Shown here: one piece after another, positions 1 through 64,000 of the stretch | How positions within the stretch are numbered: the first letter of the stretch is position 1 | Layout: the number at the start of each line of letters is the position of its first letter | Assembly: GCA_937922045.1 (NCBI GenBank) | Contig: CAKZXA010000004.1 | Location: 106,878-170,877, forward strand | Length of the DNA stretch: 64,000 nucleotides | Source of the DNA: an uncultured Acidimicrobiales bacterium | GTDB lineage: Bacteria > Actinomycetota > Acidimicrobiia > Acidimicrobiales > SZUA-35 | Direction: 5' to 3' | Translations under genes and position numbers: made by a program | The notes under the pieces: model-generated | What the model saw: only the letters and a program-made list of their open reading frames with translations | Database searches by the model: none | What the model was told of the DNA's origin: nothing

Positions 1-509
1 AAATTTTGTCCAAGGAAGCCGACGTCGTAAGGGCCGCCCTCCTGAATGGTCTCAATCTCCTCTGGAAGCAGGTAGTTCTTGGCAAACGGATCGGACAAGC
101 GGTTGTAGGTCCAGGTGGCGCCATCGAAGACATACAAGGTATCGGAGTCAGGGACGCCGCTTCCTTCCGGCTCAGGTCGCACCCCAGGCCCAGCCGAGAC
201 CACGTAGAACCGACCCTGAAATGTGCCGATTCTGGCCATTAGCTCACTGGTCGGACTCGCTCCTGAGGTGACATTGGTGAGCTGGAGGCGAGCGGGGCCG
301 TCATTCTCCGACGAGTCGACCAGGGCCTCGCCACGTTCAGCAGTTGCTTCCTGCCCGGCGATAACAGCCTCGCGCTGTGCTCGGGGCGAACCTTCCCATC
401 CGACGACGGCGTCAGCCAGCCAGACCACCAAGGCCAAGGTCAGCACGGTCACTAGGGGCGTCGGAAGTTGACGAATCACGGCCCATCGGGGTTCCCGGCT
501 CCTGATCAT
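1..509 (-). CDS. Membrane-anchored protein of unknown function, 5' part only (runs off left edge)
   Basis: This reading frame is not in the ORF track because its stop lies beyond base 1. It is open from an ATG at 509 to the window edge, about 169 codons, and an in-frame TGA lies a few codons upstream of the ATG, which fixes the start region. The protein begins with a short basic stretch, then one hydrophobic helix at about residues 14-36 (TPLVTVLTLALVVWL), then a soluble acidic part with YVVSAGPGV and DTLYVFDGATWTYN. This is the layout of a single-pass protein with an external domain. The codon pattern matches its neighbours. I do not recognise the family and assign no function. Confidence 0.6.
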   Translation of the reverse strand, partial: MIRSREPRWAVIRQLPTPLVTVLTLALVVWLADAVVGWEGSPRAQREAVIAGQEATAERGEALVDSSENDGPARLQLTNVTSGASPTSELMARIGTFQGRFYVVSAGPGVRPEPEGSGVPDSDTLYVFDGATWTYNRLSDPFAKNYLLPEEIETIQEGGPYDVGFLGQN

Positions 510-542
510 GTCAGCAATTTGTCCGCATCATCTCGTCGCTTA

Positions 543-588
543 CCATTGTGGGCCCCGTATGAGGCCCATTGTGGGCCCCGTATGAGGC
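543..588. repeat. Perfect 23-bp tandem duplication
   Basis: Two adjacent identical 23-bp copies, each starting CCATTGTGGGCCCC and ending TATGAGGC, lie between the divergent partial gene (start at 509) and the enoyl-CoA hydratase (start at 665). Each copy contains the palindrome GGGCCC. It may be a slippage duplication within the shared promoter region. Confidence 0.8.
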
Positions 589-664
589 CTCTCGAGTTGG
601 CCTTACCGTAGCACCACGACCTGCCGAGTGTTTCAGCGTCACGCCAACGTGCTAACAAGATGTC

Positions 665-1471
665 ATGACCAACAATGCTCCATCGACCGCTAACGAGCAG
701 CCTCCAGTCCTCTACGAAAAAGATGGCCATGTGGTCACCATCACCTACAACCGACCGGAACGGCTCAATGCGCTCAACGGCGCCATGCGAGAAGCGCTCA
801 ACGAGGCCTGGCTTCGCTTTCGCGACGACGAGGACGCCTGGGTGGCGATCATGACGGGCGCAGGGCGAGCCTTCTGCGCCGGCGCCGATCTTCGCGATGG
901 TAAGGGCTCGATAGGAACCTTCCCCGGCACCTTTTGGGAGAAGCCCACCGTCAATTCGTTTGAGAGCGGTCTTGAACTCTTCAAGCCAGTCATAGCCGCG
1001 GTCAATGGGCCTTGCGTTGGCTACGGACTCACCGGCGTGAGCTTCGCCGATTTCGTGCTGGCCTCCGAGCGCGCCACATTCTCCTACCCCGAGGTTCGTC
1101 TCGGGGTACCGACCATCGTCGGCGCCATTCGCATGCCGCGCCGCCTCAACTGGGCCGATGCCATGGAGTTGCTCCTGATCGGCGAGCCGATCGACGCTGA
1201 ACGGGCCCGCGAGATGGGTCTGGTGTGGAAGGTTGTTGAGCACGAGCTGTTGATGGACGAGGCTCGTTCACTGGCCGCCCGCCTCTGCCGCTCCGCTCCC
1301 CTGGCCACACGTTCGGTGAAGGAGGTGGCCACCCGCACCGCGGCAATGGACTGGACCAACGCCGTGCGCTTTGGCGAGACACTACGCCTCGTCACCAACG
1401 ACTCACAAGATACCGCTGAGGGCAGGCGAGCAAAGGCGGAGAAACGCGACCCTCGCTGGTCTGGTCGGTAG
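665..1471 (+). CDS. Enoyl-CoA hydratase/isomerase family protein (crotonase)
   Basis: A 268-residue crotonase-fold protein. The family hydrates or isomerises acyl-CoA thioesters, mostly in fatty acid or branched-chain degradation. Visible family features are RPERLNALNGAM near the N-terminus, the oxyanion-hole segment GAGRAFCAGADLRD (about residues 60-75), and KPVIAAVNGPCVGYG followed by FADFVLASERATFSYPEVRLG, the core of the hydratase fold. Length is usual for the family. In the second motif the canonical GxGxxLAL(A/S)CD(I/L) reads GYGLTGVSFADFVLAS, a common variant. The substrate cannot be read from sequence. It stands alone upstream of the sugar module and has no evident operon partner. Confidence 0.9.
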   Translation: MTNNAPSTANEQPPVLYEKDGHVVTITYNRPERLNALNGAMREALNEAWLRFRDDEDAWVAIMTGAGRAFCAGADLRDGKGSIGTFPGTFWEKPTVNSFESGLELFKPVIAAVNGPCVGYGLTGVSFADFVLASERATFSYPEVRLGVPTIVGAIRMPRRLNWADAMELLLIGEPIDAERAREMGLVWKVVEHELLMDEARSLAARLCRSAPLATRSVKEVATRTAAMDWTNAVRFGETLRLVTNDSQDTAEGRRAKAEKRDPRWSGR

Positions 1472-1526
1472 TGTGGCAATCGTCCGGTCCGGCCCAAACC
1501 TCTTCGGACCCGTACACTCTGAGCCG

Positions 1527-2249
1527 ATGAGCGACCTCGAAACCACCGCACCCACCCTGCCGATCTCGTGGACGACCTACGACGCCGTCCTCTTCGACCT
1601 AGACGGCGTCATCACGCCGACTGCTGCAATTCATGAACACGCCTGGAGCGAACTCTTCAAGCCATGGGGATTCACCCAGCAGGACTACCTCACTTATGTC
1701 GACGGCAAGCCGCGCTACGACGGTGTTCGGTCGTTTCTCACGTCCCAAGGCATCACGCTGGCCGAAGGTCAGGCATCCGATCCTCCCGGCGACGAAACCA
1801 TTTGCGCCATGGGCAACCGCAAGAACGCCTTGTTCACTGAGATCCTTGAACGCGACGGCATCGCCCCCTACCCCGGTTCCATTGCGGTGATGAACATGCT
1901 CGACGATGCGGGCATCGTCCAGGCCATCGTCTCCTCGTCCCGGAACGCCAGACCTGTTCTAGCCGCGGCTGGCCTGGCTGACCGCTTTCCCTATGTTGTC
2001 GATGGCTTGACCGCAGCCGAACTCGGCTTGGCCGGAAAGCCTGCCCCCGCCATGTATCTCCATGCAGCACGACTACTCGGCAAAGAACCCCAACGGTGTG
2101 TCGTCGTCGAAGATGCATCCTCCGGCGTAGCCGCGGGTGCGGCTGGCGACTTTTCTCTCGTCGTCGGCGTCGACCGGGGCGGTAATCGAGAGGCCTTGCA
2201 GAGCGCCGGCGCCCATCTCGTCGTCGACGACCTGGCCGATAGCCTCTAA
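1527..2249 (+). CDS. pgmB: HAD-superfamily phosphatase/phosphomutase, beta-phosphoglucomutase type
   Basis: A 240-residue HAD protein. The ORF-track start at 1371 overlaps the upstream gene. The ATG at 1527 (MSDLETT) is preferred because it puts the nucleophile motif at residues 22-27 (FDLDGV). Other HAD motifs are IVSSS (motif II), AGKPAPAMY (motif III lysine) and VVVEDASSGVAAG (motif IV acids). A DGKPRYDGV segment in the cap is typical of beta-phosphoglucomutases, which convert beta-glucose 1-phosphate to glucose 6-phosphate. The next gene is a GH65 disaccharide phosphorylase, whose product is beta-glucose 1-phosphate, and this pairing is the usual genomic partnership. The mutase assignment is therefore well supported by context, although a plain sugar phosphatase remains possible. 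Confidence 0.85.
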   Translation: MSDLETTAPTLPISWTTYDAVLFDLDGVITPTAAIHEHAWSELFKPWGFTQQDYLTYVDGKPRYDGVRSFLTSQGITLAEGQASDPPGDETICAMGNRKNALFTEILERDGIAPYPGSIAVMNMLDDAGIVQAIVSSSRNARPVLAAAGLADRFPYVVDGLTAAELGLAGKPAPAMYLHAARLLGKEPQRCVVVEDASSGVAAGAAGDFSLVVGVDRGGNREALQSAGAHLVVDDLADSL

Positions 2250-2375
2250 TCCGGCAGGCTATACATCGATCAAGACGCTAACGCCCTGATCGGTCCGTGC
2301 CGATCACCAGATCGAAGGCCAAACCAGAGATCTGGCATCACGCATTCGAAAACGGCGAAATCACGGTGAAATCAA

Positions 2376-4775
2376 ATGAAGATACGAGCGACCGCTAGCG
2401 AGATTGCCCGGCACCGCTTGCCGGTCGACCCATGGAGACTGTTCGAAACCGAGCACGACGCCGACTCGATCGGCCTGACCGAGACATTGTTCGGTGTCGG
2501 CAACGGCTACATCGGGATGCGGGCCAATCCGCCCGAGGGGCGCGAAGCTCATACCCACGGCACCTACATCAACGGCTTCCACGAAACCTGGGAGATCCAG
2601 CACGCCGAGAGCGCTCACGCCTTCGCCAAGACCGGCCAGACCATCGTCAATGTGCCGGACGCGAAGCTCATGAAGCTCTATGTCGACGACGAACCACTCC
2701 TGCTGGCCGACGCCGACCTGGAATCCTACGAACGAGCTATCGATTTCCGCTCAGGCCAGCTGCATCGGGAGCTCGTGTGGCGAACCCCCGGTGGTAAGCG
2801 GATCAAGGTCCGTTCCGAGGTCATGGTCAGCCTCACCCAGCGCCACCTGGCCGTGCTCCGCCTCGAGATCACGCTGCTCGATGCGGCCGCCCCCATCGTC
2901 GTGTCTTCCCAAATGCTCAACCGCCAGGACGGCGAGGACGAGTACCACGTGTCGGCGGCAGCTCTGGGCGAAGGTTCGGATCCCCGCAAGGCTCGCAAGT
3001 TCGACCGCCGCGTTCTCGACCCCATGTTGCAGCGACACAATGATTCCTTCGGCGACGGAGGCGAGGTCACCCTCGGCTACCGCTGCGCTCAGAGCCGCAT
3101 GACGCTGTCGTGTGGCTACCGCCATGAGGTCGACACGAACTGTGTGTATCGAACGTCGACCGATGTCGGTGTTGACCACGCCAAGACCGCCTTTACCTTC
3201 GACGGACGACCGGGCGAGACCATCGCGATCACAAAGTACCTCACCTATCACACCTCGAATGGCATCCCCGCTGAGGAGCTCGCCGACCGATGCCACCGAA
3301 GCTTGGATCGCGCCGCCACCATCGGGGTGGGGTCGTTGCAGATCGAGCAGGAACGCTGGCTCCACGAATTCTGGTCGCATGCCGATGTGCAGATCGCTGG
3401 CGATGAGGCCGCTCAACAGGCGGTTCGCTGGAACCTGTTTCAGCTGGCCCAAGCCTCGGCCGGCACCCAGGAAAACGGCATTGCGGCCAAGGGCGTAACC
3501 GCCGGCGGCTACGACGGGCACTACTTTTGGGACACCGAGGTTTACGTACTCCCCTTCCTGGCTTACACAAACCCTGAGGCGGCCCGCAAGCTGCTGCGAT
3601 TCCGCTGGCATATGCTCGACGACGCGAGAGCGCGGGCGGCCGAGCTAAGCCAGAAAGGCGCCCTCTACCCGTGGCGCACCATCAACGGCGAGGAGGCGTC
3701 CGCCTACTATGCGGCCGGAACCGCTCAGTACCACATCAATGCGGCGGTGGCCTATGCGCTCGAACAGTATGTGAGAGCAACCGACGACCGTGAGTTCCTC
3801 GATCACGAAGGAGCCGAGATCCTGGTCGAGACGGCCCGTCTCTGGGAGGATCTTGGGTTCTACCAAGCATCGTCCGACGACGATGGGCCTGGTCGATTCC
3901 ACATCCACGCTGTGACCGGTCCCGACGAATACACCACGGTCGTCAACGACAACCTTTACACAAACGTGATGGCCCGTTTCAATATGCGTTTCGCCGTGCG
4001 GGTTCTGCGGCGCCTTCAGGACTCGAACCCAAACGCCTACGCGGCCCTGGTTCGAGCCACCGATCTCGGCGACGACGAAGTCGATGCCTGGGACAAGGCA
4101 GCCGAAGCCATGTTCTTGCCCTATGACAAAGAATCTGGCATCAACCCACAGGACGCCAACTTTTTGGATCGTGAACGCTGGGATTTCGCCACAACCCCTT
4201 CCGACAAGTATCCCCTCCTCCTCAACTTTCATCCCCTGGTGATCTACCGCCACCAGGTGCTGAAGCAGGCCGACGTTGTGCTGGCCATGTTCCTTCGCGG
4301 TCAGCATTTCTCCCAGGAGCAGAAGAGGCGCAACTTTGACTACTACGACGCCCTGACCACCGGCGACTCATCATTGTCGGCATGCGTTCAGGCCATCGCC
4401 GCTACGGAGGTCGGTCATCACGACCTGGCCATCGACTACTTCAACCAGGCTCTCTACCTCGACTTGGCCAATACCCACGCCAACACGAATGACGGCGTAC
4501 ACATTGCCAATGCCGGCGGTGTCTGGGCTGGGCTTGTCTACGGTTTCGCTGGCATGCGCCACTACCAGGGCCTGCTACGGTTCGCGCCCAATCTTCCAAA
4601 GGGTTGGGCATCGATTCGTTTCCGACTCATCCACCATGATCAGGACATCGAGGTAACCATCGATGCCGCTGGCGCCCATCTCGAACTGCGGACCGATGGC
4701 TCGGTGCCTGTTTTGGTAGGGGAAACGACCGTCGAACTGACCAAGGCGTCAACCCTGCACATTCCTGTCGACTAG
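2376..4775 (+). CDS. Glycoside hydrolase family 65 disaccharide phosphorylase (maltose/trehalose/kojibiose type)
   Basis: A 799-residue GH65 enzyme. These inverting phosphorylases split alpha-linked glucose disaccharides with phosphate to glucose and beta-glucose 1-phosphate. Seen here are the N-terminal super-sandwich domain (LFGVGNGYIGMRANPPEG at about residues 35-55), a central (alpha/alpha)6 barrel with GYDGHYFWDTEVYVLPF, and the catalytic acid in AVTGPDEYT (Glu about 518). Further on are TTGDSSLSACVQAI and HIANAGGVWAGLVYGFAG. Length is typical. The product is handled by the HAD protein just upstream. Maltose, trehalose and kojibiose phosphorylases are not separable by eye, and the neighbouring alpha-glucoside-type importer fits any of them. 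No strong ribosome-binding site is visible before the ATG. Confidence 0.92.
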   Translation: MKIRATASEIARHRLPVDPWRLFETEHDADSIGLTETLFGVGNGYIGMRANPPEGREAHTHGTYINGFHETWEIQHAESAHAFAKTGQTIVNVPDAKLMKLYVDDEPLLLADADLESYERAIDFRSGQLHRELVWRTPGGKRIKVRSEVMVSLTQRHLAVLRLEITLLDAAAPIVVSSQMLNRQDGEDEYHVSAAALGEGSDPRKARKFDRRVLDPMLQRHNDSFGDGGEVTLGYRCAQSRMTLSCGYRHEVDTNCVYRTSTDVGVDHAKTAFTFDGRPGETIAITKYLTYHTSNGIPAEELADRCHRSLDRAATIGVGSLQIEQERWLHEFWSHADVQIAGDEAAQQAVRWNLFQLAQASAGTQENGIAAKGVTAGGYDGHYFWDTEVYVLPFLAYTNPEAARKLLRFRWHMLDDARARAAELSQKGALYPWRTINGEEASAYYAAGTAQYHINAAVAYALEQYVRATDDREFLDHEGAEILVETARLWEDLGFYQASSDDDGPGRFHIHAVTGPDEYTTVVNDNLYTNVMARFNMRFAVRVLRRLQDSNPNAYAALVRATDLGDDEVDAWDKAAEAMFLPYDKESGINPQDANFLDRERWDFATTPSDKYPLLLNFHPLVIYRHQVLKQADVVLAMFLRGQHFSQEQKRRNFDYYDALTTGDSSLSACVQAIAATEVGHHDLAIDYFNQALYLDLANTHANTNDGVHIANAGGVWAGLVYGFAGMRHYQGLLRFAPNLPKGWASIRFRLIHHDQDIEVTIDAAGAHLELRTDGSVPVLVGETTVELTKASTLHIPVD

Positions 4776-4921
4776 GGGCCATGCGTCCGATCGACACGCG
4801 ACCACAGAGGCGATGAGAAAGACGATGAAAGAGGCGATGAAAGACTGTGTCAAGGCCGCACCCTGAGCGACCGAAACTACAACCATCGCCCAAGAGCGAC
4901 CAACCTAGGTAGCAATACCTT

Positions 4922-4944
4922 GCCGTCCCCACGAGGGGCACGGC
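4922..4944. terminator. Possible hairpin between the GH65 and glycogen phosphorylase genes
   Basis: GCCGT-CCCC-ACGA-GGGG-C-ACGGC can fold into a 9-bp stem with a 4-nt loop and one bulged base. It lies in the 266-bp gap after the GH65 gene. No U-tract follows, so it may be a weak terminator or a leader structure for the downstream phosphorylase. Confidence 0.35.
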
Positions 4945-5041
4945 GACAACCTACGACCAGCTCATAGGCTGGTCTTGCCACCTCCACCGGTGGACCACCG
5001 TCGTCGATCGACCAATCGACCGCAAGTAAGAAGGCGAATAC

Positions 5042-7075
5042 ATGTCCACAATTGATGATCTGCTCGTCGTGGCCCGGAATTATGCGTGGGCCTGGAACCT
5101 CGAATGGCGTCAGGTGCTAGCCGACGCTGTCGGTCCTGACTGGGCTGGCGCCGGGCATCCCTATGCAGCACTGCTCGATCTGGTCCAGAACGAAGCTGAC
5201 ATCGCTAACACGATCTCGGCCTGGGATCAGGCCAGGCCCGACCTTGCGGCCCGGGCGGCGGCAGCGGCTACCGAGGTGAGAGCACTGCAAGCCGAGTCGG
5301 CCGACGAGCAGCAACCGGACATCGCCTATTTCTCTCCCGAGTTTGGTGTCTCTGAGACCCTTCCCCAGTATTCGGGTGGTCTAGGCATTCTGGCTGGCGA
5401 TCATCTCAAGGCTGCCAGCGACCTCAGCATTTCTCTGATCGGTGTCGGCCTCTTCTACACCAACGGCTACTTCACGCAGGGCGTCGACGACAACGGCCAG
5501 CTGGTCGCCTACGACACCTACGATCCGCAACGTCTCGGTCTCACCGATACCGGGGTGATGGTCGACCTTGAGGTGCCCAAGGGTTCGGTATCAGCTCGGG
5601 TCTGGCTGGCTAATGTCGGCCGGGTACGTCTCTACCTCCTCGACACCCAGGTCGATACCAACGAGGACTGGGCCGCAGCTATCACCGATCGGCTCTACGG
5701 CGGCGATCAGCAGCATCGCATCGACCAGGAATGGGTGCTCGGCTACGGCGGCGCCCAGGCGCTTCGTCAGCTAGGCATCACCCCAGGCGGCATCCACCTC
5801 AACGAGGGTCACGCCGGATTCAGCTTGCTCGAGATCTACCGGCGCCGCTTGGAACATGGCGACACCTGGGAACAGGCCCAAGATTGGGTGCGCCGACGCA
5901 CCCTGTTCACCACCCACACCCCAGTTCCTGCCGGCATCGACCGCTTTCCGCACGAGCTCATCGCTCCCTACCTCCAAATCTGGTCGGATGCGGTCGACGC
6001 CGCAGACGTCTCAGCCGAGGCACTCCTTCCGCTCGGCCATATGCCATCAGAAGGCAATCCGGGAGCAGCCTCCAACGAGTTCAACATGGCCGCCTTCTGC
6101 CTACGAAGCGCGGGCATGGCCAATGGAGTATCAGCCCTGCACGGATCCGTCAGCCGCTCCCTATTCTCTTCGCTTGAGCAGAGCGGGGCCATCACATCGG
6201 TTACCAACGGGGTTCATGCTCGCACCTGGACAACGCCTTCGGTTCAACGCTTCTTCGACACCCACCTGGGCCGCGACTGGTCGGAGGGATCGGAACAAGC
6301 CTGGTCGCAGGCTGCCTCCCTCGACTCTGACGCCATCGTTGCCCTCCGCGGCGAAGGCCGCCGCGACCTTGTCGAGATGTTGCACCAGCGAGGCTTCGAA
6401 GGCCTCGATCCGGAGGCACTCACGATCGGCTTCGCCCGACGGTTCGCCACCTATAAACGCGCTGCACTCCTGTTGAGCGAACGCGAACGGCTTGAGGCTC
6501 TCCTGGCCAACACCGACCGACCGGTTCAGTTCGTCTTCGCCGGCAAGGCCCATCCCGCCGACCTGCCAGGTCAAGCGGTTCTGGCCGATGTCGTCGCCTT
6601 TGGTGCGACCGAGGCAGCGAATGCTCGCTTCGTCTTCGTCCCCGGCTACGACATGCACATAGCTTCTGCTCTCTACGGCGGCTGTGATGTGTGGCTCAAC
6701 AATCCCGTTCGCCCTCAAGAGGCCTGCGGCACAAGCGGTGAGAAGTCTGCGCTCAACGGAGGCATCAACTGCTCGATCCTCGACGGCTGGTGGGCCGAGT
6801 GGTACGACGAAGCCAACGGCTGGGCCATTCCAATCAGCAATGACCCAGACCCAGAAAAGCGGGACAAGATCGAGGCCGACGGACTGCTCAGCCTGCTCGA
6901 GGGTGACGTCGTGCCTAGTTTCTACGCCGACGGCGAGCGGCGACCAAGCGAGCAGTGGGTCGAACGAATTCGGGCTGGATGGACCTACCTCGGCCCAAAG
7001 GTTACGGCGGCCCGGATGGTAGCCGACTACGACCAGCGCCTCTACCGTCGACTCGCAGTAGAGCTCGCATCGTAG
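5042..7075 (+). CDS. glgP: Alpha-glucan (glycogen/maltodextrin) phosphorylase, short form
   Basis: A 677-residue GT35 phosphorylase that would release glucose 1-phosphate from alpha-1,4-glucans using PLP. The N-terminal region resembles the DUF3417/more-P-ylase branch (YAWAWNLEW, YFSPEFGVSETLPQYSGGLGILAGDHLKAASDL). HLNEGHAGFSLLE and TTHTPVPAGIDRF follow, and the PLP lysine lies in GTSGEKSALNGG (Lys about 568), then SILDGWWAEWYD. It is shorter than the 800-850 residues of the classical enzyme, but the glucan-binding core and PLP site are complete. An AAGAAGG ribosome-binding site precedes the ATG by 6 bases. With the GH65 enzyme it gives two routes of phosphorolytic glucose release. Confidence 0.9.
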   Translation: MSTIDDLLVVARNYAWAWNLEWRQVLADAVGPDWAGAGHPYAALLDLVQNEADIANTISAWDQARPDLAARAAAAATEVRALQAESADEQQPDIAYFSPEFGVSETLPQYSGGLGILAGDHLKAASDLSISLIGVGLFYTNGYFTQGVDDNGQLVAYDTYDPQRLGLTDTGVMVDLEVPKGSVSARVWLANVGRVRLYLLDTQVDTNEDWAAAITDRLYGGDQQHRIDQEWVLGYGGAQALRQLGITPGGIHLNEGHAGFSLLEIYRRRLEHGDTWEQAQDWVRRRTLFTTHTPVPAGIDRFPHELIAPYLQIWSDAVDAADVSAEALLPLGHMPSEGNPGAASNEFNMAAFCLRSAGMANGVSALHGSVSRSLFSSLEQSGAITSVTNGVHARTWTTPSVQRFFDTHLGRDWSEGSEQAWSQAASLDSDAIVALRGEGRRDLVEMLHQRGFEGLDPEALTIGFARRFATYKRAALLLSERERLEALLANTDRPVQFVFAGKAHPADLPGQAVLADVVAFGATEAANARFVFVPGYDMHIASALYGGCDVWLNNPVRPQEACGTSGEKSALNGGINCSILDGWWAEWYDEANGWAIPISNDPDPEKRDKIEADGLLSLLEGDVVPSFYADGERRPSEQWVERIRAGWTYLGPKVTAARMVADYDQRLYRRLAVELAS

Positions 7076-7096
7076 CCTCTCGCATCTAGGGGCGTC

Positions 7097-7837
7097 CTAG
7101 ATGTAGAGGCACAGAGAGAATCCATCAGGGTCGACGCCCGACCCGAGCCGCTCAGCCCTACCGGTGGCGAGACGCGAAGCCGTCCACGCTGCCGCCAAAG
7201 CATCGAGTAGATCGTCGATCCCCACACCAGGGGGGAGGTCATCGATGATCGCCGGAGTACATCCTGCGAGAGATCGTTGCAGCGCTTGCAAGCGCTGATC
7301 GATGCCAGCCTCTGTCTTCTTGCTATCGAGCGGTCGCCCAGCCATGGCGGCGAAGGAGAGCTCGGGGTGGACCTCGCTGCACCAGGGCTGCTCCCCTGGA
7401 TCGAGCGCCAGGCGGATCTGACGGCTACGCGCTACGAGATTGAACGCCTGCTTGCTCAAGCCTTTACCCGTCACCGCTCGGCTTATGTGGAGCGCCTCAT
7501 CCCAGCTGGTGGTGTCTAGCACAGCGTGGCAGGGCGAAGGGAAAAGGGTCGAGCGGCGGTGGGCAAGGCGACGTCTTCCCTCGATTTCGGCCTCTCGCTT
7601 CCCGTCGGCCGCGTAGGCGATTGGTGAGTCGATGCCAACCGATGCGATACCGCGTTGGCGGCACTCGTCCAGCAGCTCGGCCGCCTCGCGCCGAATGCGC
7701 AATTGCGGTGGCCGCAGACCGTTCCGACCGTGCTCGTCGATCTCCAGCACGACCATCACCCAGCCAGCACGACAGCCATCGATACCGGCCACCAACAATG
7801 GTGCTGCATTTTCTTGGATGGCTGGGGAAGAAATCAC
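7097..7837 (-). CDS. DUF429 family protein (predicted RNase H-fold nuclease)
   Basis: A 246-residue protein with the DUF429 signature. An acidic start strand sits in GIDGCRAGWV (residues 18-27), followed by SVGIDSPI, the basic segment RRSTLFPSPCHAV, a conserved NLVARSRQIR, and EVHPELSFAAMAG. The family is predicted to share the RNase H/resolvase fold, but its biological role is unknown. Its 3' end is 21 bp from the convergent glycogen phosphorylase gene and its 5' end faces the DoxX gene, so it is a single-gene transcript. Confidence 0.8.
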   Translation of the reverse strand: MISSPAIQENAAPLLVAGIDGCRAGWVMVVLEIDEHGRNGLRPPQLRIRREAAELLDECRQRGIASVGIDSPIAYAADGKREAEIEGRRRLAHRRSTLFPSPCHAVLDTTSWDEALHISRAVTGKGLSKQAFNLVARSRQIRLALDPGEQPWCSEVHPELSFAAMAGRPLDSKKTEAGIDQRLQALQRSLAGCTPAIIDDLPPGVGIDDLLDALAAAWTASRLATGRAERLGSGVDPDGFSLCLYI

Positions 7838-7904
7838 CGTGTGGTCCGGTTACGTAGAGGTTCGTCCACCAACGAACATATCCATTCTTATCTGGAGGAG
7901 ACTC

Positions 7905-8339
7905 ATGGGTTCTTTGGCAAACATGTTTAATGGCTTGCGGCCGTTCGCCCTTTTGGTGACACGTGTGCTCGTAGGGGTCGTGTTCTTTTGGCATGGCCTG
8001 AGCAAGTTCCGAAACGGCCTCGATGGCGTCGAAGGAATGTTCACCGATTGGGGGGTTCCCGCTCCTGGTTTGGCTGTCTTGTTCGTCGCAATCGTAGAAC
8101 TGATCGGTGGGCTGGGCCTCATCCTCGGTATCGGTACTCGGATCTGGGCCCTGCTGCTCGGTCTGATCATGCTGGGCGCGCTTCTCTTCGTGAAGGCCGA
8201 CCTCGGCATCACGGGCGGTGCCAACACCGATCTCGGTCTGTTGGCAGCCCTGGTTTCGATCATCGGTTCTGGACCAGGTGCCGTGTCGGCTGACGCCGCT
8301 ATGTCGCTCGAACCCGAGCAGGCCGCCAGCTACGCCTAG
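7905..8339 (+). CDS. DoxX family membrane protein
   Basis: A 144-residue protein with four hydrophobic helices (RPFALLVTRVLVGVVFFWHG, LAVLFVAIVELIGGLGLILG, IWALLLGLIMLGALLFV, LGLLAALVSIIG) and the DoxX pattern HGLSKFRNG after helix 1. The ORF-track frame opens earlier, but the ATG at 7905 is preceded by a strong GGAGGAG ribosome-binding site. DoxX proteins are small inner-membrane proteins linked to quinone redox or stress functions; the exact role here is unknown. A strong hairpin follows the stop codon by 30 bp. Confidence 0.88.
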   Translation: MGSLANMFNGLRPFALLVTRVLVGVVFFWHGLSKFRNGLDGVEGMFTDWGVPAPGLAVLFVAIVELIGGLGLILGIGTRIWALLLGLIMLGALLFVKADLGITGGANTDLGLLAALVSIIGSGPGAVSADAAMSLEPEQAASYA

Positions 8340-8369
8340 ACGGTCGCCCAACACGCACAACCATCGAAT

Positions 8370-8404
8370 CTAAGGGAGGACGCCACTCGGCCGTCCTCCC
8401 TTAG
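8370..8404. terminator. Strong hairpin terminator between convergent genes
   Basis: CTAAGGGAGGACG and CGTCCTCCCTTAG form a perfect 13-bp stem around a 9-nt loop, 30 bp after the DoxX stop and beyond the stop of the convergent DUF2332 gene. It could serve both strands. The 3' arm overlaps the first unit of the 16-bp repeat array. Confidence 0.75.
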
Positions 8405-8480
8405 TGCTTTCCAGTCTTAGTGCTTTCCGGTCTTAGTGCTTTCCAGTCTTAGTGCTTTCCGGTCTTAGTTGCCTTCCGGC
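8401..8480. repeat. 16-bp tandem repeat array at the 3' end of the DUF2332 gene
   Basis: Four near-identical 16-bp units TTAGTGCTTTCC(A/G)GTC follow each other, alternating A and G at one position, with a diverged fifth unit (TTAGTTGCCTTCCGGC). On the minus strand each unit carries a TAA in the form AAGCACTAA. The array has duplicated the end of the coding region together with its stop codon. Confidence 0.85.
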
Positions 8481-9446
8481 TATGGGTGGCTCAAGCCAGT
8501 TGATCCAGCGACCGTGTGGTTCGCATTGGGCGTGGACGCGTATGCCGTTCTCCACCAGGAGGAAACCGGATGAACCGAGCTCGTTGGGTAGATCAAGGGT
8601 GGGCGATTCGGCCGCGTCGATCACCCACCGTGATTCGTTGGCGAGCCAGCGGGCCTCCGGATGCTGATGAAGAATATCGGCGAAGTCACGACGGCCCCGC
8701 TGGTCGACATAGGCCAGCACTGCCGTGTGGAACACGACCGGCACGGTCTCGGGGTCGATTGCGGCCAGCACCGCCTCCAGCTCATCGACCAGATCGCCCG
8801 TCACAAAGCGAGGTGGGTCTTGGGCCACCAAAGCTGCACTGCGGCCCAGCCGATCTCGTCGGTCCTGATGTTCGGGCCAGATGCAGGCGTCTAGCCAAGC
8901 GAGGTCGTCGGGGTCTTGTACATCGAGCGGGTTGAGGTCGATGCCGATCCGCGCTGCGATCCGGGGCAACCTCACCGGGTAAGGCAAAGCGCCCGTAGCT
9001 GCTACCTCGATCTGGCATGAGGATTCAACCAGCGAGGGGCGACCGTTGTAACTAATTGAATAGCGATCTGGATAGAGGCATAGGCCAGCCGCACAGCCCA
9101 CTTCGATCAGGCTGATCGGTTTCTGTTCCTGGGCGAGCAGGGGCAGGAAGGCAGCGCATCGAGCGGCCTCATTCGTCTGGGTCGAACGCAGCTTCATCTC
9201 AGCGCTGACCTGCTCCCAACGCCGTTCGATGAAATTGAGGAACGCCGACGTCTCCTCGGTAGGAGCCTCCAAGAGCTGGGCAACGGCGAAGAGTAGATTC
9301 GGCTGCCGTTTGGCTGACGGCAGGGAGTCGACCATCGCCATCAATCGATCGTCATCGGCCAGGGCCAGGGAAAGGCGCTCGTAGGTTGCCGAGCTGTCCG
9401 CCGCCTCATTTACGGCGAACCAGCGGAACCACTCAGATGATCGCAC
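8433..9446 (-). CDS. DUF2332 family protein
   Basis: A 337-residue protein of the actinobacterial DUF2332 family, function unknown. Typical parts are the N-terminal YERLSLALADDDRLMAMVDSLP, RQPNLLFAVAQLLE, and a SAM-methyltransferase-like glycine segment LIEVGCAAGLCLYPDRYSISY. GIDLNPLDVQDPDDLAWLDACIWPEH and VVFHTAVLAYVDQRGRRDF follow. The family looks like a degenerate Rossmann methyltransferase; no activity is established. The last residues (TKTGKH) and the stop codon are encoded inside the 16-bp tandem repeat, so the exact C-terminus depends on repeat copy number. Confidence 0.85.
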   Translation of the reverse strand: MRSSEWFRWFAVNEAADSSATYERLSLALADDDRLMAMVDSLPSAKRQPNLLFAVAQLLEAPTEETSAFLNFIERRWEQVSAEMKLRSTQTNEAARCAAFLPLLAQEQKPISLIEVGCAAGLCLYPDRYSISYNGRPSLVESSCQIEVAATGALPYPVRLPRIAARIGIDLNPLDVQDPDDLAWLDACIWPEHQDRRDRLGRSAALVAQDPPRFVTGDLVDELEAVLAAIDPETVPVVFHTAVLAYVDQRGRRDFADILHQHPEARWLANESRWVIDAAESPTLDLPNELGSSGFLLVENGIRVHAQCEPHGRWINWLEPPIAGRQLRPESTKTGKH

Positions 9447-9493
9447 GATCCAAAGCTACGCCATTCGTCGACGGGCTGCAGGTTTGGTCCTGA

Positions 9494-10141
9494 TCACGAA
9501 CCGTCGGAGCGCTTGATCGTTAGCCACGGCAGGAAGATCTGAACCAGTGGCCCGATGCCAACCGCGTACAGCAAGGTCCCGATGCCAAGGGTGCCGCCGA
9601 GCAGCCAGCCGGCAACCAGAACGAAGGCTTCGATACCTGTGCGCACCAGACGAATCGACCAACCCCTTGCCGCCAAGCCGGTCATCAGCCCATCTCGCGG
9701 TCCTGGGCCGAGCCCAGCACCGATATAGAGACCGCTGGCGAGACCGTTCAGAACAATGCCACCCAGCAGCATGGCCACCTGTGGCCATAGCGTTGTGGCC
9801 TCGGGCAAGAAGCGCAGCGAGGCTTCGAGCGACAATCCAACCAGGACGGCGTTGGCCACAGTTCCGATGCCGGGACGTTCCCGCAACGGAATCCAGAGGG
9901 CGAGTACGACGAAGCTCGTCACAATCAGCACCAACCCGAGGGCCACCCCGATCGTCCGTGCTATGCCCTGATGAAACACATCCCATGGCGACAGACCAAG
10001 GCCTGCGTTCACCAGCATTCCCATACTCGTCCCAAACAGGAAGAGACCCAAGAAAAGGGTGATCAAACGACGCCCGAATGGAGAGGGCATCAGCGACATC
10101 GCCAGTGACGACGAGGACGACTTTTGGCCAGCTAAGGTCAC
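9494..10141 (-). CDS. YczE/YitT-like integral membrane protein
   Basis: A 215-residue protein with five to six hydrophobic segments. The family pattern is clear: FLFGTSMGMLVNAGLGLSPWDVFHQG in the first helix-loop, an internal partner NGLASGLYIGAGLGPGPRDGLMTGL, and a conserved RLVRTGIEAFVLVAGWLLGG. These features match the YczE/YyaS group of membrane proteins, whose function is unsettled. The start at 10141 may be too early, since the MSLMPSPF methionine or the one after it would give a more usual short N-terminus. It is divergent from the methyltransferase gene. Confidence 0.85.
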   Translation of the reverse strand: MTLAGQKSSSSSLAMSLMPSPFGRRLITLFLGLFLFGTSMGMLVNAGLGLSPWDVFHQGIARTIGVALGLVLIVTSFVVLALWIPLRERPGIGTVANAVLVGLSLEASLRFLPEATTLWPQVAMLLGGIVLNGLASGLYIGAGLGPGPRDGLMTGLAARGWSIRLVRTGIEAFVLVAGWLLGGTLGIGTLLYAVGIGPLVQIFLPWLTIKRSDGS

Positions 10142-10222
10142 CGGCCAACCCTATCGACAGCCATGGCGGCCCAGGTGCCCGCTCCTGGCTGCCTTGGTAA
10201 GGTTTGCGCTGTGGCCGACGAC

Positions 10223-10870
10223 ATGACCGACTCCATGCGTGAAGCTATGAGTCTCGATGGAGATCCGACCAAGCTGACGACGTTCTATGACCGTTGGGCC
10301 GGATCCTATGATGACGACGTCGCCAGCCACGGCTATGGCCTTCCAGCCGAGATAGTCGGTGCTCTCAAGGCGGCTATCGATGCCGAGCCCAGCTTCGGCC
10401 ATCTTGCACCACCCGAACCGGAGGTCTTCGACGCCGGTTGCGGAACGGGCCAGGTCGGCAGGGCGCTAAACGACGCTGGCTATCGAAATCTGACCGGTGC
10501 CGATCTCTCAACCGCGATGGCCGAACAAGCCCAGGGGCTCGGCATCTACCGGCAGGTCGTTGGCGGCCTCGATCTCACCGAAGCGCCACCGGCTGATCTC
10601 GCCGGCCGGTTCGACATTGTCACCGTCGGTGGCGTTTTCACTGTGGGCCATGTCCCGCCTGAAACGCTTGCCGCAATCGCCACGTTTGCTCGCCCTGGAG
10701 GGCTCGTTGTGCTCAGTACTCGAGCCGCCTATCAGGCCGCCACGGGCTTTGTGGCAACCGTCGACAGGTTGCTGGCCGAAGGGTCACTCACCCTCGTGCT
10801 GCACCGCGCCGACCGTCCCTACACGATGGACAGCACCGGAGATTACTGGGTGTTCCAGCGACCAGCGTGA
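10223..10870 (+). CDS. Class I SAM-dependent methyltransferase
   Basis: About 215 residues. Motif I is EVFDAGCGTGQVGRAL, followed by the acidic binding strand NLTGADLSTAMAEQAQ, a motif-IV-like FDIVTVGGVF and the GHVPPETL helix. The ORF track opens at 10163, but that start would leave an unmatched leader; the ATG at 10223 (MTDSMREAM) gives a normal N-terminus with the YDRWAGSYDDDV entry helix typical of small-molecule methyltransferases. A GTG at 10211 is the other possibility. The substrate is not evident from the sequence or from the neighbours. Confidence 0.82.
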   Translation: MTDSMREAMSLDGDPTKLTTFYDRWAGSYDDDVASHGYGLPAEIVGALKAAIDAEPSFGHLAPPEPEVFDAGCGTGQVGRALNDAGYRNLTGADLSTAMAEQAQGLGIYRQVVGGLDLTEAPPADLAGRFDIVTVGGVFTVGHVPPETLAAIATFARPGGLVVLSTRAAYQAATGFVATVDRLLAEGSLTLVLHRADRPYTMDSTGDYWVFQRPA

Positions 10871-10913
10871 GCTGGATGCCACAACACCCGAACCTTCATG
10901 CGCCTCCCTCGGT

Positions 10914-11843
10914 CTAGCCCTTGATCGATCCGGCCAGCAGGCCTCGGACGAAGTATCGCTGGAGAGCGAAGAAGACGACCAGCGGAACAAAGGCCTGAAC
11001 GAAGGCGCCGGCCGGAAGCAGGTGCTCGTTTCGGCCGAAGTCGCCAGCCAGGTTAGCGATCGCGACCGTGGTGGGGAGAGCGTCTGGGTTGGCTGAGCCG
11101 ATCATCGTCAAGGCGATCAGGAAATCATTCCATGTCCAGAGGAACTGGAAGATGGCGAAGGCCGCGAGGACGGGGATCGAGAGGGGCAAGACGAGGCGCC
11201 AGAAGATGGTGAAGTGGTCGGCGCCATCGATCCGAGCCGATTCGAAGATGTCCTTCGGCAGGCTCGAAATGTAGTTGTGCAACAAGAAGATGGCGAAGGG
11301 CATCGCGAACCCGGTGTGGGTGAGCCATACTGCGGTCGAGGTTCCGTTGATCCCCCATGCCGGTATGAACGTCAGCGTCTTGCCAATGAATGGCAAGGTG
11401 AGATGGGCTCCACCCACATACATCTTCAGCAAAGGGATGAGGGCGACCTGAAGCGGGATGGCCAGGATCGACACGGTGATGATGAAGAGCCATTTCCGCC
11501 CCTTGAAATCGATCCAGGCGAAGCCGTAGGCGGCAAAGGCTGCGATCGAGATAGGGATGATGGTGGCTGGTATCGAGATCGCCAGCGAGTTCAGCAGGGA
11601 AACGCCAAGCGAGTTGACCGTGTTGGCTTCGAAGACGGTCTGATAGTTCTCGATTGTGAACTGGTCCGGCACCGTGCGCCAGAACCCGGAACCTCGCTGC
11701 CCATCTCTGGTACGAAAGGAGTTGACAAACAAGCCCAAGCTGGGGAGAAGCCACACGAGAGCGAAGGCCCACATGGGGACGCTGCTTAGGCCTCGATACA
11801 GCCGTGCGCCGAGACCTCGAGAACCGGTTGATGGGGTACTCAT
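10914..11843 (-). CDS. Sugar ABC transporter inner-membrane permease (MalG/AglG type)
   Basis: A 309-residue permease with six predicted helices. The cytoplasmic EAA loop is seen in ESARIDGADHFTIFWRLVLPLSIP, the coupling motif with the ATPase. LLPSLGLFVNSFRT at the N-terminus and a C-terminal FVQAFVPLVVFFALQRYFVRGLLAGSIKG are typical of the MalG subfamily. It begins one base after the upstream permease ends, so the two are co-transcribed. No ATPase gene lies in this operon; such importers often share a MsmK/UgpC-like ATPase encoded elsewhere. Substrate is inferred as an alpha-glucoside from the AglE-like binding protein and the nearby GH65 enzyme. Confidence 0.88.
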   Translation of the reverse strand: MSTPSTGSRGLGARLYRGLSSVPMWAFALVWLLPSLGLFVNSFRTRDGQRGSGFWRTVPDQFTIENYQTVFEANTVNSLGVSLLNSLAISIPATIIPISIAAFAAYGFAWIDFKGRKWLFIITVSILAIPLQVALIPLLKMYVGGAHLTLPFIGKTLTFIPAWGINGTSTAVWLTHTGFAMPFAIFLLHNYISSLPKDIFESARIDGADHFTIFWRLVLPLSIPVLAAFAIFQFLWTWNDFLIALTMIGSANPDALPTTVAIANLAGDFGRNEHLLPAGAFVQAFVPLVVFFALQRYFVRGLLAGSIKG

Positions 11844-11844
11844 C

Positions 11845-13773
11845 TCACGCCTCCTTCGTCAGGTTGTAAACGTTCCAAACCATTACGGGCAGCACCCCGA
11901 GGAACAGGACGATCGCCAGTGCTGCGCCAAGTCCGCGGTCGAAATTGAGGAAGGCTTCCTGGTACATAGCGTTGGCCAACACCTGGCTTCCGAACTGACC
12001 GTTCGTTGTGACTTTGACGATGTCGAAGACCTTCATCACGTTGACCATGATCGTGGTGGCCACCACCAGGATGGTCGGCGTTATCTGAGGCACGGTGATC
12101 CGCCAGAAGACCTGGCTATCGGTGGCACCGTCGATCTTCGCCGCCTCGATGAAGTCGTCGGGCACGGCCTTGATGGCGGCCGACAGAATGACCATCGCAA
12201 AGCCGGTTTGGATCCAGATCAGGATCAGCATCAGCCAGAAGTTGTTGTACGGCCCGTCTTGTACGAAGTTGTTCGGAAGCGGTATGCGATCGCCGCTCTC
12301 GGCAAACTCGTACCCGCCGATACCACCGTTGAACGTGCGGTAGGCAACCCAGAGCGGGAAGACCGACAGGACCAGGTAGAGGCCAGCGGCAGCCGGCGAA
12401 TTCGAAAGCGAACGGATAGCGGCGAAACCGAGAGCAGCAGCAGCCAGCAGGAAAATCAGGCCAATGATGAGCTGGCCGGGTTGCACGGTCGTCACCTCTC
12501 CAAGCCAAACCCAGGCCGCGTTGAGCACACCCGTCTGATCCTTGGTCACGTTTCGAGCCTGGTACATGATGAGGCGCCAGATGATCGAGGCGCCAACGAA
12601 GCTGATGGCCATGGGCATGAAGACGAACGATTTGGCCACCGCTTCACCGGGGGCACCGTCGGAGAACTTGGCCATGGCCAGACCCAGGCTGGTAGCGAGG
12701 AGCGTTACCCCAACCACCCACCACAGGTTGTTGATGATCGTGCCTCGAAGGTGGGTGAAGACGGCGAAGCTGAGAAGAGCGCCCGCCATGAGAAGTGGTA
12801 CGAGGGGGGCACCGACAAAGTTCAACGGTTGCCCGGTCTCACGCCCAAGGAGGAAGGCGAGAACAAGACCGGCCACGAGGAGAAAAATGAACCAGGGCAG
12901 GATCGACGATCCCCAGAAACCAGCGAAATCAGAGGTGTCAATGTTCTTTGGATCGGTGAACACGGTGCGATAGTTCTCGGCTCCAACCCACGCATCGGAG
13001 TCCCGGTTCTTGAGCGAAAGGACGAAGGTCTGGATCGCGGGCAGGATCAGCATGGAGGTATAGAAGAGGAAGGCAGGGCCGACGAAGATCCAGGCTCGCG
13101 ATTTCTCGTCGATACGAGCTCGCTCGACAACGCCGGGATTGGAGGTAAGCCCGATCCGGGCTCCAGCGAGCGCTCCGGCTACGCCGCCAGCGACGAGGGT
13201 CTCGGTGAGATTGGCTTGGGCGACACCCTGGAGTCCGCCGCCGAACGATCCGTACAGCCAGCCGAGAAAGGCTCCGGTCACGGCTCCTTTGAGCGGGTCT
13301 CTACGGCGCAGGGCATTGGAGGCCACGGCGAGCACGATGCCGACCGTTGGCCAGAGCAAGAGAGGGTTTGTTCGCATAGCCAGCTGGTAGCGGCTTTTGA
13401 GCACAGCGGCGATGAGAAGACCGATGCCAAGACCGGCCGCAATGCCGAACCCTAGGCGAGCGGATCGACCGTCAAGGCGAGACAGCACCAACCCGACGAT
13501 TGCGCCGATACCAGCACCGACCAGTGGCCAGAAGACATAGATCGGTAGGGCATCCCATTCCCACGTGTCGGGTCGAATACCAACCCCGGTGATCAATTGG
13601 TTGCCGTCGATGATAATCATGACGACCATGCCAACAATCGCACCGGCTAGGGCACTGAAACGTTTGAAGTTCTGTGTGGCCTGGTTGAAGACGAGGTTCG
13701 CACCGACCCATAAGGCGGTAAACGCTCCGACCGCCACCAGCACACCGATGATTGTTGTTACTAATTTCTGCAC
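11845..13773 (-). CDS. Sugar ABC transporter permease (MalF/AglF type) with extra membrane segments
   Basis: A 642-residue permease, about twice the usual length. The C-terminal part has the MalF-type EAA loop (EAAKIDGATDSQVFWRITVPQITP) and an AMYQEAFLNFDRGLGAALAIVLF tail. Ahead of the first canonical helix (WIFVGPAFLFYTSMLILPAI) lie about 230 residues with several hydrophobic segments, and two more hydrophobic insertions interrupt the permease core. The ORF-track start at 13860 lies inside a perfect hairpin. The GTG at 13773, preceded by GGGGGAG, is the better start and begins the protein with QKLVTTIIGVLV. It would form a heterodimer with the downstream MalG-type subunit. Confidence 0.85.
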   Translation of the reverse strand: MQKLVTTIIGVLVAVGAFTALWVGANLVFNQATQNFKRFSALAGAIVGMVVMIIIDGNQLITGVGIRPDTWEWDALPIYVFWPLVGAGIGAIVGLVLSRLDGRSARLGFGIAAGLGIGLLIAAVLKSRYQLAMRTNPLLLWPTVGIVLAVASNALRRRDPLKGAVTGAFLGWLYGSFGGGLQGVAQANLTETLVAGGVAGALAGARIGLTSNPGVVERARIDEKSRAWIFVGPAFLFYTSMLILPAIQTFVLSLKNRDSDAWVGAENYRTVFTDPKNIDTSDFAGFWGSSILPWFIFLLVAGLVLAFLLGRETGQPLNFVGAPLVPLLMAGALLSFAVFTHLRGTIINNLWWVVGVTLLATSLGLAMAKFSDGAPGEAVAKSFVFMPMAISFVGASIIWRLIMYQARNVTKDQTGVLNAAWVWLGEVTTVQPGQLIIGLIFLLAAAALGFAAIRSLSNSPAAAGLYLVLSVFPLWVAYRTFNGGIGGYEFAESGDRIPLPNNFVQDGPYNNFWLMLILIWIQTGFAMVILSAAIKAVPDDFIEAAKIDGATDSQVFWRITVPQITPTILVVATTIMVNVMKVFDIVKVTTNGQFGSQVLANAMYQEAFLNFDRGLGAALAIVLFLGVLPVMVWNVYNLTKEA

Positions 13774-13827
13774 CGCTCCCCCAACATCTTTGCCTTGAGC
13801 CTGGCGACTGGCATCTCCAGCGAACGT

Positions 13828-13860
13828 ATGAGGGCGCCGGTCCACGACCGACGCCCTCAT
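13828..13860 (-). terminator. Intercistronic hairpin between binding-protein and permease genes (attenuator candidate)
   Basis: ATGAGGGCG and CGCCCTCAT flank an inner CGGTC/GACCG stem, giving about 14 paired bases with one mismatch around a 3-nt loop. It lies 45 bp after the binding-protein stop and before the proposed permease GTG. Such a partial terminator or stabilising stem would explain higher expression of the binding protein than of the permeases. No long U-tract follows. Confidence 0.65.
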
Positions 13861-13904
13861 CGTTTCGAGTTTTACGTTATTGCCAAATGACTACCACGTA
13901 CTAG

Positions 13905-15362
13905 CTACGGCCAGCTGGCGTCGATGGCCTCAGCGGCTTCGAGAGCCGTGACGTCACCATTGACAAACGAGGTGCCTTCGCTCCAGAACGTACCGGCACC
14001 CACGTCAGCGGGCATGAGGTCGGAACCGTCGAAACGGGCGACCTCAGCGTTGGCCATGATTTCCATCATGGACTGGGCCAGCGGCTCGTACAGGCTAAGG
14101 TCAGCGCCCTTGACAGCGGTGAGGAAGCCGGAGAGCGAACCGTCGCCACCCTTGGCTTCCTTCTGAGCTGCCTGACGAGCGTTCGCGAACTCGGGTCCAC
14201 CGAGGTACTCCATGACGGCCCAAACCTCGGGACGATCGTGGAAAGCACCGACGAGGGTTCCGGCCACCAGAATCGGGCGGCTGTCGCCATTGGCTGGGAA
14301 GTAGAACACGTCAACTGCGCCCTCGCTACCGTCGGCCACTGGAGTGCCCTCGGGCATGAAGGCCGAGAAGAACGAGGCTTGACGGTGCATCAGGCAATCG
14401 CCATCGACGAGAGGCTGACCGTTGGCCTGGAAGGCGGTGGCTGAAATGCTGCCACTGTCGGCGTACACGGCGCCTGGTCGGTCCCACAGTTCCTTGACGG
14501 CTTCGAAGACTCCAACAACCTGAGGATCGGCAAAGTCAAGATCGCCAGCGACCCACTGATCGTAGGCCTCGGGGCCAGCGGTGCGCAGCATGACGTCTTC
14601 AACCCAGTCGGTGAAGGGCCAACCGGTGGCCTGTCCCGACTCGATGCCAACGCACCACGGGGTGTTGCCATCGGCGATGGCCTGATCGGTGAGGGCGAGA
14701 AGCTCGTCCCAGCTCTCAGGAATTTCGTAGCCGAGAGCTTCGAAGCGAGCAGGCTGGTACCAGACAAGCGACTTGAGGTCAGTCTTGTTTGGAATACCGA
14801 ACTGGGTGCCGTCGACGGTGCCGAAGCCCCACGAGCCAGCATCCCAGTTGGCGGAGACAGATGCAGCTGTGTCGGCAGGTACCTCAAGGAGGCGACCGTC
14901 ACGAGCGAAGTCAGCGAGCTTTCCGGGCTGCGGGAAGATCGAAATGTCTGGCTCAGTACCACCCTCGAGGGCCACGTTGATCTCGGCCTCCCAGTCGGCT
15001 GAACCGGTGTAGGTGATGTCGATGCCATTGGCTTCACCGAATGCGCTGAGCGCAGTCTGGAGAGCGCCAGCTTCGGACTCGTCACGCTCTGGACCGGTGA
15101 TGGTCACAACGCCGGTGTCTTCCATCGCGCCATCTTCCATGGCATCGTCGTCTTCCATGGCGTCGTCGTCTTCCATGGCGTCGTCGTCTTCTTCCATGGC
15201 GTCGTCGTCGGTGACGTCGTCGACGACATCTTCGGCGGCATCGCCAGCGGCGTCAGCAGCGTCTCCGGCAGCATCAACTACCTCGTCGCCACTGCATGCT
15301 GCAGTGAAGAGCGCTAGTGCAAACAGGAGAGCAAGCATGCTCTTCCATCGGGAAAGGTTCAT
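13905..15362 (-). CDS. Sugar ABC transporter substrate-binding lipoprotein (AglE-like)
   Basis: About 485 residues. The second ATG (15362, MNLSRWKS) is chosen because AAGGGG lies six bases upstream; the ORF-track start is 15377. A lipoprotein signal ends in LFALALFTAAC, so the mature protein is lipid-anchored. A strongly acidic low-complexity linker follows (DEVVDAAGDAAD, then repeated DDAMED units), then a family 1 binding fold. Visible in it are TGSADWEAEINVALEGGTEPDIS, GIPNKTDLKSLVWYQP and TPWCVGIESGQATGWPFTDW, the last characteristic of alpha-glucoside binding proteins. It is first in an operon with the two permeases and is separated from them by a hairpin. The acidic linker is unusual in length and repeat structure. 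Confidence 0.88.
   Translation of the reverse strand: MNLSRWKSMLALLFALALFTAACSGDEVVDAAGDAADAAGDAAEDVVDDVTDDDAMEEDDDAMEDDDAMEDDDAMEDGAMEDTGVVTITGPERDESEAGALQTALSAFGEANGIDITYTGSADWEAEINVALEGGTEPDISIFPQPGKLADFARDGRLLEVPADTAASVSANWDAGSWGFGTVDGTQFGIPNKTDLKSLVWYQPARFEALGYEIPESWDELLALTDQAIADGNTPWCVGIESGQATGWPFTDWVEDVMLRTAGPEAYDQWVAGDLDFADPQVVGVFEAVKELWDRPGAVYADSGSISATAFQANGQPLVDGDCLMHRQASFFSAFMPEGTPVADGSEGAVDVFYFPANGDSRPILVAGTLVGAFHDRPEVWAVMEYLGGPEFANARQAAQKEAKGGDGSLSGFLTAVKGADLSLYEPLAQSMMEIMANAEVARFDGSDLMPADVGAGTFWSEGTSFVNGDVTALEAAEAIDASWP
15137..15211. repeat. 18-bp tandem repeat encoding the acidic DDAMED linker
   Basis: CCATGG recurs at 15137, 15155, 15173 and 15194, in units of 18, 18 and 21 bp (plus-strand CCATGGCGTCGTCGTCTT). 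The minus strand encodes repeated acidic hexapeptides (DDAMED with one added glutamate) within the binding lipoprotein. The copy number is likely to vary between strains. Confidence 0.85.
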
Positions 15363-15601
15363 TGTAAACCCCTTCATTCTTTCGTGATTGGCTCGGCACG
15401 GTGACCGAGATTTCTCCCCGTCTCTGTAGGAAAGCGTGATTGCTGCTACCGAGACATCAGATTACGTACCTACGGGATGGCGCAGGACCATTTCACCTTA
15501 CGCCCCTTGAGGGGGCATACCACCGCATGGTCGAGTCTGGCAACAAGTTGACGTCAGGGCGCAATGTTGTATCCCCGTGCAACGCCAAGCTTTTCCGGGA
15601 C

Positions 15602-16876
15602 TCAGCCGCTAAAAGCAGCACGCAGAGCAGCGAGTAGCTGGTCGATCTCGCTCTCGGTCGTGTAGTGAACAAACGAAAGCCGGACCACCCCTGGATCGAG
15701 GTTGACGCCCATCGCATCGAGTGGTCTCACCGCGTAGAAATCACCATGACCGGCCATTATCTTGTGGTCGACCAGGGTGGCCACCATCGCCTCCACCGGG
15801 CGATCGAGCGGTACAAAGGCGACGGTCGGAGCACGAACAGCCGGGTCGGCTGGCCCGACCAATCGAACATCGCTGCGATCCCGCAGCCAGGCCAGGAGTG
15901 GGGCGAGCAGGCGGCGCTCGTGATGAGCAAAGAGATCGTGAACCCGTCGGCCTCGCTCAGCCGCCGACACGGGAGATCCAGAATCACCGGCGGTTCCGTA
16001 GTGGTGATGGTGGACCGCATCGATGTAGTGAGCAACGCCGGCCGCGGCCGCAATCTGGGCGTGATCGGGTCCGGCCGGTGTCAACATCGAACGCTGGTTA
16101 CCGGCGTTGAAGAAGTGGCTTTGATTAGCCATACGATCAGCCACCTCTCGGCGAACCGTCATCAGGCCGAGGTGAGGGCCCCACGTCTTGTACATCGAGA
16201 AGAGATAGATGTCGGCACCAAGCGCCGACACATCAGGCAGGCCGTGAGGAGCGTAGGAAACGCCATCGACCACGCACAAGGCGTCGTACCGATGGGCCCG
16301 CTCAGCTACCTCTGCCACCGGGTTGATGTGTCCAACCACGTTGGAGGCATGGGGGAACGCAACCATGCGCACCCGATCATTGAGCAGCACATCCAGCTCG
16401 TCGAGATCGAGCACACCGGTTTCGGGATCGACGGTCCACTCCCTGACCGTGATGCCCCGCTCAACCAACCGTCGCCATGCACCCGCATTGGCCTCATGGT
16501 CCTGGTTGGACACGATGATCTCATCGCCATCGTCCCATGTCGGCCTCAGGGCGTTGGCGAGGACGTAGGTGTTCTGGCTGGTCGAAGGCCCGAAGTAAAT
16601 CTCGTCTTCCTCGACGTTGAGCACACCGGCCAAGGCACGATACGACTCATCCATCCAGACACCGGCCTCGGTCGAGGCTGGGTACGGCGCATAGGGCTGC
16701 ACCTTCAACCTCGTGTAGAACTCGGTCAGGCGGTCGATGACCTGCCTGCAGGCATACGACCCGCCAGCATTCTCGAAGAAGGCCCAGCCCTCCAGGCTGG
16801 GCTCGGCGAAGGCCGGGAAGTTGCTTCGAACAAAGTCAGTGTCGAAATCGGGCAGCACCGGGGAGTCATCGCTCAT
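15602..16876 (-). CDS. Class V aminotransferase, cysteine desulfurase-like protein (TIGR01976 type)
   Basis: A 424-residue PLP enzyme. FFENAGGSYACRQVIDRL at the N-terminus, FGPSTSQNTYVLANAL, SNQDHEANAGAWRRL, VDGVSYAPHG and the PLP-lysine segment YLFSMYKTWGPHLG are those of the cysteine-desulfurase-like branch, which lacks a firmly assigned reaction. It lies 27 bp upstream of, and co-directional with, the amine oxidase gene, so the two are probably one transcript next to the polyamine module. That suggests a role in amine or amino acid breakdown more than in Fe-S assembly, but this is inference from position. Confidence 0.82.
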   Translation of the reverse strand: MSDDSPVLPDFDTDFVRSNFPAFAEPSLEGWAFFENAGGSYACRQVIDRLTEFYTRLKVQPYAPYPASTEAGVWMDESYRALAGVLNVEEDEIYFGPSTSQNTYVLANALRPTWDDGDEIIVSNQDHEANAGAWRRLVERGITVREWTVDPETGVLDLDELDVLLNDRVRMVAFPHASNVVGHINPVAEVAERAHRYDALCVVDGVSYAPHGLPDVSALGADIYLFSMYKTWGPHLGLMTVRREVADRMANQSHFFNAGNQRSMLTPAGPDHAQIAAAAGVAHYIDAVHHHHYGTAGDSGSPVSAAERGRRVHDLFAHHERRLLAPLLAWLRDRSDVRLVGPADPAVRAPTVAFVPLDRPVEAMVATLVDHKIMAGHGDFYAVRPLDAMGVNLDPGVVRLSFVHYTTESEIDQLLAALRAAFSG

Positions 16877-16903
16877 CGGGCCACGCTAGCCAAAAGAGCC
16901 GGG

Positions 16904-18298
16904 TTACGCCCCTCGCAGCAGGCGAGCGACACGATAGGCCACCTTGGCCTGCCGATCTGTTCGATCCTCGGCATCGTCGGCCGAACCGAGCAATCGGCGG
17001 CTGGCTCGCACCCCGAGCCAGCGAAAGGGCTCTGGCTCCCAGCGCCGGGCTGTAGCGCCAACCCACGGCAGGCTGGTTCGGTCGGTGTCGAGGCCGACGA
17101 TGAGATCGGCCATCGTTCGTCCCGCAAGGTTGGCGGCAGCGACACCTTCACCGACATAGCCCCCGAGCACTCCAAGGCCCGTCATGCGGTCGAAGGTTAG
17201 GCCCGGAATCCAGTTGCGAGGAATTCCGAGCACCCCACCCCAACGATGGGTGATGCCGACCCCTTTCAGTGCTGGTAGCAGGTCGGCCAAGGTTTCAACG
17301 ATGAGTTGGTGCGAAGGCTCGTCGAGTTCGGCCTCGTTCGTGATCCTCGACCCGAACAGGTAGGGCACACCGCGTCCGCCAAAGGCGATGCGATTATCGG
17401 CGGTGCGCTGGCCGTAGATCACCATGAATCTGTCGTCGCTAAAGGTTGGACGTCGGTCCAGTCCGATCTCGGCGAGCACCTCGCTCGACAAGGGCTCGGT
17501 GGCGACCATCAAGGAATACACCGGCAGTAGATCGCGACGGTGGCCGGCGATATCGCGGGTGTATGCCTCGGTGGCCTGCACCACCACCTCGGCTCGAATG
17601 TTGCCCTGATCGGTTGAGACCAGACCGGGCTCGATGCTCGATACCGATGTACCCTCGACGATCTGGACTCCAGCCTCTTCAACAATTTCAGCGAGGCCAC
17701 GAACCAGCCGTGCCGGGTCGATGGCCGCGGTCGGAGCAAAGAAGATACCCGAATGCACCCGACTAGCTCCGATGTGCTCCCGAGTCTCATCCGGACTCAG
17801 GAGCCGGATCTCATCCTCGGTGAACCCGAGGGAACGATCGTGGTTGATCTCGTCCTGCTGGCGACGGGCTTGGGGACGGTTACGGGCGACCCGTATCGTT
17901 CCGCCCTTGGCGTAGTGGCAATCGATGCCTTCAGCGGTGCTCACCCTGCCGATCTCGTCGACCGCGTCGAAGACAGCTCTAGCCTGCCGTAGCGCTTCGG
18001 CGTGGGTCGAGCGCTTGGCGTACCACTCGAACGGTCCGGCGAGTTCCCCGACCGCCCAGCCCCCATTGCGCCCTGAGGCCCCGTAGCCGCAATAGTGTTT
18101 TTCCACCACGGTGATGCGTAGCGTCGGATCAGCGCGGATCAGATAGTAGGCGGTCCAGAGGCCGCTATAGCCTCCACCAACGATGACGATGTCGGCGTCG
18201 GCGGCGTGAGGACGATCGGCTAGCGCCCGCCGCGGCACGATCGGTGGGTTGAGGCGGTCGAGCCAGAGCGAGTTCGTCGTGACCGATTCGAAGTCCAT
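16904..18298 (-). CDS. FAD-dependent amine oxidoreductase, DAO family (gamma-glutamylputrescine oxidase-like)
   Basis: The 686-residue ORF opens too early, across the divergent gene. The ATG at 18298 (MDFESVTTNSLWLDRL) gives about 464 residues, usual for the family. The FAD site is DADIVIVGGGYSGLWTAYYLI (residues about 30-50) with the acidic end VVEKHYCGYGASGRNGG, a signature of PuuB/OrdL-type oxidases. GRTMADLIVG near the C-terminus completes the FAD fold. Such enzymes oxidise secondary or gamma-glutamylated amines. It is divergent from the agmatinase/PotABCD operon and shares its promoter region with the palindrome array, so joint control is likely. Other amine substrates, such as N-methyl amino acids, are possible. 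Confidence 0.85.
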   Translation of the reverse strand: MDFESVTTNSLWLDRLNPPIVPRRALADRPHAADADIVIVGGGYSGLWTAYYLIRADPTLRITVVEKHYCGYGASGRNGGWAVGELAGPFEWYAKRSTHAEALRQARAVFDAVDEIGRVSTAEGIDCHYAKGGTIRVARNRPQARRQQDEINHDRSLGFTEDEIRLLSPDETREHIGASRVHSGIFFAPTAAIDPARLVRGLAEIVEEAGVQIVEGTSVSSIEPGLVSTDQGNIRAEVVVQATEAYTRDIAGHRRDLLPVYSLMVATEPLSSEVLAEIGLDRRPTFSDDRFMVIYGQRTADNRIAFGGRGVPYLFGSRITNEAELDEPSHQLIVETLADLLPALKGVGITHRWGGVLGIPRNWIPGLTFDRMTGLGVLGGYVGEGVAAANLAGRTMADLIVGLDTDRTSLPWVGATARRWEPEPFRWLGVRASRRLLGSADDAEDRTDRQAKVAYRVARLLRGA

Positions 18299-18400
18299 CG
18301 CCTGATCGTAGTAGCTGTCCACAACCATGACGATGAAACGAAACTCTTGACCGGAGCTTGACTTCGGATTCCGATGCCGATAAACGTTTGGGCAACGAAA

Positions 18401-18451
18401 TTCGCTGTGATATTCAGCGAAATTTGCTGTGACATTCAGCAAAATTCGCTG
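18401..18451. promoter_or_regulatory. Array of three 22-bp-spaced operator-like sites in the divergent promoter
   Basis: Two complete inverted repeats, TTCGCTG-N7-CAGCGAA (18401-18421) and TTTGCTG-N7-CAGCAAA (18423-18443), are followed by a half site TTCGCTG (18445-18451). The starts are exactly 22 bp apart, about two helical turns. In the second palindrome both arms change together (C to T, G to A), so symmetry is preserved. The Lrp/AsnC-type protein encoded at 20428 is the obvious candidate ligand. Confidence 0.75.
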
Positions 18452-18508
18452 TGACTCTACGTTGCGGACTCTATGTTGCCTGGCGTATCGCCCCCTGAGG
18501 AGATGACC

Positions 18509-19651
18509 GTGAAACGACCACCGATTCGACTGCTCGACTTGGCCGGAACGCCGTCCGAGATTGGCAACGCCCATGGGGCCGCTTACCGCGACGAGATCCA
18601 GCACTACACCGCCGAGCGAGTCGATCTCGTGGCCAGCGGCCAATGGAGTGGTGGGCCATTGGCCAAGGGCGACGTGTTGGACCTGGCCGAATCCATGCTT
18701 GGGGCCCACGAAGCCTTCCATGCCGGGCTCTATGAGGAGCTTGTTTCGATGGCCGGAGCAGCTGGTATCAGCCCAGCTGAGGCTGTCGTTGTCGGCGGGT
18801 TCACCGACTTCGTCGACACGGTTCGGGCCGAGCTCGGCGGGCCGCCGCCAGCCACGGTCGTCGAGGATGACTGCACCGCGGTCATCGTGCCAAACGGGCG
18901 AACCGCTGATGGCAACGGCTACTTCGGTCAAACCTGGGACATGCACGATACCGCCACCGACCATGTCACCTTGCTACGTCTCCGACCAACCGAGGCCCCA
19001 GCCGCCATCGTCTTTACCACCACCGGGTGCTTGGGCCAGATCGGCATGAACGAGTTGGGTGTCTGTGTCGGCATCAACAATCTGACAGGCAACGACGGTC
19101 AGCGTGGGGTCGCCTGGACGTCGGTCGTGCGAGCCATGCTGACGACCGAATCGGCGGCCGACGCCCTCGATGTGCTCCTCGCCGCCAACCTGGCCGGCGC
19201 CCACAACTACTTGATCTTCGACCGCTCCGGAGACGGCTACAACGTCGAGGCCATGCCCTCAGCCCGCCCGGTGACAAAGCTGGCCGACGAACCCATTGCT
19301 CATACCAACCACACGGTCGATCCTGCCGCCTGCGCTGTCGAGGCCGCCAAAGACCCACTGATGATGGCCAGCTCAGTCGAGCGTCTGGCCAAGGCCAAAG
19401 AGCTCCTAAGCGACGGCACGATCGACGAAGAACGGCTCTTCGAACTGACCCGTGAGCCTGACGCGATCTGCCAGATAGCGGTCGAACCATTCCATGTCGA
19501 ATCTTCAGGAGCCGCCATCATGCGCCCGGCCACCGGCGACTTCTGGGCCTGCTGGGGTCGCCCGGCCGAGAACGAGTATCAACACATCCCGTTCTCCCCT
19601 TCTCCCGCGTCGACAACATCTTCCTCGACCCAAACGTCGAGCGTCAGCTAA
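18509..19651 (+). CDS. C45-type Ntn-hydrolase (acyl-CoA:6-aminopenicillanate acyltransferase-like)
   Basis: About 380 residues. GAGGAG lies directly before an ATG (18503) and six bases before an in-frame GTG (18509); the GTG has the better spacing. The family self-processes at an internal cysteine that becomes the N-terminal nucleophile, here in VVEDDCTAVIV (about residue 122). Also seen are GNAHGAAYRDEI, GYFGQTWDMHD, TTGCLGQIGMNELGVCVGINNL and LIFDRSGDGYNVE. Members hydrolyse or transfer acyl groups on amide bonds. It is the first gene of the operon with a GNAT, a regulator, agmatinase and the polyamine importer, so removal of an acyl group from an acylated polyamine or amine is a reasonable guess, not shown. 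Confidence 0.82.
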   Translation: MKRPPIRLLDLAGTPSEIGNAHGAAYRDEIQHYTAERVDLVASGQWSGGPLAKGDVLDLAESMLGAHEAFHAGLYEELVSMAGAAGISPAEAVVVGGFTDFVDTVRAELGGPPPATVVEDDCTAVIVPNGRTADGNGYFGQTWDMHDTATDHVTLLRLRPTEAPAAIVFTTTGCLGQIGMNELGVCVGINNLTGNDGQRGVAWTSVVRAMLTTESAADALDVLLAANLAGAHNYLIFDRSGDGYNVEAMPSARPVTKLADEPIAHTNHTVDPAACAVEAAKDPLMMASSVERLAKAKELLSDGTIDEERLFELTREPDAICQIAVEPFHVESSGAAIMRPATGDFWACWGRPAENEYQHIPFSPSPASTTSSSTQTSSVS

Positions 19652-19657
19652 GCCGAA

Positions 19658-20431
19658 ATGTCGAACGAGAGCCAGCCTCCAGCCAACGTCGAGATCGACT
19701 ACGCCCCCGATCCTGACGCCCTCATCGATGGGGAACCCGTGGTCGCCATCGGTCCCCGCTCCGGACTGCGCTACACCCACATCGTTGCCCGGTGGGCGAT
19801 TCGGCTGGAGGAGATCGAGCTGGCCTCGTACCCCACCGCCGATCCTGCAGACCTCTACGATCGCAACAGCCTTCGCCTTCTTGCCGCCGACTTCCCCAAC
19901 GGCTGCTTCGCCGGATTCGACGGCGACGAAATGGTGGCGATGGGCTTGGGGCTACGCACCCCCTTCGACGTTGCCAACCCTCAACACACGATCGACGACA
20001 TCGTGCCGCCCGATGGTGCTGCCAGCGGCCACGACCCAAACGGCCCTTGGTACTACGGCACCGGAATCTCTGTCACCCCCGAGTATCGGCGCCGCGGTAT
20101 CGGGGCCGAGCTCTACGGCCTGCGTAAGCAGGTGTGTCGACGCCTCGGCTTGAAAGGAATCGTGGCCGGAGGGGTTATGCCCGGCTTCGTCGACCACAAG
20201 CACGCTATGTCGGCCGACGACTACATCAACAAAGTCGCCAGCCGCGAGCTCTACGACCGCACGCTCACCTTCCAGCTCGACAACGGCTTCGTACTCGGAC
20301 CAGCCCTGTCGGGCTACATCACCGACCCCGCGGTCGACGATTTTGCCTCCTTCATCGTGTGGCACAACGACACCACTATCGAAACCAATGACGACAGTGA
20401 CACCAGCAACAGTGCGGTGGACGCAACGTGA
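19658..20431 (+). CDS. GNAT family N-acetyltransferase
   Basis: A 257-residue protein with the acetyl-CoA-binding motif A in YGTGISVTPEYRRRGIGAELYGLRKQ (about residues 130-155) and upstream strands FAGFDGDEMVAMGLGL. It starts 6 bp after the C45-type gene and its stop overlaps the start of the Lrp-family regulator by 4 bp, so it is in the same operon. Substrate is unknown; the company of agmatinase and PotABCD makes a polyamine or related amine plausible. The C-terminus ends in a short Asp/Thr/Ser-rich tail that is probably disordered. Confidence 0.82.
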   Translation: MSNESQPPANVEIDYAPDPDALIDGEPVVAIGPRSGLRYTHIVARWAIRLEEIELASYPTADPADLYDRNSLRLLAADFPNGCFAGFDGDEMVAMGLGLRTPFDVANPQHTIDDIVPPDGAASGHDPNGPWYYGTGISVTPEYRRRGIGAELYGLRKQVCRRLGLKGIVAGGVMPGFVDHKHAMSADDYINKVASRELYDRTLTFQLDNGFVLGPALSGYITDPAVDDFASFIVWHNDTTIETNDDSDTSNSAVDAT

Positions 20432-20868
20432 TCGACGACGTCGACCGAGAGCTGATCCGCCATCTCCAAAGCGACGGCCGACTGGCATTCTCCACACTCG
20501 GCCAGCTCGTCGGGTTATCGGATGCTGCGGCCCGCCAAAGGGTGCGGCGATTGTGCTCGATGGGTGTGATCGACATCGTCGCCGTCACCGATCCGCGCAA
20601 GTTGGGGCTTGGCTATCAAGCCATGATCGGCCTCAAGGTGACGGGTGATAGCCAGAAGATCGCCAACGAGATCGGCTCCTTCAAGGAGTCGCACTATGTG
20701 GTGATAACCGCCGGCCGCCACGACATCCTGGCCGAGGTCGTTTGCACCAACGCCGACGCCCTCCTGACGTTGGCTGACAACGTCCGTTCGATCGATGGCG
20801 TTGAATCGATCGAGGTCACGCCCTATCTTGCCATCACGAAAGAAACCTACGACTGGGGTGCAGGATGA
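20428..20868 (+). CDS. Lrp/AsnC family transcriptional regulator
   Basis: A 146-residue regulator. The N-terminal winged helix is DDVDRELIRHLQSDGRLAFSTLGQLVGLSDAAARQRVRRL, followed by a linker and an alpha/beta RAM (AsnC ligand-binding) domain that includes AGRHDILAEVVCTNADALLTL. Lrp proteins form dimers to octamers and bind arrays of phased palindromes in response to amino acids. It starts with GTG overlapping the GNAT stop, and its own stop overlaps the agmatinase ATG (ATGA). The 22-bp-phased palindromes at 18401-18451, in front of its operon and of the divergent amine oxidase, are its likely targets. Confidence 0.9.
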   Translation: MIDDVDRELIRHLQSDGRLAFSTLGQLVGLSDAAARQRVRRLCSMGVIDIVAVTDPRKLGLGYQAMIGLKVTGDSQKIANEIGSFKESHYVVITAGRHDILAEVVCTNADALLTLADNVRSIDGVESIEVTPYLAITKETYDWGAG

Positions 20869-21839
20869 CCGAGCCTTTAGAGGGCGATCAAGCCTTCCGC
20901 AGCCCAAGGCTGGAGGGCCGCGACCTTGAGATGACGTTCGCCGGGGCCGTCTCCATGCTTCGTCGCAAGTACACCCGCAACCTCGATGAGGCCGAAATCG
21001 TCATAAGCGGCATTCCCTTCGACATGGCCACCTCCAATCGCCCCGGCGCTCGCTTTGGGCCTCGCGCCATTCGAGCGGCCTCCGTCGGTCTCGCCGAGCT
21101 GAACGCCTACCCCTGGGGTTTCGATCCTTTCGAGTACGTGAGGGTCGCCGACTACGGCGACTGTTTTATCGACTTCGGGCATCCGGAGGAAGCGGTTCGC
21201 CGGATCGAAGCCCATGCCGACACCATCATCGGATCCGACACCATGATGGTGAGTCTCGGAGGGGATCATTTCGTCTCCTATCCCCTCCTGCGAGCCCACG
21301 CCAAGCGCTTCGGTCCCTTGTCACTCATCCATTTCGATGCCCACAGCGATACGTGGGATGACGACGGAGACCGGCTCGACCATGGGTCCATGTTTTTGCG
21401 AGCGGCCCGCGAGGGCATCATCGACCCGGCTACCTCGATCCAGATCGGCATCCGCACCTACAACTCAAAGACCCACGGCTTCACGATCGTTGGCGCACCC
21501 TGGGTGCACCGGGAGGGCATCGGAGCGGTGCTGGACAAGATCGACGAGGTCGTCGGCACCAACAAGGCCTACCTCACCTTCGACATCGACTGCCTCGACC
21601 CCGCCTTTGCCCCCGGTACTGGCACACCTGTAGTAGGCGGATTGAGTTCGGCCCAGGCGTTGGAAGCCATCCGGGGTCTAGGCCATCTCGACATCGTCGG
21701 GATGGATGTGGTTGAGGTTGCTCCCGCTTACGATGTATCCGAGATCACGGCCACTGCGGCGGCCACACTCGTACACGATTTCATTTGTCTGCAAGCTCTC
21801 AAGCTCGGCGCTACCTCTGAGCCTTACGGACTGCAATAG
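20865..21839 (+). CDS. speB: Agmatinase-family ureohydrolase
   Basis: A 324-residue binuclear manganese ureohydrolase. The metal ligands are all present: SLGGDHFVSYPL (His), IHFDAHSDTWDD (Asp-His-Asp) and TFDIDCLDPAFAPGTGTPVVGGL (Asp, Asp). RPGARFGPRAIRAAS near the N-terminus is the family entry loop. It would cleave a guanidino compound to urea and an amine, agmatine to putrescine being the typical reaction. The start overlaps the regulator stop by 4 bp, and potA begins 51 bp downstream, tying the enzyme to polyamine import. A guanidinobutyrase or related activity cannot be excluded by sequence reading. Confidence 0.9.
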   Translation: MTEPLEGDQAFRSPRLEGRDLEMTFAGAVSMLRRKYTRNLDEAEIVISGIPFDMATSNRPGARFGPRAIRAASVGLAELNAYPWGFDPFEYVRVADYGDCFIDFGHPEEAVRRIEAHADTIIGSDTMMVSLGGDHFVSYPLLRAHAKRFGPLSLIHFDAHSDTWDDDGDRLDHGSMFLRAAREGIIDPATSIQIGIRTYNSKTHGFTIVGAPWVHREGIGAVLDKIDEVVGTNKAYLTFDIDCLDPAFAPGTGTPVVGGLSSAQALEAIRGLGHLDIVGMDVVEVAPAYDVSEITATAAATLVHDFICLQALKLGATSEPYGLQ

Positions 21840-21890
21840 GTTCTTCGCAGAGCGAAGAGTCTTTCCAACTATCCCAGAGGGGGAATCTGG

Positions 21891-22994
21891 ATGGGAGAAA
21901 CCCGAGACGCCCACGAGACGACGACGGCCGCCGACGCAGTCGCCATCAGTGGCGTCACGAAACGTTTTGGCGATGTTGTTGCCGTAGACAACATCGATCT
22001 AAACATCGCGGACGGTGAATTCTTCGCCATGCTCGGCCCCTCGGGCTGCGGCAAGACGACCACCTTGCGCATGATTGCCGGTCTTGAGTTCCCGACCCAG
22101 GGCAGCCTGAAGATTTTCGGCGACGAGGTCGGCACCTTGCCGCCGAACAAGCGACCGGTCAACACGGTGTTTCAGAACTACGCCCTGTTCCCCCATATGA
22201 ACGTGCTCGACAATGTGAGCTTCGGCCTGCGCATGCAGAACGTTGGCCGGTCTGAGGCCGCCGACCGGGCCCGGGCCCTTATCAAGCTGGTGCAGTTGGA
22301 AGGCATGGAGCGGCGCAAACCGTCGCAGCTCTCCGGTGGCCAGCAACAGCGAGTCGCCCTGGCTCGCGCCCTGGTCAACAAGCCAAAGGTTCTCCTCCTC
22401 GACGAGCCGCTTGGTGCCCTCGACCTCAAACTCCGCCAGGAGATGCAAAACGAGCTCAAGAGCCTCCAACGCGAACTCGGTGTCAGCTTCGTGTTCGTCA
22501 CCCACGACCAGGAGGAAGCGCTAACGATGAGCGACCGCATTGCGGTCATGGAAGACGGGCGTCTCCTCCAGGTTGGCTCGGCCGAAGACCTCTACGAGCG
22601 GCCGGCCAACCGGTTCGTCGCCGACTTCATCGGCCAGACAAACCTCGTCGACGCCACCGTCGCCGACAGCGACACGATCGTTCTGGGCAACGGATCGAAG
22701 GTTCGGGCCACCACCTCGCTCGGCTCAGGTTCCAAGGTGGCGATGAGTTTGCGACCAGAGGCGATCAGTATCGGACCACGAGGGTCGGCTCCCGCCGACC
22801 ACAGCGAAGAATCGCTCGACGGCATCGTCTCGTCGTCCACCTATCTCGGACACGCCGTCGACTATCGGGTCTCGGTCGACTGGATCGACCTTGAGGTTCG
22901 GGCCGGGGCGATTGGCGCACAGCAGCGATTCAGCCCCGGCGATGAGGTATCACTGTGGTGGGATCGGGCCGCCAACTGGGTGGTAGCCGACTAG
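21891..22994 (+). CDS. potA: Spermidine/putrescine ABC transporter ATP-binding protein
   Basis: A 367-residue ATPase: Walker A GPSGCGKTTT, Q-loop VFQNYALFPHMNV, signature LSGGQQQRVALARAL, Walker B KVLLLDEPLGALDLKL and switch histidine FVTHDQEEA. The C-terminal ~120 residues form the TOBE-type regulatory domain (MSLRPEAISIGPRG). This arrangement is that of PotA in the spermidine/putrescine and Fe3+ importer group, and the following permeases and binding protein fix the polyamine class. The stop codon shares one base with the GTG start of potB. Confidence 0.92.
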   Translation: MGETRDAHETTTAADAVAISGVTKRFGDVVAVDNIDLNIADGEFFAMLGPSGCGKTTTLRMIAGLEFPTQGSLKIFGDEVGTLPPNKRPVNTVFQNYALFPHMNVLDNVSFGLRMQNVGRSEAADRARALIKLVQLEGMERRKPSQLSGGQQQRVALARALVNKPKVLLLDEPLGALDLKLRQEMQNELKSLQRELGVSFVFVTHDQEEALTMSDRIAVMEDGRLLQVGSAEDLYERPANRFVADFIGQTNLVDATVADSDTIVLGNGSKVRATTSLGSGSKVAMSLRPEAISIGPRGSAPADHSEESLDGIVSSSTYLGHAVDYRVSVDWIDLEVRAGAIGAQQRFSPGDEVSLWWDRAANWVVAD

Positions 22995-23908
22995 TGACCG
23001 CCGCGACCGAAGCTCTCACCGATCCAGCGCTCGAGGCAGCCGTCGCTACACCCGAGTTCGAGTTGGCCAATATCCGTCAACGAAAACGACGGGGGCTGCT
23101 GATAGCTCTGCCCGCCTACATCTACCTGCTCATCTTCTTCGCGGTCCCGCTGATCACCGTGATCATCTATTCGTTCGCCACCCGCAACCGTTTCGGCGGA
23201 GCCGATCTCAACAACTGGAACATCGACTCCTACCGGGAGCTCGGCGATGATCTGATCAGAACAATCCTGCTGCGTTCGGCGGGGCTGGCCATACTCACAA
23301 CCATCATCTGTCTGCTCATCTCCTACCCCTTCGCCTACTACATGGCGACCCGGTCCGAGAAGGTGCGCAACCTGATGTTGGTGTTCGTGATGATCCCGTT
23401 CTGGACCAACTTTCTGGTTCGCAACTACGCCTGGTACGTGATCCTCGGCACCGACGGACCCTTCAGCCAGTTCACCGAATTCATCGGTTTTGGCCCGACC
23501 CGAGTGCTCTTCACCCAGGTCGCCGTAGTGCTCGGCCTCGTCTACGGCTTCCTGCCCTTCATGATTCTCCCCCTCTACGCCTCGATCGAACGAATCGATG
23601 GACGGCTTATCGAAGCCTCCAGAGACCTCTACGCCAACGGCTGGCAGGCGTTCAGAAACGTGCTCTGGCCTCTCTCCTTGCCGGGCGTTGTGGCCGGTTC
23701 CATTCTGGTCTTCATTCCCTCCTTAGGCGCCTACGTCACACCCCACATCCTGGGTGGAACGAAAGGCACGCTTCTGGGTAGCTACATCGTGACCCAGTTC
23801 CTGACGGCAAGAAACCTTCCCTTCGGTGCCGCCATGTCGACGGTCCTGATGATCATCATGTTGGCCGCGACCATCCTCTATTTCCGAAAGGGAGGTCGAA
23901 CCCTATGA
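22994..23908 (+). CDS. potB: Spermidine/putrescine ABC transporter permease PotB
   Basis: A 304-residue permease. The ORF-track start at 22955 lies inside potA; the GTG at 22994 overlaps the potA stop (TAGTG) and gives the N-terminus VTAATEALTDPALE. Six hydrophobic segments are visible, the first LIALPAYIYLLIFFAVPLITVIIYS, and the EAA-type loop is EASRDLYANGWQAFRNVLWPLSLPG. SLGAYVTPHILGGTKGTLLGSYI is a PotB signature. Its stop overlaps the ATG of a 21-codon open frame leading into potC. Confidence 0.92.
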   Translation: MTAATEALTDPALEAAVATPEFELANIRQRKRRGLLIALPAYIYLLIFFAVPLITVIIYSFATRNRFGGADLNNWNIDSYRELGDDLIRTILLRSAGLAILTTIICLLISYPFAYYMATRSEKVRNLMLVFVMIPFWTNFLVRNYAWYVILGTDGPFSQFTEFIGFGPTRVLFTQVAVVLGLVYGFLPFMILPLYASIERIDGRLIEASRDLYANGWQAFRNVLWPLSLPGVVAGSILVFIPSLGAYVTPHILGGTKGTLLGSYIVTQFLTARNLPFGAAMSTVLMIIMLAATILYFRKGGRTL

Positions 23909-23970
23909 TCCTCGACGCTCTGCCGGAGGCAACGCTGCATACCTACGCTCTGCCGGAGGCAACGCTGTGA
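23905..23970 (+). CDS. Coupling mini-ORF of 21 codons bridging potB and potC
   Basis: The ATG overlaps the potB stop (ATGA), and its own TGA overlaps the potC GTG (GTGA). GGGAGG lies about nine bases upstream of the ATG, a strong ribosome-binding site. The peptide contains ALPEATL twice, from an in-frame 30-bp duplication. It may only carry ribosomes from potB into potC (translational coupling). No homology to any protein is apparent and a stable product is not implied. Confidence 0.45.
   Translation: MILDALPEATLHTYALPEATL
23915..23967. repeat. 23-bp direct repeat duplicating the potC ribosome-binding site
   Basis: ACGCTCTGCCGGAGGCAACG-CTG occurs at 23915 and again at 23945, 30 bp apart. 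The second copy supplies CCGGAGG seven bases before the potC GTG; the first copy has the same Shine-Dalgarno but no start codon after it. The spacing keeps the mini-ORF frame. Confidence 0.85.
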
Positions 23971-24785
23971 CCGGCATAACCGAACCACGCGGCATGACGA
24001 AGGCTTCGCTACGAGGTATCAGCTGGCTGGTCTACGTCTTCTTCTACGCACCGATTCTGGTGCTGATCATTTTCTCCTTCAGCGACAACCGAAATGTCGG
24101 TGTTTGGGGTGGCTTTACCACCTCCTGGTACGCCGACTTCGCCCAGGACTCCAAGCTCACAGGCGCCTTGTCGAATTCGCTCCAGATCGCCGTCGTCGCC
24201 ACCTTGATCTCAGTCGTGCTCGGCACGATGGCCGCACTGGCACTCGAACGATTCTCGTTTAGGGGCAAGCAGGTCTTTGACGCCCTGCTCTACCTGCCGG
24301 TCATCATTCCCGACGTGACCATGGCCGTCATGCTCCTCCTCTTCTTCACCCAGGCGGCCAAATGGTTTGGTTTCTCCAAGGGTTTCAGCACGATCGCCCT
24401 CAGCCACATCGCCTTCTGCATTAGCTTCGTCTCCATCGTCGTACGGGCTCGCCTGGCGGGGATGGACGACAAGCTGGAGGAAGCGGCCATGGACCTGTAC
24501 GCTTCCCGATGGCAGGCATTTCGCTATGTCACGCTTCCGCTCATCATGCCCGGTATTCTCGGCGGTGCGCTCCTGGCTATGACCTTGTCGCTCGACGACG
24601 TGGTAATAACCCAGTTCGTGACAGGGGCCGGCTGGAGCACCTTGCCGGTCTATGTCTTCAGTCTCATTCGCAAAGGGGTGACACCTCTCATAAACGCCGT
24701 TTCGGTCGTGATGCTCGTAGCCTCAATGGTCCTCGTCGCACTCTCACTACTGACTCAACGGCTACGAGGTGACGACCCGGCGTAA
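23967..24785 (+). CDS. potC: Spermidine/putrescine ABC transporter permease PotC
   Basis: A 272-residue permease starting at GTG with CCGGAGG seven bases upstream. Six helices are evident, beginning ISWLVYVFFYAPILVLIIFSFS, and PDVTMAVMLLLFF and the EAA loop EAAMDLYASRWQAFRYVTLPLIMPG follow. LSLDDVVITQFVTGAGWSTLPVYVFSLIRKGVTP is characteristic of PotC. It forms the membrane channel with PotB. It is followed at 78 bp by potD. Confidence 0.92.
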   Translation: MTGITEPRGMTKASLRGISWLVYVFFYAPILVLIIFSFSDNRNVGVWGGFTTSWYADFAQDSKLTGALSNSLQIAVVATLISVVLGTMAALALERFSFRGKQVFDALLYLPVIIPDVTMAVMLLLFFTQAAKWFGFSKGFSTIALSHIAFCISFVSIVVRARLAGMDDKLEEAAMDLYASRWQAFRYVTLPLIMPGILGGALLAMTLSLDDVVITQFVTGAGWSTLPVYVFSLIRKGVTPLINAVSVVMLVASMVLVALSLLTQRLRGDDPA

Positions 24786-24862
24786 CGGTTCGGCGACACC
24801 GCCCTGCTTCGTAGGGCCGCCGCCGACCACATCCAAGAAAGAACCCAAAGGGGAGAGAACAA

Positions 24863-25981
24863 ATGGCAACGAAACAAACCAGGTGGGCGGCACTACTTGC
24901 TGCGCTCGCCCTCCTATTCTCAGCGTGTGGCGACGGTGAGGGCGGCGGAGGCGAATCCAGCGCTGCTAGCGCCGCCTGTGAAGTCGGGCAGGTCGACGGC
25001 GACCTGGCGCTTTATAACTGGGCCGAATACATCGACCCTGAACAACTCGACGCCTTCGGCCAGGAGTTTGGTATAGGCGCAACGATGACCGAGTATGACT
25101 CGAACGAGGCCATGCTGCCGGTGGTAAGCGCCGGCAACTCGGGCTACGACGTCATCATTCCCTCCGACTACATGGTTGGCATCATGATCGACGGCGAGTT
25201 CATCCAGCCGCTCAACTTCGATGCAATTCCCAACGCCTCGAACATCTCCGATGACTTCGCCAACCCTTCCTACGATCCGAACCAGAGCCACTCGGTTCCC
25301 TACCAGTGGGGCTACACAGGCCTGGCGGTTGATACCGCCGTCGTCGGCACCGATTTCCCTCGTACCTGGGACCTGGTCTTCGGCGATTCCGTTCCGGCCG
25401 ATGCAGCGGGCAAGGTGACCCTGCTCAACGACCCCCGCGAAACGATGGGGGCCGCTTTGAAAGCACTTGGCTACTCGCTGAACACCACCGATGACGCCCA
25501 ACTCGACGAGGCCCGGAACCTGGTGAGCGGCTCGAAGGAAAACGTTCTTCGCTTCGATACCGACTCAGCCGACGAGCTCCTAACCTCTGGAGAATCAGCC
25601 ATCGCCCACGGCTACTCAGGCGACATGTTCACCCAGTTCTTGGAGACCGACGACCCCAGCCGCTACGTGTTCTTCGTACCTGAAGAGGGCGGCACTCGCT
25701 GGATCGACAACATGGCGATCCCCTTCGATGCTCCGCACCCCTGCACCGCCCACACCTTCATCAACTGGTTGCTCGACGCCGAGCAGGGCGCGGCGCTTTC
25801 GAACTGGAACTACTACGGAACCCCGAACAAGGCCGCCATCGATCTGCTAGACGATGAGCTCAACGAATTCCTCACCGACCCGAGCGTGCTGCCCGGTGGC
25901 TTGAGTTCCGTCGAGTCGATCGCCGATACCGGCGACTTCGAAACCAACTACACCGACGCCTTCACCGAGGCTGTCGGCTAG
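24863..25981 (+). CDS. potD: Spermidine/putrescine-binding lipoprotein PotD
   Basis: A 372-residue binding protein. The signal peptide ends in the lipobox LLFSACGDG (Cys about 22) followed by a Gly/Ser-rich spacer. The mature part shows the PotD hallmarks LALYNWAEYIDPEQLDAFGQ, GNSGYDVIIPSDYMV, VPYQWGYTGLAVD, AIAHGYSGDMF and FINWLLDAEQGAALSNWNYYGTPN. GGGGAGA lies 6-8 bases before the ATG. It closes the operon, and a 17-bp perfect hairpin terminator lies about 50 bp downstream. Confidence 0.92.
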   Translation: MATKQTRWAALLAALALLFSACGDGEGGGGESSAASAACEVGQVDGDLALYNWAEYIDPEQLDAFGQEFGIGATMTEYDSNEAMLPVVSAGNSGYDVIIPSDYMVGIMIDGEFIQPLNFDAIPNASNISDDFANPSYDPNQSHSVPYQWGYTGLAVDTAVVGTDFPRTWDLVFGDSVPADAAGKVTLLNDPRETMGAALKALGYSLNTTDDAQLDEARNLVSGSKENVLRFDTDSADELLTSGESAIAHGYSGDMFTQFLETDDPSRYVFFVPEEGGTRWIDNMAIPFDAPHPCTAHTFINWLLDAEQGAALSNWNYYGTPNKAAIDLLDDELNEFLTDPSVLPGGLSSVESIADTGDFETNYTDAFTEAVG

Positions 25982-26032
25982 CCCATACCGGCCGAACGCA
26001 GAGTGACCTCAGCGATCGGCCACAGAAGTGAT

Positions 26033-26074
26033 CTGCGAGCGGTTTGCGTGGGCGAAGACGCAAACCGCTCGCAG
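26033..26074. terminator. Perfect 17-bp hairpin between potD and the convergent protease gene
   Basis: CTGCGAGCGGTTTGCGT and ACGCAAACCGCTCGCAG pair without mismatch around an 8-nt loop. It lies about 50 bp after the potD stop and just beyond the convergent M50 protease stop, so it can end transcription from both sides. Confidence 0.85.
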
Positions 26075-26083
26075 GGATCGACG

Positions 26084-26974
26084 TCAGCGGGTGTGGGTGT
26101 CGGAGTTAAGGGGACGACCGCTGACATCGACGACCTGGCGGACGGGCGCCGGCTTCGGTGCCCTTCCTGTTACGAGGTCTACGAGGGAGAACAAAAGAGG
26201 CGAGGGTGCGGCGCCGTTGCGACGCATGTCCTGCATGTGTTGCTGCATCTTGCGCTGGCGGAGCTGGAGGCGGGCCTGACGGCCCTCTCCCTTGGCCGAG
26301 GCCACAACGAACCAGCCGATGAAGGCGGTCATGAGCCCACCGCCGGTGGTGGCGAACTGCCACACGCCGAAGGCCACGATGCCCCAGCCGAGCCAGCGGC
26401 CGACACGGGCTGCGCTTACGGTCGATTCGAGCCGTTCGCCAGTCCGGTGCCACATGGCTGCTTGCAGAACCCGGCCGCCGTCGAGCGGAAGGGCTGGAAT
26501 CATGTTGAACACGGCCAAGCTCAGATTGATAAGGCCGATCCACAACACCGACGCCGCCAGCAGACCATCGGCCACCAACACGCCGCTCATGGAAACCCCG
26601 AGAGCGGCAATACCAAGCCCAAGGCTTACGGCCGGACCAGCGAGGGCGATCCTCGCCGCGGCGCCAGCCGAATCTGGCTCACGTTCAAGCGAGGCGACCC
26701 CGCCGAGTGCAAACAGGGTAATGCTGCGGACACCAACGCCATTGCGTTGCGCCACAATCGAGTGCCCGAGTTCGTGGGCCACGATCGAGGCGAGGAAGGC
26801 GACGACGATTCCGGCGCTGGCGACGAGGTAGGCGGTGGTGCCAAACCCAGGAGCGAACGATGGCAAGACGCTTCTGGAGACCGTACTCATGACGAGGAAG
26901 GCAATGATGCCGACCGTCCAATGTACGCCGACCTTTATGCCGGAGATTCTGCCCAACGTAAGCGAAGATTTCAT
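26084..26974 (-). CDS. Site-2-protease-like M50 zinc metallopeptidase
   Basis: A 296-residue membrane protein with the zinc motif AHELGHSIVAQR (about residues 66-77) in a transmembrane segment and the second zinc-ligand motif FNMIPALPLDGGRVLQ (about 160-175). These are the defining features of intramembrane M50 proteases. Hydrophobic segments precede and follow, and the C-terminal ~90 residues are a basic, glutamine-rich tail without recognisable CBS domains. Substrates are unknown; family members usually cleave membrane-bound regulators. It is monocistronic, between the pot terminator and the peptide importer operon. Confidence 0.88.
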   Translation of the reverse strand: MKSSLTLGRISGIKVGVHWTVGIIAFLVMSTVSRSVLPSFAPGFGTTAYLVASAGIVVAFLASIVAHELGHSIVAQRNGVGVRSITLFALGGVASLEREPDSAGAAARIALAGPAVSLGLGIAALGVSMSGVLVADGLLAASVLWIGLINLSLAVFNMIPALPLDGGRVLQAAMWHRTGERLESTVSAARVGRWLGWGIVAFGVWQFATTGGGLMTAFIGWFVVASAKGEGRQARLQLRQRKMQQHMQDMRRNGAAPSPLLFSLVDLVTGRAPKPAPVRQVVDVSGRPLNSDTHTR

Positions 26975-27069
26975 GTTAAGGCCAAGTATGCGCCAACCCG
27001 CCTAAAGCGAGCCGAAAAGGTGGTCTAATGCTTGGCTAGCGACAGCCTAGAAACGCTTGTTCTCACAGG

Positions 27070-28167
27070 TTAGAGCTCTATTTCGCGGTAGTAGGTTGAG
27101 GCACCGCGTTGACGAATCTCGCTCAACCAATCGGATTCGTAGGGCCATTCACGGCCTTCGACCGGGCCCTGCCAGAAACGGGCGAGCGGGCCCTCTACCC
27201 CACCCTCGATACTCCACGCTTGACGCTTGTAGGTCCAGTTGTCGGGAGCGAGCCGGTGGGCTTCGGCGAAGTGATGAATCGCCTCACTATGCTTTCCTCC
27301 GGTCTCCAGACGTTCTGCGATAGCGAAATGCGCCGCCGCTCTCGATGTCTTAAGCGTTCGTTCGCCCGATCGGGCCAGAACCTGCTCAGACGACAAGACG
27401 AAGCGACTAGAGGCACCGTTGCGGGCCCAGTCGCGAATCGCATCGGCGTACCCGTCGGCGGTCCAGGCCACAATCTTTGAGGCCTCTTCCATGATGTCGG
27501 CCACCCTGGGGGGCAGCTCGTCGTCGCCACCGAGGCTTCGGCTCGCGTCGCGAGGGGCGGGCCAGCCTGGTTCGGCGGGTCGCACGATTTGGCCAGACTC
27601 ATCAATCCAGACACAGTTCGGAATGTTCACCACACCGAATCGTTCAGCCATCAGATGGCCGGTATCGAGCAAGCAAGGATGTTCCGCTTTGGACGCTTCG
27701 ATATAGGGACGGCCTTCGTCGGGCCCCAGAGATTCAAGACATACCGTCACGATTTCGACGCCAAGACCATGGACTTCGTTGCGCAATGCCTGCCACCCGG
27801 GCAGGTCCCTCGCGCAACCTCAATAGGGAGCCCAGGCCACCAAAACAACGCGCTGGCCACGTAGCGATCGCAGGTCGAAGTCGTCACCGTCGAACGTTGG
27901 TAGCACCAGATCGGGGCATGCCGTGCTGGAAAGGGCCGACCCAGCAAAGGTAGCGGGGCCAACAGCCACGAGGCCTGCATCAGCGTCCTCGACGACCGCC
28001 ATGCCTAGGCGGTCGGCGGCAAGCGTGAGGTCTACTCGCCCATCGTTCAAGGTACCCGGTGCTAGGGGGACGCAAAGCTCACCCTGGCATGCGCCACGCT
28101 GCTCGATCGTCCATGACGTCGCCGCCGCAAAGTCTTGGACGGTGGGATTCTTGTCAGCCAACAACAC
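27070..28167 (-). CDS. Redoxin/TlpA-like selenoprotein with in-frame UGA (Sec116)
   Basis: The ORF track shows two pieces (27820-28167 and 27070-27786), but they are in the same frame and only a TGA at 27822-27820 separates them. Read through, the product has 365 residues. The N-terminal ~80 residues are of unclear fold. A thioredoxin-like domain then has LPTFDGDDFDLRSLRGQRVVLVAWAPY-U-GCARDLPGWQ, with UGA exactly at the catalytic cysteine position of the usual WAxxCGC motif. VVNIPNCVWIDESG carries the cis-proline loop, and a TPR-like stretch (AIAERLETGGKHSEAIHHFAEAHRLAP) ends the protein. A SECIS-like hairpin follows the UGA. The GTG start lies two bases after the OppF stop, so it is the last gene of the peptide importer operon. 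A thiol/selenol redox role is inferred. A point-mutated pseudogene is the alternative. Confidence 0.8.
27779..27817 (-). promoter_or_regulatory. Bacterial SECIS-like hairpin directly after the UGA codon
   Basis: Starting three bases after the TGA, TTGCGC pairs with GCGCAA (lower stem). After an internal loop, CCTGCC pairs with GGCAGG around the 5-nt apical loop CGGGT, which has G at its second position. The apical loop begins 23 bases from the T of the UGA codon, within the spacing known for bacterial SECIS elements, which must sit inside the coding sequence and bind SelB. Confidence 0.65.
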
Positions 28168-28169
28168 GG

Positions 28170-29168
28170 TCAGACTCCGATCTCAACCGGGGTTTCCGGA
28201 TAGTGGCACGCTACCTGATGACCGGGCGTGATCTCCTCAAGGGGCGGCTCGTCGGTGCGGCAGATGTCGGCAACCTTCCAGCACCTCGTGTGGAAACGAC
28301 ACCCGCCCGGAGGGTTCGAAGGGCTGGGAACGTCACCTTTGAGCATGATGCGCTCACCCCTGACGTGCTTGCGCGACGCCGGTACGGGAACGGCCGACAA
28401 CAGAGCCTTGGTGTAAGGGTGGGCCGGGCTTTCATACACGTCGGCACCGGCGCCGAACTCAACGATCTTGCCGAGGTACATGACTGCGACCCGATCCGAG
28501 ATATGCCGTACGACCGACAGATCGTGGGCGATAAAGAGGTAGGACAGCCCGAGCTCGTTCTGAAGATCCTCAAGAAGATTCACGACCTGGGCCTGAACCG
28601 ACACATCAAGAGCCGAGACAGGCTCATCGGCGATAATCAACGTTGGTTCCAAAGCGAGGGCACGGGCAATACCTATCCGTTGACGTTGACCACCCGAAAA
28701 CTGATGGGGATAGCGATTCACGTAGTTGGGGTTGAGGCCAACGACCTCGAGCAGCTCCTGAACCTTGGTCCGGTGCTTCGACTCGTCGACCACCCCTGGA
28801 TGGATATGCCAGGCTTCGGCGATGATGTTGTTCACCGTCATACGCGGGTTGAGCGAGGCATAGGGATCCTGGAAGACGACCTGCATGTCGCGCCGGGCCG
28901 CCCGAACATCAGACATGTCGGCCCCAACCAACTCCCTACCGAGAAACCGAACCGAGCCGGACGTCGCCTTCTCCAACCCAAGAACCGTGCGGGCCGTCGT
29001 CGATTTGCCACACCCTGATTCGCCGACCAGGCCAACGGTTTCGCCCCGGGCAACATCGAAACTCACACCGTCGACCGCCTGCACCTGGCCGACGGTTCGA
29101 CGCAGAACCCCCTTGGTGACGGGGAAATGCTTGACCAGGTTCGCTACCTCAAGAATGGGTTCACTCAC
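28170..29168 (-). CDS. oppF: Oligopeptide/dipeptide ABC transporter ATPase (OppF/DppF type)
   Basis: About 332 residues: Walker [20 protein letters not shown]-loop [16 protein letters not shown], signature [19 protein letters not shown], Walker [17 protein letters not shown], switch [14 protein letters not shown] and the C-terminal oligopeptide_HPY cysteine cluster [16 protein letters not shown]. The ORF-track start at 29288 is too early. The GTG at 29168 has GGAGGG nine bases upstream and overlaps the OppD stop. It would pair with OppD as the second ATPase. The selenoprotein gene follows after two bases. Confidence 0.9.
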
Positions 29169-30144
29169 CGAACGCATCCCTCCAGTGGTGACATGCAGTA
29201 GACCGGCCCGAGTCGCCAACAAATTCAAGCGTCGGTTCGACCTCGGCACAATCCGGCTGCTGATACGGGCAGCGGGGCCGGAAGGCACAGCCCGAGGGGA
29301 TTCTGAGCAGATCCGGTGGGTTCCCTCTGATGGGATTCAGGCGCTCATTGAGATCATCGAGACGCGGTATCGAGTTCATCAACCCCTCGGTATAAGGATG
29401 GTGAGGCTGATCGAAGATCTCGTCGATCGTGCCTTTCTCCATTGCCCGCCCCGCATACATCACCACAACTCGATCGGCCTGCTCAGCTACCACCCCGAGA
29501 TCGTGGGTGATCAGGACGAGACCCATGCCAAACTCGGCCTGCACGTTTTCGAGCAACTGCATGACCTGGGCCTGCACGGTGACATCGAGGGCGGTTGTCG
29601 GCTCATCGGCGATGAGCACGTCTGGATCCAAGGCCAGGGCCATCGCAATCATGACCCTCTGTCGCATGCCACCGGAGAACTCGTGCGGAAACGATCGATA
29701 CCGATTCGTCGCGTCGGGGATCTCGACCAACTCCATGAGTTCAACGGCGCTCTTCTTCGCCTCCTTCTTGGAGGCACCCCGGTGTTTGCGGAACATCTCG
29801 GAAATCTGCCAGCCAACCGAAAAGACCGGGTTCAGCGCTGAGAGAGCGTCCTGGAAGACCATGGCGATATCGGCGCCCCGAACCTTGCGGCGCTCGTCCT
29901 CAGCCATCGTCAGCAACTCACGACCCTCGAATCGCACCGAGCCTTTCGTGATGAAACCGGGCGGCGACGCAATCAGGCCCATGATGGCCTGGGCGCTCAC
30001 GCTCTTACCGCTACCGCTCTCACCGAGAATGGCCACGGTTTCTCGCCGATCGACCATGTACGACAAGCCGTTGACGGCACGCACCACACCGTCGTCGGTT
30101 CGGAACTCGACGTGTAGATCGTCGACGACGAGTAGGGGATCCAT
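29161..30144 (-). CDS. oppD: Oligopeptide/dipeptide ABC transporter ATPase (OppD/DppD type)
   Basis: About 327 residues, starting at the ATG at 30144 that overlaps the OppC stop (TGATG). Walker A is [19 protein letters not shown]-loop [16 protein letters not shown], signature [19 protein letters not shown], Walker [19 protein letters not shown], and switch [15 protein letters not shown]. The C-terminal cysteine-containing segment [22 protein letters not shown] is the oligopeptide_HPY extension. The ORF-track extension to 30627 overlaps OppC and has no family match. It couples ATP hydrolysis to peptide import. Confidence 0.9.
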
Positions 30145-31058
30145 CACCGCTGCCTCGGGTCGAAGGCGTCGCGAAGCAGGTCGCCCAGGAGGATGAAAGC
30201 GAAGACTGCCATAGACAAAATGGCGCCGGGGAACAGCAACAGATACGGGTGGGTCTGGATCCGAGCCCTCGAGTCGGAGATGATCAGACCCCACGAGATC
30301 GATGGTTTCTGCAACCCAACGCCGATGAAGGTAAGCGTCGCCTCGGCCGCAATGACGACACCGAAGAAGATGGCCATGTACACCAGCAGAGGCGTCAAGG
30401 CATTGGGCAGAATGTGACGCCAGATGATTCGAAAGTCCGTGGCCCCCAACGCACGGGCGGAGTCGATGTAGTCGGCGTGTTTCACCGCGAGAACCGCCGA
30501 CCGTGTGAGGCGCAACATCGTCGTCCAGCTGAACACGATCAGGGCCAGGCTCAGCGTGGCGATGTTGCGGGTCTCGAACATTTGCAGCATCACAATGCTG
30601 CCGAGAACACCGGGGATGGCGAACCAAACATCGGTGATGCGAGAGATGATCGAGTCGATCCAGCCGCCGTAGTAGCCAGCGAGGGAACCGAAGATCAGGG
30701 CGATGATCGCACAGAACGTCGTGACGACGAAGGCGATCACGATCGAGACACGGGCACCATAGATCACGTTGGCATAGACGTCACGGCCGAACAGATCGGT
30801 ACCGAACCAGTGTTCCCGGCTGGGGAACATCAAGCCGTTGCGCTGATCTTGGGCTTCAGGGTCGAGGCTCGTGAACAGTTGGGGGAACGCCGCCATCGCA
30901 AGCAATACCGCAATGATGGTGATACAGATCCAGAAGAGCGGACGTCGACGGAGTTCGCGCCAGGCGTCGCTGCCCAGCGACCCTTCGCGAATCGCCGCGA
31001 GGTCCTCGTCTTCGATCGCGCCCTGATCCGCACTATCGAGCGTTTCCAGATCAGTCAT
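30144..31058 (-). CDS. oppC: Oligopeptide/dipeptide ABC transporter permease (OppC/DppC type)
   Basis: About 304 residues, from the ATG at 31058 inside the end of oppB. An N-terminal cytoplasmic acidic stretch precedes the first helix (LFWICITIIAVLLAMAAF). EHWFGTDLFGRDVYANVIYGARVSI is the OppC/DppC signature, and the EAA-like loop reads DSARALGATDFRIIWRHILPNALTP. AAEATLTFIGVGLQKPSISWG is also typical. It forms the import channel with OppB. The overlap with oppB (8 bp) and with oppD shows tight translational coupling. Confidence 0.9.
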   Translation of the reverse strand: MTDLETLDSADQGAIEDEDLAAIREGSLGSDAWRELRRRPLFWICITIIAVLLAMAAFPQLFTSLDPEAQDQRNGLMFPSREHWFGTDLFGRDVYANVIYGARVSIVIAFVVTTFCAIIALIFGSLAGYYGGWIDSIISRITDVWFAIPGVLGSIVMLQMFETRNIATLSLALIVFSWTTMLRLTRSAVLAVKHADYIDSARALGATDFRIIWRHILPNALTPLLVYMAIFFGVVIAAEATLTFIGVGLQKPSISWGLIISDSRARIQTHPYLLLFPGAILSMAVFAFILLGDLLRDAFDPRQR

Positions 31059-31974
31059 AACGAATTCTCGGATCAAGAACGGCGTAGAGGATATCGACCA
31101 GCAGCGTGGTGAACATGTAGACCAGGATGATGAAGGTAGTGATTCCGACGACCGTTGTGCCTTCCTGGCGGACAACACCATCAAAGACAGCACCCCCAAG
31201 GCCCGGGATGTTGAAGACGGTCTCGGTCACGATCGCTCCACCCAACAGAGCGCCCAGATCGATACCGAGGTAGGTAACGACGGGGATCAGCGAGTTTCGC
31301 ATGGCGTGCACGCCAACCACGCGACCTCGGGTCAAGCCCTTGGCGGTGGCGGTGCGTACATAGTCGGCCCCCAGATTGTCGATGAGGCTGGAACGGGTTA
31401 GCCGAGCCACGTAGGCGAGCGACACCGAACCCAAGACCATGCCGGGCAGGAGATAGGAGATCCACCCCTGCTTGATGCCAGCCACGGGGAACCAGCCGAG
31501 CTTCAGGCCAAACGTGACCTGGGCCAGAAAGCCGAGGACGAAGATAGGAATCGAGATGACGGTCAGCGTTGAGACCAAAACCAAGGAGTCAAAGAATCCT
31601 CGCTGCCGGACGCCGGCCAAAATCCCGGCCAAGACCCCCAGGAAGACTTCGAAGACGAAGGCCACCGCAGCGAGCCGAGCCGTAATCGGCAAACGCTGCT
31701 TGATGATGTCGCTCACCGGCCGTCCCCGGAAGTTGGCACCGAAATCGCCTCTGAGGAGACCAGCCGCGTACTTGCCGTACTGCACCGGCAGCGGATCATC
31801 GAGGTTGTACTCCTCGATAAGCGCCTGGCGCACGCTTTCAGATTGGGCACGCTCGCCAGCAAGTGCTCGAATCGGATCGCCAGGCAAGGAGAACACCATG
31901 GCGAAGATGAGCATGGTGGCGAAGATGAAGACCGGGATCATCTGCAAAAGCCGACGGATGATATAGGTTGCCAA
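31051..31974 (-). CDS. oppB: Oligopeptide/dipeptide ABC transporter permease (OppB/DppB type)
   Basis: A 307-residue permease starting MATYIIRRLLQMIPVFIFATMLIFAMVF, the standard OppB/DppB N-terminus. LPGDPIRALAGERAQSESVRQALIEEYNLDDPLPVQYGKY and GDFGANFRGRPVSDIIKQRLPIT are family blocks. The cytoplasmic loop contains TAKGLTRGRVVGVHAMRNSLIPV, the coupling segment, and ETVFNIPGLGGAVFDGVV is near the C-terminus. It is downstream of the binding-protein gene across a hairpin. Confidence 0.92.
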   Translation of the reverse strand: MATYIIRRLLQMIPVFIFATMLIFAMVFSLPGDPIRALAGERAQSESVRQALIEEYNLDDPLPVQYGKYAAGLLRGDFGANFRGRPVSDIIKQRLPITARLAAVAFVFEVFLGVLAGILAGVRQRGFFDSLVLVSTLTVISIPIFVLGFLAQVTFGLKLGWFPVAGIKQGWISYLLPGMVLGSVSLAYVARLTRSSLIDNLGADYVRTATAKGLTRGRVVGVHAMRNSLIPVVTYLGIDLGALLGGAIVTETVFNIPGLGGAVFDGVVRQEGTTVVGITTFIILVYMFTTLLVDILYAVLDPRIRYD

Positions 31975-32039
31975 CCTCTCGTCCCCCTTGTGGTGGTTTC
32001 AGCGAACCGTTCGATGGGCGTTTACAACGACGAAAGACA

Positions 32040-32071
32040 AGCGGGCCGGCCCGACGTTGGACCGGCCCGCT
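32040..32071 (-). terminator. Hairpin between oppA and oppB (partial terminator or mRNA-stabilising stem)
   Basis: AGCGGGCCGG and CCGGCCCGCT form a 10-bp GC-rich stem around a 12-nt loop, 26 bp after the oppA stop and about 65 bp before the oppB start on the minus strand. There is no U-tract. Its position mirrors the hairpin in the sugar importer operon. Confidence 0.65.
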
Positions 32072-32096
32072 CGTACTACCAACGGACTACAAAGCG

Positions 32097-33806
32097 TTAC
32101 TCGCCTTCTTCTGCCTCATTGATGTCTCCGTAACCAACGACGTTGGCAAAGAAGTGGTTGTTGGCCTGACCGTTTTCGCCGATCGCGGCGTAGTTCCAGG
32201 CGTTGATGAACGAAGCGGCCGTAACCGGCTCGCCATTGTGGAACGTCCAACCGTTCTTCAGTACGATCGTCCACGTCTTACCACCATCATCGCTGGTGAT
32301 CGACTCGGCGACCTCGTTGTAGGGCTCGGTGGACTGGGGATCGAAATCGACCAGACCACGGAAGAGTGTGTCGAGAACCTTCGAACCCTCAGACTCATTG
32401 GAGTTTGTGGGGAAGAGATGCTCGGGCTCGGCAATACCGGTTGCAACATCGCCACCGGTGATCTCCGTGAAGTTCGCTCGACCGAAGGCTGTCACATACA
32501 CATTGTCGACCGTGTCGTTCCATGCGTACTGGTTCTTCGAGAAGTAGATCGGCATCACGGCGACGTCTTCGCAGACCATGTCTTCAGCAGCCTGGTAGAA
32601 CGGAATGGCGTCTTCCAGCGAACCGCCAGCGGCGGCTTCCTTGCCTTCGCCCAACATGGCGTCGAAATCAGCGTTGTCGTAGAAGGAGCTGTTGGAACCA
32701 ACGGGGGGCTGGTTGTACGAGGCGTAGAGCGGCTCGAGGAAGTTCAACGGCGATGGGTAATCCATGCCCCAACCAAGACGGAAAGGCCCGGTCATCTCGC
32801 CAGCGTCGAGCTTGGGAAGATACTCGGAGAACTCGAGGTTCTCGAAGGCGAAGTTCTCGATGCCGAGAACATCACGCCACTGGCCGGTCACAGCGGTGGC
32901 GATCTGCTCATGGCTGGTGCTGGTGTTGAACCACACGGTCAACGCTTCGTTGCCTAAGGCTTCGAGTCCGCCGAAGGCCTCAAAGGCTGCCTTTGCACCC
33001 TCGGGGTCGTAGTTCCAGTTGTCACAGACGGTGTCGCGAGAGCCAGCCAACGATGGTGGGATCACCGAGTGGGCCGGGGTACGGCTGCCGTCGAGGATCG
33101 CATCGATTAGCAGTTCACGATCGAGCGCCATCGAGAGCGCCTGGCGCAGTTCGAGCGGGTACTGGTCGTTGAGATAGCTGGGAAAGCCGTAGTAGTAAAA
33201 ACCGGTGTTTGGCGACTCGGCGAAACGGTCACCAAACTCGGTCTTGGCCGCGGCAATCTGTTCGGCTGGAACCGCCATCACAAAGTCGTTCACCCCAGCC
33301 TGGAGATCGAGGTAGGCGGTCGTGCTGGCGTCCTCGTAGATATTGAAGGTGACGCTATCGACATCGGCCGGATCGCTGCCTGCGTAGTCGGGATTGGGCA
33401 CGACCCTGATGGCGATGTCGTGGTCCCAGGCACCGTCCATCATGAACGGACCATTCCCGATCGGCATTTCTTCAAAAGCGGCAGGATCGTCGAATGCCGC
33501 TTCGGGCAGTGGATAGAAGGCGTTGTAGCTCAGCTGCAGCGGGAACTCGGCATCAGCGTTTTCGAGCTCGACCGTGAAGGTGTTGGCGTCGACCAGAGCG
33601 AGACCGGACAGACCCCCGTCCATGACCTCCGCGACCATCGCTGCGCCCTCATCGTCGGCAATCGATGCGTCGGTGTCGGCGTCTTCATCGTCGCCGGTTA
33701 CCTCATCGACAACGTCGTCGACAGCATCTTCAGCGGTGCAACCAGCGGCTACAAACGCGAGCGCCAAAAACGCGGCGATCAGCCTACGTGATCTAGTGAT
33801 TCTCAT
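32097..33806 (-). CDS. oppA: Oligopeptide-binding lipoprotein (SBP family 5), apparently circularly permuted
   Basis: A 569-residue protein with an intact lipoprotein signal (LALAFVAAGC, Cys23) and an acidic linker (residues about 24-55). In actinobacterial relatives the mature protein opens with a block like EPxxLxPTNxNExxGxxVxDxxFxGLV...AWNYAA, followed by LSGL...DFPLxLxYxAFYPLP. Here the order is reversed: GGLSGLALVDANTFTVEL and FYPLPEAAFDD come directly after the linker, the normal C-terminal block (DVAVMPIYFSKNQYAWND) is at about 430, and then AEPEHLFPTNSNESEGSKVL through FINAWNYAAIGENGQANNHF forms the last ~119 residues. All pieces are present once. The rest of the importer (B, C, D, F) is downstream. 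Function as a peptide receptor is expected from the family. Misassembly is the main alternative. Confidence 0.85.
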   Translation of the reverse strand: MRITRSRRLIAAFLALAFVAAGCTAEDAVDDVVDEVTGDDEDADTDASIADDEGAAMVAEVMDGGLSGLALVDANTFTVELENADAEFPLQLSYNAFYPLPEAAFDDPAAFEEMPIGNGPFMMDGAWDHDIAIRVVPNPDYAGSDPADVDSVTFNIYEDASTTAYLDLQAGVNDFVMAVPAEQIAAAKTEFGDRFAESPNTGFYYYGFPSYLNDQYPLELRQALSMALDRELLIDAILDGSRTPAHSVIPPSLAGSRDTVCDNWNYDPEGAKAAFEAFGGLEALGNEALTVWFNTSTSHEQIATAVTGQWRDVLGIENFAFENLEFSEYLPKLDAGEMTGPFRLGWGMDYPSPLNFLEPLYASYNQPPVGSNSSFYDNADFDAMLGEGKEAAAGGSLEDAIPFYQAAEDMVCEDVAVMPIYFSKNQYAWNDTVDNVYVTAFGRANFTEITGGDVATGIAEPEHLFPTNSNESEGSKVLDTLFRGLVDFDPQSTEPYNEVAESITSDDGGKTWTIVLKNGWTFHNGEPVTAASFINAWNYAAIGENGQANNHFFANVVGYGDINEAEEGE

Positions 33807-34042
33807 TGCTAATCTCCTCCGTTGGCCGACAGTACTGAATCCCCAAGCCAGCTCAAATATCTCGTGGAGTGGTTGTCAACCGAGCAGCCTGTGGCACGAC
33901 AGACATGGGATCATAGAGGGTTACCTGGTGGTAATGGTCAACCTAGTGACAAAAGCACCAAGAGTCTAGGCTCCGCAACACGATTGACGCTTGAGCTTGC
34001 CGGACCAAACAGCACCCCGATCGGGAGGCTCGCCAACGACAT

Positions 34043-35023
34043 TCAGAGAACGAACTGGTAGTCGGTTTCATGCCTCATCTCATGCCCTGGTCGAACGATC
34101 CCAGCCGGGAAGCCAGGATGATTGGTGAAGTCGGGGTAGTACTGCGTCTCAAGGCAAACACCGTCGAAGGCTCCGTGGCCAGCGTCTCGGGGCCCGCCGC
34201 TCAAGTGCTGACCTGTATAGACCTGCACGCCGGGGAGCGTGGTAGCGATTAGCAAGCGACGACCGCTACCTGGATCGCTGAGCTCCATGGCCGTTGGCTT
34301 CTCGTCGCCTGCCGCTGGCTGCCCATCAAGGCAGAAGGTCGAGTCGATACCTGGTGGGTCAAAGGCTGCCATCGCTTGGCCGAGCACCGTCGGCTTACGA
34401 AGATCAAAACCGGTGTCGGCGACATCGAGGAGACGGCCGGTCGGCAGGCTGGCTGCGTCAACCTCAACGACCCGTTCGGCTGCGACCCTGAGTGTGTGTT
34501 CCTCGATCGTTCCCCCACCGGCGAGATTCCAGTAGGCATGGTTGGTAAGTGAAACCGGGGTCGCCGCATCGGTCGTGGCGGTCCATCGATAGCGGAGGGT
34601 GGCATCGTGCAAGGAGTAGGTTACGAGCACCTCGAGGTTACCTGGGTAGCCACCTTCGCCCGCGGGGCGAAGTAGACGGAAGCTCGCCGTCGCCCCATCA
34701 GGGTCTCGTTCGACCTGCCAGTGCCGGTGGCCGAACCCGAGAGGACCACCGTGGAGCTGGTTCCGACCCTCGTTGGCCTCAAGCTCGAAGCGACGGCCGT
34801 CCAGCGCAAAGCTAGCGTTGCGAATTCGATTGGCGACCGGCCCTGCGGTCACACCCATGTAGGAAGGGTTGTCCTCATAGGAACCGGGGTCGTTTAAGGC
34901 AAGGCAGAGACTCCTATCGGATCCCGCCGGAACAACCTGCCATAGGGAGGCGCCGATGGTGAGCAGGCGAACCGTTAGTTGTTCGTTCGCTAGTTCAATC
35001 ACGTCGACCGGGCCGTTGTTCAT
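34043..35023 (-). CDS. galM: Aldose 1-epimerase (galactose mutarotase family)
   Basis: A 326-residue beta-sandwich epimerase that interconverts alpha and beta anomers of hexoses. Family blocks are GVTAGPVANRIRNASFALDG, NQLHGGPLGFGHRHW (substrate histidine), VSLTNHAYWNLAG (catalytic histidine) and the catalytic glutamate in GVCLETQYYPDFTNHPGFP. Length is normal. It is a single gene between the peptide importer and the sortase; with the phosphorylases elsewhere in the window it fits disaccharide use, since anomers released by phosphorolysis must be equilibrated. Confidence 0.92.
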   Translation of the reverse strand: MNNGPVDVIELANEQLTVRLLTIGASLWQVVPAGSDRSLCLALNDPGSYEDNPSYMGVTAGPVANRIRNASFALDGRRFELEANEGRNQLHGGPLGFGHRHWQVERDPDGATASFRLLRPAGEGGYPGNLEVLVTYSLHDATLRYRWTATTDAATPVSLTNHAYWNLAGGGTIEEHTLRVAAERVVEVDAASLPTGRLLDVADTGFDLRKPTVLGQAMAAFDPPGIDSTFCLDGQPAAGDEKPTAMELSDPGSGRRLLIATTLPGVQVYTGQHLSGGPRDAGHGAFDGVCLETQYYPDFTNHPGFPAGIVRPGHEMRHETDYQFVL

Positions 35024-35080
35024 GGCCCCATCTTCACCGGATCTTGAACGGGCACCAACCCGACGAGGTGGTGGAGCCTG

Positions 35081-35812
35081 TCAGGCTACGACGGAGGCGA
35101 CGACAACCAGGTTGTCCTCGTAGCTGCGGGCTTGGGCGTCGAAGTCACCACCGCAGGTGATCAACGCCAATTGGCTCGTACCAGACCGAGCGAACAGCTC
35201 ATCGAAGGGCAGCGCCGACTTGGCGTAGTCGACGACCTCATCCACCACAAAGTTCGTGACCGACCCGTCGTTAAACGCCACGGAGAGTTGATCGCCTGGC
35301 TTGAGCCGTTCGAGGTAGCGGAACGCACCGTCCACGCCCTCTGAAGCGATATGGCCAGCGAGCACGGCCGAACCGGGCTCGCCTGGTGTTGGACCGTAGC
35401 GATACCAACCAACTTCGAGTGGAGAGGGAACCTCCATCTCACCCGTGGCGGTCACGCCCGATGCGATCACAGGCACCTGGTTGAGGTCGAGGCCGGGGAT
35501 GGTAATCGACAAGGGCTCGGGCTCGGTTCGGTTTGCGGCCTCAGCCACCTCGTCGAGGCTGGCCGCTGGCGGGAGAGCAGGGGCGGCGGCGAGAGCGCCA
35601 CCGACGTCGACCTGGAGGGCGTTTCCGGTCGACGCCGGTGGCTGTTTCTCCGCCGAGGACACTCCTTCGCTCGGCGGAGAGAAATCGACCATGTCGTCGA
35701 CCTGCTCCGAGCTTTGGCCGCATGCAGCGAGCAGGGCCATCATGGCGAGAAGGAGGGTTCTCACCAGGCGTTGCGCTGGGATAGCGCCAAAGCTTCGAAG
35801 AGTCGACGACAT
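35081..35812 (-). CDS. Class F sortase, lipoprotein-type N-terminus
   Basis: A 243-residue protein. The signal ends in MALLAACGQ, suggesting a lipid anchor, followed by ~70 low-complexity residues. The sortase domain is C-terminal: SITIPGLDLNQVPVIASGV, WYRYGPTPGEPGSAVLAGHIAS with the catalytic histidine, ALITCGG with the catalytic cysteine, and ARSYEDNLVVVA with the arginine. These three residues and the short domain define class F sortases of actinobacteria. It lies 37 bp downstream of the DUF4397 surface-protein gene on the same strand, so the DUF4397 protein is the natural substrate candidate. Confidence 0.88.
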   Translation of the reverse strand: MSSTLRSFGAIPAQRLVRTLLLAMMALLAACGQSSEQVDDMVDFSPPSEGVSSAEKQPPASTGNALQVDVGGALAAAPALPPAASLDEVAEAANRTEPEPLSITIPGLDLNQVPVIASGVTATGEMEVPSPLEVGWYRYGPTPGEPGSAVLAGHIASEGVDGAFRYLERLKPGDQLSVAFNDGSVTNFVVDEVVDYAKSALPFDELFARSGTSQLALITCGGDFDAQARSYEDNLVVVASVVA

Positions 35813-35849
35813 GGTTCAGGTGCTTTCTTTACTCGTCTAGGTCGATCGC

Positions 35850-36650
35850 TTACGCGTCGACCGTGATGCCCTGTGAACGACGGATCATGCCAGCGCCGAT
35901 GAGGGCGGTAGCGACCAGAGCGAGGCCGGCACCAACAGGTACGCCGGCGTCGATGGGCGAGTCGCCGGTGTTAACGACCGTGGGGTTCGGGCCAAGATCG
36001 GCGATCGACTCGGTGATGACCTCAAGGCCATCGTCAAGTGAGCCAGTGGCGTACACGATGAGCGAGTTGCCCTCGGTGATCGGAAGATCGGCCGGGCCGA
36101 TTACGACGGGATCGTCGGCACCGGTGGGAACGACCTCAGCGCTGATGGTCCCAACCGCGAGATCAGCAGCAGCTTCTTGGCCGTTGGCCAAGTTGGTAAA
36201 TGCAACGGCGCCGTTAGCTTTCACGTCTACTGCTGGGGCAGCGGCAGCGTGGCGAACGACCAGACGACCATTGCCAGCAGCAACGGTTGAGGTGTCGTTC
36301 TCGAAGACGGCCAGAGCTGGCGCACCGTCAGCGTCGAGATGAGCGAAGACGGTGTAGTTACCCGAAGCCGGAAGTGCGACGTCACCAGCGTCGATCGCCG
36401 TGGTGTCTGTGCCAGCAGCGTTTACTTTCAGACCAGCCAAAGTCTGGCCAGCGAAGCTGGAAAGATCCTGCGTGTCCTTGAAAGCAAAGTTCTCAAAGAC
36501 TACGTTGCCATCGACGATGACATCGACGTTGACACCGGGGATGCCGTGTATAAGGTGAATGCGTGCATCATCGGATTGGGCCGACGATGGAACGACGAAG
36601 AAGGCGACGCTGAGAAGCGCTCCTAGGAAGACGGACACAAATTTCTTCAT
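35850..36650 (-). CDS. DUF4397 domain surface protein with C-terminal membrane segment
   Basis: About 266 residues from the ATG at 36650 (MKKFVSVFLGALLSVAFFVVPSSAQSD, a clear Sec signal peptide). The ORF-track start at 36827 is too early. DUF4397 repeats follow: ARIHLIHGIPGVNVDVIVDG, TVFAHLDADGAPALAVFEND, and RLVVRHAAAAPAVDVKANG with LANGQEAAADLAVG. The C-terminus has NTGDSPIDAG, a hydrophobic helix (AGLALVATALIGAGMI) and RRSQ, the layout of a cell-wall-sorting tail but without a canonical LPxTG. It is exported and probably wall- or membrane-attached. The sortase gene follows in the same direction. Confidence 0.85.
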   Translation of the reverse strand: MKKFVSVFLGALLSVAFFVVPSSAQSDDARIHLIHGIPGVNVDVIVDGNVVFENFAFKDTQDLSSFAGQTLAGLKVNAAGTDTTAIDAGDVALPASGNYTVFAHLDADGAPALAVFENDTSTVAAGNGRLVVRHAAAAPAVDVKANGAVAFTNLANGQEAAADLAVGTISAEVVPTGADDPVVIGPADLPITEGNSLIVYATGSLDDGLEVITESIADLGPNPTVVNTGDSPIDAGVPVGAGLALVATALIGAGMIRRSQGITVDA

Positions 36651-36727
36651 GATCAATTTCTCCAGGGTTGTAGGGGGCAGGCACGTGGAACATGCTTTCT
36701 GTCCGGCTCTTACGCCTCTGGTCGCTC

Positions 36728-36791
36728 CCTGGATGCAAGGCGATCGGCCTTTTTCTGTTTCTTCCGAATTTGGACCGACCCTGCATCCAGG
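36728..36791. promoter_or_regulatory. Inverted repeat and small U-tracted hairpin in the divergent sigma-factor/DUF4397 promoter region
   Basis: CCTGGATGCA (36728-36737) is mirrored by TGCATCCAGG (36782-36791), 44 bp apart. Within it, AAGGC-GATCG-GCCTT followed by TTTCTGTTT resembles a short rho-independent terminator in the sigma-factor direction. Together they could form alternative leader structures or a looped operator. The rest of this 266-bp gap holds nothing I can recognise. Confidence 0.4.
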
Positions 36792-36916
36792 TGGGCGCTT
36801 CCTTCGTAGACATAAGCGTGACCGCATCGCTCACCATGCCCCGGCTGGCTCCGGCGCCTCGCACTCTCGGCCGTTCTCTCGACCGTTCTTTGTGCCGCCG
36901 ACGAAGGGTTGCGTGG

Positions 36917-37456
36917 ATGACTAGTTTGGAGCAGCGGTTTGTGGCTGGCTCGGAGGATGCGCTCGCCGACGCCTACGCCGAGCACGGTTCATTGGTCTTC
37001 AGCTTCTGTCGCCGACAGCTCGGAACCGAAGAGGCGCGCGACGTAACCCAAGAGGTGTTCGTAGCGGCATGGAAAGCTCGCCAGCGATTCGATGAGAGCC
37101 GCGGTTCCCTACGCGGTTGGCTGATGTCCATTGCCAAGAACAAGGTGATCGACGTTTTCCGGCGCCAGGCTCGACGTCCCCAGACCGTCGGGGGTATCGA
37201 ATTCGACCAGCTTGGGGCCGGGCAGCCTTCAACCGTAGAGCCCGGTATAGGTCGTACCGCCGATCGCATGGTTCTGGTGCAGGCCCTACAGCAGCTACCG
37301 GAGCGAGCTCGTGCGGTCGTCGAACTCTCATTCTTTCAACAGCTCACGCACGTCGAAATTGCCGAGCAAACGGGTCTTCCACTCGGAACGGTAAAGAGCG
37401 ATCTGCGGCGAAGCTTGATTCGGCTTCGACACGAACTGGAGGATGCTGATGTCTGA
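36917..37456 (+). CDS. ECF-type RNA polymerase sigma factor
   Basis: About 179 residues from the ATG at 36917 (GAAGGG 8 bases upstream); the ORF-track start at 36692 is unlikely. Region 2 is SLVFSFCRRQLGTEEARDVTQEVFVAAWKARQRFD with RGWLMSIAKNKVIDVFRRQ. Region 4 is ALQQLPERARAVVELSFFQQLTHVEIAEQTGLPLGTVKSDLRRSLIRLRHEL, a complete helix-turn-helix. It overlaps the anti-sigma gene by 8 bp. It is divergent from the DUF4397/sortase pair, which makes that pair a plausible target. Confidence 0.92.
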   Translation: MTSLEQRFVAGSEDALADAYAEHGSLVFSFCRRQLGTEEARDVTQEVFVAAWKARQRFDESRGSLRGWLMSIAKNKVIDVFRRQARRPQTVGGIEFDQLGAGQPSTVEPGIGRTADRMVLVQALQQLPERARAVVELSFFQQLTHVEIAEQTGLPLGTVKSDLRRSLIRLRHELEDADV

Positions 37457-38225
37457 TGACCAGTCGATGACACCTTCCTTCGGTGACGATTTCGACGTGC
37501 TCGAGGCAGAACTGGGGCGGCTCGCCCGTGAGGCGACTGCAGCCGACGCTGTGCTCGAAGCCCCGCCGGCCGATCTTTGGTCTGCCATCGAAGCCGAAGC
37601 GTTCGGCGAGGCGGCGCCAGCCAGATCAAACCAGGCCCCACTCGAAACGTCGGCAAGGCGGGACTCTCCGTTTGGCGGGCCTGAAGCCCCGTTCGACGTT
37701 CCGATCATGGCTGAGGCTTCTCGCCCTTCAGCCCCCGTGACCGATCTTTCCGAACGGCGAAATCGTCGATCGCTAAGCCCCGGGCTTCTCGCCGCTGCGG
37801 CCGCCCTCGCCGTGCTCATGGCGGTCGGAGGCTACCTGGTAGCTCAGGTGCAGTCTGGTGCGGGCACCGGTGAACTCTTGGCCACCGCCAAGATCTCGAA
37901 CGATGAACTTCCGGTGGAATTCGCCGAGTCCGGCAGTGCCTCGGTTCGACGCACCGGTTCAGATCTCTATCTCGAACTCGAATTGCCAGCGTTACCCCCC
38001 ACGGGAGACGAAGCCGCATACTACGAGGTGTGGATGATCGACACCGATGTCGACCGCATGATTTCGTTAGGCGTTGCCGACTCAAACGGGCGGATCGACA
38101 TACCTGATGGGGTCGACCACACGAAGTTCCCCGTGGTCGATATCTCCGTTGAGCCACTCGATGGAGATCCAACGCATTCGGGTCAATCGATACTTCGAGG
38201 CGTGCTCGAAAACAGCGGCACCTAG
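37449..38225 (+). CDS. Anti-sigma factor, RskA-like
   Basis: About 258 residues. GGAGG stands six bases before the ATG at 37449, inside the end of the sigma gene. The cytoplasmic N-terminal ~110 residues lack the zinc HxxxCxxC motif. One membrane helix (PGLLAAAAALAVLMAVGGYLVAQV) at about 120-143 leads to an external RskA domain with YYEVWMIDTDVDRMISLGVAD and VVDISVEPLDGDPTHSGQSILRG, the family's closing motif. It should hold the ECF sigma at the membrane until released, probably by regulated proteolysis; the M50 protease at 26084 could take part but is not linked to it. Confidence 0.9.
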   Translation: MSDDQSMTPSFGDDFDVLEAELGRLAREATAADAVLEAPPADLWSAIEAEAFGEAAPARSNQAPLETSARRDSPFGGPEAPFDVPIMAEASRPSAPVTDLSERRNRRSLSPGLLAAAAALAVLMAVGGYLVAQVQSGAGTGELLATAKISNDELPVEFAESGSASVRRTGSDLYLELELPALPPTGDEAAYYEVWMIDTDVDRMISLGVADSNGRIDIPDGVDHTKFPVVDISVEPLDGDPTHSGQSILRGVLENSGT

Positions 38226-38320
38226 ACCATCAGGCGCCGACACAACGATCCTACGCCTCGTTCGCCTCCCAGGCATCGGACCGATTTCCTCTGCCTGGTC
38301 GACGGGACAATACTGGTCCG

Positions 38321-39580
38321 GTGCTGAGAACAACAGATGCGGCCTATGGTCGGCTTGCAGCGATCTGTGTCTCAACCGCATTGGTAATGGCAGGTCAGGG
38401 GGTCATCAGCCCCGTCCTGCCTCTTTTTGCCGACGCGTTCGGTGTCTCGACCACCATGATCGGCGCGACCATTACCGCCTTTGGTTTGGCTCGGCTCTTT
38501 ACCAACATTCCGGCTGGAGCGCTCGCCGACCGCAACGGGCGGCGTCAGCTGCTTATCGGCGGCCCCTTGATCACCGCCGTCGGTATGTTTGCGTCGGGCC
38601 TCGCTCCATCGATCTGGCCTCTCCTCGGAGCCCGGTTTATCGCTGGGTTCGGTTCAGCCCTCTACATGACCGGCGCCCAGATCTACCTGCTCGACATTGC
38701 CGGTCCGGCCCAACGAGGCCGCTTTATCGCCACCAACCAGGCCGCTCTGCTGGTCGGGCTTGGTTTCGGGCCAGCGCTAGGCGGACTGCTCGCCGGGCGT
38801 TTTGGGCTTGAAGCGCCCTTCTTCGCGGTCGCTACGTCTGCGGTCGTCACCGCGATCTACGGCTACCTCCGCTTGCCGGAGACGCTCCCCCGGCGACGAG
38901 ACCCGAAGGTTGTGACCGATACTGACCAAGCCTCGTCACCGGCTACAACCTGTTCGCAGGCGCCAAGCTTCAATCGCTGGTCGGCCCTCGCCTCGCGGGA
39001 GTTTCTGGCCATCGGATTCGTCACGGTGGGAGTCTTTTCCATACGGGCCGGGGTGCGGCAAACCCTCGTGCCTCTCAAGCTGAACCAAACCTTCGGTCTC
39101 GAAGTGGATGAACTCGGCATACTCTTCACCGCCCTGGGTGTCCTCGGCCTCGTTCTGATCTGGCCAGCTGGGTGGGCAGCCGACCGATTCAGCCGACGGC
39201 TGGTCATCGTCCCGACCGCACTGGCGATCGCCGCTGGCATGGCGCTCGTGTCGGTGGCTACAACGCTAACCATCTTCATCGTCGGTCTCGCCATTTCCGC
39301 CGTGGGCTCGAGTATCACCGGGCCAGCACCAGCCGCCTTCGTTGCCGATCTCGTCGAGCCCGAACAACGAGGAGCGGCCATGGGCCTCTACCGAACCTTT
39401 GGCGACCTCGGCGTCGTTCTCTCCCCCATCGTCAGCGGCTGGTTGGCCGACGCCACCTCGCTGTCGGTCGCGATCGGCGCCAACGCAGCATTTATGGGCG
39501 TTGCCGCCTTCGTCTTTTGGGGTGTTTCGTCGGGATCTTCAACACCGCCTGTATCAACCACGGTTCGCTTCAACTCATAG
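38321..39580 (+). CDS. Major facilitator superfamily transporter
   Basis: A 419-residue, 12-helix MFS protein starting at GTG. The loop 2-3 signature is GALADRNGRRQLLIGG, and a second-half counterpart is AGWAADRFSRRLVIVP. The first half contains ISPVLPLFADAFGVSTTMIG, typical of drug/metabolite exporters of the DHA1 group. A central loop of about 40 residues is polar. Substrate is not evident. It follows the anti-sigma gene by 95 bp and may have its own promoter. Confidence 0.88.
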   Translation: MLRTTDAAYGRLAAICVSTALVMAGQGVISPVLPLFADAFGVSTTMIGATITAFGLARLFTNIPAGALADRNGRRQLLIGGPLITAVGMFASGLAPSIWPLLGARFIAGFGSALYMTGAQIYLLDIAGPAQRGRFIATNQAALLVGLGFGPALGGLLAGRFGLEAPFFAVATSAVVTAIYGYLRLPETLPRRRDPKVVTDTDQASSPATTCSQAPSFNRWSALASREFLAIGFVTVGVFSIRAGVRQTLVPLKLNQTFGLEVDELGILFTALGVLGLVLIWPAGWAADRFSRRLVIVPTALAIAAGMALVSVATTLTIFIVGLAISAVGSSITGPAPAAFVADLVEPEQRGAAMGLYRTFGDLGVVLSPIVSGWLADATSLSVAIGANAAFMGVAAFVFWGVSSGSSTPPVSTTVRFNS

Positions 39581-39644
39581 CTTCCCAAGAAGCCATGAGA
39601 TTCGTGCGGCCGCGGGGCCGCCGCCGACCACGAAGGGCGAGCCC

Positions 39645-39779
39645 ATGGGTAAGAAGGCAGAGACTACGGCCGAAATTCGCAAACTTGAGGCCGAGATCCG
39701 CGTCCACAAGGCACAGATTGATCAACTCAAGCTGGAAATTCGCAAGCTGAAGGTCGAGGCCGGCACCCACCACTTCTAG
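39645..39779 (+). CDS. Small coiled-coil protein, 44 residues
   Basis: The track shows a 145-residue frame (39342) whose first two thirds are a shadow of the MFS gene. The real gene appears to start at the ATG at 39645 (GAAGGG about eight bases upstream), giving 44 residues. Almost the whole chain is a charged heptad pattern (AEIRKLEAEIRVHKAQIDQL continuing to KLEIRKLKVE), consistent with a parallel coiled coil. Composition is very rich in Lys, Glu and Ile. I do not recognise a family. Short helical proteins of this kind can be adaptors or assembly scaffolds, but nothing here shows a role. Confidence 0.6.
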   Translation: MGKKAETTAEIRKLEAEIRVHKAQIDQLKLEIRKLKVEAGTHHF

Positions 39780-39840
39780 CCGCCACTCGGCCTGGTCCCT
39801 GTACCTGGATTCGCCTCACCCAACCAACTACCGTGGCCGG

Positions 39841-41733
39841 GTGAGCGATCTCTTCGCGTCTAAGGACGCCTCAATCCACACGGCCAAACGAAATCAGGCC
39901 GAGGCAGCCAAACTGTCGTTTCGGACCGACGACTACGAGCTGGCACGGCGGGGTTTCATCGCTGCCCATCCAACGGGCATCATCGACGGCCCGTTCGGTA
40001 TACCGGCGTGGGACGTGACCCAGTACGACTTCCTGAACGCCTCCGAGGAGGCCCCTGCAACCGTCGACCCAAGTCTGTGGCGACAGGCTCGGCTCAACAA
40101 CATCCACGGCCTGTTCAAGGTCGACGATGGCCTGTGGCAGGTTCGGGGCTACGACATCTCCGTTATCAGCTTCATCGAGGGCGAAACCGGCTGGATCATC
40201 ATCGATCCGCTGACCTCCGAGCAAACCGCCCGGGTTGCGCTCGACCTGGCCAACGAGCATCTCGGCGAACGGCCGGTGAAGGCGGTGATCTACACCCACA
40301 GCCACACCGATCACTATGGCGGCGTGCGGGGCGTCACCTCGCAGGCCGCCGTAGACGCTGGCGAGGTAGAGATTATTGCCCCCGAGGGCTTCCTCCACGA
40401 GGTGGTGTCGGAGAACCTGATCGCTGGCAACGCCATGTTTCGCAGGGCCTTGTATCAGTTCGGCGTTTTCGTGCCCCCAGGGCCTCAGGGACATGTCGAC
40501 GCTGGCCTCGGCAAGGCTGTGGTCAAGGCGGCCGCCGGCCTGCTGGCCCCTACTCGCGAGATCACCCACACCGGCGAGGAACTGACGGTCGATGGGATTC
40601 GGATCGTCTTTCAGAACACGCCCGACGCCGAAGCTCCAGCGGAGATGAACTTCTTCTTCCCCGACAAGGGGTGGCTTTGCACTGCGGAGAACTGCACCCA
40701 CACGATGCACAACCTGATCCCGTTCCGCGGTGCCAAAGCGCGCGACACGCTGGCCTGGTCGAAGTACATCGACGAAGCGATGCACCTGTTCGCGGCGGAA
40801 GCCAAGCTCGTGTTTGCGTCCCACCATTGGCCTCGTTGGGGCAATGATGAGGTGCTCGAGTTTCTCGCCCGGCAACGGGACATGTATCGGTGGATCCATG
40901 ACCAAACCATGCGCTACGCGGCCCAAGGTCTCGTGGCTAACGAGATCGCCGAGCAGCTCGAACTACCCAGTGACTTCTTGGATGAGTCGCACACGAGGGG
41001 CTACTACGGGTCACTCGTTCACAACGTCAAGGCCGTCTACCAGCTGTACCTCAGCTGGTACGACGGCAACCCGGCCCATCTCTGGCAACATCCGCCGGTC
41101 GAGGCCGCAACGAGGTACGTGGCCTTCATGGGCGGTGCCGATTCGGTTCTGATGCAGGCTCGCCAATCGTTCGAACAAGGCGATTACCGCTGGGTGGTCG
41201 AAGTGGTAAACCATCTCGTGTTCGCCGAGCCCCACAACGAAGCAGCCCGCGCCCTTCAAGCCGACGCTCTGGAACAGTTGGGGTATCAGAGCGAGTCGGC
41301 CACCTGGCGCAACGCCTACCTAACCGGCGCAATGGAGCTTCGTGGCGGCACTCCCCCGATTCGCGAGGTTCATCGCAAGGAAGTGGTCGAGGTGATAACG
41401 CTTGAGCAGCTCGTCGACACGATGGCGATTCGGCTCCAATCCGAAAATGTGGGTGGTATCGATCTCACGGTCGCGGTCGAGCTGACCGATACCGGAGAAC
41501 GAGGCGTGATTGGCCTTCAACGACGCACCCTTCACTTTGTGGACGGATCTAGCGATGCCCAAACGATCCTTCGCTCCACCAGGAACACCCTGGTCGACCT
41601 CGCCATCGTGGCTCGTACCTTCGACGACGCTCTGGCCGCCGGCGATATTGAGGTGGATGATGCCGACGCGGTTCGCCATCTCTTCAACAATCTCGACGTC
41701 CACTCGACAGGGTTCAACGTCGTCACCCCATGA
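39841..41733 (+). CDS. Alkylsulfatase-like metallo-beta-lactamase-fold hydrolase (SdsA1/BDS1 family)
   Basis: A 630-residue protein beginning at GTG. The zinc motif THSHTDHYGG (about residues 150-160) and ENCTHTMHNL with FASHHWPRWGN later in the catalytic domain are those of type III alkylsulfatases, which release sulfate from primary or secondary alkyl sulfates. A dimerisation domain (GYYGSLVHNVKAVYQLYLSWYDGNPAHLW, ALQADALEQLGYQSESATWRNAYL) and a C-terminal SCP2-like domain that binds the alkyl chain complete the family layout. No signal peptide is seen, so the protein would be cytoplasmic, unlike SdsA1. The substrate could be a surfactant or a natural sulfate ester. Confidence 0.9.
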   Translation: MSDLFASKDASIHTAKRNQAEAAKLSFRTDDYELARRGFIAAHPTGIIDGPFGIPAWDVTQYDFLNASEEAPATVDPSLWRQARLNNIHGLFKVDDGLWQVRGYDISVISFIEGETGWIIIDPLTSEQTARVALDLANEHLGERPVKAVIYTHSHTDHYGGVRGVTSQAAVDAGEVEIIAPEGFLHEVVSENLIAGNAMFRRALYQFGVFVPPGPQGHVDAGLGKAVVKAAAGLLAPTREITHTGEELTVDGIRIVFQNTPDAEAPAEMNFFFPDKGWLCTAENCTHTMHNLIPFRGAKARDTLAWSKYIDEAMHLFAAEAKLVFASHHWPRWGNDEVLEFLARQRDMYRWIHDQTMRYAAQGLVANEIAEQLELPSDFLDESHTRGYYGSLVHNVKAVYQLYLSWYDGNPAHLWQHPPVEAATRYVAFMGGADSVLMQARQSFEQGDYRWVVEVVNHLVFAEPHNEAARALQADALEQLGYQSESATWRNAYLTGAMELRGGTPPIREVHRKEVVEVITLEQLVDTMAIRLQSENVGGIDLTVAVELTDTGERGVIGLQRRTLHFVDGSSDAQTILRSTRNTLVDLAIVARTFDDALAAGDIEVDDADAVRHLFNNLDVHSTGFNVVTP

Positions 41734-41879
41734 TTCTCATACCCGGTCGGTATCGACCAGGGCCAAAGACGTCTTGACACAACCCTTGACATCGTCCATC
41801 GCAGCGCTCCACACTTGGCCCGGATGACATCAGGTCGCCTCTCCAAGGCGCGGTCTGCAGCCAAACGAGAGGTACTGAT

Positions 41880-43097
41880 ATGACGAGTGGTGACATGGCC
41901 CGGTTGGTCGAGTGGCACAACGGGGAGAAGGTCTCCGGACCCTTCTCGAACGCCGAGATGGACCGGCGTCAGAGCACGCTTCGCCAGCACATGGCTGCAA
42001 ACGATATCGACGCCTGCCTGTTCACCTCAATCCACAACATCGGCTACTTCTCCGGCTTTATCTACTGCTCCTTCGGGCGGCGCTACGGCTTTGTCGTCGA
42101 CCAGGCGAAGGCAACCTCGATCAGTGCTGGTATCGACGGCGGTCAGCCTCACCGGATGACGCACGGCACAAATATCACCTACACCGATTGGCGCAAGGAC
42201 AACTTCTGGCATGCCGTCGACAGCCTGACCAAGGGGGCCAAACGGCTCGGCGTCGAGTTCGACCACCTCAGCGTCGACAACAAAACCCAACTTGAGGCAG
42301 CCCTGCCCGGCGTTGAGCTGGTCGACGTGAGTACCGACACCATGTGGATGCGTACGATCAAGTCGGCCGAGGAAATCGACCACATCCGCATCGGGGCCAA
42401 CGTGGCCGACATCGGCGGCGCCGCAGTGGTGGAAGCCATCGCGGCCGGTGTTCCTGAGCACGAGGTCGCGCTCGCCTCAACCCAAGCCATGGTGCGCGAG
42501 ATTGCCGACCGGTTCGAGTTCGCCGAGCTCATGGACACATGGACGTGGTTTCAGTCGGGTATCAACACCGACGGAGCCCACAACCCGGTCACCACTAAGA
42601 AGATCGAGGCCGGCGATATTCTCAGCCTGAACTGCTTCCCCATGATCTTCGGCTACTACACCGCCCTGGAACGAACCCTGTTCTGCCAATCGGCGTCTGA
42701 TGAACATCTACGCCTGTGGAACGTCAACTGCGATGTTCACCGACGCGGCTTGGAGCTGATCAAGCCCGGGGCTCGCTGTATGGACATCGCCACCGAACTC
42801 AACGAGATGTACCGCCAGGCCGATCTGTTGCAGTACCGAAGCTTCGGCTATGGACACAGCTTCGGCGTGCTGAGCCACTACTACGGACGGGAAGCGGGGG
42901 TAGAGCTGCGCGAAGACATCGACACCGTGCTCCAGCCCGGCATGGTGGTCTCGATGGAGCCCATGATCATGGTTCCTGAGGGCCAGCCTGGTGCAGGTGG
43001 CTACCGCGAACACGACATCCTCGTCATCCACGAAGACAACTCGGTCGAGAACATCACCGGCTTTCCCTTCGGCCCTGAGCACCTGATCGTCGAGTAG
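41880..43097 (+). CDS. Creatinase (creatine amidinohydrolase), M24 peptidase fold
   Basis: A 405-residue pita-bread-fold protein very close to characterised creatinases along its whole length. Diagnostic blocks are HNIGYFSGFIYCSFGRRYG, MWMRTIKSAEEIDHIR, ELMDTWTWFQSGINTDGAHNPVT with the catalytic histidine (about 234), FGYYTALERTLFC, RSFGYGHSFGVLSHYYGREAG and SMEPMIM. Creatinase hydrolyses creatine to sarcosine and urea without metal. It is followed by a molybdopterin enzyme and a ureohydrolase, so the region handles guanidino compounds. Relatives acting on other guanidino acids or Pro-peptides exist, but the conservation here is strong. Confidence 0.88.
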   Translation: MTSGDMARLVEWHNGEKVSGPFSNAEMDRRQSTLRQHMAANDIDACLFTSIHNIGYFSGFIYCSFGRRYGFVVDQAKATSISAGIDGGQPHRMTHGTNITYTDWRKDNFWHAVDSLTKGAKRLGVEFDHLSVDNKTQLEAALPGVELVDVSTDTMWMRTIKSAEEIDHIRIGANVADIGGAAVVEAIAAGVPEHEVALASTQAMVREIADRFEFAELMDTWTWFQSGINTDGAHNPVTTKKIEAGDILSLNCFPMIFGYYTALERTLFCQSASDEHLRLWNVNCDVHRRGLELIKPGARCMDIATELNEMYRQADLLQYRSFGYGHSFGVLSHYYGREAGVELREDIDTVLQPGMVVSMEPMIMVPEGQPGAGGYREHDILVIHEDNSVENITGFPFGPEHLIVE

Positions 43098-43156
43098 CGA
43101 CCCGCCCCGATACAGGCCCGGTTTCACGCCAGCTACACCAGGCGTTACCGTTGAGC

Positions 43157-45217
43157 ATGGCCGTTACCTTTGGGGGCTGCCCCCTCGATTGTCCTGATGC
43201 CTGCTCGTGGCTCGTCACCGTCAACGATGGCAAGGCCGAGAAGATCAGAGGCAACCCTGACCACCCGTTCACCCAGGGGGAACTGTGCAAGAAGGTGAAC
43301 CCTTGGCTCACCTACGCGGCCGACGAGTCTCGCTTGCTTCAACCCCAGCGTCGGGTTGGCGCAAAAGGCGCCGGACGCTTCGAAACGATCTCGTGGGACG
43401 AGGCCATCGGCGAGATGGCCGACCGCCTCAGTTCTATCGTCGATCGTTCGGGCGGTGGCGCCGTGTGGCCGTTCGTCGGCACCGGCCACCAGGGCTGGAT
43501 CCAGGGCAGCAGGGCTCCTTCGCGGATTTGGACTCGAATGGGGGCAGCCAACAACCACGGCAGCATCTGCGCCATCGGTGGGGCAATCGGTATGGGCTAC
43601 ACCACGGGCTCAGGCGGATGGATGGAACCCGAAGAGTTCGCCGACGCTGGACTCGTGCTCATCTGGGGCTCGAATACAAAGATCACCAACCGCCACCTGT
43701 GGCCGTTTATCGAACAAGCCAGGTCCAACGGTGCGCCGGTGGTGGTCGTGGATCCGCTTCGCACCCGCACCGCTGAGGCCGCCGATCACTACTTCTCTCT
43801 GCGGCCTGGCACCGATGGTGCGCTCATTCTCGGTCTGTGCCGCGAGATCGTCAGAAACGGGGGTGCCGACGAGCGCTTCTTGGCCGAACGCTGCTTCGGT
43901 TGGGATGAATTCAGCGAAGCGCTCGACGAATGGACGCTCGGTCGCACCGCTGAGGTCACCGGACTATCGGCCCGCGATATTGGTTCGCTGGCTCAGATGA
44001 TCACCGACGCCCCTCCCCTGGCGGTCCGGGCCGGTCAGGGTATTCAGCGACATGCCAACGGCGGCCAGGCGATGCGAACCGTCTCATGCCTGCCGGCAAT
44101 AACGGGGGCCTACGATCACCTCGGCGGCGGCATGCTCTACAGCCTGGGTGGCGAACGCAGCGGCTTCAACCTGGAGCGCGGCCAGCGGCCCGAGCTCGGT
44201 CAACGAGCGCGAACTCTGGCCACCACCAACCTGGGTGAGAACCTGCTTTCTCTTACGCCACCGGTAGAGGCCTTGGTGCTCTGGGGCGCCAATCCGATGG
44301 TCTCGAACCCCGAAACTCAGAAGGTCCGAGCCGGCCTAAGCCGAGAGGATCTCTTTACCGTTGTCATCGAGATCTTCCCGACCGAAACGACGCTCTACGC
44401 CGACCTTGTTCTACCCTCCACGATGCAGCACGAGCACCTCGACATGGTCGGTTCCTACCATCACGGCTACATCCAGTGGAATGAGCCCGCCGTGGCACCG
44501 GCAGGCGAGAGCCTTGCCCATACGGAGATCTTTCGGCGACTGGCAGCGGCCATGGGCTACACCGAACCCGAGCTTTTCGCCTCGGACGAGGAGCTGGCCG
44601 CCGATCTACTCGACAGTGCCGAACTCCGAGCAGACGGATTCACCCTGGAACATCTGCGAGACAAGGGCTACCTTGCGGTACGAGCCCAGGAACCACCGGC
44701 GCGACGTCGATTCGCCACCGGTTCGGGCCGGTTCGAGTTTGTGTCGGCGGCGGCGGAGTCACAGGGCCAGGGGCGACTGCCCCTGTACCGGCCACCGACC
44801 GAGGCGGCCGCACTTGCGCCCGGTTCCCTGGCCCTCATCGCGGCCGCAGGCGATCATCACATCAACTCAACTTTTGCTGGTACCGACAAGACACGGGCTG
44901 GTCGATCCGAGCCGCCTATCCAGCTCCACCCCGACGACGCCGAGGCGAGAGGCATCGCCGATGGCGACATGGTTTCGGTGGCGAATGAACGGGGCTCATT
45001 CACCGCGAGAGCTCTGATCTCTGCCCACACAAGACCTGGTGTGGCCGCCACAACCAAGGGCTGGTGGGGCCACCCCATCAACAACACCGTCGTCGAACGC
45101 GACGCCGACATGGGTTCCGGCGCCCGCTTTCACGACAACGCCGTTCACATCACCCTTCACCCAACTGCCGGCAACCCACAAGGTTCACCGCTCGAGGAGA
45201 CAGGACCACCCGCATGA
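43157..45217 (+). CDS. Molybdopterin-dependent oxidoreductase with N-terminal 4Fe-4S cluster
   Basis: About 686 residues; the ATG at 43157 is preferred over the TTG two codons earlier. The cluster ligands are in FGGCPLDCPDACSW and GELCKKVNPWL. The cofactor-binding core has SRAPSRIWTRMGAANNHGSICAIGG, NTKITNRHLWPFIEQARSNGAPVVVVDPLRTRTAEAADHYF, and LVLPSTMQHEHLDMVGSYHHGYIQW, and a C-terminal MGD-binding beta barrel ends in GWWGHPINNTVVERDAD. It belongs to the DMSO-reductase superfamily. The protein ligand to molybdenum cannot be named with confidence from reading alone. No Tat signal is visible, so it is probably cytoplasmic. The stop overlaps the ureohydrolase ATG, so the two are one transcript. 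Confidence 0.85.
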   Translation: MAVTFGGCPLDCPDACSWLVTVNDGKAEKIRGNPDHPFTQGELCKKVNPWLTYAADESRLLQPQRRVGAKGAGRFETISWDEAIGEMADRLSSIVDRSGGGAVWPFVGTGHQGWIQGSRAPSRIWTRMGAANNHGSICAIGGAIGMGYTTGSGGWMEPEEFADAGLVLIWGSNTKITNRHLWPFIEQARSNGAPVVVVDPLRTRTAEAADHYFSLRPGTDGALILGLCREIVRNGGADERFLAERCFGWDEFSEALDEWTLGRTAEVTGLSARDIGSLAQMITDAPPLAVRAGQGIQRHANGGQAMRTVSCLPAITGAYDHLGGGMLYSLGGERSGFNLERGQRPELGQRARTLATTNLGENLLSLTPPVEALVLWGANPMVSNPETQKVRAGLSREDLFTVVIEIFPTETTLYADLVLPSTMQHEHLDMVGSYHHGYIQWNEPAVAPAGESLAHTEIFRRLAAAMGYTEPELFASDEELAADLLDSAELRADGFTLEHLRDKGYLAVRAQEPPARRRFATGSGRFEFVSAAAESQGQGRLPLYRPPTEAAALAPGSLALIAAAGDHHINSTFAGTDKTRAGRSEPPIQLHPDDAEARGIADGDMVSVANERGSFTARALISAHTRPGVAATTKGWWGHPINNTVVERDADMGSGARFHDNAVHITLHPTAGNPQGSPLEETGPPA

Positions 45218-46203
45218 CGGATCAGACCCGGTCGGATCAAGAACGGCTGATGGACGGCATCTACTGGTACGGCATTCCCACCCTTTTCCGTTGTCCTCAC
45301 GACGCCGACCCGGCGCAGGCCGACATCGGTCTTGTCGGTGTTCCTCACTCGACTGGCAACGGCACGACCCAACGCGATCAGCATCTCGGCCCCCGGGCTG
45401 TTCGTAACGTCTCGGCTATCGGACGGAGGGTCCACGACCAGTTTCAGCTCGATCCTTGGGAACGGTGTCGCATTCATGATCTCGGTGACGTTCCGTTGTC
45501 TGAAGGTAACAACAATGAGCGTGCGATCGAGATGATCACCGACTTCTATCGAACGATCGACGCCGCTGGCTGTCGACCGGTTTCGATCGGCGGCGACCAT
45601 TCGATCACCGGCGGTATCCTCCAGGCCATCGCCGGGCCAGACGCCACCCTCACCGGAGGTGAGAAGGCGTGTCTGCTCCACTTCGACGCCCACACCGATG
45701 CCTTCCACAACGTCGACCACTTCATGGGCGCCATCAAGTCCGCTGCCCATTGGGCCAGCTATCTCGCCACCGACGGCTTCGTCGACGCAGAGCATTCGGT
45801 TCAGGTCGGCATTAGAGGCAACGTCCGCTCGCTCGAATGGCTCGACCCGAGCTACGCCCTTGGCTACGAGGTCATCAAGAAGGTCGACTACGACCGTCTC
45901 GGCCCCGACGCCGTGATCGATGTTATCCACGAGCGCATCGGGGACCGGCCCGTCTACATCACCTTCGACCTCGACTGCCTCGATCCAACGGTCGCCCCGG
46001 GCGTAGCCAACATCGAGGCCGGGATCGAGGGTTTTGGGATGGACCAGGTGGTTCAATTGCTCCACTCGATGCGGGGGCGCAACGTGATCGGCGGCGATGT
46101 TGTCTGCCTGATGCCGACGGTTGATTCACCCAATCAAATCACGAGCTATCGGGCGATGGCCGTGATGTTCGAAATCATCAACCTGATCGCCGATCAGCTC
46201 TGA
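45214..46203 (+). CDS. Ureohydrolase (arginase/agmatinase family), divergent active-site loop
   Basis: About 329 residues from the ATG at 45214, which overlaps the upstream stop (ATGA); the ORF-track start at 45064 is inside the oxidoreductase. Metal motifs are SIGGDHSITGG, LHFDAHTDAFHN and TFDLDCLDPTVAPGVAN. The last lacks the usual GTGTPxxGG after the metal aspartates and reads GVANIEAGIEGFG, so the substrate pocket differs from agmatinase and from the first ureohydrolase at 20865. The start shares YWYGIPTLFRCPHDAD, seen in this subgroup. Coupling to a creatinase suggests a guanidino acid or guanidine-type substrate; this is inference. Confidence 0.85.
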   Translation: MTDQTRSDQERLMDGIYWYGIPTLFRCPHDADPAQADIGLVGVPHSTGNGTTQRDQHLGPRAVRNVSAIGRRVHDQFQLDPWERCRIHDLGDVPLSEGNNNERAIEMITDFYRTIDAAGCRPVSIGGDHSITGGILQAIAGPDATLTGGEKACLLHFDAHTDAFHNVDHFMGAIKSAAHWASYLATDGFVDAEHSVQVGIRGNVRSLEWLDPSYALGYEVIKKVDYDRLGPDAVIDVIHERIGDRPVYITFDLDCLDPTVAPGVANIEAGIEGFGMDQVVQLLHSMRGRNVIGGDVVCLMPTVDSPNQITSYRAMAVMFEIINLIADQL

Positions 46204-46215
46204 TCCGGGAGCCCG

Positions 46216-46245
46216 TAGCGAGGAGCTCGTTAGCGAGGAGCTCGT
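46216..46245. repeat. Tandem 15-bp duplication at the end of the EamA gene
   Basis: TAGCGAGGAGCTCGT occurs twice without a gap and is followed by TAG, directly at the stop codon of the minus-strand transporter and 12 bp after the ureohydrolase stop. Each copy contains the palindrome GAGCTC. Confidence 0.8.
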
Positions 46246-47195
46246 TAGATGGTCGACAGCTGGCGGTCGATATCGGGATCAGGCACCGAGCGTTCGCGGA
46301 GAAACATCCACACACCGGCGGCCACGATGACGCCGCTGCCGACGAAGGTCAGAACATCGGGTATGTCACCGAACACGACGATCTGCAACCCGATAGCAAA
46401 AAGAAGAACCGAGTATCGGAAGGGCGCACTGAAACTCAGATCGCCAACTCGAACGGTGATCACGCTGGCCAGATAGCCGATGGTGAGGAAAACGGCAGCG
46501 CCAAACAGCAGCCCGATCGACGATTGGGTCGGCGAACGCCAACCCTGCACAATCGTGACGACAAGTCCCATTGCTGTGATCGAGACAGCGGTACTAAAGG
46601 CGATTGCGAGCGAGGGGATGGTGGGGGCGATTCGTTTTGTTGTAAGCTCTCGGATCGTTATCAGACCGACGGCGACCAGGCCGAGGATGAACCATGGGCT
46701 GAAGTTGTCTGACCAGGGCTTGACCACGAGCAACACGCCAAAGAAGCCGACTATCACGGCGCCAACCCGATGCACGCTGACCGGCTCTCCCAGCAAACGG
46801 GCCGCGGCGAAGGTGACCGCCAGCGGCGTGATCTGGATTACCGCGCTGAGGCCGGCCAACGGCAGCTGGAGCAGGGCTGTCAGATAGACAGCGGTGGCGA
46901 GCATTTCGGTAACCACACGGCCAGCGACCGCCCGATCGACGATGGCGACCAACGATGCAAGCTCGCCCCGCTTCAGCATCCAGATTCCGAGCACCGTAGT
47001 GATGCAGATACCGCGCATCAAGATCGCCTGAAACAGCGGTACCTCGTCGGCGGCAAGCTTTATCAAGGCGTCATTTATGACGTAGCCCGCCATGCCTAGC
47101 GTCATCCATGCTGCACCCTTGACGTTGTCAGACCTCTTGGTCATCGGCCCATCCAACCCTTGCGCCTGAGCCCTGGTGACCCATCGCTGAAACAT
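46245..47195 (-). CDS. EamA/DMT family transporter
   Basis: About 316 residues with ten hydrophobic segments arranged as two EamA repeats. The first starts WMTLGMAGYVINDALIKLA and the second FILGLVAVGLITIRELTTKRIAPT. These proteins export amino acids, nucleosides or other metabolites. Three starts are possible: GTG 47204, ATG 47195 with AAGGTG 8 bases upstream, or ATG 47144 (MTKRSDNVKG), which would be the most usual N-terminus for the family. It is convergent with the ureohydrolase. Substrate is unknown. Confidence 0.85.
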   Translation of the reverse strand: MFQRWVTRAQAQGLDGPMTKRSDNVKGAAWMTLGMAGYVINDALIKLAADEVPLFQAILMRGICITTVLGIWMLKRGELASLVAIVDRAVAGRVVTEMLATAVYLTALLQLPLAGLSAVIQITPLAVTFAAARLLGEPVSVHRVGAVIVGFFGVLLVVKPWSDNFSPWFILGLVAVGLITIRELTTKRIAPTIPSLAIAFSTAVSITAMGLVVTIVQGWRSPTQSSIGLLFGAAVFLTIGYLASVITVRVGDLSFSAPFRYSVLLFAIGLQIVVFGDIPDVLTFVGSGVIVAAGVWMFLRERSVPDPDIDRQLSTI

Positions 47196-47221
47196 TACCG
47201 ACACCTTGAACTGCTGGAGAA

Positions 47222-48577
47222 CTAGTGGCCTTGTAGCCGCCGCGTCTTCTCGGGATCGATTTCAGCCGAGGGAAGCTGTGTTACGTGGACCTGGGTGATC
47301 TTGTGCCCATCCACTTTCATGACCTCGAGTTCATGGCCCTGCACCTCAACCTGTTCCCCAATCGGAGGAACCGTTCCCGTCGCCGCCAGTACCAGGCCGG
47401 CCAAGGTCGTGACATCGCGATGTTCGAAGTGGAACCCGTAGTCTTCTTCGAGTTCAGTGATGGTGGTTTCGCCATCGAGAGTGATCGAACCGTCGGCGTG
47501 CACAACAGCCGGAATATCGTGGTCACCCGCCGGGTCATCGATCACTTCGGAAATGATGTCATCGAGGGTGACAATCCCGATCGTGCTACCGAGCTCGTCG
47601 ACGACGAGGCTGGCGTGAACCCGTTCGCTCTTGAACCGTTCGAGCAAAATATCAGCAGCGGTATTTCCTGAAACCGTTGGCAGACGACGAACGAGCTTGT
47701 TGAGGTCGAAGGGACCCGTCGACTGACTCACCCGCACGAAGTCTTTCACGTGTAGCAGACCGATGATGTGATCGAGGTCGCCCCGGTAGACGGGGTAGCG
47801 GCTAATTGTGGACGACCGGATCTGCTCGGCTATCTCATCCCTGCTGGCCGACTCCTCGATGGCACGAATGTGGCTTCGAGATGTCATCAGCTCTTCAGCC
47901 GAAAGATCTTCGAGCTCGAAAATGTTGTGAATGATCTCCGACTGCAGCTTGCCCAGTTCACCTTCCTCAGCGGCCTCCTCGGTGACGATCACCAACTCCT
48001 GGCTGCTGTAGAGAGACAGCGTTTTGTCGGGCTCGGGGATGCGAAGCATGCGCATCAGGGCCAGCGCAATCCAGTTGAGGAAGAAGACGGCCGGCCGGAA
48101 TAGCAGGCTGAACGTACGCATGATCGGGTTCGCCCGGAGGCTTGTGCGTTCCGGCGACTGAAGCGCTAACGCCTTGGGAATCATCTCGCCCAAGACAACG
48201 TGCAGGAAGGTGATGATGCTGAGAGCGATGATGAAACCGACGGTATGGGCTGCTCCCTCGGACAATCCCATGCTCTCAAATGGGCCGTACATCCAGTGAG
48301 CGATCGCGGGCTCACCATACATACCAAGCCCGATGCTGGCCAGCGTTATACCGAGCTGAGCAACCGCTATGTAGCCATCCTTGCCGGTGGGGCGATCGAA
48401 GACCTTGAGCAGCCATCGAGCTCCGCGATTGCCGCCTTCGGCGAGAGCTTGGAACCGACTTCGGCGCGAGCCAACAAGGGCGAACTCAGCAGCGACGAAA
48501 ACACCGTTGACGAGCACCAGGAGGATCACGGCGATGACGGGCAGAACAACGCCGGTGAGAATGCTTGCCGCGATCAT
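47222..48577 (-). CDS. CNNM/CorC-like membrane protein with CBS pair (hemolysin C family), paralogue 2
   Basis: A 451-residue protein with an N-terminal DUF21/CNNM membrane domain (VLVNGVFVAAEFALVGSRRSRFQALAEGG, about residues 20-50), VLGEMIPKALALQSPERT, then a CBS pair (MTSRSHIRAIEESASRDEIAEQI, DHIIGLLHVKDFVRV, VDELGSTIGIVTLDDIISEVIDD) and a C-terminal CorC_HlyC domain (DGSITLDGETTITELEEDYGF). The family is linked to Mg2+/Co2+ extrusion. Its ATG overlaps the stop of the upstream paralogue by 4 bp, so the two are translated together and may form a heteromer. Confidence 0.9.
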   Translation of the reverse strand: MIAASILTGVVLPVIAVILLVLVNGVFVAAEFALVGSRRSRFQALAEGGNRGARWLLKVFDRPTGKDGYIAVAQLGITLASIGLGMYGEPAIAHWMYGPFESMGLSEGAAHTVGFIIALSIITFLHVVLGEMIPKALALQSPERTSLRANPIMRTFSLLFRPAVFFLNWIALALMRMLRIPEPDKTLSLYSSQELVIVTEEAAEEGELGKLQSEIIHNIFELEDLSAEELMTSRSHIRAIEESASRDEIAEQIRSSTISRYPVYRGDLDHIIGLLHVKDFVRVSQSTGPFDLNKLVRRLPTVSGNTAADILLERFKSERVHASLVVDELGSTIGIVTLDDIISEVIDDPAGDHDIPAVVHADGSITLDGETTITELEEDYGFHFEHRDVTTLAGLVLAATGTVPPIGEQVEVQGHELEVMKVDGHKITQVHVTQLPSAEIDPEKTRRLQGH

Positions 48578-49911
48578 ACGTCACCCTCCGGAAGCATGAA
48601 GCTGGCCCGATCGACGAGCGTCCCGTCGACAGAATCCACTCGAAGCCGAAGTTCTGTCACGAGCTCAGTGTCCTCGTCGTCCTCTGGATCGCCCCCCGAT
48701 GATCGCATCGGCAATGGCACGTCGTCTCCGACGATCGGCAGGCGACCAAGATAGCGCCACACATAGCCGCTGACCGTATCGATCTCGTCGGATGGCAGGT
48801 CGAGATCGAAGCGATCATTCACCACCGCGAGCAACACGTCTCCACGGATCGACACCTCGGTGCCTTCGAGCGTTATCGGGTCGGGCTCAACGTCGAACTC
48901 ATCGTTGAACTCGCCAAGAATTTCCTCGATGCAATCTTCTCGAGTCACGAACCCTGACACGGATCCAAACTCGTTGACGACTATGGCGGCGTGAATGCCA
49001 TCCTCAGCAAACTGATTGAGGAGAGGTGGCACCTCGAGGACTTCGCTCACCACCAGTCCTGGTTCGGCCACATCGGCCACCGTCCCCCTTCGGTTCTCAC
49101 TAACCGCTATAAACAGATTCCGCAGCGTCACCACGCCCACGATCTCTTCGCCACCGTCAGTGACGGGAAAGCGGGAGTAGGGGCTTATCGACAGCTCGGT
49201 CAACGCCTCGGGCAGCGGAGTGGACTGGTCGATGGTGATGAGCCGCCGGCGAGGTGTCATGATCTCCCGAACGAGCCTCTTGGTCACTGCCAGAGCACCG
49301 GCGAGCATCTCCCGCTCAGCCGAATCGATCAAGCCCCCGTCGGCGCTCGCCCGATAGAGGCCAGCCAACTCTTGGGGCGAGTGAACGTGTGAGTGGGAAT
49401 GATCCACGGACAAACCGAGCCAGCGCATGATGGCGAAGGCCGACCCGTTGAAGACGATGACCAGCGGCCGAAGAAGGATCCGGCTGATTCGCATGGGCGC
49501 AAGCGTGGCCATAGCCAGCGGCTCCGGATACCGAAGCGCAACCGTCTTTGGCAGCAACTCACCCAAGACCACCTGAAGCGACGTGATCAGCAACAACACG
49601 ACGACGATGGCAACCGTCGAGCTAGCCGACCCAAACCACCTCTGAAAGAGAGGTACGAGTTGAGCTTTACCGTAGGCACCAGCGACCAGACTGCTCAACG
49701 TGATGCCAATTTGGCAAGCGGCCACATAGTTGTCGAGCTGCTTGGGGTCTTGGAGGATCGCCAACAGCTTGGAGGCTGACCCGCTTCCCGATTCGGCATT
49801 CTCTTGGACTCTGGACCGCCGGGCACCAACCGTCGCGAACTCGGCGGCCACGTAGAGGGCGTTAAAGCCCACCATGACCAAGATCAGTAGCAGCACTATG
49901 AGCGGATTCAT
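48574..49911 (-). CDS. CNNM/CorC-like membrane protein with CBS pair, paralogue 1
   Basis: About 445 residues from the ATG at 49911 (MNPLIVLLLILVMVGFNALYVAAEFATVGARRSRVQ), with AAGG seven bases upstream. The ORF-track extension to 49953 lacks support. The DUF21 domain contains VLGELLPKTVALRYPEP. A CBS pair (MTPRRRLITIDQSTPLPEAL, EEIVGVVTLRNLFIAV, VNEFGSVSGFVTREDCIEEILGE) and a CorC_HlyC domain (ITLEGTEVSIRGDVLLAVVNDRFDLDLPS) follow. It is the first gene of a two-gene operon with a paralogue that shares the same order of domains but only moderate identity. The usual role is divalent cation handling. Confidence 0.9.
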   Translation of the reverse strand: MNPLIVLLLILVMVGFNALYVAAEFATVGARRSRVQENAESGSGSASKLLAILQDPKQLDNYVAACQIGITLSSLVAGAYGKAQLVPLFQRWFGSASSTVAIVVVLLLITSLQVVLGELLPKTVALRYPEPLAMATLAPMRISRILLRPLVIVFNGSAFAIMRWLGLSVDHSHSHVHSPQELAGLYRASADGGLIDSAEREMLAGALAVTKRLVREIMTPRRRLITIDQSTPLPEALTELSISPYSRFPVTDGGEEIVGVVTLRNLFIAVSENRRGTVADVAEPGLVVSEVLEVPPLLNQFAEDGIHAAIVVNEFGSVSGFVTREDCIEEILGEFNDEFDVEPDPITLEGTEVSIRGDVLLAVVNDRFDLDLPSDEIDTVSGYVWRYLGRLPIVGDDVPLPMRSSGGDPEDDEDTELVTELRLRVDSVDGTLVDRASFMLPEGDV

Positions 49912-50090
49912 CTGAAACCTTGGGCTGGACAACAACGAGAACTGGGACGGCACGTTTGCTGCCGCACCTTTCCTTGCGGGACAGACTACCGCTCACCGGC
50001 GTGCTCCAAGTGAAAAAGGGGGATCACCCTTCCAACAAAAGTTCGGACAATCTCCTAGGCCAGCCGAAGTCGCCGTTGTATCCTCGTACT

Positions 50091-51773
50091 ATGGCTGCCC
50101 AAGAGTCGATTGCGCTCATTGAAACGATCCGACAAAGTGTCATCGGCGGTCACGACATGGTCGACGGTCCGTTCGGGCCGCGTCCTGTGGTCTATGCCGA
50201 CTACACCGCGTCAGGGCGGGCGTTGACCTTCATCGAGGACTACATCCGAAACGCTGTCCTCCCCCTCTACGCCAACACCCACACGGAGTCGTCCGGCACG
50301 GGGCTGCAGACCACCCGCTTTCGAGAAGAGGCCAGGCAGATAATTCGCGACTGCGTTGGGGCTGACGAGGACCACGCCGTTCTTTTCTGCGGCAGCGGCT
50401 CGACCTACGCCATCGCCAAGATCATCGGCGCCATGGGCCTTTCGATCCCATCAAGCCTCGATGACCGCTACCACTTCTCCGACCAGATCGACGAGAGCGA
50501 CCGGCCCGTCGTTTTCATCGGACCGTTCGAGCATCACTCGAACGAGTTGCCGTGGCGGGAATCGATCGCCGACGTGGTGACGATCAAGGAAGACAGCGAC
50601 GGCCATATCGATCTCAACCAGCTTCGAGAAGAGCTCGAGCGCTATCGCCAGCGGCCACTGCTGATCGGCTCATTCTCTGCTGCCTCAAACGTGACCGGCA
50701 TCATTACCGACTGCGATGCTGTCTCGTCTCTCCTCCATGAGTTCGGCGCTCTCGCGTTCTGGGATTTCGCCGCCGCCGCGCCCTATGTCGGTATCGAGAT
50801 GGGCTCACCCGGCGACGGACAGTCCTACATGGACGCCGTGTTCATCTCTCCTCACAAGCTGATCGGCGGCCCCGGCACACCAGGTCTCTTGATCGCCCGT
50901 AAGGAGCTCTTTGACAACCGCGTTCCTGTCGTTCCGGGAGGTGGCACCGTAACCTACGTCAACCCCGAGGAGCACGACTACGTCCCCGACGTCGAGCATC
51001 GCGAAGAGGGCGGCACGCCCGCCATTATCGAGTCGATCCGGGCAGGCCTCGTCTTCCAGCTGAAAGAAGCGGTGGGGGTCGACGCCATTCGCGAGAAAGA
51101 AGAAGACTTCGTTCGTCGAGCGATCGACCGCTGGTCGGCCCATCCTCGCATCCAGATTCTGGGCAGCAGAGACGCCGAACGTCTGAGCATCGTGTCCTTC
51201 GTCGTCGCCGCCGAGGACACAACAGGTTTCGCCTATCTCCATCACAACCTCGTTGTCGGCATCCTCAACGACTTGTTCGGCATCCAGTCGAGGGGCGGGT
51301 GCTCCTGTGCCGGACCCTACGGCCACCGACTGCTCGGCATCGACCTTGAACAGTCGCATGCCTTCGAGCGCGAGGTCAGCCGGGGCTGTGAGGGCATTAA
51401 GCCCGGCTGGGTCCGGGTGAACTTCAACTACTTCATCGACGAAGACACCTTTGAGTACATTCTGGCCGCTGTCGAGGCGGTGGCGAACCATGGGCATCGT
51501 CTCGTCAACTGCTACAGCTTCGAAGCTTCGTCAGGGCTTTGGCATCACCATGCGGGGCCAACCGCACCTCCGATGAGTCTGAATCACATCAGCTACGACA
51601 CCGGCACGATGACCCACGACGACAACAGAATTCGTGGCGCATCGAGGGGACTGCTCGACTATCTGAGCGAGGCCGAGCAGCAGATGATGGACGCCTCATG
51701 CCTCTCGACGAGCTCGGCTTCCGTCGAAGCCCTCAACGAAGACTTCGAGTCGTTGCGCTGGTTTCCGGTCTAG
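50091..51773 (+). CDS. Class V aminotransferase / SufS-like PLP enzyme, long form
   Basis: About 560 residues from the ATG at 50091; the ORF-track start at 49920 is a run-on. Features are YADYTASGRALTFIEDYI, FCGSGSTYAIAKII, IGPFEHHSNELPWRES, the PLP-lysine segment VFISPHKLIGGPGTPGLLI, and a cysteine loop RGGCSCAGPYGHRLL like the SufS reactive-cysteine region. This is the group annotated as aminotransferase class V in many actinobacteria. No suf or isc genes are adjacent, and the C-terminal ~90 residues (AVEAVANHGHRLVNCYSFEASSGLWHHH) extend beyond a standard SufS, so a role in Fe-S assembly is not assured. Confidence 0.85.
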   Translation: MAAQESIALIETIRQSVIGGHDMVDGPFGPRPVVYADYTASGRALTFIEDYIRNAVLPLYANTHTESSGTGLQTTRFREEARQIIRDCVGADEDHAVLFCGSGSTYAIAKIIGAMGLSIPSSLDDRYHFSDQIDESDRPVVFIGPFEHHSNELPWRESIADVVTIKEDSDGHIDLNQLREELERYRQRPLLIGSFSAASNVTGIITDCDAVSSLLHEFGALAFWDFAAAAPYVGIEMGSPGDGQSYMDAVFISPHKLIGGPGTPGLLIARKELFDNRVPVVPGGGTVTYVNPEEHDYVPDVEHREEGGTPAIIESIRAGLVFQLKEAVGVDAIREKEEDFVRRAIDRWSAHPRIQILGSRDAERLSIVSFVVAAEDTTGFAYLHHNLVVGILNDLFGIQSRGGCSCAGPYGHRLLGIDLEQSHAFEREVSRGCEGIKPGWVRVNFNYFIDEDTFEYILAAVEAVANHGHRLVNCYSFEASSGLWHHHAGPTAPPMSLNHISYDTGTMTHDDNRIRGASRGLLDYLSEAEQQMMDASCLSTSSASVEALNEDFESLRWFPV

Positions 51774-51847
51774 CGACTGCCCCGCGGCTGGTCTCGCTTC
51801 CGATCACCATCCTTTAGGCCCAACGTTTCAGGGCCGATACTCGCAAG

Positions 51848-52919
51848 GTGAGGGTCCGCCTTCTTCTTCTCTTTGCTCCAATCGTTGCGATGATCGGCTT
51901 CGGGCTGTTGATCGTGGCGCAAAGCGCGGGCGAGATTCAGGACACGACGAAGGCTGAGCGCCAGATAGAGATCGTCGACGTCGTCGCTGATCTCGATCAA
52001 GCCCTCGGCCAGGAAGCGCTCGCCGCAACACACTCTCACCGAGGGGTCGATGACCGACTTCCTGGTCAGCCGTGAGTTCACCGAAACCGACGCCCAACTC
52101 AATCGCCTCTACCTTGCTATCCCCGCCACGGTGCGGTCGCCGTTGATGAGCACAGCCGTCGACGAAGTCACGACCTGAGCCAAACCGGCGCCGAGCTGAA
52201 TCAGAACCAGCTCCTGGCGGTCTTGCTCCTCGTCGAGTCACGAAGTGCACACCTCGACGAACGCACGATCACCGATCTCGCCCTCACCTACCGTGTTTGG
52301 GCACCAGGACAACACGCCGCCGCGATCGAGGCGATCGCCATCCAAGAGCAGAACATCTCGTTGGCCGACACCCTTCAAACAGATGAGGCGGCGCTCGCCG
52401 CTCTAGGCAGACTCGACCAGGTTCGCTAATCGACCGTGACCACGCTTGACATCTCCTCGTTACCTTGACCTCGCTGCGCACCGCTCGCCGAACCCGCCTG
52501 ATCGCTCAGGCGGCCAGGGGTCTGGCCGACCGCAGGCCACGCGACTCCGCTACCAAGATGGTCGGCGGAAACGACGAGCTAACCACCGTTGGACGTACCT
52601 GAGGACCCTTCCTATCGACATTCTCAAACTCGATCGAGAGTTCGTCAGCGGCGCGGATCAGAGCACGACCAACCAGTCGATCGTGAACGCGGTTGCCGAC
52701 ATCGCCCGCTCGCTCAACCTGACGGTGGTGGCCGAAGGCATCGAACGCCAGCAAGAACTCGACTGGCTGACCTCACTCGGGTGTCTGGTCCAGGGCTTTC
52801 TTCTGGGCCGGCCGGTGGACAACGAACGCGCCACGGTCTTTCTGGCCAAGCGCCAAGGTCGCCCCGATCTCATCGGAGCTCAGCCAGGTTCCAACCCCCG
52901 GCCAGAGATCAGGGTGTAG
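51848..52919 (+). pseudogene. Remnant of a membrane sensor-HAMP-(GGDEF)-EAL cyclic-di-GMP protein
   Basis: Pieces of one protein lie in order but in different frames. First is a helix and sensor start (LLLLFAPIVAMIGFGLLIVA, VVADLDQALGQEALAA) ending at a frameshift near 52030. Next, in another frame, comes MTDFLVSREFTETDAQLNRLYLAIPA, then HDLSQTGAELNQNQLLAVLLLVESRSA in a third frame. A HAMP-like stretch (TSLRTARRTRLIAQAARGLADRR) is followed by the C-terminal part of an EAL domain (LRTLPIDILKLDREF, IARSLNLTVVAEGIERQQ, LGCLVQGFLLGRPVD). The GGDEF domain and the first half of EAL are missing. At least three frameshifts and one large deletion make it non-functional. Confidence 0.75.
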
Positions 52920-52923
52920 GCAG

Positions 52924-53439
52924 ATGCGATCAGAACCTTCGCCTTCAAGCAGCCGATCGATCGGGGCCGCCCCGTCGCTACTCGTTCAGCTGATGGGCCT
53001 TGCCCTCGCTACGATCTTCATCGTCTCGTCGTCCGCTTGTTCGGCGGGTTCGACCGAGAGCAGGGCGCCATCTGCCCTGGCCTTCGACCACACGGCCTAC
53101 CGAGAACTGGATCCGCCGAGCGTGGCGATCATCCGGCCAGGCCACCAGGAGTCGGTGAGGCGAACCTTTGAGGTATCGATCAGCACCGAGAACTATGATC
53201 TGACGCCAGCGGGCGTCGTCCGCTACGACGAAGGCCATTGGGTGATCCTGGTCGACCAGCCTTGCGCGGCGCCAGGCGATCTCTTAGGGGATGACCACAG
53301 CCTCATTCATGTAGACGGTGGGTCGGATTCGACGGAGATAACACTGGCACCCGGACCCCATCAGCTTTGTGTGCAGCTCGCAGACGGTTTCAGTGTTGCG
53401 GTAAACGTGGTCGACCGTATCGAGGTCTTCGTTTCCTAG
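52924..53439 (+). CDS. DUF4399-like lipoprotein
   Basis: A 171-residue protein with a long basic N-terminus, hydrophobic stretch and lipobox-like IVSSSACSAG, then a small beta-rich domain. The layout AIIRPGHQESVRRTFEVSIS, EGHWVILVDQPC and STEITLAPGPHQLCVQLADG follows the DUF4399 pattern (GHhH...H...T..L.PG.HxL), although several conserved histidines of that family are replaced here. Function is unknown. It begins 4 bp after the EAL remnant stop. Confidence 0.65.
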   Translation: MRSEPSPSSSRSIGAAPSLLVQLMGLALATIFIVSSSACSAGSTESRAPSALAFDHTAYRELDPPSVAIIRPGHQESVRRTFEVSISTENYDLTPAGVVRYDEGHWVILVDQPCAAPGDLLGDDHSLIHVDGGSDSTEITLAPGPHQLCVQLADGFSVAVNVVDRIEVFVS

Positions 53440-53612
53440 TCCCGGGGTTTCGCCGACCTGGACGGGGCACCGCGCTCAAACGCAAACTGCGCAACGTTTC
53501 GACTCGGCTCGGCCGCTTCTGGTTCGCTATCCTCGGGCCAAGAATCAGACGTAGCAAGCACACGACGATGCAGACGACGCCATGCGTGGCGTCAAACGAG
53601 TGAGGTCCCACG

Positions 53613-54314
53613 ATGTCAGTAGTTAGTTCCGAACGGGTCGCAGAAGGAACCGTTGCTCTCATTACGATCGATGATGGCAAGGCGAACGCTCTCTCGGCCG
53701 ACATCATCGCCGACATCTCCGCCGCCCTCGATGAGGCATGCGCGGACGAGGCTGTGGGCGCAGCCGTTCTCGCCGGTCGAGATGGCAGGTTCTCCGGCGG
53801 CTTCGATCTGCAGGTGATGCAGGCCGGTGACTTCACCGCCATCGTGAACCTCGTCGCCGACGGAGGCGACCTCGTGGCCAAATGTTTTGGATGCAGCATC
53901 CCCGTCGTGGCGGCCTGCACCGGCCATGCGGTGGCCGCAGGCGCCTTGTTGCTGATGGGCTGCGATGTCCGCGTCGGTGCAGACGGACCGTTCAAGATTG
54001 GCCTCAACGAGGTCGCTATCGGCATGGTGTTGCCAGCCTGGGCCATGGATCTGGCCGAAGCTCGACTCTCAAAACGCCATGTCCAACGATGCGTGGTCAA
54101 TGCTCGTCTCGTCGGACCCGGCGAAGCCGTTGACGCTGGATTTCTCGATCATGTGGTCGAACCTGCGATGGTCCTTGAGCGAGCCATCGCGGAAGCCGCC
54201 GAGCTGGCCACGCTGAACGGCCCGGCCTACGGCAAGACCGTCGAGCAGTTTCGCAGCCCCGTCCTCGATGCGATGGCCGATCACTTGGCGGCCGATCGCT
54301 CCTCGGTCGGTTAA
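53613..54314 (+). CDS. Enoyl-CoA hydratase/isomerase family protein (second crotonase)
   Basis: A 233-residue crotonase-fold protein with ITIDDGKANALSADIIADISAALDEA, the first oxyanion motif AGRDGRFSGGFDL (about residues 53-65), and the second SIPVVAACTGHAVAAGALLLMGCDVRVGADGPFKIGLNEVAIG. FKIGLNEV holds a glutamate typical of the isomerase/hydratase pocket. It is shorter than the first crotonase and lacks part of the C-terminal helices. The neighbouring acyl-CoA ligase (54859) suggests a fatty-acid or aromatic-acid context. Confidence 0.88.
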   Translation: MSVVSSERVAEGTVALITIDDGKANALSADIIADISAALDEACADEAVGAAVLAGRDGRFSGGFDLQVMQAGDFTAIVNLVADGGDLVAKCFGCSIPVVAACTGHAVAAGALLLMGCDVRVGADGPFKIGLNEVAIGMVLPAWAMDLAEARLSKRHVQRCVVNARLVGPGEAVDAGFLDHVVEPAMVLERAIAEAAELATLNGPAYGKTVEQFRSPVLDAMADHLAADRSSVG

Positions 54315-54327
54315 TCAGTTTTTGGGG

Positions 54328-54747
54328 CTAATCAGTTCTTTGGTTCGTGTCGTCGTGCTCTTCCCTGAGGTCGAGCTCGGCGATCTGGAGCATGCCTCGA
54401 TGGAGGTTCGCTCGGTGCATCGTGGCCTCCGCTGGGCGGGCGGAGCCCCAGAGGTAGACCGAAGCCTTGCTTTCAGCTTCAAGGTTTCGCACCCATTGGG
54501 AGTTCGATCGAACGGTGGATGCATAGACCCTGTCGCCCACCCTGAGGGCGAGGAGTGGCACCTGGCGAGGCTTGCCACTCTTACGTCCGGTCGTTTCGAG
54601 CACAACGGCGCCGACACCCAACCCCGGCAACGGTGAACCGACTCCGGCCCGCACGAGCGGGGCGACGATCGAGTTGAGGGCAGAAAACGCCTGGGCTCGG
54701 AAACGTGGGTTTAGGTCGGTAGGACCATTCGGGGTGGTGGTAGCCAT
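54328..54747 (-). CDS. Deazaflavin (F420)-dependent nitroreductase family protein
   Basis: A 139-residue protein with the split beta-barrel of the DUF385/Ddn family: GVGAVVLETTGRKSGKPRQVPLLALRVGDRVYASTVRSNSQWVRNLEAESKASVYLWG. TTGRKSGKPRxVPL is the F420-binding signature. Members reduce nitroaromatics, quinones or other acceptors with F420H2, supporting an actinobacterial host that makes F420. The N-terminal 25 residues are polar. It is convergent with the crotonase gene, 13 bp away. Confidence 0.88.
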   Translation of the reverse strand: MATTTPNGPTDLNPRFRAQAFSALNSIVAPLVRAGVGSPLPGLGVGAVVLETTGRKSGKPRQVPLLALRVGDRVYASTVRSNSQWVRNLEAESKASVYLWGSARPAEATMHRANLHRGMLQIAELDLREEHDDTNQRTD

Positions 54748-54858
54748 ACCTACGAACCTAACATCGTAAGGCTCTGGGTCAAGGCCGATGTGCCTAGAGT
54801 CTCAATCCCATCGGTTGAGCAGGCGGAAATGGGTGCCAGATCCGGCAACCTTGATGCC

Positions 54859-56427
54859 ATGACTGGCGCTTCTCACATCTTTCGCAGCCCCCTCCCCGAC
54901 CAGGAACTGCCCGAAGTTCCGCTGACCGCTTACGTTCTACAGCATGCTGAGGCCCTGGCCGATCAGCCAGCCATGATCGACGGACCGAGCGGCCGAACCT
55001 ACACCTTCGCCCAGCTCTCCGATGCCATACATCGACTGGCAGGTGGCCTGACCACTGCCGGATTCGGTGCCGGCAAGACCATCGGTTTGATGGCGCCAAA
55101 CGTGCCTGAGTACGCCGTCGTGTTTCACGCCGCCGCGGTCGCAGGGGGCACGGTCACCACCATCAACCCCACCTACGGTGCCGACGAAGTTCGCTTCCAA
55201 CTCAACGACGCTGGCGCCGATCTGCTCATAACCGTTCCCGCTTTCGTCGAGACCGCCACCGCCGCAGCAGAGGGCACCGGAGTGGCCAAGATCGCCGTCA
55301 TCGGCGACTACGAGGGTATGACGACCTTGGCAGACCTGATGGGCGAACCCATGTCTCAGGTCCCGATCGACGTGCACGACCAGATCGTCGTCCTCCCCTA
55401 CTCTTCGGGCACGACTGGCCTACCGAAGGGTGTGATGCTCAGCCACCACAACCTCGTGTCCAACCTGGCCCAGTCCCGACCCGTTCTCTCCTACGAATCC
55501 AACGAGGTCGCACTCGCTGTTCTGCCCTTCTTTCATATCTACGGCATGCAGGTGCTCATGAACGGCCTCCTGGCCGAGGGCGTCACCGTCGTTACAATGC
55601 CCCGGTTCGACATGGACCAGGCACTCGGCCTCATTCAGGAGCACAAGGTGACGCAGTTCTTTGCGGTGCCACCGATCGTGCTCGGCCTGGCAAAGCATCC
55701 GGCGGTAGACCAGTACGACCTGTCGTCGATGCGCAAAATCTTCTGCGGCGCAGCGCCCCTCGGCGGGGAACTGGGCGACGAGGCAGCGGAACGGATCGGC
55801 TGCCCGATCGTTCAGGGCTATGGCATGACGGAGCTAAGCCCCATTAGCCACGCCACCGCTGGCGCCGATTTCAAGGCGGGTTCGAGCGGCATCACCGTTC
55901 CCAACACCGAATGCCGCATCGTCGACCCCGAGGGCAACGATCAGGGGCCCGACGACGAGGGCGAGCTGTGGGTCCGCGGACCGCAGGTCATGAAGGGCTA
56001 CCTCAACAACGCTGAGGCGACGGAGGCCACGATCGATTCTGATGGCTGGCTCCACACCGGCGATGTCGCTCGTATCGACGCCGACGGACATATGTATGTC
56101 GTCGATCGGGTGAAAGAACTCATCAAGTACAAGGGCTTTCAGGTTCCACCAGCCGAACTCGAAGCCTTACTCGTCACCCACCCGGCAGTAGCCGATGTGG
56201 CCGTTATCGGTATCCCCGAAGTCGAAGCCGGTGAGCTTCCCAAAGCCTACGTGGTTCTCAAGCCGGGGGCGGAAGCATCCGCTGAGGAACTTCAGGCCTT
56301 CGTGGCCGAACACGTGGCCTCCTACAAGAAGATTCGCCTGGTCGAATTCACCGACGAAATCCCGAAGTCGGCTTCAGGCAAGATCCTTCGCCGCTTCCTG
56401 CGCGACCAGGCCAAAGAACAGTCCTAG
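54859..56427 (+). CDS. Acyl-CoA synthetase, 4-coumarate-CoA ligase-like
   Basis: About 522 residues. Candidate starts are GTG 54790, ATG 54829 and ATG 54859; the last (MTGASHIFRSPLPD) gives the usual short N-terminus. AMP-binding motifs are VLPYSSGTTGLPKGVMLSHHNLV (A3), VQGYGMTELSP (A5), DSDGWLHTGDVARIDADGHMYVVDRVKELIKYKGFQVPPAELE (A7-A8) and PKSASGKILRRFLR with the catalytic lysine (A10). The overall resemblance to 4-coumarate ligases suggests aromatic or medium-chain acids. It lies downstream of the crotonase, though on a separate transcript. Confidence 0.9.
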   Translation: MTGASHIFRSPLPDQELPEVPLTAYVLQHAEALADQPAMIDGPSGRTYTFAQLSDAIHRLAGGLTTAGFGAGKTIGLMAPNVPEYAVVFHAAAVAGGTVTTINPTYGADEVRFQLNDAGADLLITVPAFVETATAAAEGTGVAKIAVIGDYEGMTTLADLMGEPMSQVPIDVHDQIVVLPYSSGTTGLPKGVMLSHHNLVSNLAQSRPVLSYESNEVALAVLPFFHIYGMQVLMNGLLAEGVTVVTMPRFDMDQALGLIQEHKVTQFFAVPPIVLGLAKHPAVDQYDLSSMRKIFCGAAPLGGELGDEAAERIGCPIVQGYGMTELSPISHATAGADFKAGSSGITVPNTECRIVDPEGNDQGPDDEGELWVRGPQVMKGYLNNAEATEATIDSDGWLHTGDVARIDADGHMYVVDRVKELIKYKGFQVPPAELEALLVTHPAVADVAVIGIPEVEAGELPKAYVVLKPGAEASAEELQAFVAEHVASYKKIRLVEFTDEIPKSASGKILRRFLRDQAKEQS

Positions 56428-56439
56428 ACGGGTCGACTA

Positions 56440-57657
56440 TCAACTCGTGGGATCGACGCTGGCCAAGTAGTCGGCGATCTCACGCATTTCACCAACCAAC
56501 CGCATTGGCACGGCATCAGCTGGGCGCTGGTCGATCACGTCCCGAGCTCGGCTCGTGCGTTCCTCGTCCCCAACATCGCGAAGGAAGGCAGCCTCGATCC
56601 GCCCCGGGTGCGATTCGATCAACTCGGCGAAGGCATGGGCGTCCTGGAGGCTGCTGTCGCCGATGAGCACGGCGGATACATGCTCGAGGCGCATCAAAAT
56701 GTCGGTGATGGTATCCAGCTTGTGTCGGCGATGGGACGAGTCCGAGAAGCTGCGACGATTGAGACCGATCTCCCGGAGCAGCAAGGGTCCGTCGGGGAAA
56801 CCCTGGACGGAGAAGAAGGCGACGAGGAAGTCGTAGAGGTTCCACGGACTACTCGATACGTAGAAGATGGGTGGTCCTAGCTGTCGGTAGAGCTCGGCGG
56901 CACCGGAAACGGCCTCGCGGGTCAGTTCTGAGCCGCTGACCGTGGCCAGGACGGTCCGAGCTGCATCACCTGTTCCGTTGAGCAAGACCGTGTCGTCAAT
57001 GTCGCTTATGACGATCCGATCTACCGCCGGGCCGATCGTGACCACCTCGATCGGCCACCACCGGCTGGCGCCCGTCTCGTCATCGAGGACACGGCTCAGC
57101 GCTCTCGACCACGACACCCCGCCCACCGACTGTTCTGTCGCTGGCAGGGCTGCGGCTGACATGTCGACGCTGAAGTATCCCTCATCGTTTGTTTCGGTCC
57201 GAACGGAGGCACCTTCCCAGTGCAGTTCGACCTCTACTTGAGCGACCTCAGCTGTCATAAATCGGGTAGCCATACGACCGGCTGAGCGAAGCTGATGCTC
57301 ACCCGGTTGGGCCTCCCCCGGGGGTGGGCTGGCCAACACCCGGCCGGTGAGACGGGCCGAGGCGGTGTCGCCATAGGAGCGATAACCATCGATTCGATAC
57401 GGGCCGGAAGGACGCACCCAGTCGGCGATGTTGCGGACTGCTCCGGCCACACCCGTCACATCGGGCACGGCCAACCAGTCGGGGGTTCGCCAATCAGCAG
57501 CGCGACCGACAGCGCGGTCGATCACCTCGCGAGGCTGGACTCGCCACGAAGCTCGACCATCGGGTTCCTGTGCATCGTCTTGGACGAACGCAGCCCCGCC
57601 TTCGACAAGATCGGCGCCGTCGTCTTCGGTCCGTGGACCCTGGCCAGGATGGCTCAT
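56440..57657 (-). CDS. App1-type phosphatase domain protein (DUF2183)
   Basis: About 405 residues from the ATG at 57657 (MSHPGQGP), with GGAGG five bases upstream. The first ~200 residues hold a beta-rich domain (VELHWEGASVRTETNDEGYFSVDM). The catalytic domain starts VDRIVISDIDDTVLLNGTGDAARTVL with the DxDxT nucleophile motif, then IFYVSSSPWNLYDFLVAFFSVQGFPDGPLLLREIG and AVLIGDSSLQDAHAFAELIESHPGRI. These are motifs of the HAD-like domain of yeast App1 phosphatidate phosphatase and bacterial relatives. Substrate in bacteria is unknown. Convergent with the acyl-CoA ligase. Confidence 0.85.
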   Translation of the reverse strand: MSHPGQGPRTEDDGADLVEGGAAFVQDDAQEPDGRASWRVQPREVIDRAVGRAADWRTPDWLAVPDVTGVAGAVRNIADWVRPSGPYRIDGYRSYGDTASARLTGRVLASPPPGEAQPGEHQLRSAGRMATRFMTAEVAQVEVELHWEGASVRTETNDEGYFSVDMSAAALPATEQSVGGVSWSRALSRVLDDETGASRWWPIEVVTIGPAVDRIVISDIDDTVLLNGTGDAARTVLATVSGSELTREAVSGAAELYRQLGPPIFYVSSSPWNLYDFLVAFFSVQGFPDGPLLLREIGLNRRSFSDSSHRRHKLDTITDILMRLEHVSAVLIGDSSLQDAHAFAELIESHPGRIEAAFLRDVGDEERTSRARDVIDQRPADAVPMRLVGEMREIADYLASVDPTS

Positions 57658-57703
57658 AGCATCCTCCACGCTAACGGCATCCGGTGGGATCTAGGCTGAG
57701 GGC

Positions 57704-58465
57704 ATGAACCAACGCCGGTCGTCGGAGCTGCGGCTCGCGGTCGCCCAGCCGGAGACCAGAGCTCACAATGTGGCCGCCAATGTGGCCGCCCACGCTGCAC
57801 TGGTGCGAGCATCGGGCGCTCGAGTTGTGGTCTTTCCAGAACTGTCGCTGACCGGCTACGAGTTCGATGCCGCTCCGCTAGCACCGAATTCGGCCCTCCT
57901 GTCACCCCTGGTTGAGGCGTGTCGCGAGGTCGGGGCCGTGGCCCTGGCCGGAGCTCCCGTTGATGCCCCAACAGGTGAACACGCTCCTTCCCGTGGCGGC
58001 CGTTCGCTCGCCGTGGTCATGATCGACGGAGCCGGGGCTCGGGTCGTCTACCGAAAGATGTGGCTAGGTCAAGCCGAGCAACGTCACTTCGTTGTTGGCA
58101 ACCATCCAGCCGTTGTCGAGGTGGACGGATGGAGAATCGGACTGGCTATCTGCCGCGACACCGGGATGGCCGAACACGCTGCCGCAACATGCGAACACCA
58201 GGTGGATGTGTATGCCGCTGGGGTCTTGGAGCACGAGTCCGACGCCCACATCCAGCCGGCGCGGGCACGTCGGATAGCGGCCGCTCACCAGGTGTGGGTG
58301 GCCGTTGCCAGCTTCGCCGGTTCCACCGGCGAAGGGTTCGACAAGGCGGCCGGAGGCTCGGGCATCTGGCGACCCGACGGCTCGCGTGCGGCCACGGCCA
58401 CCAGCAAGACCGGCGAGTTCACCGGTAGCGTTCTCAGGCCTGGGTCTCGTCGGCAACCGCTATAA
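57704..58465 (+). CDS. Carbon-nitrogen hydrolase (nitrilase superfamily)
   Basis: A 253-residue nitrilase-fold enzyme with the Glu-Lys-Cys triad visible: VVFPELSLTGYEF (Glu about 46), VVYRKMWLGQAEQRHFVVG (Lys about 112) and LAICRDTGMAEHAAATC (Cys about 149). It would hydrolyse a linear amide or nitrile. The arginine after cysteine (CRD instead of the more common CYD) is seen in some amidase branches. The last 32 bases overlap the 3' end of the convergent iron ATPase gene. Substrate unknown. Confidence 0.88.
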   Translation: MNQRRSSELRLAVAQPETRAHNVAANVAAHAALVRASGARVVVFPELSLTGYEFDAAPLAPNSALLSPLVEACREVGAVALAGAPVDAPTGEHAPSRGGRSLAVVMIDGAGARVVYRKMWLGQAEQRHFVVGNHPAVVEVDGWRIGLAICRDTGMAEHAAATCEHQVDVYAAGVLEHESDAHIQPARARRIAAAHQVWVAVASFAGSTGEGFDKAAGGSGIWRPDGSRAATATSKTGEFTGSVLRPGSRRQPL

Positions 58466-59495
58466 GCCGGTGACCGGGCATCATCTCAAGACGGCCGCGA
58501 TCCCCAACCTCGTGGGGATCCAGGTGTGAGCCCACGGCGTAGACCTGATTGCCGTCCGACAATTTTACGGTGTAATACCACGTGGCACCGCGGAACTCGG
58601 AGGCTACGATCTCGTCGTCGCTGAAGTCGCCGTGGTGGCCACTATCGACCGCCGCCGGCGTGAACAACACGTCATCGGGACGAACCATGGCGATTGTGGC
58701 GCTGCGTCGGTGAGACATGTCGACCGCGCCCAGGGTTGTGGTCCCCGCCTCGATAGGCAGGAAGGCGGCCTCACCCATGAAGGCGGCTACGAAGCGGTTG
58801 GTCGGGCGATGGAAGATCTCTTCAGGGCTGGCCAGCTGTTCAATCTTGCCTGCCCGCATGACCGCGACCCTGTCGCCAACTGCCAGTGCCTCGGTCTGTT
58901 CGTGGGTGACGAAAACAGCTGGAGTTTTCGTGGCCCGAAGAGCGGCGACGACGTCGCCTCGCAGCTGGACGCGAAGATTCGGGTCGAGACTGGCGAACGG
59001 TTCGTCGAGCAGGAGAAGAGCGGGGCGGGGGGCAAGGGCCCGAGCCAGCGAGACCCGCTGCCGCTCGCCGCCAGAGAGTTCGTGGGGGAAACGGTCGCCG
59101 TAGCCGCTGAGTTCCACGAGTTCCAGGGCTTCGTCGACGCGGCGTTTGGCCTCCCCTCGCGATTCGTCGCGAATACCAAAAACAATGTTCTTTGACACGG
59201 TGAGGTGGGGAAACAATGAATGCTCTTGGAAGACTAGGCCAACCCGCCGGTGCTCGGGAGGAAGTCGACGCTGTCCATCGTCGACGACGGTGCCGTTGAG
59301 CGTCAGTCGTCCACCGTCGAGCGAAACAAGACCAGCAATGGCACGCAGCAGTGTCGACTTGCCGCACCCGCTCGGCCCGACCAGGGCCAGCAACTCGTCG
59401 CTTCCAAGATCGAGGCTGACACCGTCGAGCGCGGTCACTGAACCAAACCGCTTGACCGCATCCTCGGCCTGTAAGGCCTCTGCCATTTCGCTCAT
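58434..59495 (-). CDS. fbpC: Ferric iron ABC transporter ATP-binding protein
   Basis: A 353-residue ATPase with VGPSGCGKSTLLRAIAGL (Walker A), LVFQEHSLFPHLTV (Q-loop), ELSGGERQRVSLARALAPRP (signature), LLLLDEPFASLDPNLRVQLR (Walker B) and VFVTHEQTEALAVGD. The C-terminal ~120 residues resemble the regulatory domain of FbpC/PotA types (MVRPDDVLFTPAAVD). It follows the permease by 8 bp, as the third gene of an FbpABC operon. It starts at ATG 59495, with a second ATG three codons in. Its 3' end overlaps the nitrilase gene. Confidence 0.88.
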   Translation of the reverse strand: MSEMAEALQAEDAVKRFGSVTALDGVSLDLGSDELLALVGPSGCGKSTLLRAIAGLVSLDGGRLTLNGTVVDDGQRRLPPEHRRVGLVFQEHSLFPHLTVSKNIVFGIRDESRGEAKRRVDEALELVELSGYGDRFPHELSGGERQRVSLARALAPRPALLLLDEPFASLDPNLRVQLRGDVVAALRATKTPAVFVTHEQTEALAVGDRVAVMRAGKIEQLASPEEIFHRPTNRFVAAFMGEAAFLPIEAGTTTLGAVDMSHRRSATIAMVRPDDVLFTPAAVDSGHHGDFSDDEIVASEFRGATWYYTVKLSDGNQVYAVGSHLDPHEVGDRGRLEMMPGHRLIAVADETQA

Positions 59496-59503
59496 CTGAG
59501 GTG

Positions 59504-61216
59504 CTACCCGCTCCTAGCAGCCGATTGCCGGGGCGAAGCCACGCCCGACGGCTGGGAGATCTGGCGCGACAACAGGGCGACGGGGATGAGAGCGACCACC
59601 ACGATAGTTAAGGCTGGTAGGGCAGCCTGTTTGAACAGTGATTCCGAGGCCAGGTTGTAGGTCCACACCGACAGTGTGTCGAATCCGAACGGCCGAAGCA
59701 ACAAGACGATCGGTAGCTCTTTGAGCGCATCGATGGCGACCAGCACGGTGGCCGTGATCACACTGGTGCGCGAGAGCGGCAAATGAATCCGACCAGCGAT
59801 GTCGAGAGGACGACGACCCAGGCTCCTGGCCGTTGCCGTCATGTCGGGGTGAACCTGGTCGAGCCCAGCTTCAACCGCATTGATGCCAGGGGCCAAAAGG
59901 CGAACGACGTAGGCGTAGGCCAAGGCGAGAAAGGAACCGGTAGCCACCGTGCCCGGCAGGCCAAGACCAAGAGATTCGAGTACCCGATCCAGGGCGACGA
60001 GGGCGAGGATGACACCGATCGCCACCACCGGGCCTGGCACCGCATAGCCGACTGCGGTGAGCCGGGTAGCGACACCTGTGGACCGCCGTGAGCCAAAGCG
60101 CCGAGCGTTTACCACCACCAAGGCAGTCGAGACGCACACAGCCGCAGTGACCGAGGCAAGGATGAGCGAGTTCTGCAGGAAGCCAAAATATCGTTCGGTC
60201 AGACTCGCTCTTTTCGGATCAGCGGCCTCCTGCAGCGCCCAGACCAGAAGCTGAATAGCCGGACCAGCAAAAGCGAGGACGAGGACCGAGACGCAGGTCA
60301 GGGTGGCAGCGACAGCTTTCGCCCCGGTCAGTTGCCGCGGTTCGATGCCTGCCGCCTCACCCGCCGCCTGCCCAAAGCGGGCTCTACCTCGGAGGATTCT
60401 CTCCAAGCCGATGACGAGCAAGGCGAAGGCCAGGACCAGAGTGGCGAACTCGCTGGCCGCATCACGATCAAAAGTGCCGCGCCAGATCCGGAACACACCG
60501 ACCGAAACCGTGTCGACGCTGAAATACTGCACGGTGCCAAAATCGGTGAGTGTCTCCATCATCACTACCGCGGTACCGGCGGCGATAGCCGGACGCAGTA
60601 GAGGCAGCACTACCCGCACCGCCGCCTCGACTGGGCCAGCGCCGAGGCTCCGTGCTACCTCATAGGAGCTACCCGCCTGGTCGCGTAGAGCGGCGCGGGC
60701 CAGCAGGTAGACATAGGGATACAGCACCACCGTGAAAACGACGATGGCAGCGCCGAGCGAGCGAACATCGGGAAACCATGCGTCCTGGCCGAACATCGCA
60801 CGCCAACGGGTTTGGATCGGGCCGGGAAAGCCAAAGACCGACAGGGTCAGAAATCCTAAGACGTAGCTCGGCATGGCCAGCGGTGCTACCAGCATCCAGC
60901 CCAACAGCCGAGAGCCGGGAAAGCGGTAAGCGCCGGTTAGCCAGGCCAGACTGCACCCGATAATCAATGTGCCGATGCTTACACCGGCCAGGAGGACAGC
61001 GGTCTGGTAGAGCTGTCCGGGAAGCCTCGTGTTCCATTGGTGGGCCCAAACCTCGGTGTTTGGATCGAGGAGGCTGGTGGAGAGGAAGGCGACAGGGGCG
61101 ACCACCGCAAGAGCGGCGAGCCAGGCAGCCACCGGCCAGCCGATCAGGCTGAGGCGGTCGCCCAGCCCAAGCCGGGCCTTTCCCTCTCCTCGATCAGCGA
61201 CCGCCGCCGAATTCAC
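59504..61216 (-). CDS. fbpB: Ferric iron ABC transporter permease, two-domain
   Basis: A 570-residue permease with about 12 helices and two permease repeats, the usual FbpB/ThiP arrangement. The first coupling loop is EVARSLGAGPVEAAVRVVLPLLRPAI and the second TARSLGRRPLDIAGRIHLPLSRTSVI. MPSYVLGFLTLSVFGFPGPIQTRW and METLTDFGTVQYFSVDTVSVGVFRIW are typical for iron importers. The start is a GTG overlapping the fbpA stop (GTGA), so translation is coupled. Confidence 0.9.
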   Translation of the reverse strand: MNSAAVADRGEGKARLGLGDRLSLIGWPVAAWLAALAVVAPVAFLSTSLLDPNTEVWAHQWNTRLPGQLYQTAVLLAGVSIGTLIIGCSLAWLTGAYRFPGSRLLGWMLVAPLAMPSYVLGFLTLSVFGFPGPIQTRWRAMFGQDAWFPDVRSLGAAIVVFTVVLYPYVYLLARAALRDQAGSSYEVARSLGAGPVEAAVRVVLPLLRPAIAAGTAVVMMETLTDFGTVQYFSVDTVSVGVFRIWRGTFDRDAASEFATLVLAFALLVIGLERILRGRARFGQAAGEAAGIEPRQLTGAKAVAATLTCVSVLVLAFAGPAIQLLVWALQEAADPKRASLTERYFGFLQNSLILASVTAAVCVSTALVVVNARRFGSRRSTGVATRLTAVGYAVPGPVVAIGVILALVALDRVLESLGLGLPGTVATGSFLALAYAYVVRLLAPGINAVEAGLDQVHPDMTATARSLGRRPLDIAGRIHLPLSRTSVITATVLVAIDALKELPIVLLLRPFGFDTLSVWTYNLASESLFKQAALPALTIVVVALIPVALLSRQISQPSGVASPRQSAARSG

Positions 61217-62250
61217 CGATAGCCAACCTCGTCCATGAGGCGCACGGCATCAGCGTTCAGGCCACCGAAAATCGATGCGTCAAGTTCGTCCATGACAAAG
61301 CTTTCGCCGAAGTTCTCAGCGATCAAGGCCACGGGCTTCGCCTCAGGGTTGACCGGATACTCATGGTTGCCGTCGACAAAGAGGCTCTGGCCATCGGTCG
61401 CCAGCCATTCGAGTAGTTGTTGGGCCTCTTCAGGGTGAGCCGCGTACTTCGTTACGCCACCGCCGGACACGTTGACATGCACGCCGCGTCCGTCTTGATG
61501 AGCCCAGGTGAGCTCGACAGGAAAGTCGGCATCTTCTTCCAACTCGCGCGCTAGGTAGTAGTGGTTGGTAATACCAGCGTCGCATTCGCCAGCGGCTATC
61601 GATGCCAGGATCAGGCTGTCTTTCTCCATGATTTCGGCGTTGGCGGTCCAGCCGGCAACGATGCGGGTTGCTTCTTCTTCGCCATGATGAGCAAGAAGGC
61701 TGGCCACGAGAGATTGCGTATAGATGTTTGATGAGTTGCGCAGGCAGAGTCGACCCTCCCATGCGGGATCGGCCAGCTCCTCGTAGGTGGTTGGCACCTC
61801 ATCGGTCGCCACCCGTTCCGGGTTGTAGACAATGGTGCGAGCTCGGATGGTGAGCCCATACCAGCTGCCTTCGGGGCCGCGCAGACTGGCGGGAACCGCG
61901 GCATCGAGAACATCTGAGTCGAGCGGGGTAAAGAGACCTTGCGCATCGGCGGTTGCGAGGTTGCCGGCATCGACGGTCATATAGACGTCGGCGGCCGTTT
62001 CGTCGCCTTCGGCCTCGATCCGTTCCCTGAGTTCAGCATCGGTGCCGGTGAGGAACTCGACCTCGATACCCGTCTCTTCGGTGAACTGGTCAAAAGCCTG
62101 CTCAAGGTCGTAATGACGGCCAGAGTAGACCCTTACCACCGGTCCATCTTCGCCTGAACAACCGGCGATGGCCAGCGTCAGGCCGATGGCGAGCCCAAAC
62201 CAGGTGGCGACGCGCCCGCGGACCTTGCGACTGCTTAGATGCTGATTCAC
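61213..62250 (-). CDS. fbpA: Ferric iron-binding lipoprotein (FbpA type)
   Basis: About 345 residues. The GTG at 62250 has GAGGAG five bases upstream; the ORF-track start is 62268. A lipobox LTLAIAGCSG follows the signal helix. The mature protein begins VVRVYSGRHYDLEQAFDQFTEETGIEVEFLTGTDAELRERIEAEG, then SSWYGL-type and TTYEELADPAWEGRLCLRNSSNIYTQSLVASLL, AGECDAGITNHYYLARELEED (the tyrosine pair that binds iron in FbpA) and SGGGVTKYAAHPEEAQQLLEWLATDGQ. It captures Fe3+ for FbpBC. An inverted repeat 20 bp upstream is a likely operator. Confidence 0.92.
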   Translation of the reverse strand: MNQHLSSRKVRGRVATWFGLAIGLTLAIAGCSGEDGPVVRVYSGRHYDLEQAFDQFTEETGIEVEFLTGTDAELRERIEAEGDETAADVYMTVDAGNLATADAQGLFTPLDSDVLDAAVPASLRGPEGSWYGLTIRARTIVYNPERVATDEVPTTYEELADPAWEGRLCLRNSSNIYTQSLVASLLAHHGEEEATRIVAGWTANAEIMEKDSLILASIAAGECDAGITNHYYLARELEEDADFPVELTWAHQDGRGVHVNVSGGGVTKYAAHPEEAQQLLEWLATDGQSLFVDGNHEYPVNPEAKPVALIAENFGESFVMDELDASIFGGLNADAVRLMDEVGYR

Positions 62251-62270
62251 GACCACTCCTCGTAGCACTA

Positions 62271-62295
62271 GTTCTATCGGACGTACCGGTAGAAC
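62271..62295. promoter_or_regulatory. Operator-like inverted repeat upstream of fbpA
   Basis: GTTCTATCGG-ACGTA-CCGGTAGAAC is a 10-bp inverted repeat with one imperfect pair and a 5-nt spacer, 21 bp before the fbpA GTG. It does not resemble the Fur box or the DtxR/IdeR consensus, so the regulator is unknown. Confidence 0.6.
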
Positions 62296-62340
62296 AATCG
62301 AGAACTCTAGCGTCTTTTGATCAGCATGCCTGCGACGAAG

Positions 62341-62358
62341 TGTTAACTGTGCTTAACA
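62341..62358. promoter_or_regulatory. Short palindrome in the fbpA / ClpP-like divergent region
   Basis: TGTTAA-CTGTGC-TTAACA is a perfect 6-bp inverted repeat with a 6-nt spacer, 68 bp upstream of the ClpP-like gene and about 90 bp from fbpA. It is AT-rich against a GC-rich background and could be a protein-binding site for either direction. Confidence 0.35.
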
Positions 62359-62425
62359 TCACACGATCGTCGCTCCTCCATCCCTCGAATCCCTGTACTG
62401 GAGGCCCTATGAGCTACGGTTTTAC

Positions 62426-62974
62426 ATGACGCTCGTTCCCGACGATGGACCCCTCTCAGCCCATCAAGCGCTCGCAGCCCAGCGACAACTTCTGATCTTC
62501 TCCCCGCTCGACGATGGCGCAACCTCCGATCTCTGCGCCCAGCTTCTCGCTCTCGATGGCGAGTCTGGCGAATCGGTGGAGCTCTTGGTCAAGAGCGATG
62601 GCGGACCGCTCCATGCGATCTTCCCCCTCCTCGATGTGATCTCGCTCATGCGGGCGCCGGTCAACATCACCTGCCTTGGAACGATCAGCGGCACCGCAAT
62701 CGCGCTTGTGTTGGCGGGTACCGGTCGACGAGAGGCCAGACCTCGTGCCCGGTTCCGCTTCGGACTCGAACGAGTCGCGGCCATCGACGTACGAATCCGA
62801 GAAGTTACGACTCTGGCCGAAGAGGAAGCCACCCTCCGCCAGCGGTATGTCGACTTCCTCGTTGAGCGAACCGGTGAGGACGCCGACTGGCTCCACGCCC
62901 AGCTGGACGATCGAACAATCTTTGCCGCCGATCGCGCCCATGAACTCGGCATCTTGACGACAAAGCCCTCCTAG
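62426..62974 (+). CDS. ClpP-fold protein lacking a recognisable catalytic triad
   Basis: A 182-residue protein with the layout of ClpP: QRQLLIFSPLDDGATSDLCAQLLALDG, ELLVKSDGGPLHAIFPLLDVI (compare the NSPGGxVxxGLAIYDxM loop), CLGTISGTAIALVLAGTGRREARPRARFRFGLE, and a C-terminal TGEDADWLHAQLDDRTIFAADRAHELGIL, which is like the DRDxxMsaxEAxxYGLID segment. At the position of the ClpP nucleophile (GQAASMGA) the chain reads GTISGTAI, and the histidine region (MIHQP) reads RFGLE. Both catalytic residues therefore look absent, as in ClpR-type subunits. It stands alone; no ClpX or ClpC gene is near. Confidence 0.75.
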   Translation: MTLVPDDGPLSAHQALAAQRQLLIFSPLDDGATSDLCAQLLALDGESGESVELLVKSDGGPLHAIFPLLDVISLMRAPVNITCLGTISGTAIALVLAGTGRREARPRARFRFGLERVAAIDVRIREVTTLAEEEATLRQRYVDFLVERTGEDADWLHAQLDDRTIFAADRAHELGILTTKPS

Positions 62975-63087
62975 GCGACGAGCATTCGACATCCAGCAGG
63001 TTGCCAACGTCAAGGTCCTAACCGATGCTCGCAAGCAGCTCTATCAGCTGCTGGCGGAGTAACGCCCCTTCGCTCCGACACCACCGG

Positions 63088-63300
63088 TCATGACTCGTTC
63101 CGAACTTGCTCTTCGGCCCGAGCTTTGAGCCCACGGTTCATGGCCTCGAAGCCCTCTCTGGTGTCGGTGTCTAGCGACTTGCGGAGAAGCCGCACAAGAA
63201 TGCCGTTGAAGTATTCGCTGTGCACGAGCCGGGTGCCGACGGCGGTCGATGCACCATCGATGACACGATGGAAGCCAGGGCCGGTCTGTGGGGTTAATGG
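63088..63300 (-). pseudogene. Truncated SRPBCC/polyketide-cyclase domain remnant
   Basis: Reading the minus strand gives GPGFHRVIDGASTAVGTRLVHSEYFNGILVRLLRKSLDTDTREGFEAMNRGLKARAEEQ and a stop. This matches the end of SRPBCC proteins (xTRLxHxExFxGLLVPLLR...RxGFEAMNxALKxRAE). Upstream the frame is closed within 15 codons and no start is available, so only the C-terminal third remains. The rest of the 365-bp gap (62975-63338) holds a short closed frame on the plus strand (VLTDARKQLYQLLAE, stop 63062) that may be another gene scrap. Confidence 0.65.
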
Positions 63301-63338
63301 ATTGGACGTTCAAAACACCAGACGATTGGCAGAACCAC

Positions 63339-63767
63339 ATGACAACGATTACCGCTGAACTAATCGACGGCTATCAGGTCGAGATCACGAACGGCGATCA
63401 TACATGGCGGGCCGACGAGCCCCTCGATCTCGGCGGAGACAACACCGGGCCGAACCCCTACGACCTGCTCCTCGGCTCCCTGGCTGCATGCACCACGATC
63501 ACCCTGTCGATGTATGCGAAACGCAAGCAGATCCCGATCACCTCACTATCGGTGTCCTACTCACATGAGAAGGTACACGCCGACGATTGTGAGCAATGCG
63601 ACGACGCCCACACCGGCATGGTCGACAGGATCGGCTCCCAAATTTTCATCGATGGCGACTTCGATGAGGCCACGCGCAAACGTCTCGAACAGATCGCCCA
63701 GCGATGCCCAGTTCACAAGACACTCGAAGCCGGTGTGGTCTTCGACGAGACGGTCTACGTTGGCTAG
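63339..63767 (+). CDS. OsmC family peroxiredoxin-like protein
   Basis: About 142 residues from the ATG at 63339 (MTTITAELIDGYQVEI); the earlier ORF-track start lies in the remnant region. The two redox cysteines are in LLGSLAACTTITLSMYA and EQIAQRCPVHKTLE, the standard OsmC pattern (GSLAACTxITL, RCPVHxTL). A glycine/asparagine stretch (LGGDNTGPNPYDLLLG) is also typical. OsmC proteins reduce organic hydroperoxides. An additional CEQCDD pair at about residues 87-90 is not part of the usual pattern and might bind metal. It is convergent with the CoxL-like gene, sharing overlapping stop codons. Confidence 0.88.
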   Translation: MTTITAELIDGYQVEITNGDHTWRADEPLDLGGDNTGPNPYDLLLGSLAACTTITLSMYAKRKQIPITSLSVSYSHEKVHADDCEQCDDAHTGMVDRIGSQIFIDGDFDEATRKRLEQIAQRCPVHKTLEAGVVFDETVYVG

Positions 63768-64000
63768 CCCAGCACGCCAGCCAATTCGAGAATGCGATGC
63801 GGTGGCAAATACAACTCGGTGACCTGAACTCCCAATGCGTCCGACACGGCATTGCCGAGCGCCGGGGGCGCCCCGATCATGCCGCCCTCACCGGTGCCAC
63901 GCGAATCCCCGTCGCCACCCGTGATGGTTTCCATATGATCAACCTCGATCGCAGGGATCTCCATCGCGGTCGGAATCAGGTAATCCATGTAGGTCGTCGA
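63764..64000 (-). CDS. Xanthine dehydrogenase/CoxL-type molybdopterin subunit, C-terminal part (runs off right edge)
   Basis: About 78 residues are visible, continuing past base 64000. TTYMDYLIPTAMEIPAIEVDHMET, GTGEGGMIGAPPALGNAVSDALG and VTELYLPPHRILELAGVLG are the C-terminal end of the large molybdenum-binding subunit family (xanthine dehydrogenase, aldehyde oxidase, aerobic CO dehydrogenase-like). The GEGGxIGAPxAxxNAVSDALG segment includes the glutamate that acts as catalytic base in this family (GEG). The specific substrate cannot be told from this fragment. The stop lies on CTAG shared with the OsmC stop. Confidence 0.88.
   Translation of the reverse strand, partial: STTYMDYLIPTAMEIPAIEVDHMETITGGDGDSRGTGEGGMIGAPPALGNAVSDALGVQVTELYLPPHRILELAGVLG

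Follow-up and report, generated by a model that had tools for sequence, protein, structure and literature searches.

A circularly permuted OppA/DppA-type binding lipoprotein conserved in Acidimicrobiia, one of several independent permutants in the SBP_bac_5 family

Introduction

Natural circular permutations are scarce, and they usually go back to a single old event whose trace in the sequence is faint. The standard route to such a rearrangement is tandem duplication followed by trimming. For the binding proteins considered here, the nearest precedent in the open-licence literature is MglB-2 (Tp0684) of Treponema pallidum, which belongs to a different structural cluster. MglB-2 is a circularly permuted, glucose-binding lipoprotein of an ABC importer, assigned to cluster B, and a 'Cluster Bc' has been proposed to accommodate it (PMC4990184). 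The protein retains ligand binding and the permutation is found across several lineages; the permuted segment shows only 13% identity to its normal counterpart, and the authors suggest that it may have originated from another gene (PMC4990184). No earlier account of permuted OppA/DppA-type proteins was found in the open-licence literature, and the subscription literature may hold one.

Here we describe a binding-protein gene in a 64,000-nucleotide stretch of DNA from an uncultured Acidimicrobiales bacterium (the window). Like cluster C proteins of the SBP_bac_5 family (M. tuberculosis DppA, 7jls; 8wd9), its product has all the family blocks and a lipoprotein signal, and is encoded with an oppBCDF operon. 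In contrast to DppA/OppA-type proteins, however, it carries the canonical N-terminus as its last ~113 residues, and its new termini lie in a loop of domain II. The window protein and MglB-2 are alike in being natural circular permutations of ABC-importer binding lipoproteins. They differ in that MglB-2 has the cluster B sugar-binding fold, whereas the window protein is of cluster C and its moved segment is clearly homologous to the normal counterpart, with up to about 60% identity to normal-order SBP_bac_5 relatives. A further difference is that several cut points are known in SBP_bac_5.

All family blocks are present in rotated order

The 569-codon open reading frame (Table 1) starts with ATG, has no internal stop codons and ends at a clean stop. 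The sole Pfam match of the 569-aa protein is SBP_bac_5 (PF00496), a cluster C family, which places it outside 'Cluster Bc'; the match scores 200.9 bits, against a gathering cut-off of 32.4, and is divided into two stretches. Comparison with M. tuberculosis DppA (7jls) by phmmer resolved two crossed, non-overlapping blocks, residues 457–564 aligning with 35–140 of the 7jls chain (82 bits, i-E 3e-22) and residues 66–449 with 150–534 (159 bits, i-E 2e-45). Crossed blocks were likewise obtained with 8wd9. On a family profile made from 17 normal-order homologues, the core and moved blocks fall on positions 126–506 and 10–126 of 506, respectively. Together the two blocks cover the profile, and therefore nothing is missing and the order alone is rotated. 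The protein thus departs from the colinear order of SBP_bac_5 while retaining every block.

Table 1. Features of the binding-protein gene and the importer genes that follow it (positions in the window)
Feature	Position	Strand	Basis
Circularly permuted OppA/DppA-type solute-binding lipoprotein, 569 aa (predicted)	32097..33806	-	sequence, Pfam, phmmer
Ribosome site GGAGGAGA, Shine-Dalgarno-like GGAGGAGATT	33811..33820	-	sequence
Signal peptide and lipobox (..FVAAG-C23), residues 1-23	33738..33806	-	sequence; equivalents in permuted homologues
Acidic linker, residues 24-65, up to the new start of the fold (LSGL..)	33612..33737	-	sequence
Core block, residues 66-449, canonical middle and C-terminus	32460..33611	-	crossed phmmer block, DppA 150-534; canonical HMM 126-506
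New joint TGGDVAT, residues 450-456, canonical C-terminus to canonical N-terminus	32439..32459	-	
Moved block, residues 457-569, canonical mature N-terminus (GIAEPEHLFPTNSNESEG...NVVGYGDINEAEEGE)	32100..32438	-	phmmer, DppA 35-140; canonical HMM 10-126
OppB-type permease	31051..31974	-	Pfam PF00528, PF19300
OppC-type permease	30144..31058	-	Pfam PF00528, PF12911 OppC_N
OppD-type ATPase	29161..30144	-	Pfam ABC_tran, oligo_HPY
OppF-type ATPase, start codon uncertain	28170..29288	-	Pfam ABC_tran, oligo_HPY

A preliminary description of this DNA had proposed a rotated block order within one gene, a C-terminal block equivalent to the N-terminus of the family, and a match to the family from end to end once the chain is rotated back. 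The crossed blocks on DppA and the coverage of the profile bear out all three, and the block boundaries given there lie within a few residues of those found by phmmer. It had also described the signal peptide as intact and the importer genes as all present, and both statements hold: a lipobox stands in front of the acidic linker, and oppB, oppC, oppD and oppF follow the binding-protein gene. By inspection, FVAAGC occupies residues 18–23 and supplies the lipobox cysteine, and the protein is accordingly a predicted lipoprotein. These comparisons support the identification of the 569-aa protein as an OppA/DppA-type lipoprotein whose chain is circularly permuted; the match scores, together with the identical order in other genomes, exclude chance. 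No solved structure listed for any of three permuted queries aligned end to end in permuted order.

The permuted order recurs in independently assembled genomes

The permuted order was found in a single open frame in at least 12 other genomes belonging to several families. Two genomes of the window's genus (G001 and G002) encode proteins colinear with the window protein over residues 5–565 at 68–70% identity, and a genome of another family (G087) encodes one colinear over 71–569 at 64% identity, its N-terminus being lost at a contig end. The G087 protein was recovered with a query spanning the joint, as were those of nine more members of the class, aligned over ~60–563 at 45–53% identity (G626, G650, G642, G617, G497, G597, G459, G573 and G590), and one protein from outside the class (G1048, L107). 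Wherever the contig includes the start of the gene, a signal peptide, a lipobox and a low-complexity linker precede the fold. Across the permuted homologues compared, the start of the fold is fixed, the composition of the linker is variable, and the C-terminal ends all fall within a few residues of one place.

The genome that holds the window is a draft of 128 contigs, and the other Acidimicrobiia genomes with a permutant are also draft assemblies of many contigs. A misassembled or chimeric contig in which two parts of a normal gene had been exchanged is nevertheless vanishingly improbable. Order and joint are identical in these other genomes across several families, at 45–70% identity and in open frames; the signal peptide and the stop of the window gene are intact; and SBP_bac_5 permutants also occur on complete circular plasmids and in a single-contig genome. 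Misassembly was the outcome that the preliminary description had named as fatal to its proposal, and it fails against an order conserved in so many independently assembled genomes.

The permuted gene precedes an importer operon and is under purifying selection

In the window, the binding-protein gene lies upstream of a complete oppBCDF set, with the two permeases and two oligo_HPY ATPases of an Opp/Dpp-type importer. The genes oppB, C, D and F also lie behind the permutant gene in G001, G002, G087 and G497. Between the binding-protein gene and oppB is a G+C-rich hairpin with a T-rich tail (32038–32070, minus strand), possibly a partial terminator, although a hairpin scan gave a count no greater than in shuffles.

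The permuted gene is under purifying selection. Values of dN/dS range from 0.03 to 0.33 (NG86, Nei–Gojobori) and are rough, dS being high in several pairs. Site-by-site conservation in the permuted proteins follows that in normal proteins, with rho of 0.63 for the moved block and 0.57 for the core, and the correlation drops to about 0 when the columns are shifted. We considered whether the gene might be a decaying, non-functional paralogue, given that normal-order homologues also occur in near-by genera; nothing else was found in favour of this idea. The dN/dS values, the retained site-by-site conservation, the intact signal peptide and a place ahead of oppBCDF that is conserved across several families make decay extremely unlikely.

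The Acidimicrobiia type is derived from normal-order proteins

In a tree built from sequences rotated to normal order, 13 Acidimicrobiia permutants group together as a single clade (99/97) that lies within the normal-order proteins. Their closest normal-order sisters are in G494 and G500 (L087 and L104), with 51–61% identity in the blocks. The G1048 protein falls just outside the main permutant clade, and a single clade that includes it is not rejected (p 0.277). Normal-order relatives exist within the window's own genus (G007 and G009) and this, with the nested position of the clade, indicates that the permutation is derived.

The arrangement would have a single origin, in the common ancestor of the Acidimicrobiia permutants, probably through tandem duplication followed by in-frame trimming, with selection maintaining it afterwards. 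Duplication and trimming had also been put forward in the preliminary description. A repeat search within the window found no scar of duplication, and we infer this route, for which precursors of the right kind do exist: another genome of the same class (L105, G670:C437, 4090–7560) carries a tandem pair of normal-order SBP genes, as one would expect of the stage that precedes permutation by duplication.

Other loops of the family have been cut

SBP_bac_5 proteins cut at two further loops were identified in one Acidimicrobiia-class outsider and in four Actinomycetes genomes. The G774 protein (L106/L103, G774:C34) starts ..DVRRRQAVSMAIN and ends ..YLGFPIDLELAASWHG; its cut falls in the YLGFP/RRALSMAI loop, between positions equivalent to residues 209 and 218 of the window protein. 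The same genome holds a second, different permutant (L110, G774:C8); this one, a far relative, is cut at the loop used in the window protein.

The Actinomycetes permutants are of the DppA type (L098/L111 in G972, L112 in G1085, L113 in G1113 and L154 in G1373), are cut in a loop of domain III and have the C-terminus ..LWEQANEI(N/S)PW. Three of these genomes (G972, G1085 and G1113) belong to one genus; of its 99 sampled species, these 3 alone yielded a match that crosses the joint, and all other matches in the genus were confined to the N-terminal block, the pattern of a normal-order gene. The fourth genome, G1373, consists of a single contig; its protein stands apart from the other three, and the domain III loop of the Actinomycetes type may have been cut twice.

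Eleven further permutants (L141–L151), each of them checked, are encoded on haloarchaeal and alphaproteobacterial plasmids, nearly all of which are complete circular records; haloarchaea were sampled through plasmid records. Ten of the 11 show permuted order against the normal-order profile, and the Maritalea protein, for which a single block was scored, was assigned by its colinearity with the other plasmid permutants. AppA (1xoc) gives crossed blocks with the proteins of Natrononativus (WP_345781479.1) and Ketogulonicigenium vulgare (WP_013385786.1). The plasmid permutants share with the window protein the Pfam family, the kind of rearrangement and the presence of ABC genes alongside, permease and ATPase genes adjoining them in the records that were readable with annotation. 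They differ in being cut in the domain III loop and in forming a separate clade, and the alphaproteobacterial ones have a signal peptide without an evident lipobox, which argues that tethering is not a general cause of permutation. A joint-spanning query was matched over at least 80% of its length in 36 of 38 plasmid records. This clade is widespread, and its members are annotated simply as substrate-binding proteins.

New termini open in loops whose length is already variable: among 86 normal-order homologues, the three cut loops stand at the 99.8th (window), 90.5th and 95.2nd percentiles for indels.

Permutation occurred several times independently

Forcing the Acidimicrobiia and Actinomycetes permutants into one clade gave a log-likelihood 467 worse (p about 1e-43), and this arrangement is rejected. 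A tree of 62 rotated sequences, computed by a quick method and with some rows long-branched, requires at least seven changes between normal and permuted order, and it groups the haloarchaeal and alphaproteobacterial permutants in one separate clade. In view of the long-branched rows and the quick method, the safe reading of these sequences is that permutation happened independently at least four or five times, with seven the best estimate. All permutants share canonical C- and N-termini joined by a short joint, as would be expected from one ancient permutation ancestral to all of them, with the cut point sliding later. Such a history is very unlikely, since the rotated trees put each type among different normal-order relatives, the common clade of Acidimicrobiia and Actinomycetes is rejected, and the wider tree needs its seven or more changes.

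The window protein is thus confirmed as a conserved natural circular permutant and as one of several independent ones in one binding-protein family. The preliminary description had dealt with this one protein; it belongs to a conserved clade, and permutation has occurred in SBP_bac_5 several times over, at different loops. It is likely that the cluster C fold has undergone repeated, independent permutation in both Bacteria and Archaea, through at least seven changes at three or more loops. The fold would then be an evolvable hot spot and a topological class that had gone unnoticed ('cluster Cc'), whose members may exploit the new position of the tether or a changed motion of the domains.

One large two-lobed family thereby offers many permutations with clear homology across the joint, and some of them are young, having normal-order sisters within the same genus. 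This makes it possible to test how permutations rise stepwise and which loops tolerate new termini, how folding, hinge motion and docking to the transporter are affected, and whether selection acts on the moved lipid tether. For the design of biosensors from peptide-binding proteins, the cut loops also provide split or permutation sites already tested in nature. The same cases carry a warning that rearrangements of this kind are hidden by linear domain models.

Proposed working of the permuted fold

The canonical N- and C-termini of this fold lie close together in domain I, so that a short joint can close the chain. In the window protein the two would be joined by about seven residues, and the joint is similarly short in permutants with three different cut points. 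The new termini would lie at the surface of domain II, in the loop whose length varies most across the family; within domain II, the cut falls after the WNYAA..GY region and before the LSGL strand. With the export signal, lipobox and flexible linker remaining in front, only the entry of the tether into the fold would have moved, and the lipid tether would leave from domain II instead of domain I. The Venus-flytrap fold itself would be unchanged and would bind peptide and deliver it to OppBCDF. AlphaFold, given two input sequences (the window protein and L034), returned a pLDDT of 30.7, which is uninformative about the fold; indirect support for an unchanged fold comes from the retained site-by-site conservation.

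A joint of about seven residues might instead cause the moved block to fold with a neighbouring molecule, giving a domain-swapped dimer or oligomer. We judge this unlikely, because a short joint suffices where both canonical termini are in domain I, and its recurrence with three cut points is most simply understood if the chain closes on itself. Judged from its sequence and gene context, the window protein thus very probably works as the lipid-anchored, peptide-binding component of an ABC importer of Opp/Dpp type, with a circularly permuted chain of one Acidimicrobiia origin, in a family whose other loops were permuted independently.

Two scans of viral contigs returned one relative only. A junction-like match in G185 (L051/L073) proved to be a broken normal-order gene, and two pieces in G007 (L036 and L037) seem to be the halves of one normal-order gene that a contig break has separated, rather than a permutant. 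Within the genus of the window, this gene is the closest relative with normal order, and the apparent break (at the end of L036 and the end of L037) lies inside the loop that is cut in the permutants, with the insert TTTQTNDEGEDEEVADCDGSPPPAE.
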